DNA of 64,000 bases from Echinicola marina (lineage in GTDB: Bacteria > Bacteroidota > Bacteroidia > Cytophagales > Cyclobacteriaceae), in contig NZ_CP080025.1 in the NCBI RefSeq assembly GCF_020463795.1, forward strand, positions 561,001-625,000. Direction: 5' to 3'. A model generated the notes under the pieces. The model had not been told where the DNA came from and searched no databases. It worked only from the letters and a program-made list of their open reading frames with translations. Position numbers and translations under genes: made by a program. Positions 1-64,000 of this stretch are shown here, piece by piece; the stretch's first letter is position 1, and each line of letters begins with the position of its first letter.

Positions 1-2970
1 TGGAAATATGACGGTAATTCCTTCTTGTCGTACAAACATGATGTTGAGGACAGCAGCTCATTGGCCTATGATTTTGTTTGGGTGATCTTTGAAGACAGCA
101 AAAATAATATCTGGGCAGGCACCTATGGTGGAGGAGTCAGTCGTTACAATTCCAAAACAGATAATTTCACCAACTTTTCCTTTGATAAGGATGACCCCTA
201 TTCGATCAGTGACAATAGGGTAAGGGGAATAGCAGAAGACCCAAGCGGTAATATTTGGCTGGGCACGGACAATGGGCTTTCCATGCTGGACCCCGAAACT
301 GGAAAATTTATCAGGTACAATACCGAGGACGGTCTGTTGAGCACCACTGTCCGGCAGATCAAATTATCCCAAGACCAGCAACGGCTCTTTATTGCCACGG
401 GGAATGGTTTAAACATCCTGGACCTGAAAACCAGAAAGTTCTCCGCCATAACCCATCAGGAAAATGTAGACAACAGCCTCAGTCACTTTTACCTTTATGA
501 TCTCTTAGAATATCCCAAAGGCACACTTTGGCTAGGTACTGGAGCGGGTCTGGATAAACTGGATTTGAAAAGCCATACCATCACACATTACAGGTCTAAT
601 CAAGACCCAAACAGCCTTAGTCATGATGTTATCTTCTCTATCAATAAGCACCAGAATCATCCAGATAAACTATTTGTGGGCACACTCAACGGCCTAAACA
701 TCTTGGACCTCAAAACTGACCAAGTCCAACGCATTTGGTCTGACAAGACCAAACCCAATAAGCTCAAAGGAGACAATATCTACAAAGTCAGTCCCGGCAG
801 AGATGGGAGCCTTTGGGTAGCTGTTTACAATGAGGGACTATTCCAGTACCACCCTCATTATAACAAGTTCAATTCCTTGAAGCTGGTTACAGATGCCTCT
901 GACAAATATTACTCCAGGGTTTCAAGCATGATCCAACACGATGAGGATGAATATATTTTCACCACTTATTCTGGACTTTTTGTCAAAAACTTCAAAACTG
1001 GTAAAACTGAAAAATACCAAATTGAAAAAGGTGACCCTAACAGTGTAAACCGACTGGCCATGATCACCAAGGTTTCAGATAACATCTATTGGATAAGCAC
1101 TTGGAGCAGCTTTATTTATGAATGGAACCATCGAACAAGAAGCCTAAAACCACTTCCCCACAAAACCCCGAAGGGACAGTTCCTTCCCGAATTCAACCTT
1201 CCCATCTTATGCGACAGCAAAAAAAGAATCTGGATAGGAAATTCAGAAAGAGGCTTATTTATCTGGAACAAAGAGACCCAACAAGCCGACCCCTTTCCGA
1301 TCAATAACCAACTCGTCAATCAGGGAAATCATGACGAATTCATCTCTTATATATTTGAAGACAGTAAAAACAATATCTGGGTAGGGAGTCAAGGAGGACT
1401 TAATCTCTTGGATGAGGAGAGTCAAACATTCCAAAAATTCCAACATATAGAAGGTGATTTCAGCAGTTTATGTAACAATAAAATCAACCATATATCTGAA
1501 GATCATATGGGCAACTTATGGATCAGTACCGAGCTTGGACTGAGCAGGTTCAACATCCAGGACAGTACATTCACTAATTTTTATACCGTGGATGGTTTGC
1601 CTTCAAATGTCATTAGTTCAACCATAGAAGACGCCAAAGGGAACCTTTGGATAGCCACGGCGGAGGGGATTTCCCAAAAAACTCCGGAAGGGAATTTCAG
1701 AAATTATAATGACCAGGACGGCATAATAGATAACTACTTTATCTTTCGCGCTGCCTATAAGGATGACAAAGGCCAAATTTTCTTTGGCCATTCAACAGGG
1801 CTTGAATATTTCGATCCTCAGCAAATACCCGAAAACAAACTCGAGCCAAAAGTAATAATCACCAGGATTGACTTGTTTAACGAACCCATAAGTCCGGGTG
1901 ATTCCAGCGAAATCCTGCAACAAGCAGCCGCACAAACGAGGGCTGTCACCTTCAACCATGAACAATCGGTTATTTCTTTCCACTTTACAGCCATTAACCA
2001 TATCAATGGCCACAAAAACAAGTTCCAATATCGATTATTAGGATATGATAAAGACTGGAGGCCAGTAACAGATGACCGTTCTACCACCTATACCAACTTG
2101 GAACCGGGCAGCTATACCTTCCAGGTAATGGCCTGCAATAATGATGGGCACTGGGCCAGTCAAAAAGCATCCCTCGAGGTATCTATCCTTCCTCCATGGC
2201 ACAGGACATGGTGGTTCAAGACTTTATTTACACTGTCCTTCCTCGGCATCGTTTTACACCAATTCATTAGCCTAAACAAAAAAAGAGAAAAACTTCAGCT
2301 TATTGTCGCAGAAAGGGTTTCTGAAATACAGCTTCAGAAAGATAAGATAGAAGCACAACACCTTATTTTACAGCAAAAAAACCAAAAGATCGAAAACCTC
2401 CTAAGAGAGCTCAACCACCGTGTAAAAAACAATTTGCAACTCGTCTCCAGCATCCTCAACCTACAAAGCAGGAGTGTAAAGGACCTCAATGCCAAAGAAG
2501 CCCTTACCGATGGCCGTATGCGCATGCAGGCACTTTCTCTTTTACACCAGAAGTTATATGTAACGGATATCGATTCCCAAGTGAATTGTAAAAATTATAT
2601 CAAGGACTTATTCGACCAAATAGAAATGGCCTTCAAAAGCAATTATAAATCTTTTGAGTATGAGTTCGAGGCAGATGACTTTTCATTGGGACTGGACAAA
2701 GCCATCCCCTTGGGGCTTATTTTAAATGAACTCATTACCAACTCATTTAAACATGTCCAAGAGGATAAAATTATTATCTACTTAAAACTAAGTAAAAAGA
2801 AAGGCTTGATTCATTTTTCATTTTCCGACAATGGACAAGGACTCACAGAATCATTGATTCTAGAATCAAAATCCTTTGGCCTGAGCATGATCAGGTCTTT
2901 GGTAGAGCAGCTTAACGGAAAACTGGATATTTCCGAAGGTATGAACACAAAAATCAACATTGTATTTTAA
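1..2970 (+). CDS. Reg_prop/Y_Y_Y sensor histidine kinase, 5' end outside window
   Basis: This is a membrane sensor kinase missing its N-terminus: the frame is open from base 1 and already reads a propeller repeat there. Roughly the first 620 residues are repeated Reg_prop-type strands (the pattern NNIWAGT, GNIWLGT, GNLWIST recurs), forming two likely periplasmic seven-bladed propellers. A Y_Y_Y domain follows (about residues 650-725), then one membrane segment near 735-755 and a short coiled coil. The kinase part is of the HisKA_2 type, with H-box LNHRVKNNLQ, and ends in an ATPase domain with N box NELITNSFKH and G box DNGQG. It lacks the receiver and AraC domains of a full hybrid system. The response regulator gene starts 12 bp downstream, so the pair is very probably co-transcribed and cognate. 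The ligand cannot be told; related propeller sensors often sense polysaccharide fragments. Confidence 0.9.
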   Translation, partial: WKYDGNSFLSYKHDVEDSSSLAYDFVWVIFEDSKNNIWAGTYGGGVSRYNSKTDNFTNFSFDKDDPYSISDNRVRGIAEDPSGNIWLGTDNGLSMLDPETGKFIRYNTEDGLLSTTVRQIKLSQDQQRLFIATGNGLNILDLKTRKFSAITHQENVDNSLSHFYLYDLLEYPKGTLWLGTGAGLDKLDLKSHTITHYRSNQDPNSLSHDVIFSINKHQNHPDKLFVGTLNGLNILDLKTDQVQRIWSDKTKPNKLKGDNIYKVSPGRDGSLWVAVYNEGLFQYHPHYNKFNSLKLVTDASDKYYSRVSSMIQHDEDEYIFTTYSGLFVKNFKTGKTEKYQIEKGDPNSVNRLAMITKVSDNIYWISTWSSFIYEWNHRTRSLKPLPHKTPKGQFLPEFNLPILCDSKKRIWIGNSERGLFIWNKETQQADPFPINNQLVNQGNHDEFISYIFEDSKNNIWVGSQGGLNLLDEESQTFQKFQHIEGDFSSLCNNKINHISEDHMGNLWISTELGLSRFNIQDSTFTNFYTVDGLPSNVISSTIEDAKGNLWIATAEGISQKTPEGNFRNYNDQDGIIDNYFIFRAAYKDDKGQIFFGHSTGLEYFDPQQIPENKLEPKVIITRIDLFNEPISPGDSSEILQQAAAQTRAVTFNHEQSVISFHFTAINHINGHKNKFQYRLLGYDKDWRPVTDDRSTTYTNLEPGSYTFQVMACNNDGHWASQKASLEVSILPPWHRTWWFKTLFTLSFLGIVLHQFISLNKKREKLQLIVAERVSEIQLQKDKIEAQHLILQQKNQKIENLLRELNHRVKNNLQLVSSILNLQSRSVKDLNAKEALTDGRMRMQALSLLHQKLYVTDIDSQVNCKNYIKDLFDQIEMAFKSNYKSFEYEFEADDFSLGLDKAIPLGLILNELITNSFKHVQEDKIIIYLKLSKKKGLIHFSFSDNGQGLTESLILESKSFGLSMIRSLVEQLNGKLDISEGMNTKINIVF

Positions 2971-2982
2971 CGCAGCAAATAA

Positions 2983-3573
2983 ATGAGCAGCACAAAAAGA
3001 GTATTGATCGTAGAAGATGAGATATTAATTGCCAAGGACCTTGCCTACCTTTTGGAGGATATGGGCTACGAAAATTCAGGAATTGCCAATTCCGGCGAGC
3101 GGGCTTTGGAATTATTCAAAAAAAACAAGGTAGATCTGCTCCTTTGTGATATCAATATTAACGGGTCAATGGATGGTATAGAAACCGTCAAAGCCATTCA
3201 AGAATACAAAGAAGTCCCTGTCATCTATATCTCAGCCTTTTCGGATCCCATCACGGTAAATAGGGCTATTGAAACTTCCCCGAGTTCATTTTTGACCAAG
3301 CCCTATAATGAAAGAAGCGTACAGATTGCCATTGACCTGGCATTTGCCAACTTTAACAAGTCGAGTAAAAACCTGGAAAAAAACCAGGTGTTCCAACAGC
3401 TGACCCAAAGGGAAAGGGAAATCATCCTATTAATTGCTGAAGGAAAAACAAGTACGGAAATAGCCGAACAGCTCTTCATTAGCCCAACCACGGCCGCCAA
3501 ACACCGGAATAATATCTTGGCCAAAACAGGCTGCAAAAACACCTCTGAGGTAATTAAACTCTTGTACAGTTAA
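2983..3573 (+). CDS. Response regulator, receiver plus LuxR-type HTH
   Basis: A 196-residue cytoplasmic response regulator. The N-terminal receiver domain shows the acidic pair E11/D12, the phospho-acceptor D56 in LLLCDININ, S84 and the conserved K106 in TKPYNE. A LuxR/GerE-type helix-turn-helix occupies about residues 136-196 (LTQREREIILLIAEGKTSTE, then the recognition helix around TTAAKHRNNI). It is the expected partner of the HisKA_2 kinase that ends 12 bp upstream. Its targets cannot be read from the sequence. The overall family call is secure because both domains carry all expected key residues. Confidence 0.93.
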   Translation: MSSTKRVLIVEDEILIAKDLAYLLEDMGYENSGIANSGERALELFKKNKVDLLLCDININGSMDGIETVKAIQEYKEVPVIYISAFSDPITVNRAIETSPSSFLTKPYNERSVQIAIDLAFANFNKSSKNLEKNQVFQQLTQREREIILLIAEGKTSTEIAEQLFISPTTAAKHRNNILAKTGCKNTSEVIKLLYS

Positions 3574-3614
3574 AAAAGCCACAGAAAATCGACCAAAATC
3601 CCATTTTCTGTGGC
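3572..3614 (-). terminator. Intrinsic terminator of the sugar operon
   Basis: A 12-bp perfect stem (GCCACAGAAAAT pairing with ATTTTCTGTGGC, 3578-3589 with 3603-3614) is followed on the minus strand by six T residues. It lies 12 bp past the stop of the sialidase-like gene and ends the four-gene operon. On the plus strand it lacks a T tract, so it may serve the response regulator less well. Confidence 0.85.
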
Positions 3615-3625
3615 AAGGTCTTAAA

Positions 3626-4660
3626 TCATTTTAAAACCAATTTCAAATATTTTACCCGCTTTCTTTTCCAAGTATAAGAAATATGAATCCTTCCATCTTT
3701 TGACTGAATAATAGCCGGATAACTGAATTCTCCTTCCTCTTCATTTTCCAAGATAAGGATATCCTTCCAATGAATCCCATCGTCTGAAATGGCCAAGTTC
3801 AATTTATTCCTTCCGTCAGACCAATCTTCACCTTTGGCCATAGGATTATATACGATCAAATGCTGGCCGTTCGCTAAAGTCACTGCATCAGTTCCACTAT
3901 TCGGGTTGATCAATTCCGTTTTCTCCAATTTGGACCAGCTCATTCCTCCATCCTCAGACCAAGCGCTAATGACATTATTTTGTTTGCTCCGGCAAAGGAC
4001 TTGTAATCTCCCATCTGCATGTTGTAAAATGCTGGGCTGAATGACATCAAAGTCTCCCTCATGATCAATATTCACCTTTTTCCAGCTTTTGCCTTGGTCC
4101 TTAGAAATCTCTATATGCGCCCTCCAACCTTTATCGTCCTCCACACTGGAAGGAGCCAAAATAGTTCCATTTTCCAGCATAATTGGTTTGTTCTTTATCG
4201 GCCCCAAAAACCCTTCTGGTAACCTTTGGCTTTCGGACCATGTTTTCCCATCATCCTCACTGACCAAATACATGCCCCACCATTCCTGGGGAGAAGGACC
4301 TTCCTTATAGAAAAGCAACAATTTTTCATCAGAGACTTTGAACAGCACCGGGTTCCAGGTGGGATAACTTAAATGCTCATCTACCTTTCCATCCACCACC
4401 TTTTTAGGAACTGACCAATCTTTTTCTGATTTCACCGCGGTCCAAATCGCTACATTGGGATGCCGCTCGTATTCCCCTCCAAACCATGAAGCCATGATAT
4501 CTCCATTATTAAGCTCTACCAAGGTAGAGGCATGACATTCCTCAAAAGGGGCCTCCTCAAAAATAAACCCTGCTTCAATTATTTTCACATCTACTTGTCC
4601 ATATCCGGGCCTAAAAACCAATAATGCGAGAAAGACCAAGAGCCATTTACTTTTCATCAT
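3626..4660 (-). CDS. Secreted sialidase-fold (BNR/Asp-box) protein
   Basis: The protein resembles the 'predicted neuraminidase' group (sialidase/BNR repeat fold). It has a signal peptide (MMKSKWLLVFLALLVF, ending near GYGQ) and at least four Asp-box-like motifs: SEDDGKTWSES, SKDQGKSW, SEDGGMSW and SDDGIHW. The start at 4660 is chosen because it begins the signal peptide and is preceded by GAAGG; an in-frame ATG lies at 4672 and another further upstream. It is the last gene of the minus-strand operon, 86 bp after the alcohol dehydrogenase if this start is right. The real substrate is uncertain. This group is not proven to act on sialic acid, and the operon's fucose-like transport gene suggests a role with a deoxy-sugar or related glycan. 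Confidence 0.8.
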   Translation of the reverse strand: MMKSKWLLVFLALLVFRPGYGQVDVKIIEAGFIFEEAPFEECHASTLVELNNGDIMASWFGGEYERHPNVAIWTAVKSEKDWSVPKKVVDGKVDEHLSYPTWNPVLFKVSDEKLLLFYKEGPSPQEWWGMYLVSEDDGKTWSESQRLPEGFLGPIKNKPIMLENGTILAPSSVEDDKGWRAHIEISKDQGKSWKKVNIDHEGDFDVIQPSILQHADGRLQVLCRSKQNNVISAWSEDGGMSWSKLEKTELINPNSGTDAVTLANGQHLIVYNPMAKGEDWSDGRNKLNLAISDDGIHWKDILILENEEEGEFSYPAIIQSKDGRIHISYTWKRKRVKYLKLVLK

Positions 4661-4746
4661 ATACACCTTCATTCTTAAATTACAATTTACTGAAACACCC
4701 ATTATATCAATAAACAAAAAAAATGGACTGTTCAGCCCACTTTCCT

Positions 4747-5757
4747 CTACATTTTAACCATTGCTTTGATCACCTTATTGGCAGGATCCAGCCATGAAGA
4801 AAATTTTTCCTTTACCTGATCAAATGCTACTTCATGCGTGATATAAGAAGCCGCCTGTACCTTTTTATCCTTAAGCGCCGTGAGTACAGTATCAAAGTCC
4901 TCCCTCGTGGCATTTCTGCTGCTCATCAGGGTGGACTCTCTTTTATGAAAATCTGGGTGACTAAAGGCTATTTCACCTTTTTGCAACCCCACTAACACAT
5001 ACCTGCCACCATGCGCCATCAGCTCAAATCCATTATGAATAGCTACAGTACTTCCGGTAGCATCGATTACTGATTCAGCAAATCCACCATCAGTGATTTT
5101 CTCAATTTCAGCTTTATAGTCACCTTTCGCATTTACGGTATGCTCTATTCCCAAAACCTCCCGACAAAATGCCAAGCGATCTTCATTGATATCCATGGCT
5201 ATCACTTTTCCACCTGCTATCCTGGCAAACTCCATTACCCCAAGCCCTATGGGACCGGCCCCCATCACAATGACAAACTCACCAGGATTCACTCCTGCCC
5301 TTCTCACTCCATGAGCTCCGATAGCCAAGGGTTCAGCCAAAGCCAATTCCTCCAAGCTCAATCCGTCCTTTTTGACCAAGGCAGCACTTGGAACAGAGAT
5401 ATATTCTCTCATTCCTCCATCCTCATGAACGCCAAAAACACTTATGTTAGCACAACAATTTGGCTTGCCAGCCTTACAGGCCACACATTCACCACAACTA
5501 AAATAAGGTATAATACTCACCCAATCCCCCTTGGAAAAACCTTCAGCCCCACCTACCTCAACCAATTCTCCCGAAAGCTCATGTCCCAAAATTCTCGGAT
5601 AATTAAAATAGGGCTGGGTACCTTCATAGGCATGAAGGTCGGTACCACAAATCCCGATTCTTTTGACCTTGATAATCGCCTTACCAGGTTCTATTCGTGG
5701 ATTTTCACCCTCCCCATACTCAAATTCCCCCGGTTTATTGCAAGTCAATATTTTCAT
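4747..5757 (-). CDS. Zinc-dependent alcohol/polyol dehydrogenase (MDR family)
   Basis: A medium-chain dehydrogenase of about 336 residues that probably oxidises a sugar, sugar acid or polyol with NAD(P). The catalytic zinc site is visible (GICGTDLHAYEGT, then GHE in ILGHELSGE). The structural zinc site has four cysteines in CGECVACKAGKPNCC, and the Rossmann motif is GAGPIGLGVMEFA. The start at 5757 (MKILTC) fits the family; an ATG 12 bp upstream would add MDWK. It sits between the FucP-like permease gene and the sialidase-fold gene with short spacers, so it should act in the same sugar pathway. Sequence alone does not separate sorbitol-, threonine-, galactonate- or fuconate-type substrates. 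Confidence 0.88.
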   Translation of the reverse strand: MKILTCNKPGEFEYGEGENPRIEPGKAIIKVKRIGICGTDLHAYEGTQPYFNYPRILGHELSGELVEVGGAEGFSKGDWVSIIPYFSCGECVACKAGKPNCCANISVFGVHEDGGMREYISVPSAALVKKDGLSLEELALAEPLAIGAHGVRRAGVNPGEFVIVMGAGPIGLGVMEFARIAGGKVIAMDINEDRLAFCREVLGIEHTVNAKGDYKAEIEKITDGGFAESVIDATGSTVAIHNGFELMAHGGRYVLVGLQKGEIAFSHPDFHKRESTLMSSRNATREDFDTVLTALKDKKVQAASYITHEVAFDQVKEKFSSWLDPANKVIKAMVKM

Positions 5758-5827
5758 TTTCCAATCCATTTTTCTCTGCCATCTTTTAAAAAGGCAGCAG
5801 AGTTAAATTCAAAAATTATAATCCAGA

Positions 5828-7123
5828 TTAGGCATTACCGGCCATGGCAGGGATTTCTTTTTTGTGCCTATAATGGTAGAAACCATACCCTACCACCATC
5901 AGGTAACAAGCTGCTGGTACCAAGAACGAAATATGGATACTTTGGAAATAATCAGAAACCATTCCTTGGATTACAGGGAAGACCGCTCCACCTAATATCG
6001 CCATGATCAAACCGGAACCACCTAATTTGGTATCTTGTCCCAAGCCTTCTGCCGCCAAACCATAAATAGTGGGGAACATCAATGACATACAGCCTGATAT
6101 CAGTACCAATGCAATAGCACCTACCATACCACTACTCAGGATCACCACAGCAGTAAGTCCAATAGCAATAATCGCGGAAATGGCCATCAGCAAACTTGGC
6201 CGGATAAACTTCATCAAAGCGGTAAACAAGAATCTGCTGACAGTAAATAAAATGATTGCAGCCATATAATAATCTGATGCATCACTCTCGTTCAGATCTA
6301 ATTCCAACATGATATACCTAATGGTATAAGACCAAACACCAATTTGAGCACCTACATAAAAGAACTGGGTCAGCACACCAAAGGTATAGTTTTTATTGGC
6401 AAAGAGTCGCTTAAAGCCATTGGACAAGGAATCCTGCTGTACATCTTCAGATGCAGAGGGCATTTTGGTAAACTTGATCAAGATCCAAACCAATACCAAG
6501 AAAAGCGCTACACCGACATACGTGCTCATCACTGCATCCAATTCCGCCTGACGAACCTGAGTTAACTGCTCAGCTGTCATCTGACTTCTCTCATCTGCTT
6601 CAGCAACATTTAGTTGGGATAAGATAAACAGCTTACTAAGTAACACACCAATAATGGACCCTACTGGATTAAAGGACTGAGCAAGGTTCAATCTTCTGGT
6701 TGCAGAAGACGCTGGTCCCATTACCATGATATAAGGGTTCGCAGAAGTTTCTAATATGGAAAGTCCTCCAGCCAATACATAAAGCGCAAAAAGGAAAAAG
6801 CCATAGGACATCAATATACTGGCTGGATAAAATAACAATCCCCCAACAGCAAAAAGTCCCAAGCCCAATAAAACCCCTGATTTATAGGTGTACTTTTTAA
6901 TATAAATCGCTGCGGGTAAGGCTAAGCAGAAATAAGCCCCATAAAAGGCCATCTGAATCCAGGAAGTCTGCGTATCAGTCATGCTCAGGATTTTCTTGAA
7001 AGCCGCCAGCAAGGTATCAGTCATATTATTGGCCAGTCCCCAAAGCAGGAAAAGACTAGTCAGCAAAATAAAGGGCAATAATGTCTCCTTGGACACCAGC
7101 CTGGATTTAGTTTGGTTATTCAT
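5828..7123 (-). CDS. FucP-type sugar:proton symporter (MFS)
   Basis: A 431-residue inner-membrane permease of the major facilitator superfamily, FHS/FucP branch. It starts with a short cytoplasmic tail and has about twelve hydrophobic segments. Family signatures are FLLWGLANNMTDTLLAAFKK in the first helix region and LETSANPYIMVMGP in the fifth. The ETSANPY motif is typical of L-fucose, glucose/galactose and related proton-driven importers. It is placed between the aldo/keto reductase (36 bp upstream) and the alcohol dehydrogenase, so it very likely imports the substrate of these enzymes. L-fucose or a related deoxy-sugar is the best guess, not a proven one. Confidence 0.9.
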   Translation of the reverse strand: MNNQTKSRLVSKETLLPFILLTSLFLLWGLANNMTDTLLAAFKKILSMTDTQTSWIQMAFYGAYFCLALPAAIYIKKYTYKSGVLLGLGLFAVGGLLFYPASILMSYGFFLFALYVLAGGLSILETSANPYIMVMGPASSATRRLNLAQSFNPVGSIIGVLLSKLFILSQLNVAEADERSQMTAEQLTQVRQAELDAVMSTYVGVALFLVLVWILIKFTKMPSASEDVQQDSLSNGFKRLFANKNYTFGVLTQFFYVGAQIGVWSYTIRYIMLELDLNESDASDYYMAAIILFTVSRFLFTALMKFIRPSLLMAISAIIAIGLTAVVILSSGMVGAIALVLISGCMSLMFPTIYGLAAEGLGQDTKLGGSGLIMAILGGAVFPVIQGMVSDYFQSIHISFLVPAACYLMVVGYGFYHYRHKKEIPAMAGNA

Positions 7124-7159
7124 TTTATATGAGGGTATATTGATAATTTATAATAATAC

Positions 7160-8194
7160 TTAAACTGGACTATATTCATGCAACAATCCCCTGTTTTTCA
7201 GTTCTGCCCAAAACTCATCAGGCAACTTATTGACCGTGGAATCCACATTTCTTTTTACTTTTTCAGGTTCTGTGGTACTCAAGGCTACGCTGGTAACTCC
7301 AGGAGCAGAAAGTCCAAACTGCACACAAGCATGGGCTGGTGTAACTCCAAAATCCTTACAGGCCGCAAAGAACCTTTCCCGCCAATCAAACTTTTGTTTA
7401 TTTTCTAGCGTGTCTGGCATGATCAACTGATAGTCGTAATAATCTCCGCCTACCAAAAATCCCGATTGGAATACTGCTGAATTTAGAATCCCCACACCAT
7501 CATCTGCCAATTGCTGCATGAAAGTCATCAGCTCCAGCGGATGGGAAATGATGGTCATACTGTTAGCAAACATGACCCAATCTAACTTTACATGCTTATA
7601 AATCCGAGGAATCACCTTCCAGTCCTTCGCTCCTACGCCTATTCCCTTAACCAATCCCTTTTTCTTCAAATCTTCCAATGCCCTGTAAGCTTCCAGAATA
7701 TCCTCAAACAAAGTTGCTTCTTCTGCTGCATTACTGGCCTTGGCGAGGTATTCATCTGGATCATGCACGGAAGCCAACTGTGTGGAATATCCCTGTAGCA
7801 ATTCATTCCCTTCTTCAAAACATTCCAAAATACCATTATAACTGATCTTTTGAACTGCATCATGCTTAAGGTCTCTCCAAACCCCTTTTTCAAAAGTAGG
7901 TTCTGGTGTAAGAAGCGGGCTCCTTACCCAGCCCAGCTTATTGCTGACTACCACTTGGTCTTTGGGGATTTCCAGGGCATTTAAGGCATTGCCCAATGAC
8001 TCCAGCGCAAGGCCGGCACCATACTTTCCAGCTGAATCAAAAAATGTCTGGGGTTGGGTATATTTTATACTTTCTTTAACTATTTCTTCTTTCACTTCTG
8101 GACTCAGGGCGGTGAATAAATTGCCCAATGCACTGGTTCCAAAAACGATGGTTGGTACCTGAATACCGGTATTACCTAAGGGTTTTAATGTCAT
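7160..8194 (-). CDS. Aldo/keto reductase, L-fucose/threo-aldose dehydrogenase-like
   Basis: A 344-residue NAD(P)-dependent oxidoreductase of the aldo/keto reductase family, most like D-threo-aldose 1-dehydrogenase and L-fucose dehydrogenase (PLGNTGIQVPTIVFGTSALG at the N-terminus, FFDSAGKYGAG with the catalytic-site Asp/Tyr, then VSNKLGWVRSP). These enzymes oxidise the aldose to its lactone. The start at 8194 gives the family N-terminus; a longer reading frame reaches 8263 but has no resemblance to the family. It is the first gene of the operon and is divergent from the LacI gene across a 151-bp spacer holding a large palindrome. Downstream lactonase and dehydratase genes of the fucose oxidation pathway are not in the window. 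Confidence 0.87.
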   Translation of the reverse strand: MTLKPLGNTGIQVPTIVFGTSALGNLFTALSPEVKEEIVKESIKYTQPQTFFDSAGKYGAGLALESLGNALNALEIPKDQVVVSNKLGWVRSPLLTPEPTFEKGVWRDLKHDAVQKISYNGILECFEEGNELLQGYSTQLASVHDPDEYLAKASNAAEEATLFEDILEAYRALEDLKKKGLVKGIGVGAKDWKVIPRIYKHVKLDWVMFANSMTIISHPLELMTFMQQLADDGVGILNSAVFQSGFLVGGDYYDYQLIMPDTLENKQKFDWRERFFAACKDFGVTPAHACVQFGLSAPGVTSVALSTTEPEKVKRNVDSTVNKLPDEFWAELKNRGLLHEYSPV

Positions 8195-8282
8195 TTGTAA
8201 ATCTGTTATCCTGGGAAAACGATTCGAAATATAAATAATTATTTGCTCATAAAAACACTTCAAAAACCAGTCTATCAGCCAT

Positions 8283-8322
8283 ATTCACCTGCAAAGCTTT
8301 GCACAAAGCTTTGCAGGTGAAT
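8283..8322. promoter_or_regulatory. 40-bp palindrome, probable LacI-family operator
   Basis: Two perfect 19-bp arms (8283-8301 and 8304-8322) flank a 2-bp centre. Inside lie two abutting copies of the short palindrome GCAAAGCTTTGC, the second starting with A instead of G. It lies between the divergent aldo/keto reductase and LacI genes, 24 bp before the LacI start codon. Position and symmetry fit an operator for the adjacent LacI-type regulator, controlling both directions. It has no T tract, so a terminator role is unlikely. Confidence 0.75.
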
Positions 8323-8345
8323 TATTTTTTCAATTAATTTGGGGC

Positions 8346-9368
8346 ATGAAGAAAAAGAGGATCACGCTAAAGGACATTGCACAGGAACTCAATGTGTCAA
8401 TTTCTACCGTTTCACGTGCCCTGAAGGACCATCCTGATATAGACAAAACTCTAACAAAAAAGATCAAGGCTTTGGCACAAAAATGGAATTATATCCCCAA
8501 CCCTTTGGCCATGGGCTTACTCCGCCAACAAACCCGGGTGATAGGTGTCATTGTCCCTGATTTGGTCACTTATTTCTTTTCTTCCATTATATCGGGTATT
8601 GAGGAAGAACTGCAACAGGCCGGATATTATATTGTTATTTCTTCCTCCAAGGAATCTATGGAAAAAGAAATTGAATCTGTCAATAACCTACTTAACTTAA
8701 GAATAGACGGTTTGATCGTTTGCTTGGCACAAGACAGTAAAAATACCGAACACTTCAAAAAAGTATTGGATCACGATGTTCCTTTAGTTTTCTTTGACCG
8801 GGTCTGTCTGGAAAAAAAGGTCTCGACAGTAGTCGTGGATAATGTATCCATGGCCAAGGGTATAACCACCCATTTTCATCAAAATGGCGCTCGGAGAATT
8901 GCCCATATTACGGGGCCAAAACATCTCAATATTGTTCAGGAGAGAAGCGAGGGTTATTTAAAGGGACTGAATGAAGTCGGTCTGGAATTTGACCCTCAAT
9001 ATTTAATCCACACAGACCTTTCTCCAGAAAACGCCACCAAGGCTACTCAAATACTGCTCAACCTAGCAAGCCCTCCAGATGCCATTTTAGGTGTAAATGA
9101 TACGGTGATATTTGCCACGATGAAGGAAATAAAAAGCAGGGGACTGTCCATCCCCAATGATATTCTATTGGCAGGCTTTTCAGATGAGTTTCATGCAACA
9201 GTAGTGGAGCCTAACCTGACTTCAGTGGCACACCCAACCCATGAAATTGGGAGAAATGCTGCCAAATTAATTTTGGAACAAATAGGAGAAGGTCGCCCTA
9301 TTCAGAAAAAAATTATCCTCAATACTGAATTACACATGAGAGAATCCTCTCAAAAAACTTTTGTCTGA
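8346..9368 (+). CDS. LacI-family transcriptional regulator
   Basis: A 340-residue one-component regulator. The DNA-binding headpiece covers residues 1-60 (ITLKDIAQELNVSISTVSRA, hinge helix near YIPNPLAMGL). It is followed by a periplasmic-binding-protein-like sugar domain starting at VIGVIVPDLVTYFFSSIISG and ending with VAHPTHEIGRNAAKLIL. It is divergent from the four-gene sugar operon, so it most likely represses that operon and itself until a sugar or sugar-phosphate is bound. The 40-bp palindrome in the shared spacer is the obvious binding site. Length and all landmarks are normal for the family. Confidence 0.93.
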   Translation: MKKKRITLKDIAQELNVSISTVSRALKDHPDIDKTLTKKIKALAQKWNYIPNPLAMGLLRQQTRVIGVIVPDLVTYFFSSIISGIEEELQQAGYYIVISSSKESMEKEIESVNNLLNLRIDGLIVCLAQDSKNTEHFKKVLDHDVPLVFFDRVCLEKKVSTVVVDNVSMAKGITTHFHQNGARRIAHITGPKHLNIVQERSEGYLKGLNEVGLEFDPQYLIHTDLSPENATKATQILLNLASPPDAILGVNDTVIFATMKEIKSRGLSIPNDILLAGFSDEFHATVVEPNLTSVAHPTHEIGRNAAKLILEQIGEGRPIQKKIILNTELHMRESSQKTFV

Positions 9369-9545
9369 GCTTTTGCAGCAAAAATCTTTATTAATTGCTG
9401 AAAGAGTAAAAATCTCATTTAACATGAAGGCATAAAAATAATGCCTTTGTATTATATTTTGGTCTCCCCTCCTAGTGCCAAGACAAACCTTATCCACAAT
9501 TTTATTATATTGAGAGGAAACATTTTATCTTTCCAAATATAAAAT

Positions 9546-10292
9546 ATGGCTTTAGAAGAAGGCAATTTCTCAAAAGGACACCTACTACAGGAAAATGCGG
9601 CCCCTTCCCAATTTGAAAAATACCTGGCAGAATTTGTTTACGGAGGCATTGACGGATGCGTAACTACCTTTGCTGTGGTAGCAGGATCAGTTGGGGCAGG
9701 TCTGGACAGTGCTATTATTATCATCTTGGGCTTTGCCAACCTCTTGGCAGATGGTTTCTCTATGTCCATTGGCGCATATTTGTCTACAAAATCAGAAAGA
9801 GACAATTACCATAAGCACAGAAATAGAGAATATTGGGAAATCAGGCATATGCCTGAAGATGAAAGGGAAGAGATCAGGGCCATTTACAAAGACAAGGGTT
9901 TTGAAGGGGAACTTCTGGAACAAGTAGTCGACACCATCACCAGTGACAGGGACCGCTGGGTGGATGTCATGATGAAAGAGGAGCTGGAAATGATTAAAGA
10001 TAAAAAGTCTCCTTTTTTTATAGGCTTTTTCACCTATATATCATTTATTTCAGTCGGTCTAGTTCCGCTGATGGTATATGTATGGGATTATTTCGAGCCC
10101 ATAAAACAAGATATTTTTCTCATCACCTCCGTCCTCACCGGAGCAGGCTTTATTTTAATTGGCATACTCAAAACCTATGTCAATGAGACCAAGATGTGGA
10201 AAGGAGCCTTGGAAACCCTTTTCCTAGGTACTGTAGCAGCCATTGTCGCTTATTATGTAGGAGATATTTTGGAGCAATTGCTAAGTAAATAA
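9546..10292 (+). CDS. VIT1/CCC1-family iron/manganese transporter
   Basis: A 248-residue inner-membrane protein of the VIT1/CCC1 family. The first helices carry [18 protein letters not shown] and [20 protein letters not shown], the family's metal-path motifs. A charged cytoplasmic loop (about residues 85-150, rich in Glu, with [13 protein letters not shown]) matches the metal-binding domain. Three further hydrophobic segments follow. These proteins move Fe(II) or Mn(II) out of the cytoplasm. It stands alone: 177 bp to the LacI gene and 281 bp to the helicase gene. No function is visible in either spacer. Confidence 0.9.
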
Positions 10293-10573
10293 GTCTCTTT
10301 GTGATTTCAAAAAGGGCCATTTGCAGCTATCATTAAATAATAGAGAAAAGGAATTGGCTATAGTCCCACAGTATATTGGTATTGAACGACATCTAATCTG
10401 CTCTTTTTTTGATACCTTTGCCTGTCGAGAACTTCTAAAATCAAAGTATTCTTTTCTCCCACAGAAACATTCACCTCCCGAATTCTGGGGATTTTGCTGA
10501 TTTGAAAAGCAGCTGTGCAAGTAGCCTCCACAAATAATCAATTATCAATTGGACCATCCATTAGGTGTTCCTA

Positions 10574-11830
10574 ATGACACAAAACATGAAATTTGACGAT
10601 CTGAGGATCATTCCTCCCATACTAAAAGCCTTAAAGGACAAAAATTATGCTGAGCCTACCTCTATTCAAGAGCAGGCCATCCCTCTTATACTTCAAGGAA
10701 ATGATGTCCTTGGCTGTGCTCAAACAGGTACCGGAAAAACCGCAGCTTTTTCCATCCCTATCATTCAACATATCCACCAAGCCCCTTATGCCAATGACCC
10801 TTGGCCAAAAATCCGATCTTTGATCGTCACTCCTACTAGGGAACTGGCCATTCAAATCGGCGAGAATATCAATCAATACGCCAAATACACCAAAATTAAA
10901 CACTCTGTGATTTTTGGTGGGGTAAAGCAAGGACAACAGGTAGAAAAACTAAAAAAAGGTGTACATATTCTTGTGGCCACTCCTGGAAGGCTTTTGGACC
11001 TGATTGACCAAGGACATATCAGCCTCAAATCTGTAGACCTATTTGTCCTGGATGAAGCGGACAGGATGTTGGACATGGGATTTATCAATGACATCAAGAA
11101 ATTGTTAAAGATACTTCCTACAAAAAGACAGTCCCTCTTCTTCTCGGCCACCATGCCGGACAATATTCTCAGCCTTTCAAAGCAAATATTACATCACCCT
11201 CAAAAAGTGGAAGTCACTCCGGTTTCCTCTACGGCTGAGACCATCCAACAATATGTTTATTATACCAATAAAAGTAGCAAAAAATCCTTGCTGCTGCATA
11301 TTTTGGAGGATGAAAAGATTGATCAGGTACTATTGTTCTCTAGGACCAAACATGGTGCAGATAGAATTGTAAGAGACCTCAAAAAGAAGAATATCCATGC
11401 TGCTGCCATTCATGGGGACAAGGCACAAAACCAAAGACAGAAGGTGCTTAAGGACTTCAAAGGCGGAAAGATAAGGGTATTGGTGGCTACTGATATTGCA
11501 GCAAGAGGAATCGATATAGACAAACTGAAATATGTGATCAATTTTGATATTCCAGAAGCTGCAGAAACTTACATCCACCGTATTGGCCGATCGGGACGAG
11601 CTGGTGAAGCAGGTATCGCACTTTCGCTTTGTGAACCAGAGGAAAATGCTTACCTCAAGGACATTGAGAAATTGGCCAACAAGCAGGTCAGTGTGGTGAA
11701 CAATCACCCTTTCCCCCAAACGGATAAGCCCATGACTGCACAGCAGAAAAAAGAATTCAACAAAGAAAAACAGAGGCGCAAACAGGAATTCTTTGCTAAC
11801 CGCAAAAAGAATGGCGGCGGAAGAAGATAA
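10574..11830 (+). CDS. rhlE: DEAD-box RNA helicase, RhlE type
   Basis: An ATP-dependent RNA helicase of about 419 residues. All core motifs are visible: Q motif around PTSIQEQAIP, Walker A AQTGTGKT, motif Ib TPGRLLDL, DEAD in VLDEADRMLDMGF, SAT in FFSATMP, then ATDIAARGIDID and HRIGRSGRAGEAG in the second RecA domain. A basic tail rich in Lys/Arg/Gln ends the protein. The start is at 10574 or 10586; the latter gives MKFDDLRIIPP, which matches RhlE N-termini best. It probably remodels structured RNA in ribosome assembly or cold adaptation. It converges with the ribulokinase gene on a shared terminator. Confidence 0.92.
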   Translation: MTQNMKFDDLRIIPPILKALKDKNYAEPTSIQEQAIPLILQGNDVLGCAQTGTGKTAAFSIPIIQHIHQAPYANDPWPKIRSLIVTPTRELAIQIGENINQYAKYTKIKHSVIFGGVKQGQQVEKLKKGVHILVATPGRLLDLIDQGHISLKSVDLFVLDEADRMLDMGFINDIKKLLKILPTKRQSLFFSATMPDNILSLSKQILHHPQKVEVTPVSSTAETIQQYVYYTNKSSKKSLLLHILEDEKIDQVLLFSRTKHGADRIVRDLKKKNIHAAAIHGDKAQNQRQKVLKDFKGGKIRVLVATDIAARGIDIDKLKYVINFDIPEAAETYIHRIGRSGRAGEAGIALSLCEPEENAYLKDIEKLANKQVSVVNNHPFPQTDKPMTAQQKKEFNKEKQRRKQEFFANRKKNGGGRR

Positions 11831-11857
11831 TATTATACTTCAATCTAAAGTTAAAAT

Positions 11858-11887
11858 AAAAATCCCATCAAAATCGATGGGATTTTT
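11858..11887. terminator. Bidirectional intrinsic terminator
   Basis: A 12-bp perfect stem AAAAATCCCATC / GATGGGATTTTT with a 6-base loop separates the converging RhlE and ribulokinase genes. A and T runs flank the GC core on both sides, so it can stop transcription from either direction. Confidence 0.85.
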
Positions 11888-11894
11888 ATTTCTA

Positions 11895-13580
11895 TTAATC
11901 AGCTAAAGCAACTGATTTCTCACCTTCAACAAAGGCTCCAAACTCAGTATATTCCCTATATAATTTTTCGTACACTTTTACATTTTCAGGTATCGGCTCG
12001 TAAACAGCATCGAAACCATTGGACATCGCGGCAATAGCTGCTTCTGTATTTGGATGTATTCCAGCAGCCACTGATGCATACATGGCTGCACCCAATGCAG
12101 GCGCTTGGTCAGAAGTAGCGATTTTGATAGGCATATCCAAAACATCCGCCATGGTCTGCATGACCAATTTAGACTTTTTGGCTACTCCACCCATACCGAT
12201 TACCGTATCGATTTGGACACCTTCTTCTCTGAAGCGATCCACTATCTTTTTGGAACCAAAACAAATGGATTCTACCAAAGCCTTAAATACTCTCGCTGCA
12301 TCTGTGCCCATGCTAAGCCCCATCAAAGCTCCTTTGAGCCCTTGGTTAGCATCAGGTGTCCTACGGCCATTCACCCAGTCAAGGGCGACAGGAGCAGTTG
12401 CAGACAAAGGAATTTGTAAAGCCTGCTCAGAAAGTTTTATCAATAATTGGCTATCAATTTCAGCAATCAAGGCTCCTTTCTCCTCTTCCTTGATCGCTTT
12501 GCTTGCTTGGATTAAATCTATGGTTGGTTTGGTAATTAAATTCTTGAACCATGCCAAGACATCCCCAAAACCGGACTGTCCTGCCTCCAAACCAACAGTT
12601 CCTGGAACAACTGATCCATCTACCTGTCCGCAGATTCCTTTTACCAAATTATCGCCAATAGCCTCATAGGATGCCACCATAATATCACAGGTAGAGGTTC
12701 CCATGACTTTTACCAAAGTATTCTCAGTAACTTCACCACCTACGGCTCCTGCATGTGCATCAAAGGTACCTACAGCCACTACTGTCTCAGGGTTCAGTCC
12801 TAGTTTCTCTGCCCATGCTGCACTTAAATTACCTGCTGGCAAGTCCGAGGTAAAGGTGTCTGTATATAAGCGATCCCTTAAATCCGCCAAACGAGGATCC
12901 AATTTGCCCAAGAATTCCTTGGGTGGCAATCCGTTCCAGCTTTCATGCCAAAGGGCTTTATGACCAGCTGCACATCTGCTTCTTTTGAAAGATAGCGGAT
13001 CTTCCGCCCCTATCAATTCGGCGGTAATTACATCACAATGCTCCATCCATGAATAGGCCGCCTCAGCCACCGCTTCATCTTCACGGATCACGTGCAATAT
13101 TTTCGCCCAAAACCATTCGGATGAGTAAATTCCTCCTTCGTATTTGGTAAAGTCTTCACCGCCCCAAGTTCTGGACAATTCATTGATCTCATCGGCTTCT
13201 TTGATAGCGGTATGGTCCTTCCATAATACCATCATGGCATTGGGATTTTCTGCAAATTCTGCTGACAAAGCCAATGGCTTTCCTTTCTGGTCAACTGCCA
13301 TGGGCGATGAACCGGTGGTATCGACACAAATCCCTATAATCTGATCTTTGGGAACCCCGGACTCCTTCACCACTTCCTTTATGGTTACTTCCAACCCTTC
13401 CAGATGATCCAACGGATGCTGTCTGAATTGATTTTCAGTTGGCTTGCAGTATTTCCCTTCTTTCCACCGAGGATACCAGAACACATGACTCGCTTTTACC
13501 TCCCCGTTTGCTGTATTGACGATTACTGCCCTAACCGAATCCGAGCCATAATCTAGGCCGATGACAAAGTTATCCTTCAT
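11895..13580 (-). CDS. araB: L-ribulokinase
   Basis: A 561-residue FGGY-family kinase that phosphorylates L-ribulose to L-ribulose 5-phosphate in L-arabinose breakdown. The N-terminal ATP-site motif is IGLDYGSDSVRAVIV. The D-T-T-G-S-S segment at about residues 92-97 and the long central region FAENPNAMMVLWKDHTAI match AraB. GTFDAHAGAVGGEV and GGVAKKSKLVMQTMADVLD match the C-terminal ATPase half. It is the last gene of the arabinan locus, 58 bp after the GH51 gene. Arabinose isomerase (araA) and ribulose-phosphate epimerase (araD) are not in this window, so they must be elsewhere. Confidence 0.95.
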   Translation of the reverse strand: MKDNFVIGLDYGSDSVRAVIVNTANGEVKASHVFWYPRWKEGKYCKPTENQFRQHPLDHLEGLEVTIKEVVKESGVPKDQIIGICVDTTGSSPMAVDQKGKPLALSAEFAENPNAMMVLWKDHTAIKEADEINELSRTWGGEDFTKYEGGIYSSEWFWAKILHVIREDEAVAEAAYSWMEHCDVITAELIGAEDPLSFKRSRCAAGHKALWHESWNGLPPKEFLGKLDPRLADLRDRLYTDTFTSDLPAGNLSAAWAEKLGLNPETVVAVGTFDAHAGAVGGEVTENTLVKVMGTSTCDIMVASYEAIGDNLVKGICGQVDGSVVPGTVGLEAGQSGFGDVLAWFKNLITKPTIDLIQASKAIKEEEKGALIAEIDSQLLIKLSEQALQIPLSATAPVALDWVNGRRTPDANQGLKGALMGLSMGTDAARVFKALVESICFGSKKIVDRFREEGVQIDTVIGMGGVAKKSKLVMQTMADVLDMPIKIATSDQAPALGAAMYASVAAGIHPNTEAAIAAMSNGFDAVYEPIPENVKVYEKLYREYTEFGAFVEGEKSVALAD

Positions 13581-13638
13581 TTTACTTTTGATTTGTTATT
13601 GTTAATCTACCACTAAATCCAAGGTTCCAATTATTGAC

Positions 13639-15186
13639 TTATTTCACTCTAAGTACTACTACAGACTTGGCCGGAACTTTCACATTCAACACATCCTTAG
13701 CCCATTTGAAATCATCAAATTCCTGGATACTTACTACATCTGTATCCTCAAACGAATTATGAGAATTTAAATTTTCGGCAGTCAAATACCTCCCGCTTAC
13801 ATCCTTTGCATCAGTACCATGCAAGAACACTTCTAAGTCAATCGCTTTTTCAGGGTCAATATTGGCAATACTGATATTCACGGTACCATCTTCTGACAGT
13901 GAAGAGGAAACATTCAATGCTTCCATTTTGGTACTTCCTGCTTCTACCATATCAGACTGTACATAGCTTGGCAAAAGCGTGGCATCCATATGTGGTTTAT
14001 ATAAATCAAATACGTGATAAGTAGGCGTCAGCAACATCTTATCCTCTTCTGTCAAAATCAATGCCTGTAATACATTGACTGTTTGCGCCAAATTGGCCAT
14101 ATGCACCCTATCAGCATGCTTATTGAAGGTATTCAGTGTAATCGCCGCAACGAAGGCATCTCTAAGGGTATTTTGTTGGTATAGGAAACCAGGATTGGTA
14201 TTTGGTTCTACATCATACCAGGTTCCCCACTCGTCCACAATCAACTTCACACGCTTTCTCGGATCATATTTATCCATAATGGTCTCATGCCTATTTAGCA
14301 ATTCGTCCATAAATGCTGCTTTTTGCAAAGTCACCAAGTATTCTTCATTGGAGAAATCTGTTGAAGAGCCTTTATCTCCCCAGTTACCTGGAATCGTATA
14401 ATAGTGCAAGGACATCGCATCCATCATATGCAAAGGAATCTTCTGCATCAGCACTTCTGTCCAATTATAATCTGTAGAATTGGCACCACCAGCAATCTTG
14501 TAAAGTTTTGCCCCGGGATAATCCCTAGCAAAAGTAGCATACCTCCTATATTCATTGGCATAATATTCTGGCGTCATATTTCCACCACAACCCCAGCTTT
14601 CATTACCTACACCCCAATACTTGATTTGCCAAGGCTCCTCTCTTCCATTTTTCTTTCTCAAATCAGCCATTGGGCTCACACCATCAAAATTGATGTATTC
14701 TACCCATTTTGACATCTCCTCTACAGAACCACTGCCCACATTACCTGTGATATAGGGCTCAGTTTCTAACAGCTCCACAAAGCCAAAAAACTCATGTGTA
14801 CCAAAGGAATTGTCCTCTGTAACACCTCCCCAATGGGTATTGATCATCTTAGGTCTTTCACTTCTTGGACCAATGCCATCTGTCCAATGATATTCGTCAG
14901 CAAAACAGCCACCTGGCCACCTTAAATTAGGAATGTCAAGATTTTTTAATGCTTGAAAAACATCGGTTCTATAACCATTGATATTTTCTATATCTGAATC
15001 AGGGCCTACCCATATGCCACCATAGATACAACGTCCAAGGTGTTCACTGAAATGCCCATAAATATGTCGGCTAATTTGGGTCTTACCTTGGTCAGCATTG
15101 ATGACCAACTTGTTTTGAGCCTGCACATTGAAGCCTGATAGCATTATCACAGCTACTAGCAGCCCACCAAGAAATGATTTTTTCAT
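13639..15186 (-). CDS. GH51 alpha-L-arabinofuranosidase, secreted
   Basis: A 515-residue glycoside hydrolase of family 51 with a cleavable signal peptide ([16 protein letters not shown], cut after VQAQ). The acid/base is E196 in [11 protein letters not shown] and the nucleophile is E319 in [10 protein letters not shown]. The N-terminal [20 protein letters not shown] and [13 protein letters not shown] are also classical GH51 marks. A beta-sandwich domain fills the C-terminus. It removes terminal arabinofuranosyl units from arabinan or arabinoxylan side chains in the periplasm or at the cell surface. It lies between GH97 and araB in the arabinan operon. Confidence 0.95.
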
Positions 15187-15231
15187 GATATTCTGAGGTT
15201 TATTAATTATTAAGTGTCTAAATTACATTTT

Positions 15232-17166
15232 TTATTTTAAATGTAAAAGCACAAATCCACCAGATGCGGGTAAATTAATTATAATCTCTTCTTTTTCTTT
15301 GACTTGACTGATTTCAAAACCTGAATTATCTTCACTATCTTGAATCAGTTGCCAAATGTTTTCATTGTCAAATTGAGTCAAATCAAGTTTGATTTCTTTA
15401 CTTTTATTGGTAGCATTTATCCCTGCCAGATACCATTTCCCTTCGAACATCCTCGCCAACACCACATATTCTCCAGGATACCCCTCTATAAACTTAATAT
15501 CCTCCCAAGTGCCCGGAAGCTTTCTCAGGAACTCCTTGATTTCATCTGGCTGTTTGGCCATACCCTCTGGGGATTCTGCCAAATGCTGAATTCCCGATTC
15601 ATAAATCACAGAAAGGGCCAATTCAAAGCCTTTACTCGTTTTGCGATCTATATTGGGAATTTCATCCAAGGACATTGGCGTGAAATCCATCGGATCAAAA
15701 ACATTCCTGGTAAATGGCAACATCAAACAATGCGCCGCCACTCTATCAGCAAAAGCCTGTTCAAAAGTTATCATCTCAAATCCCTTTACAGACTCCATTG
15801 TCATCAGGTGGGGATACGTCCTGTGCCATCCTCGTGGTAAAGTGGTTCCATGGAAATTCACCAAAAGACCTACTTTGCCAGCATCTGTCAAAATATCATG
15901 GTAATAATTGATCATGGATTGTCCATCGCCTCCAAAAAAATCAATTTTCACCCCTGCCACACCCATATTTTTGATGCGTTGAAATTCTTCCAGTCTGCCT
16001 TCATCGGTCAGCAACATATTTCTTGGATGATAAGGAGTGGTATTCCAAGAACCAGCTGAATTGTACCAAAGGTGAATTTTCACTCCTTTTTCCTCTGCAT
16101 AATCAACCAATTCTTTGATCTTAATATAACCAATTGTGGTATCCCAGTTTACATCTATTAGACAATGTTCATATTGCATATCCGCAGCAAAGTCTATATG
16201 CTCCTTCTGAATATCATAAGTGATGGACTGATCCTTTCCCAAAGCCCAGCTCCAAGCTGCTTGGCCTGGAGCAACAAAATCCATCGACATATCAATAACT
16301 GGCTTAGCAAGATCTGTCCCAAGGGTAGATTCCACTACAGTCCCCAAGCTTCCTACTGCCAAAATCCTCCACGGAGATTTCCAAGGCAAAGTACTGCTTG
16401 GTTTGGCTGGCCCTCCTGGAAAAACTTCCTCTGGACCAGGAAATACAAGAGCATATTCTCCTTCGGGAGATTCAGGAGCCAACCTACTCCCGCAATAATC
16501 ATCTCCAAGCCCAGCTTCAGAAATCAAAACCCAGTGATCATTACTATGGAACAAGGCTGGATACACCCAGCCAGTTGGAATTGGAGCAGGGGTTCCTACC
16601 GGTACTTCCATTTGGTATTCTTCCTCATAGGATGGATTACTGGACTCCCAGCCAGTGTTTACTTCAGCAATATGCTGAAGCCAAGCTGTGGCAGAAACAG
16701 GAAAATTATAACTTGTCTTCTCCTCTTCTATTACGAAAACTTCCTCCCCTGTCCCATCAAACTGATATTGCAAGGCCATACCATCATTGGAAAGCCTAAA
16801 AGCTATTTTCATTACTTCCCCGTCTGTATTTTCTAAGGAATAAATACGCTCATTGGCCAAATATTCAATATTCTTTTTCTTACCATGGGCCAATGTATAC
16901 TGATCATTGATCGGTTTGAGATCAGAAATAGACTTTAATTCAAGAGTATTGAAATAGTCCGCTTTATCCATCAGGATACCTAATTGGGACCACTCCAGAA
17001 CCTCCTCACCATTTTTGCCCAAATGGTAATAGGCTTTACCATCTTCAATTTTAAAATCCAGTTCCAATGTCCCATCCGGAGAAGTAAATCTTGGATCCTC
17101 GGATTGCTGACAGCCTAAAAAAATGAAGCCAACCAACACCGCCCATAATATTCTGTTATTTATCAT
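15232..17166 (-). CDS. GH97 glycoside hydrolase, lipoprotein
   Basis: A 644-residue GH97 enzyme with a lipoprotein signal ending in the lipobox FLGCQQ. The order is N-terminal beta-sandwich, (beta/alpha)8 barrel (CLIDVNWDTT, GVKIHLWYNSAGSW, GVAGVKIDFFGGDG), and a C-terminal beta domain. The Asp in VKIDF sits where retaining members of the family have their nucleophile, and Glu in MTMESVKG is a candidate acid/base. That pattern suits the alpha-galactosidase-like retaining branch rather than the inverting SusB type. In an arabinan locus, a beta-L-arabinopyranosidase or alpha-galactosidase activity is plausible; this is inference. Confidence 0.9.
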   Translation of the reverse strand: MINNRILWAVLVGFIFLGCQQSEDPRFTSPDGTLELDFKIEDGKAYYHLGKNGEEVLEWSQLGILMDKADYFNTLELKSISDLKPINDQYTLAHGKKKNIEYLANERIYSLENTDGEVMKIAFRLSNDGMALQYQFDGTGEEVFVIEEEKTSYNFPVSATAWLQHIAEVNTGWESSNPSYEEEYQMEVPVGTPAPIPTGWVYPALFHSNDHWVLISEAGLGDDYCGSRLAPESPEGEYALVFPGPEEVFPGGPAKPSSTLPWKSPWRILAVGSLGTVVESTLGTDLAKPVIDMSMDFVAPGQAAWSWALGKDQSITYDIQKEHIDFAADMQYEHCLIDVNWDTTIGYIKIKELVDYAEEKGVKIHLWYNSAGSWNTTPYHPRNMLLTDEGRLEEFQRIKNMGVAGVKIDFFGGDGQSMINYYHDILTDAGKVGLLVNFHGTTLPRGWHRTYPHLMTMESVKGFEMITFEQAFADRVAAHCLMLPFTRNVFDPMDFTPMSLDEIPNIDRKTSKGFELALSVIYESGIQHLAESPEGMAKQPDEIKEFLRKLPGTWEDIKFIEGYPGEYVVLARMFEGKWYLAGINATNKSKEIKLDLTQFDNENIWQLIQDSEDNSGFEISQVKEKEEIIINLPASGGFVLLHLK

Positions 17167-17195
17167 TTATATATGTATTTAGTTAGGGTTTATGA

Positions 17196-19565
17196 TCACT
17201 TTAACAACCTGATATAATAGATACTTTCACTTTCCTTTCCATCCAAGGCTTGAAATTTGATTACCAGCTTTTCTTCCCTTTGCAAATCTTCTGACAAGGT
17301 GTAGTCCAATGATTGGCTAGTCCCTGATGTATCTTGTAACAATTCTTTTTTAAGGAGTTGGTCATTGATATAAATGGCAAAGGCTTGCCCCTTCACCTCA
17401 GCGGGATAAGTGATTCTCAGTTTCTTAGCTTTTTGATCTTTATTATTTAATTCATAGCTAAACCAAGCAGTCGTACTCCTCCAAAAATAGCCATCCACAT
17501 TTCCCGAAAGTGTTTGCTGACCTTTAAAAAAATGGTCTGATTCAGGCTGCTGTTCTCCAGTGGCCACCTGATCCACCGTTTGTCTCTCCAGGGCCAACAT
17601 CATACCATCCTTTTTATTGATCGCAGCCTTCACTTCTTCTACTTCTTCCCTTTTAGCAGTTGGCCAATAGATTTGGTACCTGGACTCATGAATGGTATAA
17701 AAGGGTTTCAGGATAAGCGCTTCCTTTTGCTGAGGAGCAATATCGCCCTTTAGTTTAAATGTTAATCCTGCTTCCGAGATAGGTTCAATTTGATTGGTAA
17801 GATCGTCACTTTCACTGATCAACAAAGGCGTTTCAGCCAAAGGAATCATTTTTCCCGATGCCACATGGCCCATTCGGCTATCGTTTGCAAATAGCCCGGG
17901 CATTTGGTCATTCCCTTCTTCTGCTGCCAAAACAATTGGCCCATAAACAAATGCTCCCCAATTAGAATCATCCGGCAAAGTCTCCCATTGCATTTCCATT
18001 GGGAATTCCACCTTGATCTCATCTCCGTTTTTCCATTTCCTCTCCAGTGCCACATAAGTACCCGGTCCTGAATTCACCTGAACAGGCCTACCATTAACCT
18101 GTACCTTCATTGAGCCAGCACTTACCCAAGAGGGATAGCGAAGCATGATTTTCATTCTTTTGGGTCTTTTAAGTTTTAATGAGAATTGACTGCTTGACGA
18201 AGCTGGAAAATCTGTGGACTGTACTAGTTCCATCCCTTGCTCTTTCCACTTAAGTTGTGAAGAAATAAACAGATTGATATACAGTTCATCCTCCGCATGG
18301 GCATAGATAAACTCACCGTATTTAGCGTGATTTTCCAGTCCAGAACCCACACAGCACCAAAAACCTTCATGGGGCTGGGAATACACCCTATAATGCCCGG
18401 GTCTCATTGGGGTGAAATAAACAAAGCCTCCCTTGATCGGATGCTGACTGGAGAGAATATGATTGTATAATCCGCGTTCATAAAAGTCAACATATTCTAC
18501 TGATGGATTGGACAAGTACAATTGCTCACTCAACCGCAACATATTATAGGTATTACAGGTTTCTGGCCCCTGTTCTGAAGAAACCATAGGAGAAAAATCA
18601 TTTATAGGATGAAAATGCTCCCTAACACTATTTCCCCCTATGGCTACCGACCTATTTTCCACCACTGTATGCCAAAAGAAATCAGCAGCCTCCTGCCATT
18701 CAGCCAAACCAGCCTCTTGGGCGATACGTTGAAAACCGATCACTTTTGGAATCTGCGTATTGGCATGCATCCCGGTCAGTTCATCCCTTTTCTCCTCAAG
18801 TGGATCAAATAAAATCTGATGGGACATCTTTTTGGCCAATTCCAAATATTTCTCATCACCAGTTATGGCAAACACATCTGCAAACACCTCATTCATTCCT
18901 CCATGCTCACTGACCAACATTTGCTGGAATTGTTCCTCAGTGAGATCCTTGGTCAAATCATAGAACCAATCACTTAATTCGATCAACATCCCCTTTGCTT
19001 GCTGATTATCTCCTATCCAATAAGCATCCCTTAGCCCAGCATAAATCTTATGGATATTGTAGAGCGGCACCCATTTTTGGTTAAGCGAAAAGCCGCCAGC
19101 GTCTATATTTCCCTTTCTTATTTCTTCCCACATGGCCTTACCACCAGGAATTCCACCTAGATAACCATTACCATTTTTTTCTTGAGCCAAGGCCAACTGC
19201 TCTACCATATAATCCATTCTATCTTGGATTTCCGCATCTCCAGTACTGGCATACATCATGGCCAAAGCCGATAAATAATGTCCTCCAATATGTCCATCCA
19301 AACCAGTGTTTTCCCAGTTGCCGTAGCGCTGTGCAGACCATTCTATCCCTGCCTCCAACATATAAGGAGCCAATAAACGATCTACATCCATCTCCAGCAT
19401 ATAGGCCTTGTCCACCTCTTGGGCACTTAAAAATGGACTTGGCAGCAATGAAACTTGCCCTAATTCAAACAGTTCTACTGATTTTGTGGTGTCTTGAGCC
19501 ATGGAGGGCCTGTTCCCCAAAAGCAATATTGTCATCAAAGTGACACAGGTTATTTTATGATTCAT
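17196..19565 (-). CDS. GH127/GH146-type beta-L-arabinofuranosidase
   Basis: A 789-residue secreted enzyme of the former DUF1680 group. A signal peptide (MNHKITCVTLMTILLL..., cut after SMAQ) precedes an (alpha/alpha)6 barrel with GNWENTGLDGHIGGHYLSAL and LYNIHKIYAGLRDAY. The zinc-cysteine active site is visible: Glu and Cys in GPETCNTYNMLRLSE and the adjacent cysteines in FWCCVGSGLENHAKYGE; the second part supplies the cysteine nucleophile. Beta-sandwich domains follow. It removes beta-linked L-arabinofuranose. Whether it is GH127 or the similar GH146 cannot be settled by reading. It sits 30 bp upstream of the GH97 gene in the same operon. Confidence 0.9.
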   Translation of the reverse strand: MNHKITCVTLMTILLLGNRPSMAQDTTKSVELFELGQVSLLPSPFLSAQEVDKAYMLEMDVDRLLAPYMLEAGIEWSAQRYGNWENTGLDGHIGGHYLSALAMMYASTGDAEIQDRMDYMVEQLALAQEKNGNGYLGGIPGGKAMWEEIRKGNIDAGGFSLNQKWVPLYNIHKIYAGLRDAYWIGDNQQAKGMLIELSDWFYDLTKDLTEEQFQQMLVSEHGGMNEVFADVFAITGDEKYLELAKKMSHQILFDPLEEKRDELTGMHANTQIPKVIGFQRIAQEAGLAEWQEAADFFWHTVVENRSVAIGGNSVREHFHPINDFSPMVSSEQGPETCNTYNMLRLSEQLYLSNPSVEYVDFYERGLYNHILSSQHPIKGGFVYFTPMRPGHYRVYSQPHEGFWCCVGSGLENHAKYGEFIYAHAEDELYINLFISSQLKWKEQGMELVQSTDFPASSSSQFSLKLKRPKRMKIMLRYPSWVSAGSMKVQVNGRPVQVNSGPGTYVALERKWKNGDEIKVEFPMEMQWETLPDDSNWGAFVYGPIVLAAEEGNDQMPGLFANDSRMGHVASGKMIPLAETPLLISESDDLTNQIEPISEAGLTFKLKGDIAPQQKEALILKPFYTIHESRYQIYWPTAKREEVEEVKAAINKKDGMMLALERQTVDQVATGEQQPESDHFFKGQQTLSGNVDGYFWRSTTAWFSYELNNKDQKAKKLRITYPAEVKGQAFAIYINDQLLKKELLQDTSGTSQSLDYTLSEDLQREEKLVIKFQALDGKESESIYYIRLLK

Positions 19566-19675
19566 CTGATATTAATATTTATCTTTTTTTGCCCCACATA
19601 GCGGTGCCTTCATAACTTAATCCAGAATAGATGATGATGATACAAGAGTCATTGACACTTCAGTGCCTTGTATAT

Positions 19676-20659
19676 TTAGTCTATACTAACACTTGGCCAG
19701 CTTTCTTTATCCCAGCTTATCTTACGAACAAATAACATCGGTCTACCATCTTGCTGAGCATCATATCCATGAAAAATCAAATAATCCTTATTATCAAAAG
19801 TATAGGAAGCATTATGCCCTACTCCGTACCAATCTTCATTGCCTTCCAGTACCAAGGTTCCTCCTCCCTCATACATACTTTTTCCATCCCTGTCCAAATA
19901 GGGGCCTTGTAACTTTTCTGATCTCCCTACAACCATTTTATAGGTAGAATTCTCCCCTCTACAGCACAAATCATAGGACACAAAAAGATAATAAAAATTA
20001 TCCTTTTTGAAGATAAATGGAGCTTCTAGTGCAGCATCTCCTGGATCCCGTTCATCCAATCCAAAGCTTCTTTCCCGTCTGGCAATGGTATGCCAATCAT
20101 CAGGCCCATTTTCGACAGACAAAAGGTCCTCACTTAATTTCACCAATTTCAGACCAGACCAGAATGAGCCAAATGCCATCCAGTTATCCCCATTTTCATC
20201 AGTAATGATATTAGGGTCAATAGCATTCCACATATCCCTGCCAGGAACACTTTCAATGACAATCCCTTGGTCCACCCATTCAAAATCCGGGGAATTGGAA
20301 TCCAAGGTTTTATTAGTAGTCACGCCTATCGCTGAAGTATTTTTGGCAAAGGATGAAACTGAATAATAGAGATAATATTGTCCATTATGAAAGGAGATAT
20401 CGGGTGCCCAAATATGATTCCTAAAATCAGGCACCACTTCTTTGGCCCAAAGGGGAGCTTCAGAAAAAACGGAGGATTCACGCTCCCAGTTTTCCATATC
20501 TTTTGAGGACCAAACTGTAATTCCCCTTCCTGTGCAAAAGAGATAGTACGTTCCATCTTCCTGTATCATCACAGGATCATGTACAGAAATCGTTTGTGCA
20601 TGGACACTCAACAATCCCCATACACAGCCTATCAATCCTAAAATATATTGCTTTATCAT
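19676..20659 (-). CDS. GH43 arabinanase/arabinofuranosidase, secreted
   Basis: A 327-residue five-bladed propeller enzyme of family GH43, most like endo-1,5-alpha-L-arabinanases. The start at 20659 opens the signal peptide MIKQYILGLIGCVWGLL (cut after VHAQ). The catalytic trio is D28 in SVHDPVMI (base), D148 in NAIDPNII and E212 in LEAPFIFKKD (acid). The segment IWAPDISFHNGQYYLYYS is also typical. It would cut the alpha-1,5 arabinan backbone, feeding GH51 and GH127. It belongs to the operon between the DUF3823 lipoprotein gene and GH127. The 110-bp spacer to GH127 shows no obvious terminator. Confidence 0.92.
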   Translation of the reverse strand: MIKQYILGLIGCVWGLLSVHAQTISVHDPVMIQEDGTYYLFCTGRGITVWSSKDMENWERESSVFSEAPLWAKEVVPDFRNHIWAPDISFHNGQYYLYYSVSSFAKNTSAIGVTTNKTLDSNSPDFEWVDQGIVIESVPGRDMWNAIDPNIITDENGDNWMAFGSFWSGLKLVKLSEDLLSVENGPDDWHTIARRERSFGLDERDPGDAALEAPFIFKKDNFYYLFVSYDLCCRGENSTYKMVVGRSEKLQGPYLDRDGKSMYEGGGTLVLEGNEDWYGVGHNASYTFDNKDYLIFHGYDAQQDGRPMLFVRKISWDKESWPSVSID

Positions 20660-20749
20660 CTCAACTTTTTTAATAAGAAATCCGACCATCCAACAAAGGA
20701 GGATGGTCGGATCTAAAAAGATTAATAGCTAATATTCGGCATTAGCCAT

Positions 20750-21427
20750 CTACAGCACTATATTTTCTACCTGAGAATAAAGCTGCTCCTGCAAACCTAC
20801 AGTCTTCACTCCCACACGTACGAAGACATCACTTCTTCCTACTAATCCGGAAGGTATCTCTACCTCCACACTCATGGGAGCACCCAAAGTGATATCTGCC
20901 CCATTCACTGAGAAAGAACCTTCATTTCTGATCGCATCAGTGAGTGAAGTACGTCCAAAATAAATCCTGGCAAATTCAAGATCCCTATCTGTATTGACAC
21001 CATTTACAGTGAAATTGACCGTCATTGTGTTACCACTGACCGCATAACTAGGTTCTGAAAGTGTATAAAATGGTTCTACTTCCACATCGATCATTTGGTT
21101 TCCTTTCAGCTGCACATCCAGCGAATCGGTATTGTCCATCCAAGGGCCATTTCCTCTTATCAGGGTCAATTTATAATCGCCGTCAAACAATACTGCTGAA
21201 AATGTACCATCCTGCGCCACATATACGGGTATTTTTTGGAACAGATCATAGCCGTGCTGCCACAGCTCCAACTGCACACCTTGACTTCTAAGCCCCAAGG
21301 CTTCTCCTTCATAAACAATCCTTCCTGTCAAAGTTGATTTGGGCTCTTCGAAATTATCATACTCGCAACTTGCTGCCGCAAGGCCCAAAATCAATAGAAG
21401 GCATGATTTTATTATATTCAATTTCAT
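20750..21427 (-). CDS. DUF3823 surface lipoprotein of the Sus-type system
   Basis: A 225-residue lipoprotein (lipobox LAAASCEYDNFEEP) of the DUF3823 family, made of two beta-sandwich-like domains. The first (about residues 30-115) contains TLTGRIVYEGEALG and DGDYKLTLIRGNGPW, like a carboxypeptidase-regulatory fold. The start is at 21427, 12 bp after the SusD stop codon. Members of this family follow susC/susD pairs and probably act as surface glycan-binding proteins, in the same place as SusE/SusF. No catalytic residues can be identified. Function is inferred from position. Confidence 0.85.
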   Translation of the reverse strand: MKLNIIKSCLLLILGLAAASCEYDNFEEPKSTLTGRIVYEGEALGLRSQGVQLELWQHGYDLFQKIPVYVAQDGTFSAVLFDGDYKLTLIRGNGPWMDNTDSLDVQLKGNQMIDVEVEPFYTLSEPSYAVSGNTMTVNFTVNGVNTDRDLEFARIYFGRTSLTDAIRNEGSFSVNGADITLGAPMSVEVEIPSGLVGRSDVFVRVGVKTVGLQEQLYSQVENIVL

Positions 21428-21439
21428 AATTTCTCGCAT

Positions 21440-23290
21440 TTAATGGAATGGGTTTCTTACTAACTTAGGATTGGCATCGATTAGATTCTGACCGATCAAG
21501 GAATAGTAATTTCCCATCTGGAAGAACCTTGGCGCCCTAAAACGCGGTGCCACGGATTTGACAAAGATGTATTTTCCATCATTGACATGCCCCGGCCTTA
21601 CCACTCGGTATGGGTACAAGCTGTAAATCATGCTCTCAGGATTCGAATCACTACCAGACCATTTTTCATGAGCCACTCTCCAACGCTTATAATCCCATAC
21701 TACATGGTCCTCAAAAGCCAATTCAACCCTTCTCTCATGTCTGATTTCCTCCATGTCAATTGTTGATAGGCTATTCTCGCCAAAACCGGCTCTTTCTCTC
21801 AAAATATTGACATAGCCTAAGGCTTCAGCCGCTTCCCCCAATTCATAAGCTGCTTCCGCCGCATTGAGGTAAATTTCAGCTAACCTTATCCTTACCCACC
21901 ATACTTCACTCCTGATTCCTCGGGTACTCGCCCCAACAGCATTATCAATATATTTTCTCAAATAGAATCCTGTATTGGATACCTCTTGAATGGAGCGGTG
22001 AGGACCAGCAGCGGCAGTCAATATTCCTCCATCATCATAGCTTGTACCTAGACCATTGGATTCTACAAAATCGTAAGCACTGCCATTCCATACAGCTACT
22101 CCTGCTTGCATAAATACCTCTTGGCCTCTAAAAGGAGCACCTGGGTAGATGATTGTACCATAAAGCCTTGCATCTTTATTGGCAAACACATCTTCCACAT
22201 TATCATAATAAATATAGTCTGAATCATCAGCAGTCCTGATCTTCAACTCCCCTGAACTTCCATCCAGGTATTCATAATCCTCCACCAGGTTTAAGGATGG
22301 TGTAATTGCAGAAGAACCTAAATTATCCTCTCTTACAGACCTTGCTATATTGTCATAGGTAAAACCATGTCTCTTGTCAGCAGAAGAAAGAAAATCCTGG
22401 GCCCAAAGCACCTCAGAATTGCCTCCTTTGTTAATAACTGCCTCATAGAAATTTTCACCCAAATCAGCATTATTCCTATATAAACTGTATCCTCCCTCTT
22501 GCAGGATTTCCCTGGATGCCTCTAGGGATTTAGTAAAATAAGCATCCGCACGACTTGGACTAATCCCTACTTCCCCACCTGGAAGTGTAATCGGAGAAGC
22601 CATTTGCCCATTGTACTTGGCCAAAGAACCGGCATAAAGGGCAGCCCTCGAAACAATGGCCAAGGCCGTAAACCTGTTTGCCCTTGTTTGACTCCCATTA
22701 TTCCCTATGGTCGGCAAGATGGCTTCCATTTCACTGATCACAAAATCATAAACCTCTTCCTCTTTATTCCTAGGATATTGCAAATAGGAAGGATCACCAT
22801 TAAAATCATAAATCAACTGCTCTGTAATAATCGGCACCCCTCCCATACGCTTCACATGCTCAAAGTACACATAGGCCCTGATAAATCTAAGCTCACTGAT
22901 AAACTGAGTTTTGACATCCTCAGAGAGTTCAGAAAGATTCTGAAGTTTGTCGATAGCCAGATTGATATCTCGGATAAATCCATAATCCCACAGTCCCCAA
23001 CGACCAAAATCATATGTAGGTAGATTGTTTAACCAATCGTTACCTGAATAACCTGACCACATGGCTTCATCATAAGCGGCAAAGTCTACCCAGCCGCCCG
23101 TAATACTTGTGTGCGTAGGCAATCTATCATAGTAATTGGACAGCACACCTGTGATGAGCTTGGGATCATTCCAAACCTGTTCATCCAAAAGGATATTTGG
23201 CGGATCCCTTTCTAACCAATCAGATTCGCATGAGGTGAAGACCATACTCAACAGCACAGCCAACATTATATTAAATTTCAAGAGTTTCAT
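21440..23290 (-). CDS. susD: SusD/RagB nutrient-binding lipoprotein
   Basis: A 616-residue outer-surface lipoprotein (MKLLKFNIMLAVLLSMVF, then lipobox FTSCESDWLERDPP). SusD signs are FIRAYVYFEHVKRMGGVPII in the TPR part, RIRLAEIYLNAAEAAYELG near the C-terminus and LRERAGF followed by HERRVELAFEDHVVWDYKRW. It caps the SusC channel encoded 11 bp upstream and should bind arabinan-type oligosaccharides. The C-terminus has the usual short run after the NPLPY-like region (IDANPKLVRNPFH). Confidence 0.95.
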   Translation of the reverse strand: MKLLKFNIMLAVLLSMVFTSCESDWLERDPPNILLDEQVWNDPKLITGVLSNYYDRLPTHTSITGGWVDFAAYDEAMWSGYSGNDWLNNLPTYDFGRWGLWDYGFIRDINLAIDKLQNLSELSEDVKTQFISELRFIRAYVYFEHVKRMGGVPIITEQLIYDFNGDPSYLQYPRNKEEEVYDFVISEMEAILPTIGNNGSQTRANRFTALAIVSRAALYAGSLAKYNGQMASPITLPGGEVGISPSRADAYFTKSLEASREILQEGGYSLYRNNADLGENFYEAVINKGGNSEVLWAQDFLSSADKRHGFTYDNIARSVREDNLGSSAITPSLNLVEDYEYLDGSSGELKIRTADDSDYIYYDNVEDVFANKDARLYGTIIYPGAPFRGQEVFMQAGVAVWNGSAYDFVESNGLGTSYDDGGILTAAAGPHRSIQEVSNTGFYLRKYIDNAVGASTRGIRSEVWWVRIRLAEIYLNAAEAAYELGEAAEALGYVNILRERAGFGENSLSTIDMEEIRHERRVELAFEDHVVWDYKRWRVAHEKWSGSDSNPESMIYSLYPYRVVRPGHVNDGKYIFVKSVAPRFRAPRFFQMGNYYSLIGQNLIDANPKLVRNPFH

Positions 23291-23301
23291 TATTTCGGGG
23301 T

Positions 23302-26300
23302 TTAAAAGGTTAGACTAAATCCAAAATTGAACAGTCGCTGCTGAGGGTACACCAAACCATTGGCAGAGCCAATTTCCGGATCAATGCCAAAGTCCTTGAC
23401 ATTATCGATAGAGAACAGATTGGTTCCATTAGCATACAACCTCAGAGCACTCAGACCATATTTCTCCAGAAAAGAAGATGGCACTCTGTAGCCTATTTCA
23501 AGATTACGCAGTCTAACATACTTCACATTGGTCAACCAGAAGTCGTTATGATTATACAAGTGTCCCGCATCAAATCTCCTGATAGCAGGATAGGTTCCTG
23601 GAATCCACTCGCTGTCTGCATTATAAAGATCTGCCCTATGCCACCTGTCCTCAAACATAAAATCCGGAGAAGTACCATTGTTTTGGAAAGGATACCTCAA
23701 TTCCCAGTTACGGGTGAAGGTCTGCATAGAGGCACCGGCAAAGCTGAAGTACAACTCAAAACCTTTATAGCTAGCCGACCCATTCAGGCCAAAGCTCATA
23801 TATGGAGTAGCTCCTTCAGCATAACCTATAGGTCTTTGGTCCATTCCATTGATCAGACCATCATTATTGACATCTTTATAGATAAAATCTCCTGGGAGTA
23901 CTTTCCTGTTGCCAAAACCATCAATATCCACAGGATAGTTTTCGATTTGCTCTTCATTCTCAAACCTGCCTATCACCTGATAGCCCCAGTTGATATTGGC
24001 CCATCTTCCTTCCAAATCATTTCTATACTCATTCCAAGAATTACCAAATCTTGGCTTATAACGTTCGGTGATTTTCAATCTTGAAATAGTTCCATTGGCG
24101 CTTAAGGAGAAGTCCACTCCTCCGGCTTTGCCCGTATAAGTTACAATACCTTCCACACCTCTATGGGCATCTGCCTCCAAGTTTTCAGAAGGCAAACCAT
24201 AACCTACTTCATTTGGCAATAATACATCGTATCTACCTGCGGGCAAACCAGTTCTTTTCCTTTGGAATACATCTCCTTGAACGAATAATTTGTTATTGAA
24301 CAAATAAGCGTCTAAACCAATATTAAAGTTGGTATTGGTGATCCAGGAAAGATTGGTTACTGGCAATCCTCTTGGGTCTACTCCTGGAATGAAATTGCCA
24401 TCTAGCACCGAGCTGCCTCCTGCTCCTGCGATAAAATTATATCCTGCGTAATAGCTAAAAGGATCTACAATAAAAGCATTGCTACCAATAAACCTATCAT
24501 TACCGGTCTGTCCATAGGAAACCCTAAATTTCAAATCATTTAGCACATTTCCTTTGATATTATCCATAAAAGCCTCATCAGTCACTTTCCAACCTGCCGA
24601 AACACCTGGAAAAAAACCAAATCGATCATCTGGCGGGAATAAGAAAGAGCCATCATAGCGTGCCAAAAGCTCTAGTAAGTATTTCTCCTTGAAGTTATAG
24701 TTGATCTTTGCCAAATAACCTTCCCTTGCCTCTTGGTAAATTTCATCGATCAATAAATCCTGATCTGCAAACAGCATCAAAGGAATATAATTATTTGGTG
24801 GTACGGTATGAACTACCATATAGTGGGATTGTTGGTCCCAGCGTTCATAACCTGCTATAGCGGACACATTATGATCTCCAAAATTCTTTGCATAATTGAT
24901 CTGAAACTGACCTACCCGGTCCACAGTATTTCTCTTTCTACGCTCTCTCCAGGGGTTTTGGTTCCCCATAGAAGGATCTGTATAATAGGTATCAGTGTCC
25001 TCATCATAGCCGTAACCATCATAGGTATACTCAAAGCCATCAAAGTCCAAGGTAGTATAGTTATAGGAATAGGTCCCTTTCATGGAAAGTCCAAAATCGA
25101 ATTCATATTGCGCATAAAAATTACCTTTGATGGATCTCCATATCTCATCCACATAACCGGTCACCTCCTTGGTATAAGTGGCTGGGTTGACATTGATATT
25201 ATGCACTTCACCATTGACATAATTGGGATTATCATTGGCATAAGGACGCTCAGTCGGCCACATGGTGAAAATACTCAAGAATGGATTGAAATAATCATCC
25301 AATCCTGGCACACCTACTTGCTCCCTATTCTCTATCCTACCACTCAGCTGGGTACCTACGGTCAGCCCTTCAGCCAAAGTCATATCGATATTGGACTGAA
25401 AATTGGTTCTCTGGAACAAATAATCATCAATCAATGCATCTTGATTCAAGTGACCAAGAGAAAAGTAATACTTGGTATTCTCAGAACCACCCACAGCACT
25501 ACCATTTAATGAATACTGAGGAACATTTGGCTTCATGATGAAATCATAATAATCAAAACTCCTGTATCCCTTTTCAGTTCCTTGTTGCCACTTTTGAAGC
25601 TCTTCTTGGCTGATTGTTGGCGAGCCACCCAAATTCACTTCAGATTCTGCATCCGCCCTCAAAAACTGATAGGCATTGGCTGGCTTTGGATACCTGGTAA
25701 AATTCTGCAGACCATAATAACCTGAAAGGCTGATTTCTGCTGGTTGATTGGCTTTACCCTTTTTGGTAGTTACCAGCACCACACCATTGGCTGCCCGCAT
25801 CCCATAAATGGCCGCAGAAGCATCCTTCAACACTGTAATACTTTCAATATCATTTTGTCCTAGGTTATTGAACTGACCTGCATCAGATGGAATTCCGTCA
25901 ATTACAAAAAGAGGTTGTCCCATATTCCTGATCTGAATATTGGCACTGGCCCCAGGACGGGCATCGCCTTGTCGGGCCGTCACACCTTGAATTTTACCTA
26001 CCAAAGCTTCCGAAGTAGTGACTGAAGGCGTTTTGATCAAATCCTCTGATTTCACTTCCCCTACTGCACCAGTAATCGTGCCCTTTTTCTGCACACCGTA
26101 ACCCACTACTATCACCTCGCCCAAATCACTTAAGCTCTGAATTAAGGTAATGTTCATATTGGTTTGGTTACCCACCGTTACTTCTTGGGGAGTATATCCT
26201 AGATAGGAAAACACCAGGATACTTTCACTGGAAGGAACTTCCAGATTAAACTTTCCATCTAAATCTGTAGCCACACCGATAGCTGTTCCTTTTACAATCA

Positions 26301-26502
26301 CCGAAACACCTGGGATTGGCTCTCCATCCTCACCCACCACTGTACCTGTAACAGATACTTGGTCATTTTGAGAAATAGTTATTACTGATTTTAAATGGGG
26401 ATCAGCGACGGGCGTCGCTTGTAGGTTTGGAAATTGATGGGCAGATAACAAGCCCATCAAAACAAACACAGTGAATTTTCTGTGTAAATGTTCAAATTTC
26501 AT
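23302..26502 (-). CDS. susC: SusC/RagA TonB-dependent transporter
   Basis: A 1066-residue outer-membrane transporter. After the signal peptide (FVLMGLLSAHQF) comes a carboxypeptidase-like regulatory domain (VTGTVVGEDGEPIPGVSVIV) and the TonB box region DLGEVIVVGYGVQKKGTITG. The plug follows (IQIRNMGQPLFVIDGIP, MRAANGVVLVTTKKG), then a 22-stranded barrel ending in aromatic FNFGFSLTF. It imports oligosaccharides captured by SusD using TonB energy. It is the first gene of the eight-gene arabinan operon. Confidence 0.96.
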   Translation of the reverse strand: MKFEHLHRKFTVFVLMGLLSAHQFPNLQATPVADPHLKSVITISQNDQVSVTGTVVGEDGEPIPGVSVIVKGTAIGVATDLDGKFNLEVPSSESILVFSYLGYTPQEVTVGNQTNMNITLIQSLSDLGEVIVVGYGVQKKGTITGAVGEVKSEDLIKTPSVTTSEALVGKIQGVTARQGDARPGASANIQIRNMGQPLFVIDGIPSDAGQFNNLGQNDIESITVLKDASAAIYGMRAANGVVLVTTKKGKANQPAEISLSGYYGLQNFTRYPKPANAYQFLRADAESEVNLGGSPTISQEELQKWQQGTEKGYRSFDYYDFIMKPNVPQYSLNGSAVGGSENTKYYFSLGHLNQDALIDDYLFQRTNFQSNIDMTLAEGLTVGTQLSGRIENREQVGVPGLDDYFNPFLSIFTMWPTERPYANDNPNYVNGEVHNINVNPATYTKEVTGYVDEIWRSIKGNFYAQYEFDFGLSMKGTYSYNYTTLDFDGFEYTYDGYGYDEDTDTYYTDPSMGNQNPWRERRKRNTVDRVGQFQINYAKNFGDHNVSAIAGYERWDQQSHYMVVHTVPPNNYIPLMLFADQDLLIDEIYQEAREGYLAKINYNFKEKYLLELLARYDGSFLFPPDDRFGFFPGVSAGWKVTDEAFMDNIKGNVLNDLKFRVSYGQTGNDRFIGSNAFIVDPFSYYAGYNFIAGAGGSSVLDGNFIPGVDPRGLPVTNLSWITNTNFNIGLDAYLFNNKLFVQGDVFQRKRTGLPAGRYDVLLPNEVGYGLPSENLEADAHRGVEGIVTYTGKAGGVDFSLSANGTISRLKITERYKPRFGNSWNEYRNDLEGRWANINWGYQVIGRFENEEQIENYPVDIDGFGNRKVLPGDFIYKDVNNDGLINGMDQRPIGYAEGATPYMSFGLNGSASYKGFELYFSFAGASMQTFTRNWELRYPFQNNGTSPDFMFEDRWHRADLYNADSEWIPGTYPAIRRFDAGHLYNHNDFWLTNVKYVRLRNLEIGYRVPSSFLEKYGLSALRLYANGTNLFSIDNVKDFGIDPEIGSANGLVYPQQRLFNFGFSLTF

Positions 26503-26657
26503 ACTAAGGGGGTTTATTGATAATTACTATTGAATGAATAAAATCACCCACCTGCTCTAAACAGGTACCAATCACATTGATCAAATTTGATCTCAAAAGT
26601 AGCCTGGCCAAAACTACCTTTTTCATAAAAGTGTATTTTCTACACCTATTATAAGTT

Positions 26658-26690
26658 CGAATATAAAGTAAAAAAGAATATCAATGCAAA
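26658..26690 (-). promoter_or_regulatory. Candidate Bacteroidota promoter of the arabinan operon
   Basis: On the minus strand TTTG (26690-26687) is followed after 21 bp by TATATTCG (26665-26658), one mismatch from the -7 consensus TAnnTTTG. It is 156 bp before the susC start codon. The whole 571-bp spacer (26503-27073) has no gene and is very AT-rich. It also holds a small hairpin, ACCTG/CAGGT with a 7-base loop (26550-26566). Confidence 0.5.
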
Positions 26691-26721
26691 TTTTAAATGT
26701 AATTTTTACACTATTAATAAT

Positions 26722-26744
26722 TTACTGATGTCTACCGTCAGTAA
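26722..26744. promoter_or_regulatory. Inverted repeat upstream of susC, candidate operator
   Basis: TTACTGAT and GTCAGTAA form near-perfect 8-bp half-sites with a 7-bp centre, just upstream of the candidate promoter. It may bind the arabinose regulator of the locus. No regulator gene is next to it, so this is inference. Confidence 0.4.
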
Positions 26745-26999
26745 TATTTTAAAAACAAAAAGTGTATCTGATTAACAATACCAAATTAAATCAATGAAAA
26801 AACACCTACATATCAAGCCAAACAGAGGAATATATAAATATTCGTTAATCACAAAAAAACGAATGGTCCCAGTCGCAATTTTCTAAAAATCTGCATGAAG
26901 AGAGGGAATTCACTAGCAGGGAGAAAAGAGTATCCCCCTATTTTTAGTTTCACTACTGATAAAAAAACAAATCCCTATGGCTTCAAATAAAAAGTAGTT

Positions 27000-27037
27000 T
27001 TCAAAAAAAGGGAGTAGAATTACTGTCTACTCCCTTT
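27000..27037 (-). terminator. Intrinsic terminator of the M1 peptidase gene
   Basis: Stem AAGGGAGTAG / CTACTCCCTT (27008-27017 with 27027-27036), 9-base loop, followed on the minus strand by seven T residues. It lies 37 bp past the stop of the M1 peptidase gene. Confidence 0.9.
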
Positions 27038-27073
27038 CATAATGGTAAAAGTCAATTAATTATAATATATCCA

Positions 27074-29026
27074 TTACTCTTCGTAGATATTGGCAGGCCA
27101 TTTGTCATTGGAGATATTCACATCAGGTAAAACCTTATCTGGGTCAATCTCCATGCTCTCTACCTCTTTTTCAGACTTATACAGGTGATTCCACTTATCT
27201 CCACGTTGCCAGATTTCAACCGGAAGCATAAACCTCTCGCTTGAACCATCCTTAAAGGTCACTTCAATCACTACTGGCAATGGAACTCCACCTCTATTGG
27301 AAAGGGCGATCACATAATTACCAGAATATGGATAAACACCATCCAAAGACAAATCAACATTCGCATTACCATAGAACCAGCTCTTCCAAAACCAGTTTAG
27401 GTTTTCTCCAGCCACATTTTCCATATGATTAAAGAAATCAGCAGGCTGCGGATGCTTAAAAGCCCAAGTTTTGATATAAGACCTGAAGGCATTATCAAAC
27501 CTCTCATGCCCAAGGATATACTCCCTCAGCATGATCAAACCAATCCCTGGCTTCATATAGGCTGTCATTCCCAAATTGCTAGTATTTACCACATCAGGAT
27601 AAGTATCTATACCTTCTCTTGTCTCGCGGTTAAACCAAGTAATGTACTTTCTGGTTTGATCCAAATCAGACCCATATTCCCCATCATTAAATGCCAAAGA
27701 GCTGTAATGATTAATGAAAGTATTAAACCCTTCATCCATCCATGGATAAAGACGTTCATTGGACCCCACAATCATTGGGAACCAGTTATGGCCAAATTCA
27801 TGGTCAGTCACTCCCCAAAGCCCCTCTCCTTTGCTTTCAAAACTACAGAAATTCAAACCTGGATATTCCATTCCCCCAATATCGGCCGCTACATTGGTAG
27901 CAGATTCATAAGGGAATTCAAACCACATATTAGAATAATGTTCTATAGATGCTTTACTGTATTCGGTAGACCTTGTCCAAGCTGCTTGCCCATCGCTTTC
28001 CTTAGGATATACAGACTGGGCTACAATCCTTTTGCCACTAGGAAGATCTATTTTGGCAGCATCCCAGATAAATGCTTTAGATGAAGCAAAGGCTGCATCT
28101 CTGGTATTCTCAATCTTGAATTTCCAAGTCAAAGTCCCTTCTTGCTTTAAGCGAGTACTGACATCAGTCACCTCTTCAGGACGTAAAATGTACACTGAAG
28201 TATCACTTTTCATGGCTTGATCCATTCTCTTCAGCATCTCTTTGGACATCACCTCAGAAGGATTCAATAACTTTCCTGAACCTACCACAATATGGTCAGC
28301 CGGTGCAGTAACCGCATATTCTATATCACCATATTCCAAATAAAACTCTCCTGCACCCAAATATGGCTCCACATTCCATCCTTTCACATCATCAAATACA
28401 GAAAGTCTAGGATACCATTGAGCAAGGGCGTAAATGGTGCCATCCTCTACATCCAATCTCCCCATTCTATCCATTCCTTTTACGGGAATCTTATAGCTAA
28501 AGTCCATAGAAATGGTAGCTTCACCACCTTTGGCCGGAATTGGCTCAGCAAAAAACACCTGCATGCGGGTATCATTTACCAAATACTTATCAGAAGCCTC
28601 TCCTCTTTTACCAACAGTAGCCTTCACATTCGATAGGTCATAACCTCCATCTACGTCGCCGTTATAACGGTTTCCTTGAATAGGGGTAGTCAATGTACCT
28701 CTTGAATCCTCTGTAAATCTATTTTGCTCCAATTGTAACCAAACAAAATCCAAGGACTCAGGACTATTATTGGTGTAACGGATACTAATAGAACCAGTAA
28801 TGGTGTGCGCCTCATCATCTAGGCTAACATTGATCTTGTAATCCGCTTTGTTTTGCCAGTAATTAGGTCCAGGCTTCCCAGAGGCTGAGCGATAAATATT
28901 CCCCTTACGGTACATAAAATCATTAAAATCCCCTTGGTTATTCTCTTCCACTTCTTGAGCGTGGAGTCCCTGCACTAAAAAGAGGGCAAGAAACAGCATT
29001 AAAAATTTCTCTAAAGTATATTTCAT
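27074..29026 (-). CDS. M1-family zinc metallopeptidase, exported
   Basis: A 650-residue exported aminopeptidase-like protein with a signal peptide (MKYTLEKFLMLFLALFLVQG, cut after LHAQ). The zinc site is HEFGH in GVTDHEFGHNWFP, with the third ligand Glu 18 residues further on in YPWMDEGFNTF. The N-terminal part is the beta-sandwich saddle domain of M1 peptidases, and the catalytic domain ends near FWKSWFYGNANVDLSLDG. The GxMEN exopeptidase motif appears changed to GGMEYPGL, a form found in many Bacteroidota members. It probably trims peptides in the periplasm or at the surface. It is a single-gene unit with its own terminator. Confidence 0.92.
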   Translation of the reverse strand: MKYTLEKFLMLFLALFLVQGLHAQEVEENNQGDFNDFMYRKGNIYRSASGKPGPNYWQNKADYKINVSLDDEAHTITGSISIRYTNNSPESLDFVWLQLEQNRFTEDSRGTLTTPIQGNRYNGDVDGGYDLSNVKATVGKRGEASDKYLVNDTRMQVFFAEPIPAKGGEATISMDFSYKIPVKGMDRMGRLDVEDGTIYALAQWYPRLSVFDDVKGWNVEPYLGAGEFYLEYGDIEYAVTAPADHIVVGSGKLLNPSEVMSKEMLKRMDQAMKSDTSVYILRPEEVTDVSTRLKQEGTLTWKFKIENTRDAAFASSKAFIWDAAKIDLPSGKRIVAQSVYPKESDGQAAWTRSTEYSKASIEHYSNMWFEFPYESATNVAADIGGMEYPGLNFCSFESKGEGLWGVTDHEFGHNWFPMIVGSNERLYPWMDEGFNTFINHYSSLAFNDGEYGSDLDQTRKYITWFNRETREGIDTYPDVVNTSNLGMTAYMKPGIGLIMLREYILGHERFDNAFRSYIKTWAFKHPQPADFFNHMENVAGENLNWFWKSWFYGNANVDLSLDGVYPYSGNYVIALSNRGGVPLPVVIEVTFKDGSSERFMLPVEIWQRGDKWNHLYKSEKEVESMEIDPDKVLPDVNISNDKWPANIYEE

Positions 29027-29302
29027 AAATCGTGTATTTAATATGATTTTGGCAAATTTACATAAAGATTGATGAAGTGGAAATCCTTTTATTTTAATGG
29101 TAAAATCTTACAGTTTTTTTCACATTCTTTAACAGCTCACACCATGGCGTACTTTTAACCACAAACTCTACCACTCATTTTTTATAATTCATTATCAACC
29201 ACTTAAAACACACCTTCACATTTTTTTAATTATAATGTTTGCACCTATCAATTTTACAACTACCTTTGCAATCCAATTACACGATAAAAGATCGCGAAAC
29301 AA

Positions 29303-29377
29303 GGGAATTTAGCTCAGTTGGTTCAGAGCATCTGCCTTACAAGCAGAGGGTCGGGGGTTCGAATCCCTCAATTCCCA
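29303..29377 (+). tRNA. tRNA-Val (TAC anticodon), copy 1
   Basis: A 75-nt cloverleaf folds completely: acceptor GGGAATT/AATTCCC, D stem GCTC/GAGC, anticodon arm TCTGC-CTTACAA-GCAGA with anticodon TAC, and T arm GGGGG-TTCGAAT-CCCTC. The discriminator base is A and CCA is not encoded. Confidence 0.96.
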
Positions 29378-29427
29378 CAAAGTTTTTTGAAAGCAGTTCA
29401 AAAACTTCAGTGGTTTAAAAATTTCTT

Positions 29428-29502
29428 GGGAATTTAGCTCAGTTGGTTCAGAGCATCTGCCTTACAAGCAGAGGGTCGGGGGTTCGAATCCCTCAATTCC
29501 CA
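29428..29502 (+). tRNA. tRNA-Val (TAC anticodon), copy 2
   Basis: Identical in sequence to the tRNA 50 bp upstream. A short stem (AGCTAA...TTAGCT) followed by nine T residues at about 29512-29540 lies after it and probably ends the pair's transcript. Confidence 0.96.
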
Positions 29503-29592
29503 CTTCTTAAAAGCTAATCCAGCGAGGGTTAGCTTTTTTTTTGTTTTCACGAAGTTGCTTACTTTTATCTCCAGCTCATTTTTTTTTCAAAC

Positions 29593-29838
29593 ATGGCTTT
29601 CGTATACATAATCTTCTCTCATTCCGCTAATAAATTCTATATTGGACATACCGAATCAACTATTGAACAAAGGGTAAAAAAACACAATTCGAACCACAAA
29701 GGCTTTACCGGAAAATTCAACGACTGGAAAATAGTATATCAGGAACAATTCAATAACAAAAAGGAGGCTTTCCGCAGGGAAAGAGAAATCAAAAACTGGA
29801 AAAGCAGAAAGAAAATAATACAACTCATCAAGCAATAA
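29593..29838 (+). CDS. Small GIY-YIG nuclease-domain protein
   Basis: An 81-residue protein consisting of a single GIY-YIG domain. It starts MAFVYIIFSHSANKFYIGHT, where YII and YIG are the name-giving strands. Arg in EQRVKKHN and Glu in FRREREIKNWK fit the catalytic Arg and metal-binding Glu. Such small proteins are common next to tRNA genes in Bacteroidota, often annotated as endonucleases; their real task is unknown. A damaged duplicate follows at 30036. Confidence 0.85.
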   Translation: MAFVYIIFSHSANKFYIGHTESTIEQRVKKHNSNHKGFTGKFNDWKIVYQEQFNNKKEAFRREREIKNWKSRKKIIQLIKQ

Positions 29839-29889
29839 CACTTTTAAAAAATACACTCAATCAAAAACATCGGATTTTAGACCTGTGAC

Positions 29890-29948
29890 TTCAGAGCATC
29901 CCGACAGTACTGCCGGGAGGGTCGGGGGTTCGAATCCCTCAATTCCCA
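29890..29948 (+). pseudogene. tRNA-Val fragment with replaced anticodon arm
   Basis: The 3' half of tRNA-Val (from AGGGTC to the discriminator A) is intact, and 11 bases of the D-arm region (TTCAGAGCATC) precede it. Between them the anticodon arm is replaced by the near-palindrome CCCGACAGTACTGCCGGG. The acceptor 5' strand is missing, so it cannot be a working tRNA. Confidence 0.75.
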
Positions 29949-30035
29949 CTTCTTAAAAGCTAATCCAGCGAGGGTTAGCTTTTTTTGTTTTCACGAAGTT
30001 GTTTACTTTTATCTCCAGCTCATTTTTTTTCAAAC

Positions 30036-30233
30036 ATGGCTTTCGTATACATAATCTTCTCTCATTCAGCTAATAAATTCTATATTAGACATACTGAATC
30101 CACTATTGAAGAAAGGGTAAAAAAACACAATTCGAACCACAAAGGCTTTACCGGAAAATTCAACGACTGGAAAATAGTATATCAGGAACAATTTGGCCAA
30201 GCCAAAAAACGGAGGGAAAACAGCCTATTTTAG
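30036..30233 (+). pseudogene. Truncated duplicate of the GIY-YIG gene
   Basis: The first 53 residues copy the upstream gene, including MAFVYIIFSHSANKFYI. The name-giving Gly of YIG is Arg here (FYIRHT). After YQEQF the sequence departs into an unrelated tail GQAKKRRENSLF and stops, losing the catalytic Glu and the final helix. It is 65 codons long and almost certainly inactive. Confidence 0.8.
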
Positions 30234-30255
30234 CTTTGATATGCGCTATTTATTA

Positions 30256-30323
30256 ACCACAGATGGATAAAGGTAAGGTTATCCGTTCCTTATAAATCTA
30301 TGTTCATCCTCTTTATCTATGGT
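30256..30323. repeat. Imperfect inverted repeat, MITE-like remnant
   Basis: ACCACAGATGGATAAAG and the opposite-strand copy CTTTATCTATGGT face each other across about 40 bp in the gene-free spacer before the ALDH7 gene. The arrangement looks like a decayed dispersed repeat; no gene is in it. Confidence 0.4.
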
Positions 30324-30443
30324 CAATAAAAATCGAACTACAAAAACAAACACCAGGACATACTTGGCTCGCCAGCTCTTGATCCTAACAAATAAAAAAA
30401 AGGACCCTTTAAAGCCCCTTCCCTATTACAAATATCTTTTAAA

Positions 30444-31988
30444 TCAAATATCAAATTTGATCCCTTGTGCTAAGGGTAGCTCAGTACCATAATTAATAGT
30501 ATTGGTCTGCCTTCTCATATAGGCCTTCCAAGCATCAGAACCTGATTCGCGCCCTCCACCGGTCTCTTTTTCACCACCAAAAGCCCCTCCAATCTCAGCA
30601 CCTGAAGTCCCGATATTCACATTGGCAATACCACAGTCCGACCCTGCCACAGAAAGGAAATATTCTGCCTCTCGCATATTAGTTGTCATTATAGCTGAAG
30701 ATAAGCCTTGAGGCACATCATTCTGAAGAGAAACCGCTTCCTCCAAATCACCATACTTCATCAAATACAAAATTGGCGCAAAGGTTTCCTGCTGCACCAC
30801 CTGAAAATGATTCTCCACCTCATAAACGCACGGCCTCACATAACAACCTGACTCATAACCTTCACCCTCCAATACCCCACCAGGCACCAACTCAACTCCA
30901 CCCTCAGCCCTGACACGTTCTATCGCTGAAAGATAATTCCCCACAGCTTCCTTATCAATCAACGGCCCTACATGGTTTTTCTCATCCAATGGATCTCCTA
31001 TTACCAACTTCGTATAAGCAGCTTTCAACCTATCCTTTACTTCCTCATAAACAGATTGATGAATAACCAACCTCCTGGTACTGGTACATCGCTGCCCAGC
31101 AGTACCCACGGCCCCAAACAATGCCCCGCGAATAGCCACATCCAAATCTCCATTTTCCGTTATGATAATGGCATTATTACCTCCCAACTCCAACAGGACC
31201 CTACCTAGTCGTGCCCCTACAGCTTCCCCCACTGCCTTTCCCATTCGAGTGGAGCCCGTAGCAGACACCAAGGCCACCCTAGGATCTTCAGCCAAAAACA
31301 CCCCCACATTTGCTTTCCCCATGAGAAGCGAACTCACACCTTCTGGATAATCATTTTTATGAAATACCTTGGCAGCAATATGCTGACAGGCCAGTGAAGT
31401 CAACGGAGTTTTCTCTGATGGCTTCCACACACAAACATCTCCACAAACCCAAGCGATCATCGTATTCCAGGACCATACCGCCACGGGAAAATTAAAAGCG
31501 GAAATAATCCCCACCACCCCTAGCGGATGCCACTGCTCATACATTCTGTGCCCCGGACGCTCGGAGTGCATGCTCAAACCATAAAGCTGCCTGGAAAGCC
31601 CCACGGCAAAATCACAGATATCAATCATCTCTTGGACTTCCCCCAGCCCCTCCTGGTACGACTTCCCCATTTCATAAGAGACCAATTTCCCCAAATGAGA
31701 CTTATACTCCCGCAATGCATTGCCGATCTGCCTCACCACTTCACCACGCTGTGGAGCCGGAACTTTTCGCCATGATTTAAATGCTTTCTCAGCCCTGTCT
31801 ATCACCCGCTCATAAGCCTCCCTTGAAGTCTCTTGCACCTTACCAATCTCCTTACCATCCACAGGGGAATAACTTGACAACCACTCTCCTTTCAAATCCA
31901 CATACTCCACACCCGTCCAAGTCCCTTTATTTATTTCCTTCACTCCCAATTCTTCCAAGAGAGCCTTTATATCAAACATTGTTTCCAT
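30444..31988 (-). CDS. Aldehyde dehydrogenase, ALDH7-like
   Basis: A 514-residue NAD(P)-dependent aldehyde dehydrogenase closest in pattern to the ALDH7 group (alpha-aminoadipic semialdehyde / piperideine-6-carboxylate dehydrogenase). Marks are FNFPVAVWSWNTMIAWVCGD for cofactor and substrate binding, the Glu motif LLELGGNNAIII, the catalytic Cys in GTAGQRCTSTRRL, and QETFAPILYLMKYG. It would take part in lysine breakdown or general aldehyde removal. It stands alone, preceded by a terminator that belongs to degQ. Confidence 0.9.
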   Translation of the reverse strand: METMFDIKALLEELGVKEINKGTWTGVEYVDLKGEWLSSYSPVDGKEIGKVQETSREAYERVIDRAEKAFKSWRKVPAPQRGEVVRQIGNALREYKSHLGKLVSYEMGKSYQEGLGEVQEMIDICDFAVGLSRQLYGLSMHSERPGHRMYEQWHPLGVVGIISAFNFPVAVWSWNTMIAWVCGDVCVWKPSEKTPLTSLACQHIAAKVFHKNDYPEGVSSLLMGKANVGVFLAEDPRVALVSATGSTRMGKAVGEAVGARLGRVLLELGGNNAIIITENGDLDVAIRGALFGAVGTAGQRCTSTRRLVIHQSVYEEVKDRLKAAYTKLVIGDPLDEKNHVGPLIDKEAVGNYLSAIERVRAEGGVELVPGGVLEGEGYESGCYVRPCVYEVENHFQVVQQETFAPILYLMKYGDLEEAVSLQNDVPQGLSSAIMTTNMREAEYFLSVAGSDCGIANVNIGTSGAEIGGAFGGEKETGGGRESGSDAWKAYMRRQTNTINYGTELPLAQGIKFDI

Positions 31989-32020
31989 AGGCTTATTAAT
32001 TCAATTTGATCAAATCTAAC

Positions 32021-32050
32021 AAAAAAAAAAGCCATCCGCCAAAGCGGATG
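32021..32050 (-). terminator. Intrinsic terminator of the DegQ-type protease gene
   Basis: Stem CATCCGC / GCGGATG (32033-32039 with 32044-32050) with a 4-base loop, followed on the minus strand by GC and ten T residues; 38 bp past the protease stop codon. Confidence 0.9.
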
Positions 32051-32088
32051 ACCTTTAAACACATACATAAACCAACTAAACACTAATT

Positions 32089-33585
32089 TCATCTATCAAG
32101 CTCGATTTCAAAATAAGACTTCTGGCCATTGGGATAAATACCCAAAATCATCACCTGCTCACCTTTATTTCTCCCTAGCTCTCTTTTTAAATCTTCGGCA
32201 TTCTGAATCCTGGTCCTACCAATATGGGTAACAATAAACCCTTCACGCGCACCCGCCTCTTCCCATTTATCATTATCAATCTCATCAATTACGGCTCCAC
32301 CATCGACGTCCAGCCTATCTTGCAATGTCAAATCCAAATCCTTGAAAGTTACCGATTCAAAACCAACAACCTTAGGCTCTTCCTTTTTCACGATCTTCGT
32401 AGTCCCTGAAATATTTTTCAAGGTCGCTGTCACCTCATTTTCCTCTCCATTTCTGAGGAATTTCACTTCCACTTCATCACCAGGACGCTTTCTTGCAACC
32501 ATCTCCTGAAGTTTAGAAACAGTATTGGTCTCAACACCATCAATCCCCACTATAATATCACCTTCCTGCAATCCAGCCTCTGCACCTCCGCTTCCTTCAT
32601 TCACACTTGCTACATAAACCCCTTGTGAAACACCTAGATCCTTGCCCAAATACTCTTCAAATTCAGGACTTACATCTTGAATGGACACCCCTAACAGACC
32701 TCTCTGAACGGCACCATACTCCAATAAGTCATCCATCACTTTCTTCACTATGGCACTCGGCACCGCAAAAGCATATCCACTGAAAACACCTGTCTGACTG
32801 GCGATCGCGGTATTAATACCTATCAATTCCCCAGAAAGATTAACCAAAGCCCCTCCTGAATTTCCTCTATTCACCACTGCATCGGTCTGGATAAAAGACT
32901 CTATCTGAAGGTTATTATTACTTTCACTTCTTAATATCCCAATATTCCTTGCCTTGGCACTAACAATACCTGCCGTAACAGTGGAAGTCAAGTCAAAAGG
33001 ATTCCCCACAGCCAAAACCCATTCGCCGACTTGAGTCTGATCAGAATTCCCAAAAGGGACAAAAGGTAAATTATTAGCTTCTATTTTCAACAAAGCCAAA
33101 TCCGTGGTTGGATCCGTCCCAATCACCTTAGCCTCATAATTGGTATTATCATGCAAGGTGATACTAATATCCTTGGCATTTTCGATGACGTGATTATTCG
33201 TCACCACATAGCCATCTTCTGAAATGATCACCCCAGAACCCGAGCTGCGCCCCTCTCTGGGAGGACCTTGGCGCCCATTGTCAGGATACCTAAACTCAAA
33301 AAACTCTTCCAGCGGATTCCCGCCTCTTCTCGAACTCTCCATCGTCACTGTACTCTTGATATGCACTACTGCAGGGGTAACCTGAGAAGCAGATGCCACA
33401 AAATTGATCCCGTCAGGAATACTGAATTTATCATCTTTTAGCCAGTTCACAAAACTGGTATTTTGCTTCTCCTCAAAATTAGCCACCTTAGCGGTAGGAG
33501 ACAGCAAGTTTACTCCAGCTATTGCTATCAGGCCACCGATTACAGAGGCCAAAATAATACTGAGGAAGAATTGCTTTCTATTCAT
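32089..33585 (-). CDS. degQ: DegQ/HtrA-type periplasmic serine protease
   Basis: A 498-residue envelope quality-control protease and chaperone. It has an N-terminal signal anchor (residues 5-28) and a trypsin-like domain with the catalytic triad H132 (TNNHVIENA), D162 (TTDLALLKIE) and S243 (RGNSGGALVNL). PDZ domain 1 runs from about 290 to 385 (YVASVNEGSGGAEAGLQEGD) and a shorter second PDZ from about 405 to 495. It degrades or refolds damaged periplasmic proteins. The neighbouring Hsp20 gene is also a stress gene, but each has its own terminator. Confidence 0.93.
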   Translation of the reverse strand: MNRKQFFLSIILASVIGGLIAIAGVNLLSPTAKVANFEEKQNTSFVNWLKDDKFSIPDGINFVASASQVTPAVVHIKSTVTMESSRRGGNPLEEFFEFRYPDNGRQGPPREGRSSGSGVIISEDGYVVTNNHVIENAKDISITLHDNTNYEAKVIGTDPTTDLALLKIEANNLPFVPFGNSDQTQVGEWVLAVGNPFDLTSTVTAGIVSAKARNIGILRSESNNNLQIESFIQTDAVVNRGNSGGALVNLSGELIGINTAIASQTGVFSGYAFAVPSAIVKKVMDDLLEYGAVQRGLLGVSIQDVSPEFEEYLGKDLGVSQGVYVASVNEGSGGAEAGLQEGDIIVGIDGVETNTVSKLQEMVARKRPGDEVEVKFLRNGEENEVTATLKNISGTTKIVKKEEPKVVGFESVTFKDLDLTLQDRLDVDGGAVIDEIDNDKWEEAGAREGFIVTHIGRTRIQNAEDLKRELGRNKGEQVMILGIYPNGQKSYFEIELDR

Positions 33586-33775
33586 GTTAATCTCCTTTTT
33601 TTTAATTTGTTTTATGTATCAAATACACGGTATATAATGAACTTAGTTTCCAAATATTTTACAATTCCCTATCTGAAACACCTTTTTTAACACCTTTTAA
33701 CAAGAAGCCAAAACAAAGCTATCTTATTGTATCTTCTACTGCAATTTAGTAAAGGGACTTGTATAATATATTAAA

Positions 33776-33807
33776 CTCAAAAAAATAAGTGGGTTTCCCC
33801 ACTTATT
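33776..33807 (-). terminator. Intrinsic terminator of the Hsp20 gene
   Basis: Stem AATAAGTGGG / CCCACTTATT (33784-33793 with 33798-33807), 4-base loop, then a seven-base T run on the minus strand. It begins immediately after the Hsp20 stop codon. Confidence 0.88.
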
Positions 33808-33810
33808 AAA

Positions 33811-34239
33811 TTATTTCACTTCTATGGTGGATTTCACTACCTTTTTCTCCTTCTTAGGAATAAGGACATGAAGCACTCCATCCTCATACTTTGCTGCTAT
33901 TTCATCGAAAGAAACATCATCAGGCAAAAAGAAAGACTTACTGAAACTACCATACTGACTCTGCACAGAATGATAATTTTTTCCTTCTTTTTTCTCCTTA
34001 TGCTTCCTCTCTCCTGAAATGGTCAATTTACCGTCTACTAGATCTATTTTAAAATCTTCCTTCTTCACTCCGGGAATAGCCAATTCTAGCTCATAGCTAT
34101 TCTCATCCTCCGAAATATCTACCGAGGGAGTGAACCTATTAGCTTCAGCATTCACTGACTCATTGAAGACTCTATCCAACAAACCACTAAAGGAAGTAGG
34201 ATAATTTGGCTCGAAATTGTTATATCTTACAAGTTTCAT
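33811..34239 (-). CDS. Hsp20/alpha-crystallin small heat-shock protein
   Basis: A 142-residue cytoplasmic holdase. The alpha-crystallin domain runs from about residue 38 (FTPSVDISEDENSYELELAI PG region) to 130. It includes KLTISGERKHKEKKEG and the conserved GVLHVLIPKKE, and the C-terminal tail follows. It keeps unfolding proteins soluble during stress. It is a single-gene unit; the 245-bp upstream spacer holds no gene. Confidence 0.93.
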   Translation of the reverse strand: MKLVRYNNFEPNYPTSFSGLLDRVFNESVNAEANRFTPSVDISEDENSYELELAIPGVKKEDFKIDLVDGKLTISGERKHKEKKEGKNYHSVQSQYGSFSKSFFLPDDVSFDEIAAKYEDGVLHVLIPKKEKKVVKSTIEVK

Positions 34240-34433
34240 AATTAGTATGTTTTATTGTTTTTCTTGCTTTTAAATTCTAAATCACTTTACAGTAATTTTC
34301 ATACCAACAGCCAAAACAGTAAAAAAACACGCCATTATGTCTTAAAAACACCAGGGACCAAACGAAAAACAGACATTATGTCTGCGCTTTAAACAATAAT
34401 CCCAAAATAAATAAACACCTCCATTTCTTTAAA

Positions 34434-34466
34434 CATAAAAAAAGGAGCCCTACTGAGCTCCTTTTT
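34434..34466 (-). terminator. Intrinsic terminator of the GH29 gene
   Basis: Stem AAAGGAGC / GCTCCTTT (34441-34448 with 34457-34464), 8-base loop, then seven T residues on the minus strand; 19 bp past the fucosidase stop codon. Confidence 0.88.
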
Positions 34467-34484
34467 CCCACAGAAAACATCACA

Positions 34485-35816
34485 TCAATTACTTTCGATC
34501 ACCTGTCCTTTTTCCCTATATAAATCTATTTCCCCATCCAGCAGAACAGCCAAAACAGTAATATCCTTATCATAAACATTATCAGGTATATCGATATACT
34601 TCAAACCTGGCACCTGGCTCCAATACATTTTCCCAACTTCTCTATGCTTCAGCTTAGTGCCATTTCCCACTACCCAAATTCTATTAATCATATTCTTAAG
34701 TCCCTTGATCACCAAAGACTCATTCACTTTATAATCAAGGTAGATATAAAGAATCTTTTTATCCTTTGACAAAGTAGTCGGAGCAAAAACATGCCCCGCT
34801 GGAATTCCCGCCTGTGTTTCATAAACAGCAGAGGCATGCTTAGATGTCCACCGGCCAAATTCCTTCAAAATATCCACTGCCTCCTCAGGAATAGAACCAT
34901 CAGGCTTAGGCCCCATATCCAACAACAGATTTCCACCCATATGAAGACAATCTACAAAAACCCTCAACAGCTCACCCGGACTTTTGTAAGCATGGTCATT
35001 ATGCTGATAACCCCAGCTATTGTTCATCGTTAGGCAAAGCTCCCAGTATTTACTGTGAGGACGAGTAACCGGAACTCCTTGCTCTGGTGTATCATAATCT
35101 CCCAATCCACCACCAATCCTGGAATTAATAATCAAATTAGGATTCCAAGCTAACAACTGCTCTTTCAGCTGTTTGCTTTTCCACTCTTCAGCCTTGTGCT
35201 CCCAGTCTCCATCAAACCAATACAAATCAGGCTGGCAATTCAACGAAAGCTCTTCTAACTGCTTAAAATTAAAATCCACGAATTTCTGAAAACGCTCAGG
35301 ATCATCCTTATACCGGTACTCCGTCCTTGTCTTACGATCATAATCTGGATGCGACCAATCCAAAACAGAATAATATATCCCCTTTTTTATTCCTTCCTTT
35401 TCTAAGGCCTTCATAAACGGCCCTACTAAATCCCTTCCTGCGGGAGTCTTCTTCACGACTGTCAAATCACTCACCTTACTATCCCAAAGAGCAACACCAT
35501 CATGATGCTTGGCCGTAAGCACAGCATATTTTGCTCCTGAAGACTTGATCAGTTTTGCCCATTTTTCTGGATCATAATTAGCCGCTGTAAAACCGTCCAA
35601 CTGCTTCATATAATCATCATACGAAATATAATCATTGAAAAAGGACCAGGACTCATCTATCCCATTCACAGAATAAATCCCCCAGTGCAAAAAAATCCCT
35701 AGCTTGGCTTCACCAAACCATTCCATTTTTGATGCTTCCTCATCTTGACCAAAAACCTTTCCGGCCAAGATAACAACACAAAAAACTAATCCAACTATCT
35801 TTTTTAAACCCTGCAT
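34485..35816 (-). CDS. GH29 alpha-L-fucosidase, exported
   Basis: A 443-residue family 29 enzyme with a signal peptide (MQGLKKIVGLVFCVVIL, cut after VFGQ). Barrel motifs are KLGIFLHWGIYSVNG, YAVLTAKHHDGVALWDS and the nucleophile D202 in DLYWFDGDWEH. The general acid is harder to place, as usual for GH29. It releases alpha-linked L-fucose from glycans in the periplasm. It is 26 kb from the FucP-like operon, but the two could act in the same pathway. The start codon is an ATG at 35816. Confidence 0.92.
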   Translation of the reverse strand: MQGLKKIVGLVFCVVILAGKVFGQDEEASKMEWFGEAKLGIFLHWGIYSVNGIDESWSFFNDYISYDDYMKQLDGFTAANYDPEKWAKLIKSSGAKYAVLTAKHHDGVALWDSKVSDLTVVKKTPAGRDLVGPFMKALEKEGIKKGIYYSVLDWSHPDYDRKTRTEYRYKDDPERFQKFVDFNFKQLEELSLNCQPDLYWFDGDWEHKAEEWKSKQLKEQLLAWNPNLIINSRIGGGLGDYDTPEQGVPVTRPHSKYWELCLTMNNSWGYQHNDHAYKSPGELLRVFVDCLHMGGNLLLDMGPKPDGSIPEEAVDILKEFGRWTSKHASAVYETQAGIPAGHVFAPTTLSKDKKILYIYLDYKVNESLVIKGLKNMINRIWVVGNGTKLKHREVGKMYWSQVPGLKYIDIPDNVYDKDITVLAVLLDGEIDLYREKGQVIESN

Positions 35817-36050
35817 TTAACTCTCATTTTTTTCACCATCATCATTTGTATCTCAAATTTAGTAAAATTAAAATATCATATAACCCATTATTAAAAACTT
35901 ATTTTTTACCACAATCACTATTAAATGTGTAAAATTTTAACCTAACAAAGGCTCTATATTATCATGCCCACGGTTTCAAAATCAAAAAAATATGGTAAAA
36001 AAATAAGAATAGTTATTACTTTTAATCAAATCAACACTTAAAGTTCAAAT

Positions 36051-38552
36051 ATGAGACCTGCAAGGCCACTCCTTTTTATTTTTACCCTTATCGCCTTTTG
36101 CATAACATCAGCTCCATCATTTGGCTTTCAATCCTCCGCAGACCTTTTGAATATTGGAGATTCCCTGTTGAACACGGGCGATGACAGCACAAAAACCGAA
36201 ACAGATACCAATCACCACCAATCCGTCACTTCTGTCATCGGCACCCTTGAAAATTACGCCATTGCCACAAACCACTTCAGCAAGGTACTAGAAAGAGACA
36301 TTGACACCACTTTGATAGCCAGTTCACTCCCTTTGATCGAACGAAGAATCACAATTATCCGGGACAGGCTCGAAAACCAAGGAGCAGACATTAATCTCAG
36401 GTACTTGTCAGCACTCAAAAATTTCATTAAAAATGAAGTGGAGAATATTTCAAACTGGAAAGAAGTCGTTGATAATAGAAACCACGAAATCCAGTTCATT
36501 TACGATAGCCTGATCAAGATACAAAACGACCCCGTGATCTATCCTGAAGCCTATGACAGTATCCTGCTACCAGCTATCAATGTCCAACTTCAAGGACTCC
36601 AGGACCGAATACAGAAAGTAGACAGCTTATACTACAGCAAGCAACTGAACCTGGCAGATTTCCAAAGCAGGATATCTAAAGCACAAATAGATATCGACGA
36701 CTTCAGAGATGAAATCAACCAACTGGAAGGATCTATTGAAGCTAAACTTTTTGACAAAGAGGTCAATTATATCTGGGATCCTACCTCCTACAGCAAAGAG
36801 AAGGACCTTCCGCATATCATCCGCCGGTCCTACACCATCAACAAAATCATATTCCAAGGGTATATGGCCGCAAATATACCCACCTTTCTCCTTACCACGT
36901 TGATCGCCATACTTACCTTCGTCTGGCTCAAATACCTCATCAGACGAATTAAAGATGAAAAGGAATTTGCCGATCTCATCCTTAAGAGGACGAAGTTTGT
37001 CCCCAGCAATCCGATTTTTTCAACGCTTTTGATCATATTGCCCATAACCCCTTTTCTGTACCACTCCCCGCCAATTGTCCTAAATGTCATTCTATTGATA
37101 TTAATGATATTGGCCACCACAGTATTGATCACCCCAATTGTAAATAAGAAAGCCTATACCTATTGGATGATCTTTTCATTCATTTTCCTTATTTACAGTG
37201 TCAGTAACCTATATTCTGAAAAAGCATATGAAGAGAGGTGGGCATTATTGGCCTTAAGCATTGTGAGCATCTCTCTCGCCTATAATATCATCAAGAATAT
37301 CAAAGGCTCCAACTTCACCCATCCCAATCAAATCATCTTTCTAATCCGCGTGTTTTTAATCATACAGGGAGCCTCTTTGATCAGCAACATATTTGGAAGG
37401 TATAGCTTAGCAAAGATATTGGGCATAGCAGCGACCACTAGCTTACTACAGGCACTTGGCCTGTATGTATTTGTATTAGTGATCATGGAGGCCATATACC
37501 TGCAAATAGAAGTGGGCAAAAAAAGCTCCAAAGAGTACACTGCTTATTTTGACTTTCAAGAAATTCAGAATAAAATCCAGAAGATTTTCATCTTCTTTGC
37601 CACAGCTATTTGGCTTTTCTATTTGACCAAAAACCTGATCATATATAACTACCTGTACAACATCATTTCAGAATTCCTTTCCATTGAAAGAACAATAGGC
37701 AATACCAATTTCACCTTTGGAAGTATCTTAATTTTCCTATTGGTCATATGGTTTTCATCCATTATTGCCAGGTACCTTACTTATTATTTTGAGGCCAAAG
37801 ACCAAAAAGTCGCCACCAACAGAAAACAAAGACTAGGCTCATCAGTTCTCCTTATCAAACTCGCCGTGTTTACCGTGGGTTTCCTTTTTGCTGTTACGGC
37901 TGCCGGGATTCCCTTGGACAATATCGCCATAGTATTAGGAGCACTATCTGTAGGTATTGGATTTGGTCTCCAAACCATCATCAACAACCTTGTTTCCGGA
38001 ATCATACTGGCCTTTGAGCGCCCCATTCAAATCGGCGACGCCATTGAAGTGGGCGGAAGATCAGGGGTAGTCAAAGACGTAGGGATCAGGGCCAGTAAAA
38101 TACAAGCTTACGATGGATCTGAAATCATCCTCCCCAATGGAGATTTACTTTCCCAACACCTGATTAACTGGACCCTCTCCAACAAACAACGAAGAATCGA
38201 GCTGATCATAGGTGTGGCTTATGGATCAGACTCAGACAAGGTGGAATCCATTTTGCGCAACATCCTCGACCGGGAGGGAATCATGAAAACCCCATCTCCC
38301 AATGTATACCTCCAAACTTTCGCAGACAGTGCTGTTGAATACAGATTACTTTTCTGGGTACACGATTTCGACGTATGGGTAGACATGAGAGCTGAGGTCA
38401 TGAAAGAAATATACAAGGCCTTTGCAGAAGAAAACATTGAAATCCCCTTCCCACAAAGAGACCTTTATATCAAATCCATTCCTCAAGCATGGCAATCACC
38501 ATCTAGAAACAATAAGCCTTCTGGAGACAATGAGAAAAAAGACGAAAATTAA
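36051..38552 (+). CDS. Large MscS-family mechanosensitive channel
   Basis: An 833-residue inner-membrane protein. A signal peptide (RPLLFIFTLIAFCITSAPSF) is followed by a periplasmic coiled-coil region to about residue 270. Then come some eleven membrane segments, the last being the pore helix in IVLGALSVGIGFGLQTIINN. The cytoplasmic MscS vestibule domain (ERPIQIGDAIEVGGRSGVVK, then the beta and alpha/beta parts) runs to about 810. It opens under membrane tension and protects against osmotic downshock. The large periplasmic region resembles the MscK/MscM class more than small MscS. It is a single-gene unit. Confidence 0.92.
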   Translation: MRPARPLLFIFTLIAFCITSAPSFGFQSSADLLNIGDSLLNTGDDSTKTETDTNHHQSVTSVIGTLENYAIATNHFSKVLERDIDTTLIASSLPLIERRITIIRDRLENQGADINLRYLSALKNFIKNEVENISNWKEVVDNRNHEIQFIYDSLIKIQNDPVIYPEAYDSILLPAINVQLQGLQDRIQKVDSLYYSKQLNLADFQSRISKAQIDIDDFRDEINQLEGSIEAKLFDKEVNYIWDPTSYSKEKDLPHIIRRSYTINKIIFQGYMAANIPTFLLTTLIAILTFVWLKYLIRRIKDEKEFADLILKRTKFVPSNPIFSTLLIILPITPFLYHSPPIVLNVILLILMILATTVLITPIVNKKAYTYWMIFSFIFLIYSVSNLYSEKAYEERWALLALSIVSISLAYNIIKNIKGSNFTHPNQIIFLIRVFLIIQGASLISNIFGRYSLAKILGIAATTSLLQALGLYVFVLVIMEAIYLQIEVGKKSSKEYTAYFDFQEIQNKIQKIFIFFATAIWLFYLTKNLIIYNYLYNIISEFLSIERTIGNTNFTFGSILIFLLVIWFSSIIARYLTYYFEAKDQKVATNRKQRLGSSVLLIKLAVFTVGFLFAVTAAGIPLDNIAIVLGALSVGIGFGLQTIINNLVSGIILAFERPIQIGDAIEVGGRSGVVKDVGIRASKIQAYDGSEIILPNGDLLSQHLINWTLSNKQRRIELIIGVAYGSDSDKVESILRNILDREGIMKTPSPNVYLQTFADSAVEYRLLFWVHDFDVWVDMRAEVMKEIYKAFAEENIEIPFPQRDLYIKSIPQAWQSPSRNNKPSGDNEKKDEN

Positions 38553-38677
38553 TCTCCTGAAATCGAGCTAGAAATAAAATTACACCAACTTTTTTTTATT
38601 GGGGATTTGGAAAAAAATAAACAACCTGCTATGTTTGCATCACGTTAAACAAACGGGTTAGCGAAAACAACAAAAAT

Positions 38678-38751
38678 TCCTCCTTAGCTCAGTTGGTTAG
38701 AGCATCTGACTGTTAATCAGAGGGTCCTTGGTTCGAGCCCAAGAGGAGGAG
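38678..38751 (+). tRNA. tRNA-Asn (GTT anticodon)
   Basis: A complete 74-nt cloverleaf: acceptor TCCTCCT/AGGAGGA, D stem GCTC/GAGC, anticodon arm TCTGA-CTGTTAA-TCAGA with anticodon GTT, T arm CTTGG-TTCGAGC-CCAAG, discriminator G. It marks the left edge of the accessory island. Confidence 0.96.
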
Positions 38752-38761
38752 CTGAAAATCA

Positions 38762-38796
38762 GCCACTTACGATCAAAAATTGTAAGTGGCTTTTTT
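38762..38796 (+). terminator. Intrinsic terminator after tRNA-Asn
   Basis: Perfect 9-bp stem GCCACTTAC / GTAAGTGGC with an 11-base loop, followed by six T residues, 11 bp past the tRNA. Confidence 0.9.
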
Positions 38797-38797
38797 A

Positions 38798-38819
38798 TTT
38801 GCACACAATTTGCACACAA
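38798..38819. repeat. Tandem 11-bp repeat, possible attachment-site remnant
   Basis: TTTGCACACAA occurs twice in tandem right after the tRNA-Asn terminator, where integrative elements commonly insert. No second copy and no duplicated tRNA end was found in the window, so an att role is inferred only. Confidence 0.35.
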
Positions 38820-38839
38820 AATAGGGCTATAAAATATTT

Positions 38840-39181
38840 TTAAATTTTCTTGAATCCCCGGTCCCTAAAAAGCCGATTTTCATGGATTCTCACTCCTCTT
38901 ATTTTGGGATTGCTCGATTTTGAAGTAATCCAGTCCAGGATTTCATCTTTGATAAAGTAAAGTTTTCCGGCTTTCTTATAATGGGGAATCAGTCCCTTGG
39001 AAACATAACTGTAAATGGTCTGCCTTTTTAATTCCAACAACTCACAGATCTTGTTTAATGTAAGGACCTGACCATTGGGCCGTTCGCTCAGCGCTATCTC
39101 CTGTATAGCTTCTAAAATCAATTTATTTTGTGCTAATAGTTGGGCAATAGCAGTTGGGAGGTCTTCAAATTTTAAGTCCAT
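38840..39181 (-). CDS. Excisionase-like helix-turn-helix protein
   Basis: A 113-residue DNA-binding protein with a winged HTH of the excisionase/MerR-like HTH_17 type: TLNKICELLELKRQTIYSYV, then GLIPHYKKAGKLYFIKDEIL. The N-terminal 45 residues form a probable helix. The ATG at 39181 is chosen because the longer frame to 39244 only adds a hydrophobic stretch not seen in this family. Such proteins are typical cargo regulators or excision factors of Bacteroidota mobile elements. It lies 88 bp from tRNA-Asn, facing it, with no integrase beside it. Confidence 0.8.
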   Translation of the reverse strand: MDLKFEDLPTAIAQLLAQNKLILEAIQEIALSERPNGQVLTLNKICELLELKRQTIYSYVSKGLIPHYKKAGKLYFIKDEILDWITSKSSNPKIRGVRIHENRLFRDRGFKKI

Positions 39182-40052
39182 AGATAAAATCGGTTTGAAT
39201 ATGAGCAAAACAAATGGTACGATTACTAATCGAGATAATTTCACCAGCTAGACCATAGTATGGTGAAATAATTCTTTTATTAATTTAAAAATGAGGGATC
39301 AGATATTATCACACTGATATCAGAAGTGAGGGATACTCACTTCTTTAATTAAAAAATTCTTGATTCGCGAATCAAGAATTAGTTCATGCTTTGAGAAATG
39401 CATATAATCCTGTCAGGCATGGAGAACAACCCTGTCATATTGTTATAGACATAAGCTTTCCTTTATTTCTTTCCTTGGTCATTTTTCATTACAGCCCCTT
39501 ACCATGTACCGAAATGGCGCATGGATGATCATTGATAAAAATATAAGAAGGAGTCTCGATAAAAAACACACCTTATCAGGAATATACTGCCCATCAAAAC
39601 CCACTCCAAAAAGTACCACACTTTCTTAGAATTTAGCCAAAAGTAAACGTATAGTATACTAGGGGTATACTAGGCATGGGAGCATCCATAGGGGGACGAA
39701 CGTAAAGAAAACAGTCAGTGCCAGTTGTTAGCGAGCAGCCAGCTTGCAGGGCAGACCCTACCCTTTTATACCACCAAATAAAATTTGGACGTTCCCTAGA
39801 CGTTCCCACTACGTCTCCTCGGTGTTCCCTAGACATCTCCTCTTTACTCCTACTTAGTACTTCCCTTGTAGATACCTAGGGTATGTCTTGGGGATACGTT
39901 GCCTTCATGTAAATTATTTCTTGGAAATATTATATACCGTAACACCCTAGCGACAGCTAAAAAATCCGGAAATGGGGATTATAAATACTAAGCTTAGTAG
40001 CGTGAAATGACATACTTCTCACAGACGGGGGCGTCTACGCCATTGGCAAACA
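39182..40052. other. Gene-free island spacer of 871 bp
   Basis: No credible gene was found. The spacer contains copy 1 of the 161-bp direct repeat (39771-39931) and a small hairpin AGACG-gggg-CGTCT near 40023-40036. A 67-codon minus-strand frame at 39633-39836 overlaps the repeat and has no recognisable protein character. Confidence 0.7.
39771..39931 (-). repeat. 161-bp direct repeat flanking AbiE, copy 1
   Basis: Matches 42213-42373 without gaps at roughly 90 percent identity by eye, starting CCACCAAATAAAATTTGGAC. The minus strand is purine-rich, with repeated GGGAACGTC and GAGGAG words. The strand is assigned from that purine-rich reading only. No coding or known RNA character is evident. 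Confidence 0.85.
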
Positions 40053-41027
40053 TTACTTTATTTCCCAAATAATTTCCCTGAGTCTGTCAGCTACTGTACT
40101 AATGTTTTGAATGAGTGCTTTTTCAAGAGGTAACTCACCTGTTACCAGATCTTTGAAGTTACCATTATGTGCTGTACTGAGATGTTCCCATGTTTCCTTA
40201 GGTTTGTCAAATATAAGTGCCTTGGAAGGATGCTCAGGAATCCAGTCATTATTGTTCTTATAGCCGATCATGTCGTCATTACCCACTTTTATAAGCATTT
40301 TATCAAAATCACTACTTTCAAAGAACCGCTGAATTTCTTCGTCTTTTAGCATTTGGTGGATGTCATACACGTGGCGAATTTTGTTCCTTAGGTCAGCTAT
40401 GGGGTCTTCTGACCTGGAAAACCTTACCAAGCTCATGATCTTCTCACAAAATGTTCTTAGCTTACTCAATACCCTAATGTTAAATGGAGCCATCTTATAC
40501 TTTTCGATCAATTTCTCCTGGCCTTTTCCCTTCATCATTTCATAGATATAAGAACTGACCTGCATTTCTGAGAATGGTTCAAAATTGCCTAACCAGGTTG
40601 CTTCAACCACTACGTGTTCTCTTACCTGACCAAAACCTCCCTTAAATATCTTGTCATACTCATGAACTGTCTTCCGAATATTGCCCATTTTATTGGTTAG
40701 CCCTTCAACTTCTATTTCCGGAATTACCTTTTCCACCACTTTACCGATTGTCCTGATCTTCTTTTTCAACTGATTATCGTTCTCCCCTTCATTTCGGAGT
40801 ACAACCATATCAATATCTTCCGAAAATCGTTCTATCAGTTTATGGCATTTGGAAAGTGCGGTGCCTCCCTTGAAAACAGCCTGGCTGGCGATATCTGAAT
40901 GGAATATTTCATACAACGCAACGGTAACCCAATAATCCTTTTCTACATAAATATCCCTCATGCCAAGATACTCCGCTGTTGCAAGAATCGCATCCTGTAG
41001 CAGCTCTTTGTCGTCGTGTAAATTCAT
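40053..41027 (-). CDS. abiEii: AbiEii/AbiGii-type nucleotidyltransferase toxin
   Basis: A 324-residue toxin of the DUF1814 family, related to nucleotidyltransferases that target tRNA. The active site is visible: GGTALSK at residues 54-60 and the metal-binding D71-x-D73 in FSEDIDMVV. The ATG at 41027 is 1 bp after the antitoxin stop codon (TGATATG), a classic coupled arrangement. In type IV AbiE systems it blocks growth, and thus phage spread, when the antitoxin fails. The pair lies between two long direct repeats, which suggests it moved as a cassette. Confidence 0.9.
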   Translation of the reverse strand: MNLHDDKELLQDAILATAEYLGMRDIYVEKDYWVTVALYEIFHSDIASQAVFKGGTALSKCHKLIERFSEDIDMVVLRNEGENDNQLKKKIRTIGKVVEKVIPEIEVEGLTNKMGNIRKTVHEYDKIFKGGFGQVREHVVVEATWLGNFEPFSEMQVSSYIYEMMKGKGQEKLIEKYKMAPFNIRVLSKLRTFCEKIMSLVRFSRSEDPIADLRNKIRHVYDIHQMLKDEEIQRFFESSDFDKMLIKVGNDDMIGYKNNNDWIPEHPSKALIFDKPKETWEHLSTAHNGNFKDLVTGELPLEKALIQNISTVADRLREIIWEIK

Positions 41028-41028
41028 A

Positions 41029-41751
41029 TCAGTTAATATTCCATTTTGGTGCCGTTGGCAATGTTTCTTCTTTAATTCCAAGCTTATAGGTAGTCAACGG
41101 ATTCAGTTTTTCTCTTAGGATTTCCAAACCGTTATTCTTTGATAACTCCAGAATTGCCCCTAATAATGCTTTTGCTCGTGGCGGGTATTTCAAAACGTAT
41201 CGGATCATTTTTGATCGATCATTTTCGGATAGTTTACAGATCTTGCTTTCCAGTAATTTAATGGATGACTTCTTGTCCAGGTCTGGAATGGTCTTCAAGT
41301 CTTTCAGTGCGTCCAAAATTTCCAGTAGGTAGTAATTTTCATTGGTTACATCTATATAGCTTTTTACAGGCTTGACTTGTATATTTCCAATTTTGGCGGT
41401 TACCCGCTTTACTTTGCTGGCTACCTTGATGTTTTTTGGGACCTGTGTGGTTAAGCCCATACGATTGTATAATGATCCTCCGGTAATATATGCAATCCGT
41501 TTACCATCTTGGAAGAGGTAGGGTTTAAGTAGTTCTTCTTCCCTTGGTCGCAGCTCACCGAACGCTGATTGTTTTGGTTTGTAGAACACTCCAGTAGACA
41601 CTCTTTTGACTATCCCCTTTTTGATTAACCGTTCTATGGCTTTGGCGGCAGCACTGTATTCAGATGTAGCAATACCCAGCTGCTGATACTTGAAGGTGGT
41701 TCCTTCCTGCATCCTATTGATCTTCCTTTCTATTTTCTCTGTTACCTTCAT
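41029..41751 (-). CDS. abiEi: AbiEi-like antitoxin / DUF6088 protein
   Basis: A 240-residue protein pairing with the AbiEii toxin gene. The N-terminal winged-helix domain (about residues 1-70) contains TTFKYQQLGIATSEYSAAAK and RLIKKGIVKRVSTGVFYKPK. A larger alpha/beta domain follows with YITGGSLYNRMGLTTQVP. AbiEi proteins neutralise the toxin and repress their own promoter by binding inverted repeats, and a 30-bp palindrome lies 53 bp upstream of this start codon. The operon is transcribed away from that palindrome. Confidence 0.87.
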   Translation of the reverse strand: MKVTEKIERKINRMQEGTTFKYQQLGIATSEYSAAAKAIERLIKKGIVKRVSTGVFYKPKQSAFGELRPREEELLKPYLFQDGKRIAYITGGSLYNRMGLTTQVPKNIKVASKVKRVTAKIGNIQVKPVKSYIDVTNENYYLLEILDALKDLKTIPDLDKKSSIKLLESKICKLSENDRSKMIRYVLKYPPRAKALLGAILELSKNNGLEILREKLNPLTTYKLGIKEETLPTAPKWNIN

Positions 41752-41803
41752 TGGCCGATAGGCTATTGATTAGTGAAAGTAAAGATAAAAAAGCACAAGC
41801 ATT

Positions 41804-41833
41804 TGTCAAGTATATTGCGCAAAATACTTGACA
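41804..41833 (-). promoter_or_regulatory. 30-bp palindrome, AbiE promoter-operator
   Basis: Arms TGTCAAGTAT and ATACTTGACA flank ATTGCGCAAA, itself nearly symmetric. On the minus strand CTTG at the end of the palindrome is followed after 19 bp by TATCTTTA, close to the Bacteroidota -7 box. It fits the autorepression site known for AbiEi proteins. Confidence 0.65.
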
Positions 41834-42450
41834 TTTTACAAGATTGGTTTCAGGGAGAAAGTAGAGGGGGCCATGCTTTTTATTTTCGACTCAGTGATAC
41901 CCTAATGACTGTCCTATTTAACCGAAAAAGGTGGCACAATCAAACCGTTATATCCACCATTTAAAAACCCCAAACAATCCACTGTTCCAAGTCTTTAGCA
42001 AAGCGGTGACTTGGAACTTAATATAGTAGGAGTCTCCAGACTCCGATCAAACCCATTATCCTACCCTGAGAATTACAAACCATTACATCCTCATCTCTAT
42101 AATCAACACACTTTACCCCCTTACCGAACTCCCCTCCCAATTCACAATTTCCCAATCCCTCGATTCGACAGTTCAACAATTAACCGATTAAACTCCCAAT
42201 CCCCCTCTAAAGCCACCAAATAAAATTTGGACGTTCCCTAGACGTCCCCACGACGTCTCCTCGGTATTCCCTCTATGTCTCCTCTTTACTCCTACTTAGT
42301 ACTTCCCTTATAGATACCTAGGGGATGTCTTGGGGATACGTTGCCTTCAGGTAAATTAATTCTTGAAAATATTCAATTATAATCAATTCATTAAATAGCT
42401 ATTTTGACCAGTCTCAAACTTTAATTAATAAGAAAGAGGATATTTTATTT
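41834..42450. other. Gene-free spacer between AbiE and the PLD gene
   Basis: No credible gene. It contains copy 2 of the 161-bp repeat. The stretch around 41850-41960 looks like decayed former coding or insertion-sequence DNA, but no family could be named. Confidence 0.6.
42213..42373 (-). repeat. 161-bp direct repeat flanking AbiE, copy 2
   Basis: Gap-free partner of 39771-39931, offset exactly 2442 bp. Substitutions cluster in the middle (GTTCCCAC against GTCCCCAC; TAGACATC against TCTATGTC). Same orientation as copy 1, so recombination between them would delete the AbiE pair. Confidence 0.85.
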
Positions 42451-43602
42451 CTAATCTAAGGGTATTCCTCTATAAAACTGATTAATAAAGCTATCTGGAA
42501 CCTGACCATTTTGAGCCAAAGCTCGGTTGAATTTTTTCTCTAGCCACATTGCACCGGTATCACTTAACCAAATGTCTGCTTGTTGCCTTAATGAATTCCA
42601 GGGCTTAATATTTTCATAGCCCCTTTGATGTCTTTCCATTGTACGCTTAAAACTAGAATAATCAAGATCACTGATCAATTCACTCATCTTAGGACAATTA
42701 GACATCGTTGTATCTAAAAACAGAACATCATAAACTCTTACTAAAATTGGCCAATCAAATATCCAAGAAACATGTTGTTGATCATCAATACCAGCTATAT
42801 CTCGATTGTCATCATGAGCTAAAGTATATCCCTTGCCAAATATGGCGTAGTCATTACCATGAATCATTTTCGCCATAAACACTACATCTCCATTTCTATA
42901 TTTCCTAGGTCTTTTATCATTACTTTTCCTCGAAAAGGAAAGAGCATAATGACAACAACTTTGTTCTATTTCTTTCCTGGAATGATGCGTAAGATCAACT
43001 CTAGTTTCATTTTTCCCAAAAAACTTAATAAAATACCGCTTGTTAGATCCTATCAGTTTTTGTTGGTAAGATTTTCCATAATCCGGAAGAGGATTGTGGA
43101 AAATGGTTGTATTTCTTATATCTTGAACCTTTTTTTTCCATTCTTCTATTTCAACTAGACTTAGATTACTTTTATCTATTTCCCAAAGTTCGTTAAAATA
43201 TGAGATGGATTCACTAATCGTTTCTGCTGCATAAGTTTTGATTCCAAATTCTTTATTTCTAAAGAATCCTCCGTTAGTAAAATTGGCAGAAGTGATGATG
43301 GCACTTTTCTGATCGAATAAATACAATTTACTATGTAAGTCCTTTATCCCTTTGATTTTGGCATTTTCGGTCAACAATTTTTCTAAGGCAGGTATACTTG
43401 AAACTCCAGAATAAAAATCATTCAAATTATAGCGGGTTATCAATTGAATTTCAGTCCCTCTAAAATTATCTAATAAGTGACGAACGATATTCTCTGTGAC
43501 AAATGGAGACACTATACGAACACAATTTGTATCCCGAAGCTCATTTTTTAATTCATTCAGCCAATTATGTTGAATAGTTTGAATAATAGGTGTATTCTTC
43601 AT
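42451..43602 (-). CDS. Phospholipase-D-like nuclease with C-terminal PUA/EVE-like region
   Basis: A 383-residue protein. The N-terminal half (about 1-165) is a PLD-fold domain with one HKD motif (H90-x-K92 in DLHSKLYLF and N107 in ITSANFTNGGF). Single-HKD proteins act as dimers and are often nucleases. The C-terminal half (about 200-330: KRYFIKFFGKNE, PRKYRNGDVVFMAKM, DYAIFGKGYTL) has the look of a PUA/EVE-type nucleic-acid-binding fold; this is a weak call. The start at 43602 is directly against an IS1595 element, so its native leader has been cut off. It is the last gene of a minus-strand run that includes the short Argonaute operon. Confidence 0.75.
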   Translation of the reverse strand: MKNTPIIQTIQHNWLNELKNELRDTNCVRIVSPFVTENIVRHLLDNFRGTEIQLITRYNLNDFYSGVSSIPALEKLLTENAKIKGIKDLHSKLYLFDQKSAIITSANFTNGGFFRNKEFGIKTYAAETISESISYFNELWEIDKSNLSLVEIEEWKKKVQDIRNTTIFHNPLPDYGKSYQQKLIGSNKRYFIKFFGKNETRVDLTHHSRKEIEQSCCHYALSFSRKSNDKRPRKYRNGDVVFMAKMIHGNDYAIFGKGYTLAHDDNRDIAGIDDQQHVSWIFDWPILVRVYDVLFLDTTMSNCPKMSELISDLDYSSFKRTMERHQRGYENIKPWNSLRQQADIWLSDTGAMWLEKKFNRALAQNGQVPDSFINQFYRGIPLD

Positions 43603-44653
43603 ATATATTATATGTGTATCCGTAAGAGTGCACGTAATAAAATATGACAATACGTGTCATTAAATTTCAAGGTATCAGGATAGTTGTTTTCTTGCATAAA
43701 AACAAGAAAAGCTATGAACCTTATAGAATTTACGGGCCATTTCCCAGATGAGGAAAGTTGTGAACAATACATCAAGAAATACCGTGAGAAAAGCGGTATA
43801 CGGTGCAAAAACTGTGAGAAGATAACCCGACACTATTGGTTTGCCAACGGCAGGTTTTTCGAATGCAGCAGTTGTCGGAGACGTTCTTCTCTTAAATCAG
43901 GGACGGTAATGGAAAACAGCAAGCTTCCGCTCCGTATCTGGCTATTGGCCATGCTGTTTATGTCGGCGACCAAGAAAGGGTTTTCCTGCCTTGAGCTCCA
44001 GCGGCAACTGGGGCTTAGCCGATATGAGACCACTTTCCGTCTGATGCACAGGATACGGTCAGCCATGGGACAACGAGATGAGCTTTATATCCTCAGTGAC
44101 ATGATTGAATATGACGAGTGTTATATGGAAACCGTACAGGAGAACCAGATCTTGGGTCAGCTTAAACGTGGAAAAGGCAGCCAGAAACAGACCGCAGTAG
44201 CGGTGGCGGCCGAATCGGTACCCTTGGAAGACCTGGATTCCGGGCAGAAAACAAAGCGCTGTGGCTATTTCAAAATGAGGGTCATGGACAAAGTGGACTG
44301 CGAGAGTGTCAATGCCTTTATCCGGGCCAATACCGTAGGGGATGTGGTACTGTTTACAGACAAGAACACGGCCTACTCGAAAATAGAGGAAGTGGTGGCC
44401 ACCCATTTGGCCGTTCCATCGGGAAAGGAGTCCGTAAACGACACCTTAAAATGGGTACACAAAGCAATCAGTAATCTTAAAAGAACCCTGTTGGGGGTAT
44501 ATCACATGATAACTTATAAATATTTACAGAACTATTTAAATGAGTTTGTTTACAGATTGAACCGAAGATATTTTGGCAAAGGACTCTTTGAAAGGCTCGT
44601 TATTGCGGGCACTTACCCATACGTGCAGTAAAACGGATACACATAATATATTA
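43603..44653. mobile_element. IS1595-family insertion sequence with 8-bp target duplication
   Basis: The element spans 43611-44645 (1035 bp). Its ends are inverted repeats sharing TATGTGTATCCGT and, after five partly different bases, TGCACGTA (22 of 26 match). Perfect 8-bp duplications ATATATTA lie at 43603-43610 and 44646-44653, the size expected for IS1595. One intact transposase gene is inside. The left end abuts the ATG of the PLD-like gene. Confidence 0.93.
43714..44631 (+). CDS. IS1595-family (ISXO2-like) transposase
   Basis: A 305-residue transposase. The N-terminal zinc ribbon shows CKNC and CSSC (residues about 33-55), followed by a helix-turn-helix (LELQRQLGLSRYETTFRLMH). The ISXO2-type catalytic core contains YDECYMETV (first acidic residue), VVLFTDKNTAYSKIEE (second Asp) and the C-terminal WVHKAISNLKRTLLGVYHMI. 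The ATG at 43714 (MNLIEFTGHFPD) is the normal family start. It looks complete and potentially active. Confidence 0.93.
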   Translation: MNLIEFTGHFPDEESCEQYIKKYREKSGIRCKNCEKITRHYWFANGRFFECSSCRRRSSLKSGTVMENSKLPLRIWLLAMLFMSATKKGFSCLELQRQLGLSRYETTFRLMHRIRSAMGQRDELYILSDMIEYDECYMETVQENQILGQLKRGKGSQKQTAVAVAAESVPLEDLDSGQKTKRCGYFKMRVMDKVDCESVNAFIRANTVGDVVLFTDKNTAYSKIEEVVATHLAVPSGKESVNDTLKWVHKAISNLKRTLLGVYHMITYKYLQNYLNEFVYRLNRRYFGKGLFERLVIAGTYPYVQ

Positions 44654-44748
44654 TTCCATCAGGTTTACATCAAATCCTAATATTTAATTCTCTTATCAAA
44701 AAAAACCTTTAAGATTATAATGACTTCGAAGAAAAATTAAGTTTGCTG

Positions 44749-45268
44749 TTATGAGTATTTGTATGAATTAATCACTTTAGAAATATCAGTAATTAATTCT
44801 GCACAGTTTAAAACAAACTGATCATCCACTTCAATAAGTGTCGCCACTTCTGAAACATCCCCCTCAAAAAAAGAAATACTCTTCAGGTAATTTAATTCTG
44901 AATGGTAGAGATTCTGATTTTTCCACCAAAAGATCATAGCTCTTTCCTTTTCCATGCTTTAAAACATTAATAGCCAAAATGAACTTGTTAAATCGATCCT
45001 CCAGCTCAATTTCTCCATTGTTTAGGAGCACTTTCTTTACCTCTTTGAATCCATGATCACAATCCAATTCCCTTTGCAAATCTGCTTCAAAAATTGAAAA
45101 CATACCTGTCGCCAAAACCGCCTTTTGCAGGTTTATCATTTGAAGGCCTTTGACCAGAGATGTTCTACCACTATGTTGTAATTGAGAAAATATACCCATA
45201 CTAGTCTCTTGTAATGATTTCAGTGTATGGGTGGTACCATCATATATTAGTTCATCAAAAGAATGCAT
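44749..45268 (-). pseudogene. Frameshifted small gene downstream of pAgo, HEPN-like features
   Basis: The frame from 45268 encodes 134 residues and stops within a T7 run (EEYFFF then stop). The overlapping frame to 44749 continues plausibly with FFEGDVSEVATLIEV. Shifting one base at the T7 run gives a protein of about 172 residues. The all-helical character and NVLKHGKGKSYD suggest a HEPN-like domain, but weakly. It lies 149 bp downstream of the Argonaute gene and upstream of the PLD gene on the same strand. It could be a true mutation, a programmed slip or a sequencing error in the homopolymer. Confidence 0.55.
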
Positions 45269-45417
45269 TTATTTTAAAGTGGTTCAAATTTAAAATTCTA
45301 TTTATTTTTACTCACCAATCCGTCTAACTGAGGTTATTAGTTAAATGGAATACAAATTCACACGATATTAAGATAAAGTGGCATACATTACCAATTTGGT
45401 GTACTTGCACTATTTTT

Positions 45418-46511
45418 TTACATGTAAAAGCTATACTTAATTTGGGGCTTTTGGTCTTTATCTAAGTACTTCAATATTTCTCCTACATTTCTGCTGCAAT
45501 CTATTGTTATAGGAAATTTCCTGTCAAACTGGGTGTTATTCCAATTCATTTTGGTTAGAGAAAGAATTTCATTGCAAATTTGTTCTGGTGATTCGTCATA
45601 CGAAAAAAGCCGTATTTCTATGGGACTTGGAATATATTTACCAGGATACGTTTCATAAAAGTCTACATAGCCTCTTGTGTACAAAAAATGTCTTTGCTTA
45701 TCAAGACTAAGCATGGTTCCTCTAAATGGGGGATAGCCCCCTTCACGATAAAGTCTTAAATTAGTTGGCATTATTGTGACCAAGTCCAGCGAATTTATAT
45801 TCATCTTATCTGCAACTCTTTGAAAACCCTGAACTTCTTCTTCTGAATAATTTGAACTTTTATGGATAACTAACCTTTGTGGATAAATTTTTACTGCTTC
45901 ATAATACTCCTTTAAAGAACTATAGAGTAAATCAAATGCCTGTTTCTCTGTCAAGTGAGGTTGCTTATCTTTTTTACTTTCTTTTACTGGAGTTCCTCTA
46001 AGAATTACTCCATTTCCTTGTTCATTGAATATTTGGGTTACACTTGTTTGCGTAGTTGATTTATCTCTGCTTTTATAAAAGCTAATTCCTGCGAAACAAG
46101 TATTGTTAGTGGATGCTTTTTTTAGAGCCCAAGGTGTACCTGAAGCTTTATAGTACAATGCAGTGAAAAAATTCCAAGCTATTGTAGCTTCGTCCTGCAT
46201 TTCTTTGGAAGGCTTCACAATTCTGTCTCTTACAATTTGTATAGGAATATTGTATTCCATTGACTTGGCCTTAAGCAAGCGCCTAAAATTTATTTCAATT
46301 GAAAGAGAACTTTCTTCATCTTCCTCCTCATCTATTTCAACAGTTTTGGTTCCATAAACCATATTTGTGAACTTCTCATCTAAAACACATAGGATTACGT
46401 CAGGCTTTTTATTTTTTGCCAAAAATTTTATCTCAGTAAGAAATAAATCAACTCCTTTTATAATTAAATCATCAATATCTTCTGACGACTTTTTCACCTT
46501 TTCAAATACAG
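45418..46511 (-). pseudogene. Short prokaryotic Argonaute, C-terminal part (MID end plus PIWI)
   Basis: This part encodes the PIWI domain and the end of the MID domain of a short Argonaute. Motifs are CFAGISFYKSRD, NEQGNGVILRGTP, YPQRLVIHKSSNYSEEEVQG, YPPFRGTMLSLD and FPITIDCSRNVGEILKYL. The catalytic DEDX tetrad of cleaving Argonautes is absent, as usual for short pAgos, which guide rather than cut. The frame is open up to the IS21 end at 46512, and its internal GTG at 46497 would give only a 359-residue product. Joined with the part at 49155-49475 it makes a 469-residue protein, a normal length for short pAgos. Confidence 0.9.
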
Positions 46512-46529
46512 TGTATATTCCGATTCATG

Positions 46530-46705
46530 TTGACCACCTGTTCCAGTGATGCTGACCACTTTTTTCCGATGATGTTGACCACCCCCCTTCTGGGTATCAA
46601 CTTTTGTCGAAGGGTAAAATTCCGGTGATATTGACCACTGTCAATCCGGCCATGTTGACCACCACTTTAAGTGGTCAGAATGGCCAGAATGACATTATTG
46701 ACCAC
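46530..46705 (+). repeat. Array of TTGACCAC words at the left end of IS21 element
   Basis: Copies begin at 46530, 46552 (CTGACCAC), 46575, 46631, 46655 and 46698, with an inverted GTGGTCA at 46671. Two more inverted copies lie at 49109 and 49130 near the right end. These are probable IstA binding sites; the first gene starts at 46762. Confidence 0.75.
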
Positions 46706-46761
46706 CTTTAATTTTTCAGTTATCGTTTCCTTTACGGTTGATTTAAAACCAACCGTAAAGC

Positions 46762-48309
46762 ATGGCAGGAAAAACGATAACCATGAGTAATCTCAAACAG
46801 ATAATTCGCCACCGTGACAACGGAATGGCACTGCAGACCATCTCCAAAACCTTGGGAATTGCCCGGAACACGGTCAAGAAGTACCTTCAGCTGATTGATT
46901 CCAAAGGTTTTTCTTACGGAGAGCTTTTGTCCATGAATGACGAAGAGCTTGATGCCCTACTTTCTGATCCGGACCATGTTTCAGGGGAGCGGTACCAGGA
47001 GCTTATATCTTTTTTTCCCTATATGGAACCGGAGCTTAAACGGACCGGTGTGAACCGTTGGGTCCTGTGGGGAGAATACAGACAAAAACATCCTGACGGA
47101 TACAGTTACTCACAGTTCTGTGAAAGCTTCAGGCAGTGGCGTACCGGTCTATCTGCCAGTATGAGAATTGAACATGTTCCGGGAGATAAATTCTATATAG
47201 ACTTTACGGGTGATAGGCTGTCCATAGTAGATCCTGTAACAGGTGAACTCACTGATCTGGAAGTGTATGTTGCCACACTCGGAGCCAGTCAATACAGCTA
47301 TGTAGAAGCCATTCCCTCCCAAAGAAAAGAAGACTTCATAGCAGCCACTGAAAATGCTTTACATTACCTGGGCGGTGTTCCCAGGGCCCTGGTGCCCGAC
47401 AACCTCAAAAGCGCGGTCACCAAAGCCGACAAGTATGAACCGGCCATCAACCCCGATTTCCTGGACTTTGCCAACCATTACGGCTGTGTGGTCTTTCCGG
47501 CAAGGAGCAGGAAGCCGCAGGACAAGGCCTTGGTGGAAAAGACCGTCAGCATTGTCTACAGCAGGATATACGCCCCGCTCAGAAACAAAGTTTACCATGA
47601 CATCAATACACTGAATGCGGATATACGGCACTACCTCAATATCCATAACAATACCCCTTTCCAGAAAAGACCGGAAACAAGGAAGGAGCTTTTCGACAGG
47701 GAAGAAAAGGGAACCCTGGCCCCCCTGCCTGCCGAAAGATATGAACTCAAACAGTTCAAGTATGCCACCGTCACTAAAACCTCCCACATATCCCTGAACC
47801 CTGAAAACCATTATTATTCTATTCCCTACAGGTATATCGGCAAAAAAGTCAAGGTTGTGTACTCAGCCAGTTACGTTTCTGTTTTCTACGATGGGGAAAG
47901 GATCGCTTTTCATAAAAGAAGCCTTAAGGAGCGCGGATACACTACGGTCCAGGACCATATGCCTTCAGCCCACAGGTTTGTAAGTGACTGGAACCCTGAA
48001 TTCTTCCTGAACTGGGCAAAAGGGATACATCCTGAAGTCCGGCATTATTTACAGGTTATCCTCGACAGTTACCCGTATCCGGAACAGGCCTATAAAAGCT
48101 GTCTGGGGATTTTGGGATATGATAAAAAGGCAGGCAGGGAAAGGCTCATAAACGCAGTAATACGTGCCAAACACTACAACACTTATAATTATTCGGTCAT
48201 CACCAGAATACTCAACAGCGGGATGGATTCAATCCCTTTAGATACTGAAAACAAGTCCGATAAATCAGTTGACCACGAAAACATAAGGGGAGCGGAAAGC
48301 TTCAGGTAA
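46762..48309 (+). CDS. istA: IS21-family transposase IstA
   Basis: A 515-residue DDE transposase. The N-terminal helix-turn-helix (MALQTISKTLGIARNTVKKY) binds the element ends. The RNase H-like rve core starts near residue 135, with its first Asp in GDKFYIDFTGDRLSIV, the second in ALVPDNLKSAV and the Glu in RSRKPQDKALVEKTV. A C-terminal beta-barrel-like domain (YYSIPYRYIGKKVKVVYSAS) follows. It works with IstB, encoded 29 bp downstream. The gene appears complete. Confidence 0.94.
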   Translation: MAGKTITMSNLKQIIRHRDNGMALQTISKTLGIARNTVKKYLQLIDSKGFSYGELLSMNDEELDALLSDPDHVSGERYQELISFFPYMEPELKRTGVNRWVLWGEYRQKHPDGYSYSQFCESFRQWRTGLSASMRIEHVPGDKFYIDFTGDRLSIVDPVTGELTDLEVYVATLGASQYSYVEAIPSQRKEDFIAATENALHYLGGVPRALVPDNLKSAVTKADKYEPAINPDFLDFANHYGCVVFPARSRKPQDKALVEKTVSIVYSRIYAPLRNKVYHDINTLNADIRHYLNIHNNTPFQKRPETRKELFDREEKGTLAPLPAERYELKQFKYATVTKTSHISLNPENHYYSIPYRYIGKKVKVVYSASYVSVFYDGERIAFHKRSLKERGYTTVQDHMPSAHRFVSDWNPEFFLNWAKGIHPEVRHYLQVILDSYPYPEQAYKSCLGILGYDKKAGRERLINAVIRAKHYNTYNYSVITRILNSGMDSIPLDTENKSDKSVDHENIRGAESFR

Positions 48310-48338
48310 TTATCAAACATATAACCGATCACACAATT

Positions 48339-49064
48339 ATGACACAGAGCATCGCATTGAACCAGATGTCCAAAATGAAGTTTCACGGAATGATGGAAGC
48401 ATACAAAACCATTCTGGACAGCAACAAACATCATGATCTCAATCCCGAAGAGCTTATAAACCATCTCTTGCAGGCAGAATGGGAAGAAAGAGAGAACAGG
48501 AAAATCAACAGACTGTACAAAACGGCAAAGTTCAGGTACAGTGCCACTGTTGAAGAGCTTGAGTTCTCTCCAAACCGGGGGCTGGATAAAATGCAGGTCC
48601 TCAGACTTGCTGATATGTCCTTTATTAAACGAAAAGAAAACATACTGATCACAGGAGCAACAGGGGCCGGCAAAAGCTACATTGCTTCGGCCCTGGGAAA
48701 CCAAGCCTGTATGCAAGGGGTCAGAACCCAATATTATAATACCACCAAGCTGTTCCCGAAACTCAAAATGCTGAAAGCTGACGGCTCATATATCAAAGAG
48801 ATAGCGAGAATAGAAAAACAGGATTTATTGATCCTGGATGACTTCGGCATTCAGCAACTGGATGAAATGGCAAGAATGGCCCTGCTTGAAATCATAGAAG
48901 ACCGCCATGGAAGGGCTTCAACAATAGTGGTATCACAACTTCCGGTTACAAAATGGTTCGAAACCATAGGTGACAGTACCATAGCCGACGCTATTCTCGA
49001 CAGACTGGTGCACACCGCACACAGAATCGAGCTAAAAGGAGAATCAATGAGAAAAAAACAATAA
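48339..49064 (+). CDS. istB: IS21-family AAA+ helper ATPase IstB
   Basis: A 241-residue AAA+ ATPase related to DnaC, which assembles on target DNA and activates IstA. The Walker A motif GATGAGKS is at residues 106-113 and Walker B LLILDDFG at 163-170; the sensor segment STIVVSQLPV follows. The N-terminal helical domain binds IstA or DNA. It appears complete, so the element may still be mobile. Confidence 0.94.
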   Translation: MTQSIALNQMSKMKFHGMMEAYKTILDSNKHHDLNPEELINHLLQAEWEERENRKINRLYKTAKFRYSATVEELEFSPNRGLDKMQVLRLADMSFIKRKENILITGATGAGKSYIASALGNQACMQGVRTQYYNTTKLFPKLKMLKADGSYIKEIARIEKQDLLILDDFGIQQLDEMARMALLEIIEDRHGRASTIVVSQLPVTKWFETIGDSTIADAILDRLVHTAHRIELKGESMRKKQ

Positions 49065-49154
49065 CTTTAACAGCCTCCAAACGGTAACTGAAAACCCTAA
49101 TTGAAAGGGTGGTCAGGATGACCGGATTGGTGGTCAAGATCATCGGAATATACA

Positions 49155-49475
49155 TACAGAATTGTTTATTTTACGAACGTAACTTTCGTCGTAGGAGATT
49201 TCGCTTTTAAAAGCAACTTTATTGCTAAAACCAGGGAAATTCATAAATAAATTAGGCTGGTTGCTTTTTTTAGCCTCAATATGACTTTGACAAGATTTTA
49301 TCCAACTAATTAAACTTCCAATACTATCGCTATTCCCAACAAAACCTAAAACTATTTTGTCGGGTCTTACATTTTCAAAATCTGCAACACCATATTTGAA
49401 CATTCCAGTTCTTGGACATATATGTTCCCCATCATTAAATTGCAATAAAGGCTCTTCAAGTAAACTAACTTCCAT
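49155..49475 (-). pseudogene. Short prokaryotic Argonaute, N-terminal part (MID)
   Basis: This encodes the first 107 residues of the short Argonaute. The start MEVSLLEEPLLQF, ICPRTGMFKYGVADF, the MID motif KIVLGFVGNSDSIGSLISWI and PNLFMNFPGF are characteristic of short pAgo MID domains. Beyond residue 107 the frame runs into the IS21 end (adding CIFR) and stops. The ATG at 49475 follows the stop of the SMEK-APAZ gene by 1 bp (TAGTATG), so the two were translationally coupled. Removing the element and one TACAG copy joins NNSV directly to FEKVKKSSED in frame. Confidence 0.9.
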
Positions 49476-49476
49476 A

Positions 49477-50856
49477 CTAATTTTTGTAGGTTAAATTAAG
49501 TCTAAAAGGATCACTAAAATTAATGAGATTATATTCTTCCTCATCCTCACTTAGTTTGTATTTTAAACAATATGAGATAAACATAAAATGTTGATATACT
49601 GCGTTGTTTGTTTCAAGCTTCTTTTTTTGAGTAATTAATTGGCTTTCATTTTTATGACTTTGGTAGCCATTATAGGTGTAACTCCAAGTTGGTGTAATAG
49701 AAATATACCATTTTCTTTCTGACAAGAATGATTGAATTTTGAATGATAATTGTTGAAAGTGAGTGATTTGAGTTTCATCCCTATTCCAAACCTCTTTCAC
49801 AACCGACCTCGTTGCAGTTTTTTTGTTTTTCCATTGAATTTTTCTTGATTTAAGTGACTTTGGTGGACGAAACCTAAACATCCTTTCTTTGCGTAGCCAT
49901 TGAATATCTTTTTTATTGTTTAATTCTTGGATTGAATTATCAATAAGTTTTGACAGCGCGAGTTCATATTTATATCCAATTTCAGCAAACTCATCTAATG
50001 AAAACTCTTCCACAGAACCTATCTCAACCAAATTGCTAAGTGGTTCTGAAGTTTCATCTAATGGTTTAAAAGAAATTATTTTTTTTTCAAATATGTGCCA
50101 ATCTCTACAATATGGAATTTCGAGGTATTCGAAAGCCCTATTTACAACGCTTCTTTCTGTTGAACTTTTTTTTAACTTGTATTTTGTCTCCCAAGATCTT
50201 GTTATAATCTCATCTCTATTGATACCTATGGTACCAATATAAATTTTTTCAGGCAGCTTTAATTCTAATAGGTTAGGATATAAAATTTCAGTACTTAGTT
50301 TATCCTTATTCTCTAAATTGTGTTTCCTTAATTCAAGTTTTGAGTCAGTAAACTCAAGTTCAAGTAAATCAAGAATAGTCTGAATTTTAGGAAGAGAAAT
50401 CCATGAATTGATTTCATTAAGTATGTTTTTAAAGTCAAGTATATTCTCTGATGATGAAAACTCAAAACTACCATTTATCAATTCTTCAAATTTTTCATCG
50501 CTGTATGAGCTCTGCTTTTTAGTTATTATATAAACTAATACAGTATCAAACTCATCTCGTGCTTTATGCTTTAAATATTGATTAAGAGTATGCTTTATTT
50601 TTTCTGAATTTGCAGTTGAAGTGACCTGAATTGCAACTCGATTTTCTTTATCAATTAAGTCAATTGCTGAATAATTTTTCTCATCAAGATTAGCATTCTT
50701 TAAATTTAGCCCATAAGTATTATTTAGGATTGGGATAATTACGTTTTCGGCATGAATATTTATGTCATACAAGTTTAGACTATTAAGTGTCTCTACTTCA
50801 GCTATGAACCTAGAAATAAGCTCCGAAATCCTATCAATTGTTCTTTTTCTATTCAC
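49477..50856 (-). CDS. SMEK-like nuclease domain fused to APAZ, short-pAgo partner
   Basis: A 459-residue protein encoded directly before the short Argonaute. Residues 1-120 resemble the SMEK domain: AENVIIPILNNTYGLNLKN, then SAIDLIDKENRVAIQVTS and EKIKHTLNQYLKHK. D66 and Q77-V-T79 recall the core of PD-(D/E)xK nucleases. From about residue 200 the protein looks like APAZ, the pAgo-binding domain (DWHIFEKKIISFKPL, RSVVKEVWNRDETQITHFQQ, ERKWYISITPTWSYTYNGYQ). In characterised short-pAgo systems the APAZ protein carries the effector, such as TIR, Sir2 or a nuclease, that is unleashed when a guide finds invader nucleic acid. A candidate promoter lies near 50887-50916. The gene itself is intact. 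Confidence 0.8.
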   Translation of the reverse strand: MNRKRTIDRISELISRFIAEVETLNSLNLYDINIHAENVIIPILNNTYGLNLKNANLDEKNYSAIDLIDKENRVAIQVTSTANSEKIKHTLNQYLKHKARDEFDTVLVYIITKKQSSYSDEKFEELINGSFEFSSSENILDFKNILNEINSWISLPKIQTILDLLELEFTDSKLELRKHNLENKDKLSTEILYPNLLELKLPEKIYIGTIGINRDEIITRSWETKYKLKKSSTERSVVNRAFEYLEIPYCRDWHIFEKKIISFKPLDETSEPLSNLVEIGSVEEFSLDEFAEIGYKYELALSKLIDNSIQELNNKKDIQWLRKERMFRFRPPKSLKSRKIQWKNKKTATRSVVKEVWNRDETQITHFQQLSFKIQSFLSERKWYISITPTWSYTYNGYQSHKNESQLITQKKKLETNNAVYQHFMFISYCLKYKLSEDEEEYNLINFSDPFRLNLTYKN

Positions 50857-50886
50857 TATTTAGTTTTTCAAATTACATCCAACAAG

Positions 50887-50916
50887 GAAATATACTGCTA
50901 GTTATCTATCAACAAG
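50887..50916 (-). promoter_or_regulatory. Candidate promoter of the SMEK-APAZ/pAgo operon
   Basis: On the minus strand CTTG (50916-50913) and TATATTTC (50894-50887, one mismatch from TAnnTTTG) are 18 bp apart, 31 bp before the start codon. Position and spacing fit a Bacteroidota promoter; the match is modest. Confidence 0.4.
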
Positions 50917-51041
50917 CGATTACTAATATTTGTAAACATTAACTATTTATTCTATCTCTAAAACTAAAGAAAGCCTAAAGCAAATAAACAGCTCTCCCAG
51001 TCGTAGTAGGTAGGGATGGCACCACGATATAACTTTACATT

Positions 51042-51641
51042 TCAATCTATACCTAGTTCATATCTCACTTTTAACTGCTTAATACAACCGGAACACTTTC
51101 CACAGGCTAAATTTGATAAATGACAAGAATGGGCTATGGAAAGTAATTCTAATGGAACATTGTATCTATGCGCTAGTTCGTGGCTATATAAGTCTAAAGT
51201 CGGGCAATTAATACTAATTTCTCCTTCCTGATAGGATACAAGTTTATCCATATGATTATAAAATTCTTTTGTACCGTCACGATGGAAATTGTCAGATTTA
51301 ACCGATGCTAAATACATTTCGTTTACACTATCCTTTATACCTTGCATGCAAGCAAGGGTCACCAATAATTGATTTCTATAAGGCCACCATTCCTCAGATG
51401 GAGACAGACTCAAATTTTCAGAGTTTGCTAAGGTCCCTGTGCCTAAATTTCTACAATCAACATTTATAACCTTATGTTCGATACCCAATTCCCCACATAT
51501 GAATTTAGATACATATATTTCCCTTTCTGCAACTGTTTGTCCATAATCAATTGTATATGCAATATCTGGCCTAATGCCATAGGTCAAACAGATTGAATCA
51601 ATTCCTCCAGATAACAGAACGACCTTTTTTATATGTTCCAT
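51042..51641 (-). CDS. QueC-like PP-loop enzyme of a defence-type operon
   Basis: A 199-residue protein related to 7-cyano-7-deazaguanine synthase (QueC). The PP-loop SGGIDS is at residues 11-16, DYGQ at 32-35, PYRNQLLVTLAC matches the RN-containing helix of QueC, and the zinc site is C173, C180, C183 and C186. QueC converts carboxy-deazaguanine to preQ0 through an adenylated amide. It is shorter than housekeeping QueC and no other queuosine gene is near. QueC homologues also serve in defence systems (Cap9 in type IV CBASS, QatC in Qat). Its start overlaps the PfkB-NDT gene by 13 bp, so the two are translationally coupled. The same gene could alternatively be a divergent biosynthetic QueC. 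Confidence 0.85.
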   Translation of the reverse strand: MEHIKKVVLLSGGIDSICLTYGIRPDIAYTIDYGQTVAEREIYVSKFICGELGIEHKVINVDCRNLGTGTLANSENLSLSPSEEWWPYRNQLLVTLACMQGIKDSVNEMYLASVKSDNFHRDGTKEFYNHMDKLVSYQEGEISINCPTLDLYSHELAHRYNVPLELLSIAHSCHLSNLACGKCSGCIKQLKVRYELGID

Positions 51642-52819
51642 ATTGTTTGGTATATGGCAGTTGTTAAATGATTAAAAGTTTTTATATCTCCAGGTTTTAG
51701 CATTAATAGCTCACCCTCATTACAGGTACGGTGATATCCAATTATCTTTTTCCTTTTCGCTAATGAATAGCCTGATTCTACCAAAGTACCAGAATCTATA
51801 TTATCAAAGACACAAAAGATAATGTCTGAATTTTCAATTCCTTCAATATCCTTCTTAGCAAGAGTTACATCATCACCTAATCCAACATCATGAAAAGGAG
51901 AAAAAACTTTCACCCCAAAAGCTAGAAATGCTGTGCGTATTTTATCAATTAAAATCAATTCAGATATCGAAAAAAATGGAGCTGCCAAATACACTTGTTT
52001 TCCTGAAAGCTCTCTTTTTTTAAATTCCTGATATTCAAATCCTTCAATATTACTGCTATCTACATATACTTTTTTATCACAAAAGTAAGCGGTCGATTTA
52101 GAAGCATTTAGTGCAGACTCCTCTAACGAGAGTTGTTTTTCCATCCAATAATAACCGAAACTTGAGGTGAAAATATCCCCAGAACCAATTTTATTTACAT
52201 TATTAGTAACAAAAGAAGGTATATGAAACTCCTTATTATCAGAATAAAGAGTGGCACCAAAAGGTCCATTTTTTATGATAAGTGCTTTGACTTTTTCTCT
52301 TCTATAAAAGTAGTCTTTAATGTCATTTATATTTTTACTGGAAGCGATAGATTGCGCTTCACTTAAATTCAACACGTAAACTAATTCTTCCGCCTTACCA
52401 ATTTGACTAAAGCTTTTTGGTTTTAAGGATGTTTGAGGGTCATAGACTACTTTATTTCCGGTCAATTGGAAATCTGATTCAAGCATCCCAAAAGCTATAA
52501 TATTCCCAGAATCAACTTTAATATCTTCTGATTTAGGTATGTTCAAAAGGTTGGGAAAAATAGTTGGTTGATCCAATGAAAAACTATATTTGAATGTAAT
52601 TAGGTCATCATAATTCGTGTATTCGAAAGTAAAATCACTGTATACTTTTTGATTCTCTTTAAGAAAGTTTAAAGTTTCAGCATTACCAGTGGAATAAAGA
52701 TGAACAGGGCAATTATTTTCCAGTAAAAATTTAGCTCCTCTGAAACCAGACCCAAAAATATCCAATGAAATATCGTCGTAATCAATTTCTCGGTAAGTTC
52801 CTCCTACTACTGTTATCAT
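51629..52819 (-). CDS. PfkB-like kinase fused to nucleoside deoxyribosyltransferase
   Basis: A 396-residue two-domain protein. Residues 1-265 have the PfkB/ribokinase pattern: MITVVGGTYREIDYDD, FGSGFRGAKFLLE, and the anion-hole motif GSGD at 212-215. Residues 274-396 match nucleoside 2-deoxyribosyltransferases: QVYLAAPFFS, then SDIIFCVFDNIDSGTLVESG with the likely catalytic Glu at 348. One part would phosphorylate a sugar or nucleoside; the other would exchange a base on a (deoxy)ribose. The ATG at 52819, preceded by AGGAAATAATT, is preferred over a longer frame to 52849. It is the middle gene of a three-gene operon with a small Gly-rich protein and a QueC-like enzyme. Confidence 0.82.
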   Translation of the reverse strand: MITVVGGTYREIDYDDISLDIFGSGFRGAKFLLENNCPVHLYSTGNAETLNFLKENQKVYSDFTFEYTNYDDLITFKYSFSLDQPTIFPNLLNIPKSEDIKVDSGNIIAFGMLESDFQLTGNKVVYDPQTSLKPKSFSQIGKAEELVYVLNLSEAQSIASSKNINDIKDYFYRREKVKALIIKNGPFGATLYSDNKEFHIPSFVTNNVNKIGSGDIFTSSFGYYWMEKQLSLEESALNASKSTAYFCDKKVYVDSSNIEGFEYQEFKKRELSGKQVYLAAPFFSISELILIDKIRTAFLAFGVKVFSPFHDVGLGDDVTLAKKDIEGIENSDIIFCVFDNIDSGTLVESGYSLAKRKKIIGYHRTCNEGELLMLKPGDIKTFNHLTTAIYQTIWNI

Positions 52820-52821
52820 AA

Positions 52822-53139
52822 TTATTTCCTGCTGATTTGAACTAGACAAGAAGGAGAATTAATATTTAAAATTTCTGCTTCATATTGAGCCCCTTCGTTG
52901 ATACAGTTTATTATATCAGTAGTATTTCTATGAAGAATAGCCCCAAGAATTTCTCCATTACCATCTTCTAATACCAGAGCTCCATTGTTTCCTATTATTA
53001 CATCTAAAATATCCCCTACAATATGGTTAGAAAGTACTTCCAAATCTACTGAAGAAACGGTGGAATTAATTATGCCAGTGTCACAATCAAATTTCGCTCT
53101 TTGTGGTGGGGCATACCCACCGCCACTTGATCCACTCAT
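52822..53139 (-). CDS. Small glycine-rich-N-terminus protein, possible substrate of QueC-like enzyme
   Basis: A 105-residue protein of unrecognised family. It starts with a flexible MSGSSGGGYAPPQRAKFD tail. The remainder is a compact beta-rich domain with the pattern VGDILDVIIGNNGALVLEDG followed by GEILGAIL and INCINEGAQYEAEILNI, loosely like a HIRAN-type fold. There are no membrane segments or catalytic motifs. It is the first gene of the QueC-like operon; its stop is 2 bp before the next start. The exposed N-terminal glycines could be the acceptor for a modification made by the neighbours; that is a hypothesis. Confidence 0.75.
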   Translation of the reverse strand: MSGSSGGGYAPPQRAKFDCDTGIINSTVSSVDLEVLSNHIVGDILDVIIGNNGALVLEDGNGEILGAILHRNTTDIINCINEGAQYEAEILNINSPSCLVQISRK

Positions 53140-53222
53140 ATTATTTATGGTTTATGTTAAGATTTTATGATTAGTTCTCGTTAGTAAATAATCTTAATCT
53201 CAAAACTAAATAAGTCGTAAAA

Positions 53223-53252
53223 CAAAAAAAATACCCCAACTAGGGTATTTTT
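53223..53252 (-). terminator. Intrinsic terminator of the Mrr-like gene
   Basis: Stem AAATACCC / GGGTATTT with a 6-base loop, followed on the minus strand by a run of T residues, 183 bp past the Mrr-like stop. It isolates the QueC-like operon from read-through. A degenerate relative of the same hairpin, with the same CCAATCC tail, occurs at about 54588-54620. Confidence 0.75.
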
Positions 53253-53434
53253 ACCAATCCAAATAAACAAAAGGCTTCAAGCAATTAAGTTATGCTACTT
53301 CACAAAGTAAAGACCTGATTTGATGATCATCCAGATATTTCCTGTCCTGAAAACTTTTTGGAAGCCTCTAAAGTAAAGTATGAAAGGCTAACTTTGGATC
53401 TTTGGCTCACTGCCTTTTACTTGATTATGTGCTT

Positions 53435-54451
53435 TTAATATTCGCCTATGTTTTCTAAATCTTTAATCTCTTTTTTGACTAAATCCTTTTTCAACTCCCA
53501 TTCCTTTTGACAAACCTTATTTTCTGTCAGATAAGGATAAACGTTGTCAATTAGGGATTGCATAGTTTTCCTAAACTGTATTTTAAGGGTTCCTCTAGAT
53601 ATCTGGTTAAGATTATCGGCATTTGAACCAACTAGTTTTAAGTATTTTAACGTTTCCCAAACTTGAGTATCAAAATTATCAATATTATCTAGGATTTGAC
53701 GCTCAACACTTCCAATTAATGAATGGGAATTCTCACAAAAATTATTTCTTAATTTCTTAATATTTTCTTTTTCCTTTTCGATAGAAACTAATAATTCTTG
53801 CACAACTATTTTGGCTTCACTATGAAAATCTGAGAGAGTTGAAATTACTTCATGCATAGTATCACATTTTTTACTTTCTGAATTAACCCCTCTTAGTATT
53901 ATTGGTAATTGACCATTAAGTACTTTTTGTATATCTAAGGTAAGATACATCAGATTTCCATCAATTAGAACTGATTTATCAAAGTCTAAGTTGGAGAGAG
54001 GGTTGAAATTGAAATTGTCATCAATCCAAGATGTTTTTATTATTGATTTGATTCTTTCAAAGTCTTTTAAGTAAAACAAAAGTTGATGTTCAAATAAATT
54101 ATTTTTTATAATTTCATTTATCTCATCAGTACTTGCAAGAACTATATTTGTGTTATTAACTGCTCTTACAGCGCCTGATTGAAATCCACTTTCAGAAAAA
54201 AGGAATGCTTTGTCTGCGCCAACATCTTTAGATATTTCATAAAGTGCCAGTACCTTCTCTTTTGGTACTGCAGAATTCCAGTATTTGCATTCGCAAATCC
54301 AAATCATTTTGATTCCAAATTTTTCTAATTCAACAAACACATCAACTTCATGAATTCCCCTGACTCCCTCTACCTTTTTTTCGATGGTAGTGGAAGCTCC
54401 AATTGAGTTAAATATAGAAGCAACTTGATTTTGATACTCTTTCCAATTCAT
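53435..54451 (-). CDS. Mrr-like restriction endonuclease with helical C-terminal region
   Basis: A 338-residue protein. Residues 1-115 are a PD-(D/E)xK domain of the Mrr_cat type: YQNQVASIFNSIGA, D37 in GIHEVDVFVE, and E54-x-K56 in WICECKYW, followed by KAFLFSESGFQSGAVRA. The remaining 220 residues are mostly helical, with coiled-coil tendency near SIEKEKENIKKLRNN, and have no recognised family. Mrr-type nucleases cut modified or foreign DNA, and this one has no methylase partner, so a type IV-like or effector role is likely. It is a single-gene unit. Confidence 0.83.
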   Translation of the reverse strand: MNWKEYQNQVASIFNSIGASTTIEKKVEGVRGIHEVDVFVELEKFGIKMIWICECKYWNSAVPKEKVLALYEISKDVGADKAFLFSESGFQSGAVRAVNNTNIVLASTDEINEIIKNNLFEHQLLFYLKDFERIKSIIKTSWIDDNFNFNPLSNLDFDKSVLIDGNLMYLTLDIQKVLNGQLPIILRGVNSESKKCDTMHEVISTLSDFHSEAKIVVQELLVSIEKEKENIKKLRNNFCENSHSLIGSVERQILDNIDNFDTQVWETLKYLKLVGSNADNLNQISRGTLKIQFRKTMQSLIDNVYPYLTENKVCQKEWELKKDLVKKEIKDLENIGEY

Positions 54452-54780
54452 TTTGCTAAATCAATTGCACATAACGTATATGCATAAAGTTTCCCCAAAC
54501 ACACCCTACCAATATACTCTGATAAATCTGTTTTTTTAATCACTTTTATTTTAGCAACCATTAAATCTAACTAGCTCACCATTCCCAACAAATACCCCAA
54601 TTTAGAGTATTTTGCCAATCCCCTAAAAACAATAAAGCCTAGGCTTTGATGAGGTTTTCATGGATATTGTTTATCGGTACAGAAATTACAAATTCATAGG
54701 ATGGGAAGGTGTACCCACAGACTCACACCTAGTGATGGCTTACTCCACCCATTCGGGGGTGAAAATTTAAGTCTCTCAGT
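54452..54780. other. Gene-free spacer of 329 bp
   Basis: No gene seen. It holds a degenerate terminator-like hairpin (54588-54612), the palindrome AAAGCCTAGGCTTT (about 54642-54656), and two small hairpins near 54700-54770 (AGGTGT/ACACCT and CACCC/GGGTG). Confidence 0.6.
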
Positions 54781-55404
54781 TTATAAAAGATTTGTAAACA
54801 AATCTATCTGACCAGTTTCTTTTGCCTGCAGATTTATTTTTTTTGCAACTGTTTTCAATAAATTATTGAATAGCTGGGCAGTAGCAATAGCATCGGCTAA
54901 AGCTGTATGTCTATTTTCTTGATTAAAGTTAATTCCGAATAAATCAAACGCTCGGTCAGAGGACACTGCTTTTTCTTTTAGCTTTCCTGATAGATATAAA
55001 AAATATAAAATTGAAGATGTATCTATAAATCTATGAGAAAAGTACCTGCCAAAATCATCGTTGTTTCTATCTAGAAAGAAACGTAAAAAGTTAACATCAA
55101 AATTTATATTATGACCGGCCAAAGTAACTTTATTATCTAATTCAAAGTTTTTTCTTAGAAATGTTTTTATTTCATTGATGGCTTCTTTAGGGGATAATGC
55201 TTTTTTTCTATGATCATTAATATCAATTTTGTTAATATCTAGCGCTCTATTATCTGGTGTTAATCCCTCTTCAAATATTAATATCTCCTTAGAGCTTGTC
55301 AACTCAAAGTCCTCCCAAACAACCAGTCCAATTGAAAGTAAAGGATGTTGTAAAGGGTTAAGCCCTCCTGTTTCCGTATCAATGAAAAGAATTTTATCCT
55401 GCAT
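54781..55404 (-). CDS. DEDDh 3'-5' exonuclease (DnaQ-like)
   Basis: A 207-residue exonuclease of the DnaQ/RNase T fold. The DEDDh residues are visible: D9 and E11 in FIDTETGG, Asp in HNINFDVNFL, and His with Asp in RHTALADAIA. An ATG at 55404 is used; a GTG 3 bp earlier is possible. It overlaps the end of the preceding membrane-protein gene by 11 bp, so the two products probably work together. It could be a DNA- or RNA-degrading effector or a repair nuclease; the island setting favours the first. Confidence 0.87.
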   Translation of the reverse strand: MQDKILFIDTETGGLNPLQHPLLSIGLVVWEDFELTSSKEILIFEEGLTPDNRALDINKIDINDHRKKALSPKEAINEIKTFLRKNFELDNKVTLAGHNINFDVNFLRFFLDRNNDDFGRYFSHRFIDTSSILYFLYLSGKLKEKAVSSDRAFDLFGINFNQENRHTALADAIATAQLFNNLLKTVAKKINLQAKETGQIDLFTNLL

Positions 55405-56293
55405 CACTATTATCTGTTTCTATTTTCGAAAGTAAGCCCCTATTTAAGAAATAAAATAATGAAACTAAAGTTTCATTTCCACACAACGTCCAGTATCTTT
55501 TAAATTTTACATGAAATGTAAACCATAATAAAAACGATGTAATAACAATTAGAGTTTTTATATTTTTTACTTCCTCGGCTAGAACCAACTCAGTTGCATT
55601 ATAGAACAACATAAAGTACAAAAAAGTCACTACGAATAAAAAAGAAAGTGATCTGTAAAGGTTATATTTTGCCAAAAAAAAGCCTGATAATGATTTTAAC
55701 TTTTCTTGACTGTTTATTACTACTGAAAATTTATAAATCGAGTACCACTTATTTGGATAACTAGTGTTAAGCCTTTTATTTATAATTTTCACGCACTCTT
55801 CAACAAGAGGTTCATTTTCTGGAAAATAAGATGATGATTGAAAAGTTAGAATTTTTCTAATCGTATTATTTATAGGCGAAACAAAATCTTTTAAATACTT
55901 AATCGAGCTAAGTTTTTTACCGTATTTGGTTTCTTCAAATATATATCCTGCTATGAGATCAAAAAGTTTCACAATAGAATTATCAAAGATTAATCGGCCA
56001 AAGTCGTAAAATATAATGGAAAACACTTTGATTAGATGCCCCAGAATATAACTAAATAATATAATTAGGCTGATTGTATATGTTGAATCAAGCAACGTTA
56101 GTTTTGATAATTGGCTTGAAAAAAATTTAAATGTAGACAAAAGTGTGGAATGATCAATTTGCTCACTAGTTATATGTTTAAAATCAAACATTAATAAAGG
56201 AGTAGCTACAATAATGATAAGAATTAGACCTGGAAGAATTAGACCTAAAACATCAAATAGAAAATTTTCAAGTTTATTAAAAAAATCCGTCAT
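55394..56293 (-). CDS. Membrane protein coupled to the DEDDh exonuclease, unknown family
   Basis: A 299-residue integral membrane protein with no recognised family. Hydrophobic segments lie at about residues 13-36 (DVLGLILPGLILIIIVAT), 70-92, 218-237 (LSFLFVVTFLYFMLFY) and 245-262. Between the second and third is a soluble, charged region of about 110 residues. The first segment after the start (NKLENFLFDVLGLILPG) resembles the N-terminus of several small Bacteroidota membrane proteins of unknown role. The 11-bp overlap with the exonuclease gene points to a two-component unit. Confidence 0.7.
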   Translation of the reverse strand: MTDFFNKLENFLFDVLGLILPGLILIIIVATPLLMFDFKHITSEQIDHSTLLSTFKFFSSQLSKLTLLDSTYTISLIILFSYILGHLIKVFSIIFYDFGRLIFDNSIVKLFDLIAGYIFEETKYGKKLSSIKYLKDFVSPINNTIRKILTFQSSSYFPENEPLVEECVKIINKRLNTSYPNKWYSIYKFSVVINSQEKLKSLSGFFLAKYNLYRSLSFLFVVTFLYFMLFYNATELVLAEEVKNIKTLIVITSFLLWFTFHVKFKRYWTLCGNETLVSLFYFLNRGLLSKIETDNSDAG

Positions 56294-56570
56294 TTTATTC
56301 TGATAAATGTTATTTAAATCAGTCTATAAATATAGTGTTCATATCTACTTCCAAAGCCTTAGCCAGCAAGCTTTTTCAAATAAAACGCTAAAGATTTTAC
56401 TTTTGCACTGCCATCATCCGCTAACTGTTAAAGGCATAAACGCATAATGTTTATATCCATCCACATCCACATAAATTGCATTATTTCAGAATTCTGATGT
56501 ATTATACCTTGAAACATTGGTATACTATGGCTCGGAATACTCACATAATAGACACCTCATCTAAGGTATT

Positions 56571-56906
56571 TCATAAACTTTTAAGTTCATCCATCTTTTT
56601 TAAAATATTTTTGGCATGACTTAATGCTTCTTTCTCAGAAATAGCCTCAAACTTGGATGCAAATTCTGAAAAACTCAATTTAAAGGCTTCCATTATCAAA
56701 AAGATTGTTTTAGTGCTTGGAAGAGATTTACAATATAAAATATCAGTAACAGTTGCCTTTCTAACTCCCAACTCACTTGCTAAAGAACTCTCATTGTACA
56801 CATTAAGATTACTATTCTTTCTATAGTGCAATTTGTTTTGGTATAAACATTCATAAACAATAAGGCATAATTTTACCTTGATAAGATCTAAATCCTTTTT
56901 TTCCAT
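56571..56906 (-). CDS. XRE-type DNA-binding regulator
   Basis: A 111-residue regulator with an XRE-type helix-turn-helix at about residues 36-75: NESSLASELGVRKATVTDIL, then PSTKTIFLIMEAFKLSFSEF. The ends are helical. The ATG at 56906 is preferred over an upstream GTG at 56957, because the GTG lies inside a 30-bp palindrome that is the probable binding site of the protein. It has no coupled gene; it may control itself, and possibly the membrane protein/exonuclease pair downstream on the same strand (277-bp gap). Confidence 0.82.
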   Translation of the reverse strand: MEKKDLDLIKVKLCLIVYECLYQNKLHYRKNSNLNVYNESSLASELGVRKATVTDILYCKSLPSTKTIFLIMEAFKLSFSEFASKFEAISEKEALSHAKNILKKMDELKSL

Positions 56907-56931
56907 GTGGGAATCAAAAAAATCTGCAATA

Positions 56932-56961
56932 AAATGTGTTACGGTATAGCGTAACACATTT
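56932..56961 (-). promoter_or_regulatory. 30-bp perfect palindrome before the XRE gene
   Basis: Perfect 12-bp arms AAATGTGTTACG and CGTAACACATTT with a 6-base centre GTATAG. It ends 26 bp before the ATG. Position fits an autoregulatory operator of the XRE protein. Confidence 0.7.
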
Positions 56962-57025
56962 ATTTTTCATATATTGCAAACAAGACATTTAAAATACCAA
57001 GTAATTTGAGATAGGGTGATTTAAC

Positions 57026-57231
57026 GAGCCTCACTGCTAAACCTGACAGTTTATTCCCGAGTGAGCGTAAGTGAGTTGCCCCACTTTCTTATATTTGCAA
57101 ATATAAGGGTGGGCGCTCCTTATGTCTAATGTTCGGGAGCATTTCTTAATGAAACGTAGGCTTTGTCAGGGCCTAGCAACTTTAGACTATGATAGGGGTT
57201 GTCTGCCCTTTGTTTCATCGCATAGAGGCTC
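57026..57231 (+). ncRNA. Candidate structured RNA or structured DNA of about 205 nt
   Basis: Many nested pairings were found by hand. GAGCCTC (57026-57032) pairs with GAGGCTC (57225-57231) and encloses the whole segment. TCCCGA (57055) pairs with TCGGGA (57133). A strong hairpin lies at 57079-57113 (CCCAC plus CTTATATTT against AAATATAAG plus GTGGG). ATGAAAC (57149) pairs with GTTTCAT (57212), enclosing TAGGC/GCCTA (57157 with 57171). No known RNA family is recognised and the strand is not certain. It lies in the 1-kb gene-free spacer between the XRE gene and the TlpA gene. Confidence 0.35.
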
Positions 57232-57990
57232 ATAATTATAAAAGAGATTATGGGTAGCACATCATTTACATATCATGATCCATTATGGTATTCTTTTAGA
57301 AGAGAAGGTTCGGCTGCCTATATTTTTAATCCAAATTGTCTGACTAGCCAAAACAGCTGTACGCAGTTTGATATACTATTTATACGCAAACCGAAAAACC
57401 CAATATAAAATTAGTACTTAGTATTGAGTAGGGAGTCTGGAGCTTTTGTTCACGGAAGCTATACTAATTACTTGCTACTGAGTACTAATCATATAATACC
57501 ATCAAACCTATTTTAAGTTGTATACATCGTACCGGGTACCTTATACCCCGTACTTTTCGACGATTCGGAGGCTGCATTCGCCTGGGGGACGCCCCTCGCG
57601 TCTGGTAGGGCAGTCTGGCCTGGGGCTTTATAAGCGCTGGGATTTAATCAATTTCTTATAAATGTAGAAGGAAAAGGAGTAGCTAGTATTGAGTCGTGAG
57701 TATTGAGACTTGATTTCGTTTGTGAGGTCGAACTGTCCTTCGTCAAAGCGGGCTAGGGGAGGATGTTACTGGAAGAGATGCTTTCCCGAAAGTATCGGGA
57801 CAGGCTCTTTCGTCAGCATGACAATTCAGAAGGCGAGATTGCTTCTTCCCTCTGGTCATCGCAATGACGGGTTTGAGAGAGCTCTCGCCTCCGAAATCCA
57901 GTCTTTTATCTAGCGTCTAGCGTCTCCTATCTCTTCGGTTGCTGAGCTTGTCGAAGCACCGTACACTTTCTACACAACCGCATATTAAGC
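57232..57990. repeat. Gene-free spacer with dispersed-repeat remnants
   Basis: No gene seen. From about 57660 the spacer is a patchwork of words typical of dispersed Bacteroidota repeats: TCCCGAAAGTATCGGGA (57793-57809), GAGATTGC with CGCAATGACGG, and GCTGAGCTTGTCGAAGCACC just before the TlpA gene. Degenerate runs such as GTATTGAG/GTACTTAG recur. These look like decayed palindromic elements, marking the right side of the island. Confidence 0.55.
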
Positions 57991-59349
57991 ATGAAAAAAA
58001 CAACGTTCACATGCTTCCTGGCATACCTATGCCTTTTCGGAAGCAACTTATATGGAAATCAATTGGAAGTTGCAGGCACCCACCCTGCGGGGGCGGTAGG
58101 CGATACCGTCTCCCTGCAGGTGAAGGAACTTAAGGTGGGTGAGCAGATGCCTGACCTATTGGTAAAAAATGTCATCAACCATCCTGAAGGGGAAATCCAG
58201 CTATCCAATTATCGTGGCAAGCTGCTGATCCTGGACTTCTGGGCCACCTGGTGTGCGCCATGTGTGAAGGGCTTTCCGAAGATGGATAGCTTACGGAGTG
58301 AGTTTGAGGGGAAGCTGGAAATCCTGTCAGTAACCTATCAAGATCAGGAGGAAGTGGACAAGCTCTTTTCACGACTGAAGGTGCTGAAGGATATCAAAAT
58401 GCCCATGGCCGTTTCAGATAATACCTTACGGCAGCTATTTCCGCACAGGACCTTGCCCCACTATGTATGGATAGATCCTAAGGGTAAGGTAATGGCCTTT
58501 ACCTCTAAGGAATCTGTTGTTCGGGACAGTATCAGACAAGTTTTGGAGGGAGTAAAAGAATTGGAAAGCAAATCAGCTCCCAAGGCCCTTTTTAAAAGGA
58601 ATGAACTGCTGTTTTTCGGAAACAGGGGATTTGATGAGGACAAGCGGATTCTACTGCAGTCGGTTTTTATGCCCTATATCGAGGGCATGCCGGCGATGTA
58701 CAAGGTCACGGGGGAATCCGATAAAAGCTGGATGCGCATCTTCCTGACCAATTCCGACCTGCCCACCTATTTCGGGCTTGCCTATGGTGCGGGGAAGGTG
58801 GACTTCAACCGCAATCGAAGGATTTTGGAAGTAGAGGAACCCGACTTGCTAAAATACAATGCCGATCTAAACAATTATGATGAATGGAAACTGGACCATC
58901 GTTTCTGCTATGAGCTTATCGTTTCGCCCCAATACCCTGGGCAGGAATATGATATCATGAAAACCGACCTGGATAGGATGTTCCCAGAATACCGGGCAGC
59001 TGTGGAGATAAGGGATACCGAGGTATTGGCCTTGGTGCGGACGGATACAACCATCGACCTGAGAACAGATGGTGGAGAAAGAAAGATAGAAATGGACGCT
59101 TTTGGACTCGAGCTGAACAATGAGAGAATAGGTCTGCTCCCCTATCACTGGCGTTTCCATCTTCAGCTCATGAGGATTCCCATTGTGGATGATACGGGGA
59201 TTGATTATAAGGTGGATATTAAGTTGGAGGGCAAGATGAATAATCTGGAAAGCATCAGGAAGACCCTTGTCCCATACGGATTGGACCTGGTAAAAAAGGT
59301 CATGCCCATCAAGATGCTTGTCATCAGGGATCGGGTCCAAGGGCAATAA
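57991..59349 (+). CDS. TlpA-like thioredoxin-domain exported protein
   Basis: A 452-residue exported protein with a signal peptide (MKKTTFTCFLAYLCLFGS). Residues 46-190 form a TlpA/ResA-type thioredoxin domain with the active-site CxxC in FWATWCAPCVKGFPKM and the cis-Pro in RTLPHYVWID. The last 250 residues are an extra domain like those found in TlpA-type proteins beside SusC genes; its function is unknown. It begins an operon with a SusC (32 bp downstream) and a SusD. It may reduce or isomerise disulfides, or serve as a surface accessory to the transporter. Confidence 0.88.
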   Translation: MKKTTFTCFLAYLCLFGSNLYGNQLEVAGTHPAGAVGDTVSLQVKELKVGEQMPDLLVKNVINHPEGEIQLSNYRGKLLILDFWATWCAPCVKGFPKMDSLRSEFEGKLEILSVTYQDQEEVDKLFSRLKVLKDIKMPMAVSDNTLRQLFPHRTLPHYVWIDPKGKVMAFTSKESVVRDSIRQVLEGVKELESKSAPKALFKRNELLFFGNRGFDEDKRILLQSVFMPYIEGMPAMYKVTGESDKSWMRIFLTNSDLPTYFGLAYGAGKVDFNRNRRILEVEEPDLLKYNADLNNYDEWKLDHRFCYELIVSPQYPGQEYDIMKTDLDRMFPEYRAAVEIRDTEVLALVRTDTTIDLRTDGGERKIEMDAFGLELNNERIGLLPYHWRFHLQLMRIPIVDDTGIDYKVDIKLEGKMNNLESIRKTLVPYGLDLVKKVMPIKMLVIRDRVQGQ

Positions 59350-59381
59350 TAAATTAATTTTTAACCCTAATAATATCAAAT

Positions 59382-62300
59382 ATGAAAAAGATTTTACCAT
59401 GGATGATTTGTTTGCTATGGTCTGGAATGGCCATGGCACAGGAGACCTATATCCTCAAGGGGAAGGTCTTGGACCATCGGGATGTGCCGTTGATTGGTGC
59501 TACCATACAGATAGCGGATAGTGGAAAGGGAACGGTGACGGATGAATACGGAGTTTTTTCACTTCAGGTAGCCAAAGCTGAGCTCCGTATAGTATTCAGC
59601 TATTTGGGCTACCAAAGTCAAAGCAGGGACATTAGCCTTCCCCTGGAGGAGGAGCTGATCGTGAAACTGGAAAAAGAAGCAATGGGTCTGGAAGGCGTGG
59701 AAGTGGTCTCCACGGGTTACCAGCAAATTTCCAAGGAGCGGGCAACGGGCTCCTTTGTCCATCTGGACAGCAGCCTGATTGACCGTCCGGTTAGCACGGG
59801 TATTCTTGAGCGGCTTGGGGATGTGACACCGGGACTGATATTTAACCGAAATGGCCCCGCTTCGGATGCACTTTCCATCCGTGGAAGGAGTACCTTATTT
59901 GCCAATAGCAGCCCATTGATCATAGTGGATGGCTTTCCCTATGATGGTCCCATAGAAAATATCAACCCCAATGATGTGGAAAGCATTAATGTACTCAGGG
60001 ATGCAGCTGCCGCTTCTATCTGGGGAGTAAAGGCCGGCAATGGCGTGATCGTGATCAGCACCAAAAGTGGGCAGATAGGAAGTAAGCCCCAAGTATCCCT
60101 AAACAGCAATGTGACGGTTGGGGAGGTCTTTGATCCTTATTACCAGCCCCAGATGTCGGTAAATGATTTTATCGATACCGAGCTGATGCTTTTTGAGAGG
60201 GGATTTTATAATTCCAAAGAAAACACGCCCAGAAAGACAGCGCTCAGTCCTGTGGTAGAAACCTTGATCGCTGCAAGGAATGGGGAGATCGACCAGTCAA
60301 CAGCAGATGCCCGCATAGCTGCTTATAGAAAGCAGGATCTGCGGGAGGCTTTTTTGCGGGATTTCTACCGAAAAAGTATCAACCAGCAATACGCCCTGAA
60401 TATCTCCGGTGGCAGCGAAAGGCAAAGTTATTTCCTGACAGCAGGTTGGGATAAGAACCTGGAGACAGTCAAGTACAGGGGCATGGAACGCTTTACACTG
60501 GGAGGCAAGCAGGAGATCAAGCTACTGAAAGATCGGCTAAAGCTAAGCACGGGCATCTACTTCACCAAAACCCATCAAGACCGCAACGGACTGGCCTATG
60601 GTGAACTCAAGCAATCCAGCAATGATGTGCTGGCCCCTTATGTGCAGTTCAGGGATGAAAATGGAAATCCTATGGCCATCACCAAGGACTACCGGGGTGG
60701 ATTTTTGGATGGTGCAGAGGCTGAAGGTCTGCTGGACTGGCGCTATAATCCCTTGCAGGATATCCATGAGCAATCCGATATTTTGGAGGGCAGGGATATC
60801 CGTATGAACCTTGGATTGGATTATAAAATCATCAAAGGCCTGAATGCCCAAGTATCCTACCAGTACTGGACCAATGAGCAGCAAGTGAGGCAGCACTATG
60901 GCGCAAAAAGTTATTATGCCCGTGACTGGGTCAACCAGTACACACAGGTGGATGAAGAGGGAAACATTACCCGCATCATTCCAGAGGGAGGTATTTTGGG
61001 CCGTTCCCAATATTCAAGCTTTTCCCATAACGGACGGGCGCAGCTGAATTATAAAACGGACTGGGAGCAAGGGGACTGGGTGTCCATAGCTGGGGCAGAA
61101 GTGAAAAGCTTCGAAAGTTCCAGTCTTGGGACCCGCTTTTATGGCTATAATGATCGGGTAGGCAATATTGCCCAGATGGACTATGTCAATCCCTATCCAG
61201 TGTATTATTTTCCCTCTGCCTCCTTACGCATTCCCAATGGGGACCATGTAGGTGGGACAGTAGACCGCTACCTTAGCTATTACCTCAATTCTGCCTATAC
61301 CCATCAGGGGAAATATACCCTTTCGGTCAGTGGCAGGAAGGATACCTCCAACCTCTTTGGGGTGGATGCCAATCAAAAGGGCGTGCCCCTTTGGTCTCTG
61401 GGTGCTGCATGGATATTGAGTGAGGAAGATTTCTATCCCATGAAAGATTGGTTGCCCTATGCCAAACTGAGATTTACCTATGGCTATAATGGCAATATAG
61501 ACAAGCGGGTCTCTGCCTATACCACGGCCATAAGGAACGGCAACAGCAATATTACAGGGCTGCCCAAAGGAATCATCCTCAACCCGCCTAATCCATCATT
61601 GAGTTGGGAGCGCATTAAGATCGTCAACCTGGGGCTGGACTGGGCCACCAAGGATGATAGGTTTTCGGGAACCTTGGAATACTATATCAAGAACGGGCTG
61701 GACCTGATTGGGGATATACCTTATGCCCCAAGTTCCGGCATTACGGAGTTTAGGGGAAACACTGCCAGCACACAAACACATGGCCTGGATTTTAATATCA
61801 GTGCATCAGTGATCAGAGGCGCTTTCCAGTGGCGCATCAATCATTTCCATTCTTGGATCAAGGAAAGGGTCGGTGATTATGAGTTGGTGGGCCCTGTGAA
61901 CCAATACCTTTCATTGGGAATGGGTGGAGATCATGATTTGCCCATTCCCCTCAGTGGAAAACCGCTCTATGCTATTTATAGCTATGCTTGGGCAGGATTG
62001 GACCCCGATACCGGAGATCCCTTGGGCTATCTGGACGGCGAACCCTCCGATGACTATAGAAGCATTATTACGGGAGCCACGCCCGAAAGCCTGATTTACC
62101 ATGGGCCATCGAGGCCAAGCCATTTTGGTGCTCTTAGAAATGATTTCAGTTGGCAAGGCTGGAACCTGTCCTTTAATATCAGTTACCGCTTGGGCTATTA
62201 TTACAGGAGGAACAGCGTGCGATATTCCACCGTACTCAATGCCCAAGGGGGACATGGGGATTTTGCCCTGCGTTGGCAAAACCCGGGGGATGAAACCTGT

Positions 62301-62594
62301 ACCCATGTTCCTTCCATGCCGGGCAGGTTGAATGCCAATAGGGATAATTTCTATAGTTTTTCTTCGGTGCTGGTAGAGAAAGGGGATCATATTAGGCTAC
62401 AGGACATCCGCTTGGGCTATACCTTTGACCAAAGGACATCGCCCAAACTGCCCTTCCAAAGAATGGGCCTATATGCCTATGCCAATAACCTGGGGATCAT
62501 TTGGAAAGCGGCAAAAGATGACCCTTTGGATCCCGATTTCAGAACAGCAAAGCCACTTAAGAGCATTGCTCTGGGAGTGAAAATAGATTTCTAA
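59382..62594 (+). CDS. SusC/RagA TonB-dependent transporter, second system
   Basis: A 1070-residue outer-membrane transporter. After the signal peptide (MKKILPWMICLLWSGMAMAQ) comes the carboxypeptidase-regulatory domain (LKGKVLDHRDVPLIGATI), the TonB-box region GVEVVSTGYQQISKERATGS and the plug (LSIRGRSTLFANSSPLIIVD, VKAGNGVIVISTKSG). The barrel ends in IALGVKIDF. The substrate is unknown. A TlpA-like gene precedes it, an arrangement found near peptide- or metal-related Sus-like loci rather than classical glycan loci, so the cargo may not be a sugar. Confidence 0.95.
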   Translation: MKKILPWMICLLWSGMAMAQETYILKGKVLDHRDVPLIGATIQIADSGKGTVTDEYGVFSLQVAKAELRIVFSYLGYQSQSRDISLPLEEELIVKLEKEAMGLEGVEVVSTGYQQISKERATGSFVHLDSSLIDRPVSTGILERLGDVTPGLIFNRNGPASDALSIRGRSTLFANSSPLIIVDGFPYDGPIENINPNDVESINVLRDAAAASIWGVKAGNGVIVISTKSGQIGSKPQVSLNSNVTVGEVFDPYYQPQMSVNDFIDTELMLFERGFYNSKENTPRKTALSPVVETLIAARNGEIDQSTADARIAAYRKQDLREAFLRDFYRKSINQQYALNISGGSERQSYFLTAGWDKNLETVKYRGMERFTLGGKQEIKLLKDRLKLSTGIYFTKTHQDRNGLAYGELKQSSNDVLAPYVQFRDENGNPMAITKDYRGGFLDGAEAEGLLDWRYNPLQDIHEQSDILEGRDIRMNLGLDYKIIKGLNAQVSYQYWTNEQQVRQHYGAKSYYARDWVNQYTQVDEEGNITRIIPEGGILGRSQYSSFSHNGRAQLNYKTDWEQGDWVSIAGAEVKSFESSSLGTRFYGYNDRVGNIAQMDYVNPYPVYYFPSASLRIPNGDHVGGTVDRYLSYYLNSAYTHQGKYTLSVSGRKDTSNLFGVDANQKGVPLWSLGAAWILSEEDFYPMKDWLPYAKLRFTYGYNGNIDKRVSAYTTAIRNGNSNITGLPKGIILNPPNPSLSWERIKIVNLGLDWATKDDRFSGTLEYYIKNGLDLIGDIPYAPSSGITEFRGNTASTQTHGLDFNISASVIRGAFQWRINHFHSWIKERVGDYELVGPVNQYLSLGMGGDHDLPIPLSGKPLYAIYSYAWAGLDPDTGDPLGYLDGEPSDDYRSIITGATPESLIYHGPSRPSHFGALRNDFSWQGWNLSFNISYRLGYYYRRNSVRYSTVLNAQGGHGDFALRWQNPGDETCTHVPSMPGRLNANRDNFYSFSSVLVEKGDHIRLQDIRLGYTFDQRTSPKLPFQRMGLYAYANNLGIIWKAAKDDPLDPDFRTAKPLKSIALGVKIDF

Positions 62595-63311
62595 AGCACT
62601 AAAGATATAGCTCCGTCCGCCCTAATCTATGTTTATTTTAAACCAGATTGATTATTAAAGGCAAATCTTGGTGGGCGGGGCTTACTTTAAGTAAAAAGTA
62701 GCAAGATGATAGTAGTAAGACAGTATAAAGAAAAAAGAGGAAAGATTGAGTTCGGAGGCGAGAACATCTATTTCTCCGTCACTGCGATCCGCACAAGCGG
62801 AGTGGCAGTCCCGTTTTTGGAATAGGAGATTGCCACAGTCTCCGCCACGTCTGACGGCGTCAGACAGGGCAGGTCCTTCGCAATGACGGAAAAGGTTTGA
62901 TCTCGCTCACGTGAACAAGTCTTGCTACTATGTACTAAATACTAGCTACTATCACAGAGTCCCTTACCGCGCAATTTCTTCATATGTGATCATACATCAT
63001 CTTGTATACAGCGGGAAATGTTTCCAGACGGGAAACCGGGACTCTTTTTAGAAGAAAGTAGCAAGATGATAGTAGCAAGATGGATAAAAGAGTAAATAAG
63101 AAAGAATTTACCCCCTCCTAACCTCCCCCTGAAGGGGGAAGAACCGATTTTGGTTACGATATCAAGAAGTCCCCTTCAAGGGGGATTTAGGGGGTAATTA
63201 ATTGACATGGAAACCATAACAGCAATGACGGGTATGATACGGCCTAGAATCCGTAAACAAGTCTTTTGTCTTGCGTCTGGCGTCTAATATCTAACATAAA
63301 ATCTAACCAAA
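62595..63311. repeat. Gene-free 717-bp spacer with dispersed repeats between susC and susD
   Basis: No gene seen. From 62697 and 63058 the phrase AGTAGCAAGATGATAGTAG recurs. At 62753-62905 lies a CGTCATTGCGA-type repeat (GGAGGCGAGAA, GAGATTGCCAC, CGCAATGACGG). The distance is unusual, since SusC and SusD genes normally lie within a few dozen bases of each other. Confidence 0.6.
63108..63197. repeat. 90-bp inverted-repeat element (CCCCCT type)
   Basis: TTACCCCCTCCTAACCTCCC at the left faces GGGATTTAGGGGGTAA at the right. Each side carries an inner stem, CCCCCTGAAGGGGG on the left and CCCCTTCAAGGGG on the right. It resembles a small non-autonomous dispersed element inserted in the susC-susD spacer. 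Confidence 0.6.
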
Positions 63312-64000
63312 ATGAAAAACATAACTAACCCCATACTCACCATTATGATCATCAGCATCATTCATTTATTGTCTTCCTGTCAGGATTTTCTAGATGAAAA
63401 GCCCAGTACCGATTTGGTGGTTCCTGATAACCTCGAAGATATTCAAGCCCTATTGGACAATGAATATATCATGAACAGAAATTCCGATATGGGCGAGGTA
63501 GCCTCAGATGATTATTTTATCAGCAAGCAAGAATGGGAAAGCTGGAATGAGATTACCCGTAATGCCCATGTTTGGGCGGATATTATCTCTCCAACAGGCA
63601 GGTTTGTTTCTTGGAACGCCCTTTATGAACAGGTTTTTTATGCCAATGTAGCCCTGGAACAACTCGACGATATTGTGCCAGATTCGAATGAGCAAGTGGA
63701 CTGGGACCGTTTGAGGGGATCTGCTTTATTTTATCGTTCAAGTGCCTTTTACAATCTCCTTAGGATTTTTACCATGCCCTATCATCTGGTAAATCCTGAA
63801 TTGGGTATCCCTTTAAAATTAAGTGCTGATGTTAATAAACTGGTAAAAAGGTCTTCCATCGAAGATAGCTATGCCCAGGTAATTGGAGATTTGGAAGCGG
63901 CATTGGACTTATTGCCTTCAAGGGCGACCATTGCCACCAGACCTTCCAAGCAAGCGGTTTATGGGCTATTGGCAAGGGTTTATCTTTCTATGGGGGATTA
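63312..64000 (+). CDS. SusD/RagB lipoprotein, 3' end outside window
   Basis: The first 229 codons of a SusD-like surface lipoprotein are present and the frame stays open to the window end. The signal ends in lipobox LLSSCQDFLDEKPST, the standard SusD start. LRGSALFYRSSAFYNLLRIF and AVYGLLARVYLSMGD belong to the TPR-like helices. It should pair with the SusC encoded 717 bp upstream. The total length cannot be known here; family members are about 450-600 residues. Confidence 0.92.
   Translation, partial: MKNITNPILTIMIISIIHLLSSCQDFLDEKPSTDLVVPDNLEDIQALLDNEYIMNRNSDMGEVASDDYFISKQEWESWNEITRNAHVWADIISPTGRFVSWNALYEQVFYANVALEQLDDIVPDSNEQVDWDRLRGSALFYRSSAFYNLLRIFTMPYHLVNPELGIPLKLSADVNKLVKRSSIEDSYAQVIGDLEAALDLLPSRATIATRPSKQAVYGLLARVYLSMGD

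Follow-up and report, generated by a model that had tools for sequence, protein, structure and literature searches.

A three-gene operon with a QueC-like enzyme, possibly a new relative of immune systems that attach a nucleobase to a protein N-terminus

A small protein with a glycine- and serine-rich N-terminal tail, a fusion of a PfkB (ribokinase-like) domain and a nucleoside 2-deoxyribosyltransferase (NDT) domain, and a QueC-like enzyme are encoded side by side in a trio that is widespread but sparse in bacteria and archaea. By analogy with known systems we lean towards reading this operon as a new relative of those immune systems in which a partner protein receives a guanine-like base at its N-terminus; the adduct and the role in phage defence are inferred. 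The computed basis of this reading is the gene order, its conservation, the active-site residues, the predicted fold of the small protein, the QueC clade and the presence of genes for 7-carboxy-7-deazaguanine (CDG).

The operon lies in Echinicola marina on the − strand (53139-51042) of a 64,000-nucleotide window, i.e. the whole stretch of DNA that was analysed (contig NZ_CP080025.1, positions 561,001 to 625,000), as delimited by ORF calls. Gene 1 (52822..53139) encodes the 105-residue small protein, a Gly/Ser tail followed by a predicted HIRAN-like beta domain at about residues 19-105 and the probable modification acceptor. Gene 2 (51629..52819), the PfkB-NDT fusion, starts at an ATG at 52819, leaving a 2-bp gap after the gene 1 stop, and a longer reading from a TTG at 52849 is possible (ORF 52849-51629, 406 aa). 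Gene 3 (51042..51641), encoding the 199-residue QueC-like PP-loop/zinc enzyme, overlaps gene 2 by 13 bp. Upstream of gene 1 a terminator-like hairpin (53227..53252, − strand, a consensus match from a search that found 2 in the region against 1.1 expected) separates the trio from a same-strand gene for an Mrr-type endonuclease (53435..54451), relatives of which adjoin the operon in 5/53 system loci and 0/53 control loci; we regard it as a recurrent neighbour, not core. Defence genes are found nearby at 45418-50856, namely a two-piece PADLOC pAgo_I together with an Aga_REase (SMEK) protein. Transposase-like ORFs are also close by in the window. The tight coupling of the three genes and their defence-rich setting, both claimed by an earlier sequence-only reading of the window, thus held.

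The small protein directly precedes the fusion and the QueC-like enzyme, in the same order, in all 51 loci with enough upstream sequence among the 53 collected. These comprise the window, 15 plasmid loci, 26 genome loci (at least that many exist, and this is no census) and 11 from phylum samples; four pairs are identical or nearly so (L010/L017, L014/L103, L011/L027 and L023/L025). The loci span about eight phyla, haloarchaea among them, and only 7 of 395 Bacteroidota have the system. PfkB-NDT ORFs of 300 aa or longer are present in 51/53 loci, the contigs of the other two being cut at that place. Defence genes also neighbour the system loci in a test against controls, which covered 30 of the 53 loci (116 ORFs) and 114 of 131 control ORFs (L090-L094 and two more being left out); the controls come for the most part from MAGs of other phyla, counting is by family rather than by protein, and the system set includes Dam and PADLOC-OGG genes, counted as parts or recurrent neighbours. 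A phage origin of the operon was considered and rejected: one phage record matched, through the NDT part only, a single-protein viral scan gave no match, and at least five viral contigs carry a system-type QueC (L139-L143, 42-44% identity, among the 80 of 124 relatives that an alignment scan gave), four of these five with a small tail protein directly upstream of PfkB-NDT.

The small protein begins MSGSSGGG (MSGSSGGGYAPPQ...) and has no match in Pfam, PADLOC or NCBIfam. Residue 2 is Ser in 44/51 members and otherwise Gly, Cys or Thr, and residue 3 is Gly in 50/51; in 35/51 ORFs no start codon precedes the M-[SGTC]-[GS] start, which in the remaining 16 was chosen over an upstream one. A pattern scan found a Gly/Ser-tail ORF within 3 kb in 39/53 system loci versus 5/54 other QueC loci, a set that includes a CBASS locus (L053) and another variant (L043) and that also served for the tree below. 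Two of those five matches are the QueC gene itself and one, found unsought, is the CBASS-type CD-NTase of L053. In the structure model (pLDDT 90.3, about 62 over the first ten residues) the protein is beta-rich, and its fold is predicted to be HIRAN-like, resembling a DNA-end-binding domain: Foldseek matched the model to 3k2y and to the HIRAN domain of HLTF (for the latter probability 1.00, E 3.0e-3, TMq 0.60), and hhalign aligned the family profile with HIRAN (E 2.5e-5, probability 75). The Pfam HIRAN model PF08797 matched neither of the two family members scanned, and neither the small-protein profile nor a single QueC, searched against PDB sequences, gave a match.

The gene 3 product matches PF06508 (E=5.4e-19) and scores 61 bits against TIGR00364, the canonical QueC model, under its cut-off of 150.3. 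In a quick tree the 53 system sequences group as a single clade (SH-aLRT 100), separate from canonical QueC. The window enzyme has the zinc motif CH(x)5CxxCxGCxK (CHLSNLACGKCSGCIK) and reads Y33-G34-Q35-(x)5-E41, each of these residues being kept in at least 52/53; Tyr33, Glu41, Arg89, Asn90 and the Asp matching Cap9 D117 are kept in 53/53. The canonical YPDC substrate motif is HRDG in the window enzyme, its Asp and Gly likewise kept in 53/53, and where the CDG site has its stacking Tyr, 49/53 carry His, 2 Tyr and 2 Phe. The sequence-only reading would have been refuted had the three families not co-occurred beyond this genome, or had the QueC-like gene grouped with ordinary queuosine or archaeosine QueC; neither occurred. 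The fusion matches PF05014 (E=2.9e-12) and PF00294 (E=9.8e-9), the latter through the C-terminal part of the model only, and the AlphaFold model contains the whole ribokinase-like part. The Asp of its GSGD motif and the Glu, Thr and Asp of the NDT site are each kept in 51/51 fusions.

Several neighbours bear on the possible substrate. In two actinobacterial loci (L037 and L040) queD and queE follow the operon, and neither genome has a QueC over the TIGR00364 cut-off. QueE matches above 100 bits are present in 22/27 hosts, including 8/13 without canonical QueC, and absent at that threshold from five (four MAGs and one isolate draft); the Echinicola genome has a QueE-profile match of 144.9 bits and three PTPS/QueD matches. 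Downstream in L014 and L103 there is a transporter of the VUT family whose annotation is queuosine salvage. OGG-type glycosylase genes occur in 42/53 loci (38 PF22175-like, 4 PADLOC-OGG-like), a gene directly after QueC matching the PADLOC 'OGG' family in L126, L127 and L128 and, by profile, in L031; the CBASS operon of L053 also holds one. A SagB-family oxidoreductase is encoded in 35/53 loci, and an HD dGTPase-type gene adjoins 8. OGG as an obligatory part of the system was rejected, given that none was seen in 11/53 loci (two of these contigs being cut upstream), and that PF22175 finds nothing in the Echinicola genome at E<=0.001.

Cap9 conjugates CDG to the N-terminus of its CD-NTase, and our preferred reading, held with only a modest margin of confidence, is that the operon is an immune module employing the same QueC-type conjugation of a nucleobase to a protein. 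In this view the initiator Met of the small protein would be removed to expose Ser2, or in a few members Gly, Thr or Cys, and the QueC-like enzyme would adenylate CDG, supplied by host QueD/QueE or by queD/queE within the operon, and join it to the N-terminal amine. The tethered base may then receive a (deoxy)ribose from the NDT domain and a phosphate from the PfkB domain, so that the tail would end in a nucleoside or nucleotide, which the HIRAN-like domain may bring to nucleic acid ends; OGG-type glycosylases, where present, may act with the tagged protein. Inference alone supports the adduct, the succession of steps, the part played by NDT and PfkB, and phage defence. The exposed tail, pointed out from the sequence alone, held and is kept across the family, and the case for the small protein as the modified partner is strengthened by this conserved tail, by the same tail on a CBASS CD-NTase and on QueC-adjoining TIR proteins, by the shared glycosylase family, and by queD and queE in two of the operons; a complex with QueC remains inferred. 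That the fusion prepares or adds a nucleoside likewise remains an inference. Against the conjugation reading, the acceptor is Ser2 in most members and not Gly2 as in CBASS and Qat, the CDG-site Tyr is mostly His, 5/27 hosts lack QueE above 100 bits, the window copy has neither OGG nor SagB, and NDT and PfkB enzymes usually take free nucleosides.

The operon strongly resembles type IV CBASS (Cap9 QueC, TGT-like Cap10 and a CD-NTase) in its QueC-family enzyme and adjoining partner with an exposed M-G/S-G tail, in the PADLOC 'OGG' family (in the L053 operon, and next to QueC in four system loci) and in having an enzyme of a base-exchanging family; indeed, a Pseudanabaena CBASS CD-NTase encoded beside QueC has the same type of tail, MGGSGGG. 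It differs in its partner, a HIRAN-like protein with mostly Ser2, and in having the NDT-PfkB fusion in place of Cap10; a PADLOC scan of 10 window proteins matched neither a CD-NTase nor a TGT-like Cap10. With qatABCD, where QatB plus QatC can be enough for defence (PMC13279940), it shares a QueC-family enzyme and a partner with an exposed N-terminal Gly motif, but QatC has about 400 residues and a Thr/Thr base site, QatB is helical and there is no NDT-PfkB, whereas the system QueC has 199 residues and His/Asp, and its partner is beta-rich; no QatA or QatD match was seen among the same 10 proteins. Loci of Rhizobium and Agrobacterium that we informally call TIR-QueC (L096, L013) have QueC, an HhH glycosylase, a related PfkB protein (254 and 249 bits) and TIR proteins beside QueC with the tails MGGGSSG and MGGGGGG; they differ in that TIR partner, in an NDT part without its Glu, and in a Cap10-like domain fused to a second TIR protein. 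Compared with deazaguanylation (NDG) systems, the likeness is the CDG supply (QueE) in most hosts. HIRAN domain proteins (HLTF, Rad5; PF08797) are similar in predicted fold and profile, the small protein being instead a stand-alone domain with a Gly tail. The PfkB-NDT/QueC pair itself has already been published as PF06508 'cluster 4', with a suggested role in purine salvage (Libby et al. 2026, PMC13329287). Common to both are a CH(x)5CxxCxGCxK QueC and an adjoining PF00294-PF05014 fusion (about 89% of cluster 4 neighbourhoods), although YGQ(x)6E is printed there and the system QueC has YGQ(x)5E, one residue fewer. The main text of that paper mentions neither the small protein nor HIRAN, glycosylase or nitroreductase (its supplements were outside our scope), and no description of the full trio, or of the small protein, was found in the literature searched (CBASS OGG/TGT, deoxyribosyltransferase with QueC and PfkB, SagB, HIRAN, deazaguanylation), a search that is incomplete. 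The earlier statement that the set is not a described system therefore held only in part.

Of the other explanations, a chance neighbourhood on a mobile island, which the transposase-like ORFs in the window might suggest, is all but ruled out by the identical order in every readable locus and the tight or overlapping genes. It is very improbable that gene 3 is simply the genome's own QueC, serving queuosine or DNA-deazaguanine biosynthesis. In favour are its PF06508 match and a genome with PTPS/QueD and QueE matches but no canonical QueC; against it stand the score far below the TIGR00364 cut-off, the separate clade, and the canonical QueC also present in 14/27 hosts. QueE without QueC looks normal in this lineage, since of 19 genomes sampled around and including that of the window 18 have QueE and only 2 any QueC match (E<=1e-8); a housekeeping queuosine QueC was rejected on the score, the tree and this control of relatives. 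Dpd-like DNA deazaguanine modification was considered since Dam and OGG genes recur nearby, and was discarded for want of a TGT-like gene among the 10 window proteins scanned.

Two further alternatives we consider unlikely. In a small-molecule route, QueC, NDT and PfkB would make a free modified nucleoside or nucleotide, for salvage or as an antiviral analogue, with the HIRAN-like protein an unmodified sensor or carrier. Free nucleosides are the normal substrates of NDT and ribokinase-fold enzymes, and both active sites are kept throughout; the HD dGTPase-type gene would be a source of deoxyguanosine, and cluster 4 has been read as purine salvage (PMC13329287). This route, however, leaves unexplained the small-Gly tail, kept from haloarchaea to Bacteroidota, and the same tail on other QueC partners, and housekeeping salvage fits poorly with the rarity in Bacteroidota, the plasmids and the defence neighbours. 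Alternatively, the protein would be modified with an acid other than CDG, as is suspected for QatC, which lacks CDG-binding residues yet needs the N-terminal Gly motif on QatB (PMC13279940). That parallel, the five hosts without a QueE match above 100 bits and the replacement of the CDG-site Tyr in 51/53, mostly by His, favour another acid; queD and queE within two operons, the Asp for the guanine edge kept in 53/53 and the transporter downstream in L014 and L103 speak against it.

A bolder form of the conjugation reading, which we hold to be improbable, is that the operon makes the N-terminus of a DNA-end-binding protein into a nucleotide, azole included, for delivery by the HIRAN-like domain to phage DNA ends. 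The QueC reaction has two ATP steps. The first would yield a deazaguanine-Ser2 amide and the second would activate it, letting the Ser, Thr or Cys side chain close an azoline ring that the SagB-family oxidoreductase would oxidise to an oxazole or thiazole; NDT would add deoxyribose, perhaps from dGTPase products, and PfkB the phosphate. The 35 SagB loci have Ser (34) or Thr (1) as residue 2, and the 16 readable loci without SagB have Ser (10), Gly (5) or Cys (1) there, so that Gly2 occurs in 0/35 versus 5/16 (Fisher p=0.0019, from related and not independent sequences). Azoline oxidases carry a Lys-Tyr pair; against the azole, the Lys is present in only 19/35 SagB proteins, though the Tyr in 35/35, and TIGR03605 gives 44 bits, short of the cut-off of 78.

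In 2025 a QueC-family enzyme was reported to conjugate a nucleobase to a protein in one immune system, and the same was proposed for another. If the preferred conjugation reading is true, the operon would be a further such system, present in bacteria and archaea, with a HIRAN-like partner, enzymes potentially able to build the tethered base up into a nucleotide, and a component family in common with type IV CBASS. It would offer a test object of three genes for which the substrate, where it comes from and the likely acceptor residue can be specified beforehand, and with which the purpose of the conjugated base would become directly testable.

The three genes of the operon are read from the minus strand, from 53139 to 51042, with a 2-bp gap and then a 13-bp overlap between successive genes. 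They encode a small protein of 105 residues (N-terminus MSGSSGGGYAPP), a PfkB-NDT fusion of 396 residues from an ATG at 52819, and a QueC-like enzyme of 199 residues (Pfam QueC, 5.4e-19). This spacing and these gene types, proposed from sequence alone, are upheld by ORF positions and by Pfam, in which the fusion matches nucleoside 2-deoxyribosyltransferase (NDT, 2.9e-12) and the C-terminal part only of PfkB (9.8e-9); the small protein matched none of the profiles searched, Pfam and PADLOC among them. The first part of the fusion is ribokinase-like in its AlphaFold model (pLDDT 91.5), its nearest solved structures including inositol, sugar and pseudouridine kinases, and in a profile search the NDT part is closest to nucleoside 2-deoxyribosyltransferases. 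A terminator-like hairpin (53252-53227) separates the operon from the upstream Mrr gene.

We examined 53 loci in total. The fusion is complete in all but two, whose contigs end inside it, and the small gene lies immediately upstream of the fusion in 51/51 loci with enough sequence; in two Rhodobacterales plasmids it is present in the DNA, though absent from PLSDB's incomplete gene table. The co-occurrence across genomes on which the sequence-only reading depended thus holds in every readable locus. By our reading of record titles, hosts span Pseudomonadota, Bacteroidota, Campylobacterota, Verrucomicrobiota, Planctomycetota, Actinomycetota, Cyanobacteriota and haloarchaea. Searching with the fusion by tblastn gave 37 plasmid records, 25 covering ≥80% of it. 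From 84,980 species genomes, scanned by pattern and by tblastn using an alignment of eight QueC sequences, 80 out of 98 relatives were retained, a lower bound and not a census; 26 loci (L015-L040) are family members (≥34% identity), the remaining relatives being more distant and chiefly canonical QueC. In phylum samples, named from record titles and with the centre genome (for Bacteroidota the window's own) counted in, the system occurs in 7/395 Bacteroidota (leaving out four weaker matches of 91-93 bits), 6/398 Pseudomonadota and 1/396 Actinomycetota genomes. Five IMG/VR contigs carry the system QueC: four show all three genes, one of them (L143) with QueC truncated where the contig stops; the remaining contig begins at QueC.

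The small protein has a Gly/Ser-rich N-terminal tail, in which residue 2 is Ser in 44/51, Gly in 5/51, Cys in 1/51 and Thr in 1/51, and residue 3 is Gly in 50/51 and Ser in 1/51, although for 16 of the 51 we picked the start over an upstream start codon. A scan for such tails (M-[SGCT]-G, ≥5 Gly/Ser in residues 2-9, ≤3 kb from the QueC gene) matched 39/53 system loci versus 5/54 other QueC loci. Two of these five are the QueC gene itself and two are unexplained single matches; the last, in L053, is a CD-NTase-like protein (MGGSGGSYF) whose operon also holds a QueC grouping with Cap9, a TGT-like gene and a gene matching PADLOC 'OGG', and the scan therefore recovered a known kind unprompted. The small-protein model, built from 24 sequences, is well defined (mean pLDDT 90.3) except across the first ten residues (~62). 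Foldseek places 3k2y first (E 9.4e-4), then HLTF HIRAN domains (E ≥3.0e-3, probability 1.00, TMq ~0.60) and, further down, Rad5 (0.061) and a Hachiman HamB protein (0.26). Compared by profile with five HIRAN sequences, the small-protein family gave E 2.5e-5 and probability 75%; Pfam HIRAN did not match the two members scanned. HLTF uses its HIRAN domain to bind single-stranded DNA at 3' ends. By eye, the small proteins of three haloarchaeal loci, L008 (3375-4034), L097 (3369-4004) and L098 (2916-4004), appear to hold the beta domain twice, with tails MCGGGS, MGGGGSS and MGGGSGG and, in L098, a long acidic linker.

In the QueC-like enzyme Y33, G34, E41, R89, N90, D117, D122 and G123 are invariant in 53/53, and the PP-loop and zinc-site Cys are kept in ≥51/53. 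D122 aligns to Cap9 D117, the Asp that reads the guanine edge (PMC13279940), and the two families share a GSG[DE]L.G stretch; the stacking-Tyr position is His in 49/53, Tyr in 2/53 and Phe in 2/53. A PDB profile search returned two QueC entries (2pg3, 3bl5) and Cap9 (9nto). A quick tree places all 53 in a single clade (SH-aLRT 100), with Cap9, TIR-linked and canonical QueC outside it in an order left uncertain by long branches, so that grouping with ordinary queuosine QueC, which would have refuted the sequence-only reading, is not seen. One genome of the same genus (G1221) has a different QueC-family gene (C29:210123-210722, 94.8 bits).

The operon might instead be the housekeeping QueC of its lineage. 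The window's own genome has a match to QueE at 144.9 bits and three to PTPS, and has no canonical QueC. In a sample made up of this genome and 18 relatives, QueE is present in 18/19 and any QueC match (E≤1e-8) in 2/19; synthesis of 7-carboxy-7-deazaguanine (CDG) without canonical QueC therefore appears usual in this lineage, and we reject the housekeeping role. Across hosts, QueE exceeds 100 bits in 22/27 genomes, including 8/13 without canonical QueC, and PTPS/QueD occurs in 20/27. In L037 and L040, whose genomes have no QueC above the TIGR00364 cut-off, queD and queE continue the operon; downstream in L014 and L103 is a transporter of the VUT family whose annotation is queuosine salvage.

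Several loci link this family to known immune systems. Pseudanabaena L095 joins QueC and a TGT-like gene (PADLOC TGT, 6.5e-110) to an annotated CBASS oligonucleotide cyclase with N-terminus MGGSGGG. TIR-based loci of Rhizobium (L096, 2685-7047) and Agrobacterium (L013, 4013-8413) hold QueC, an HhH glycosylase, a related PfkB-like protein with a dead NDT part in which the Glu has been lost, a TIR protein to which a Cap10-like stretch is fused (blastp E 8e-16 and 2e-11) and, as probable acceptor, a small TIR protein beginning MGGG. Directly after QueC, L126 (5.5e-80), L127 (1.4e-33) and L128 (2.3e-36) carry matches to PADLOC 'OGG' PDLC00910, which we take to be the model for OGG of type IV CBASS and which also matches one gene in the L053 operon (2.7e-64); L031 has a relative in the same place. 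Another 38/53 system loci have a PF22175-type OGG, with the HhH Lys and Asp kept in 38/38 and no PADLOC match in the six scanned. OGG and the SagB-family oxidoreductase, found in 35/53, are absent from the whole window and so from its operon copy. In a Bacillaceae MAG (L043, 6014-9989) an OGG-like gene, PfkB-NDT fusion, QueC and HD-type protein stand in a row, and no small protein with such a tail was picked up there by the scan.

Other neighbours include Dam-type methylase (14/53), Mrr (5/53) and HD dGTPase-type genes (8/53). The last adjoin the operon in 8 system loci versus 1 control locus, among them L007 (5792-7282) and L011 (8376-9224), both annotated anti-phage, and six further loci; deoxyguanosine from them could feed the NDT domain. 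At E≤1e-10, 116 neighbour ORFs from 30/53 system loci cover 133 PADLOC families versus 3 for 114 of the 131 prepared control ORFs. This comparison counts families, not proteins, the controls are mostly MAGs of other phyla, and the system set includes Dam and PADLOC-OGG genes, themselves counted as parts or recurrent neighbours. Within 45418-50856 of the window, the two pieces of a pAgo_I gene (49475-49140, PADLOC profile 1-103; 46497-45418, 115-455) flank a two-gene transposon, IS21-like by eye (46762-49064), and adjoin an Aga_REase/SMEK protein (50856-49477): an Argonaute system broken by insertion.

The simplest account, which we consider likely, is a QueC-family protein conjugation system with the small protein as acceptor, as the sequence-only reading had suggested, and CDG as the base; inference alone stands behind the adduct, the sequence of steps, the effector and any phage phenotype. 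In this account the QueC-family enzyme would conjugate CDG to the small protein, and the NDT and PfkB domains, whose active-site residues are intact in 51/51 fusions, could then make a nucleoside, then a nucleotide, on the tethered base. The systems seen to have a Cap10-like domain either lack the NDT part or carry a dead one, suggesting that these two base-exchanging families may play one role, a possibility resting on few loci (L095, L053, L096, L013). The set, which the sequence-only reading did not recognise as described, is in part already published: the QueC/PfkB-NDT pair is PF06508 cluster 4, with purine salvage suggested (Libby et al. 2026, PMC13329287), and the small protein is unnamed in that main text (supplements outside our scope). 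Gao et al. 2026 (PMC13279940) treat Qat and CBASS, a 2025 preprint treats deazaguanylation (PMC11996544), and the literature searched held no other account of the trio. The gene pair is thus known, the third gene is probably new within that literature, and it alters the likely meaning of the pair.
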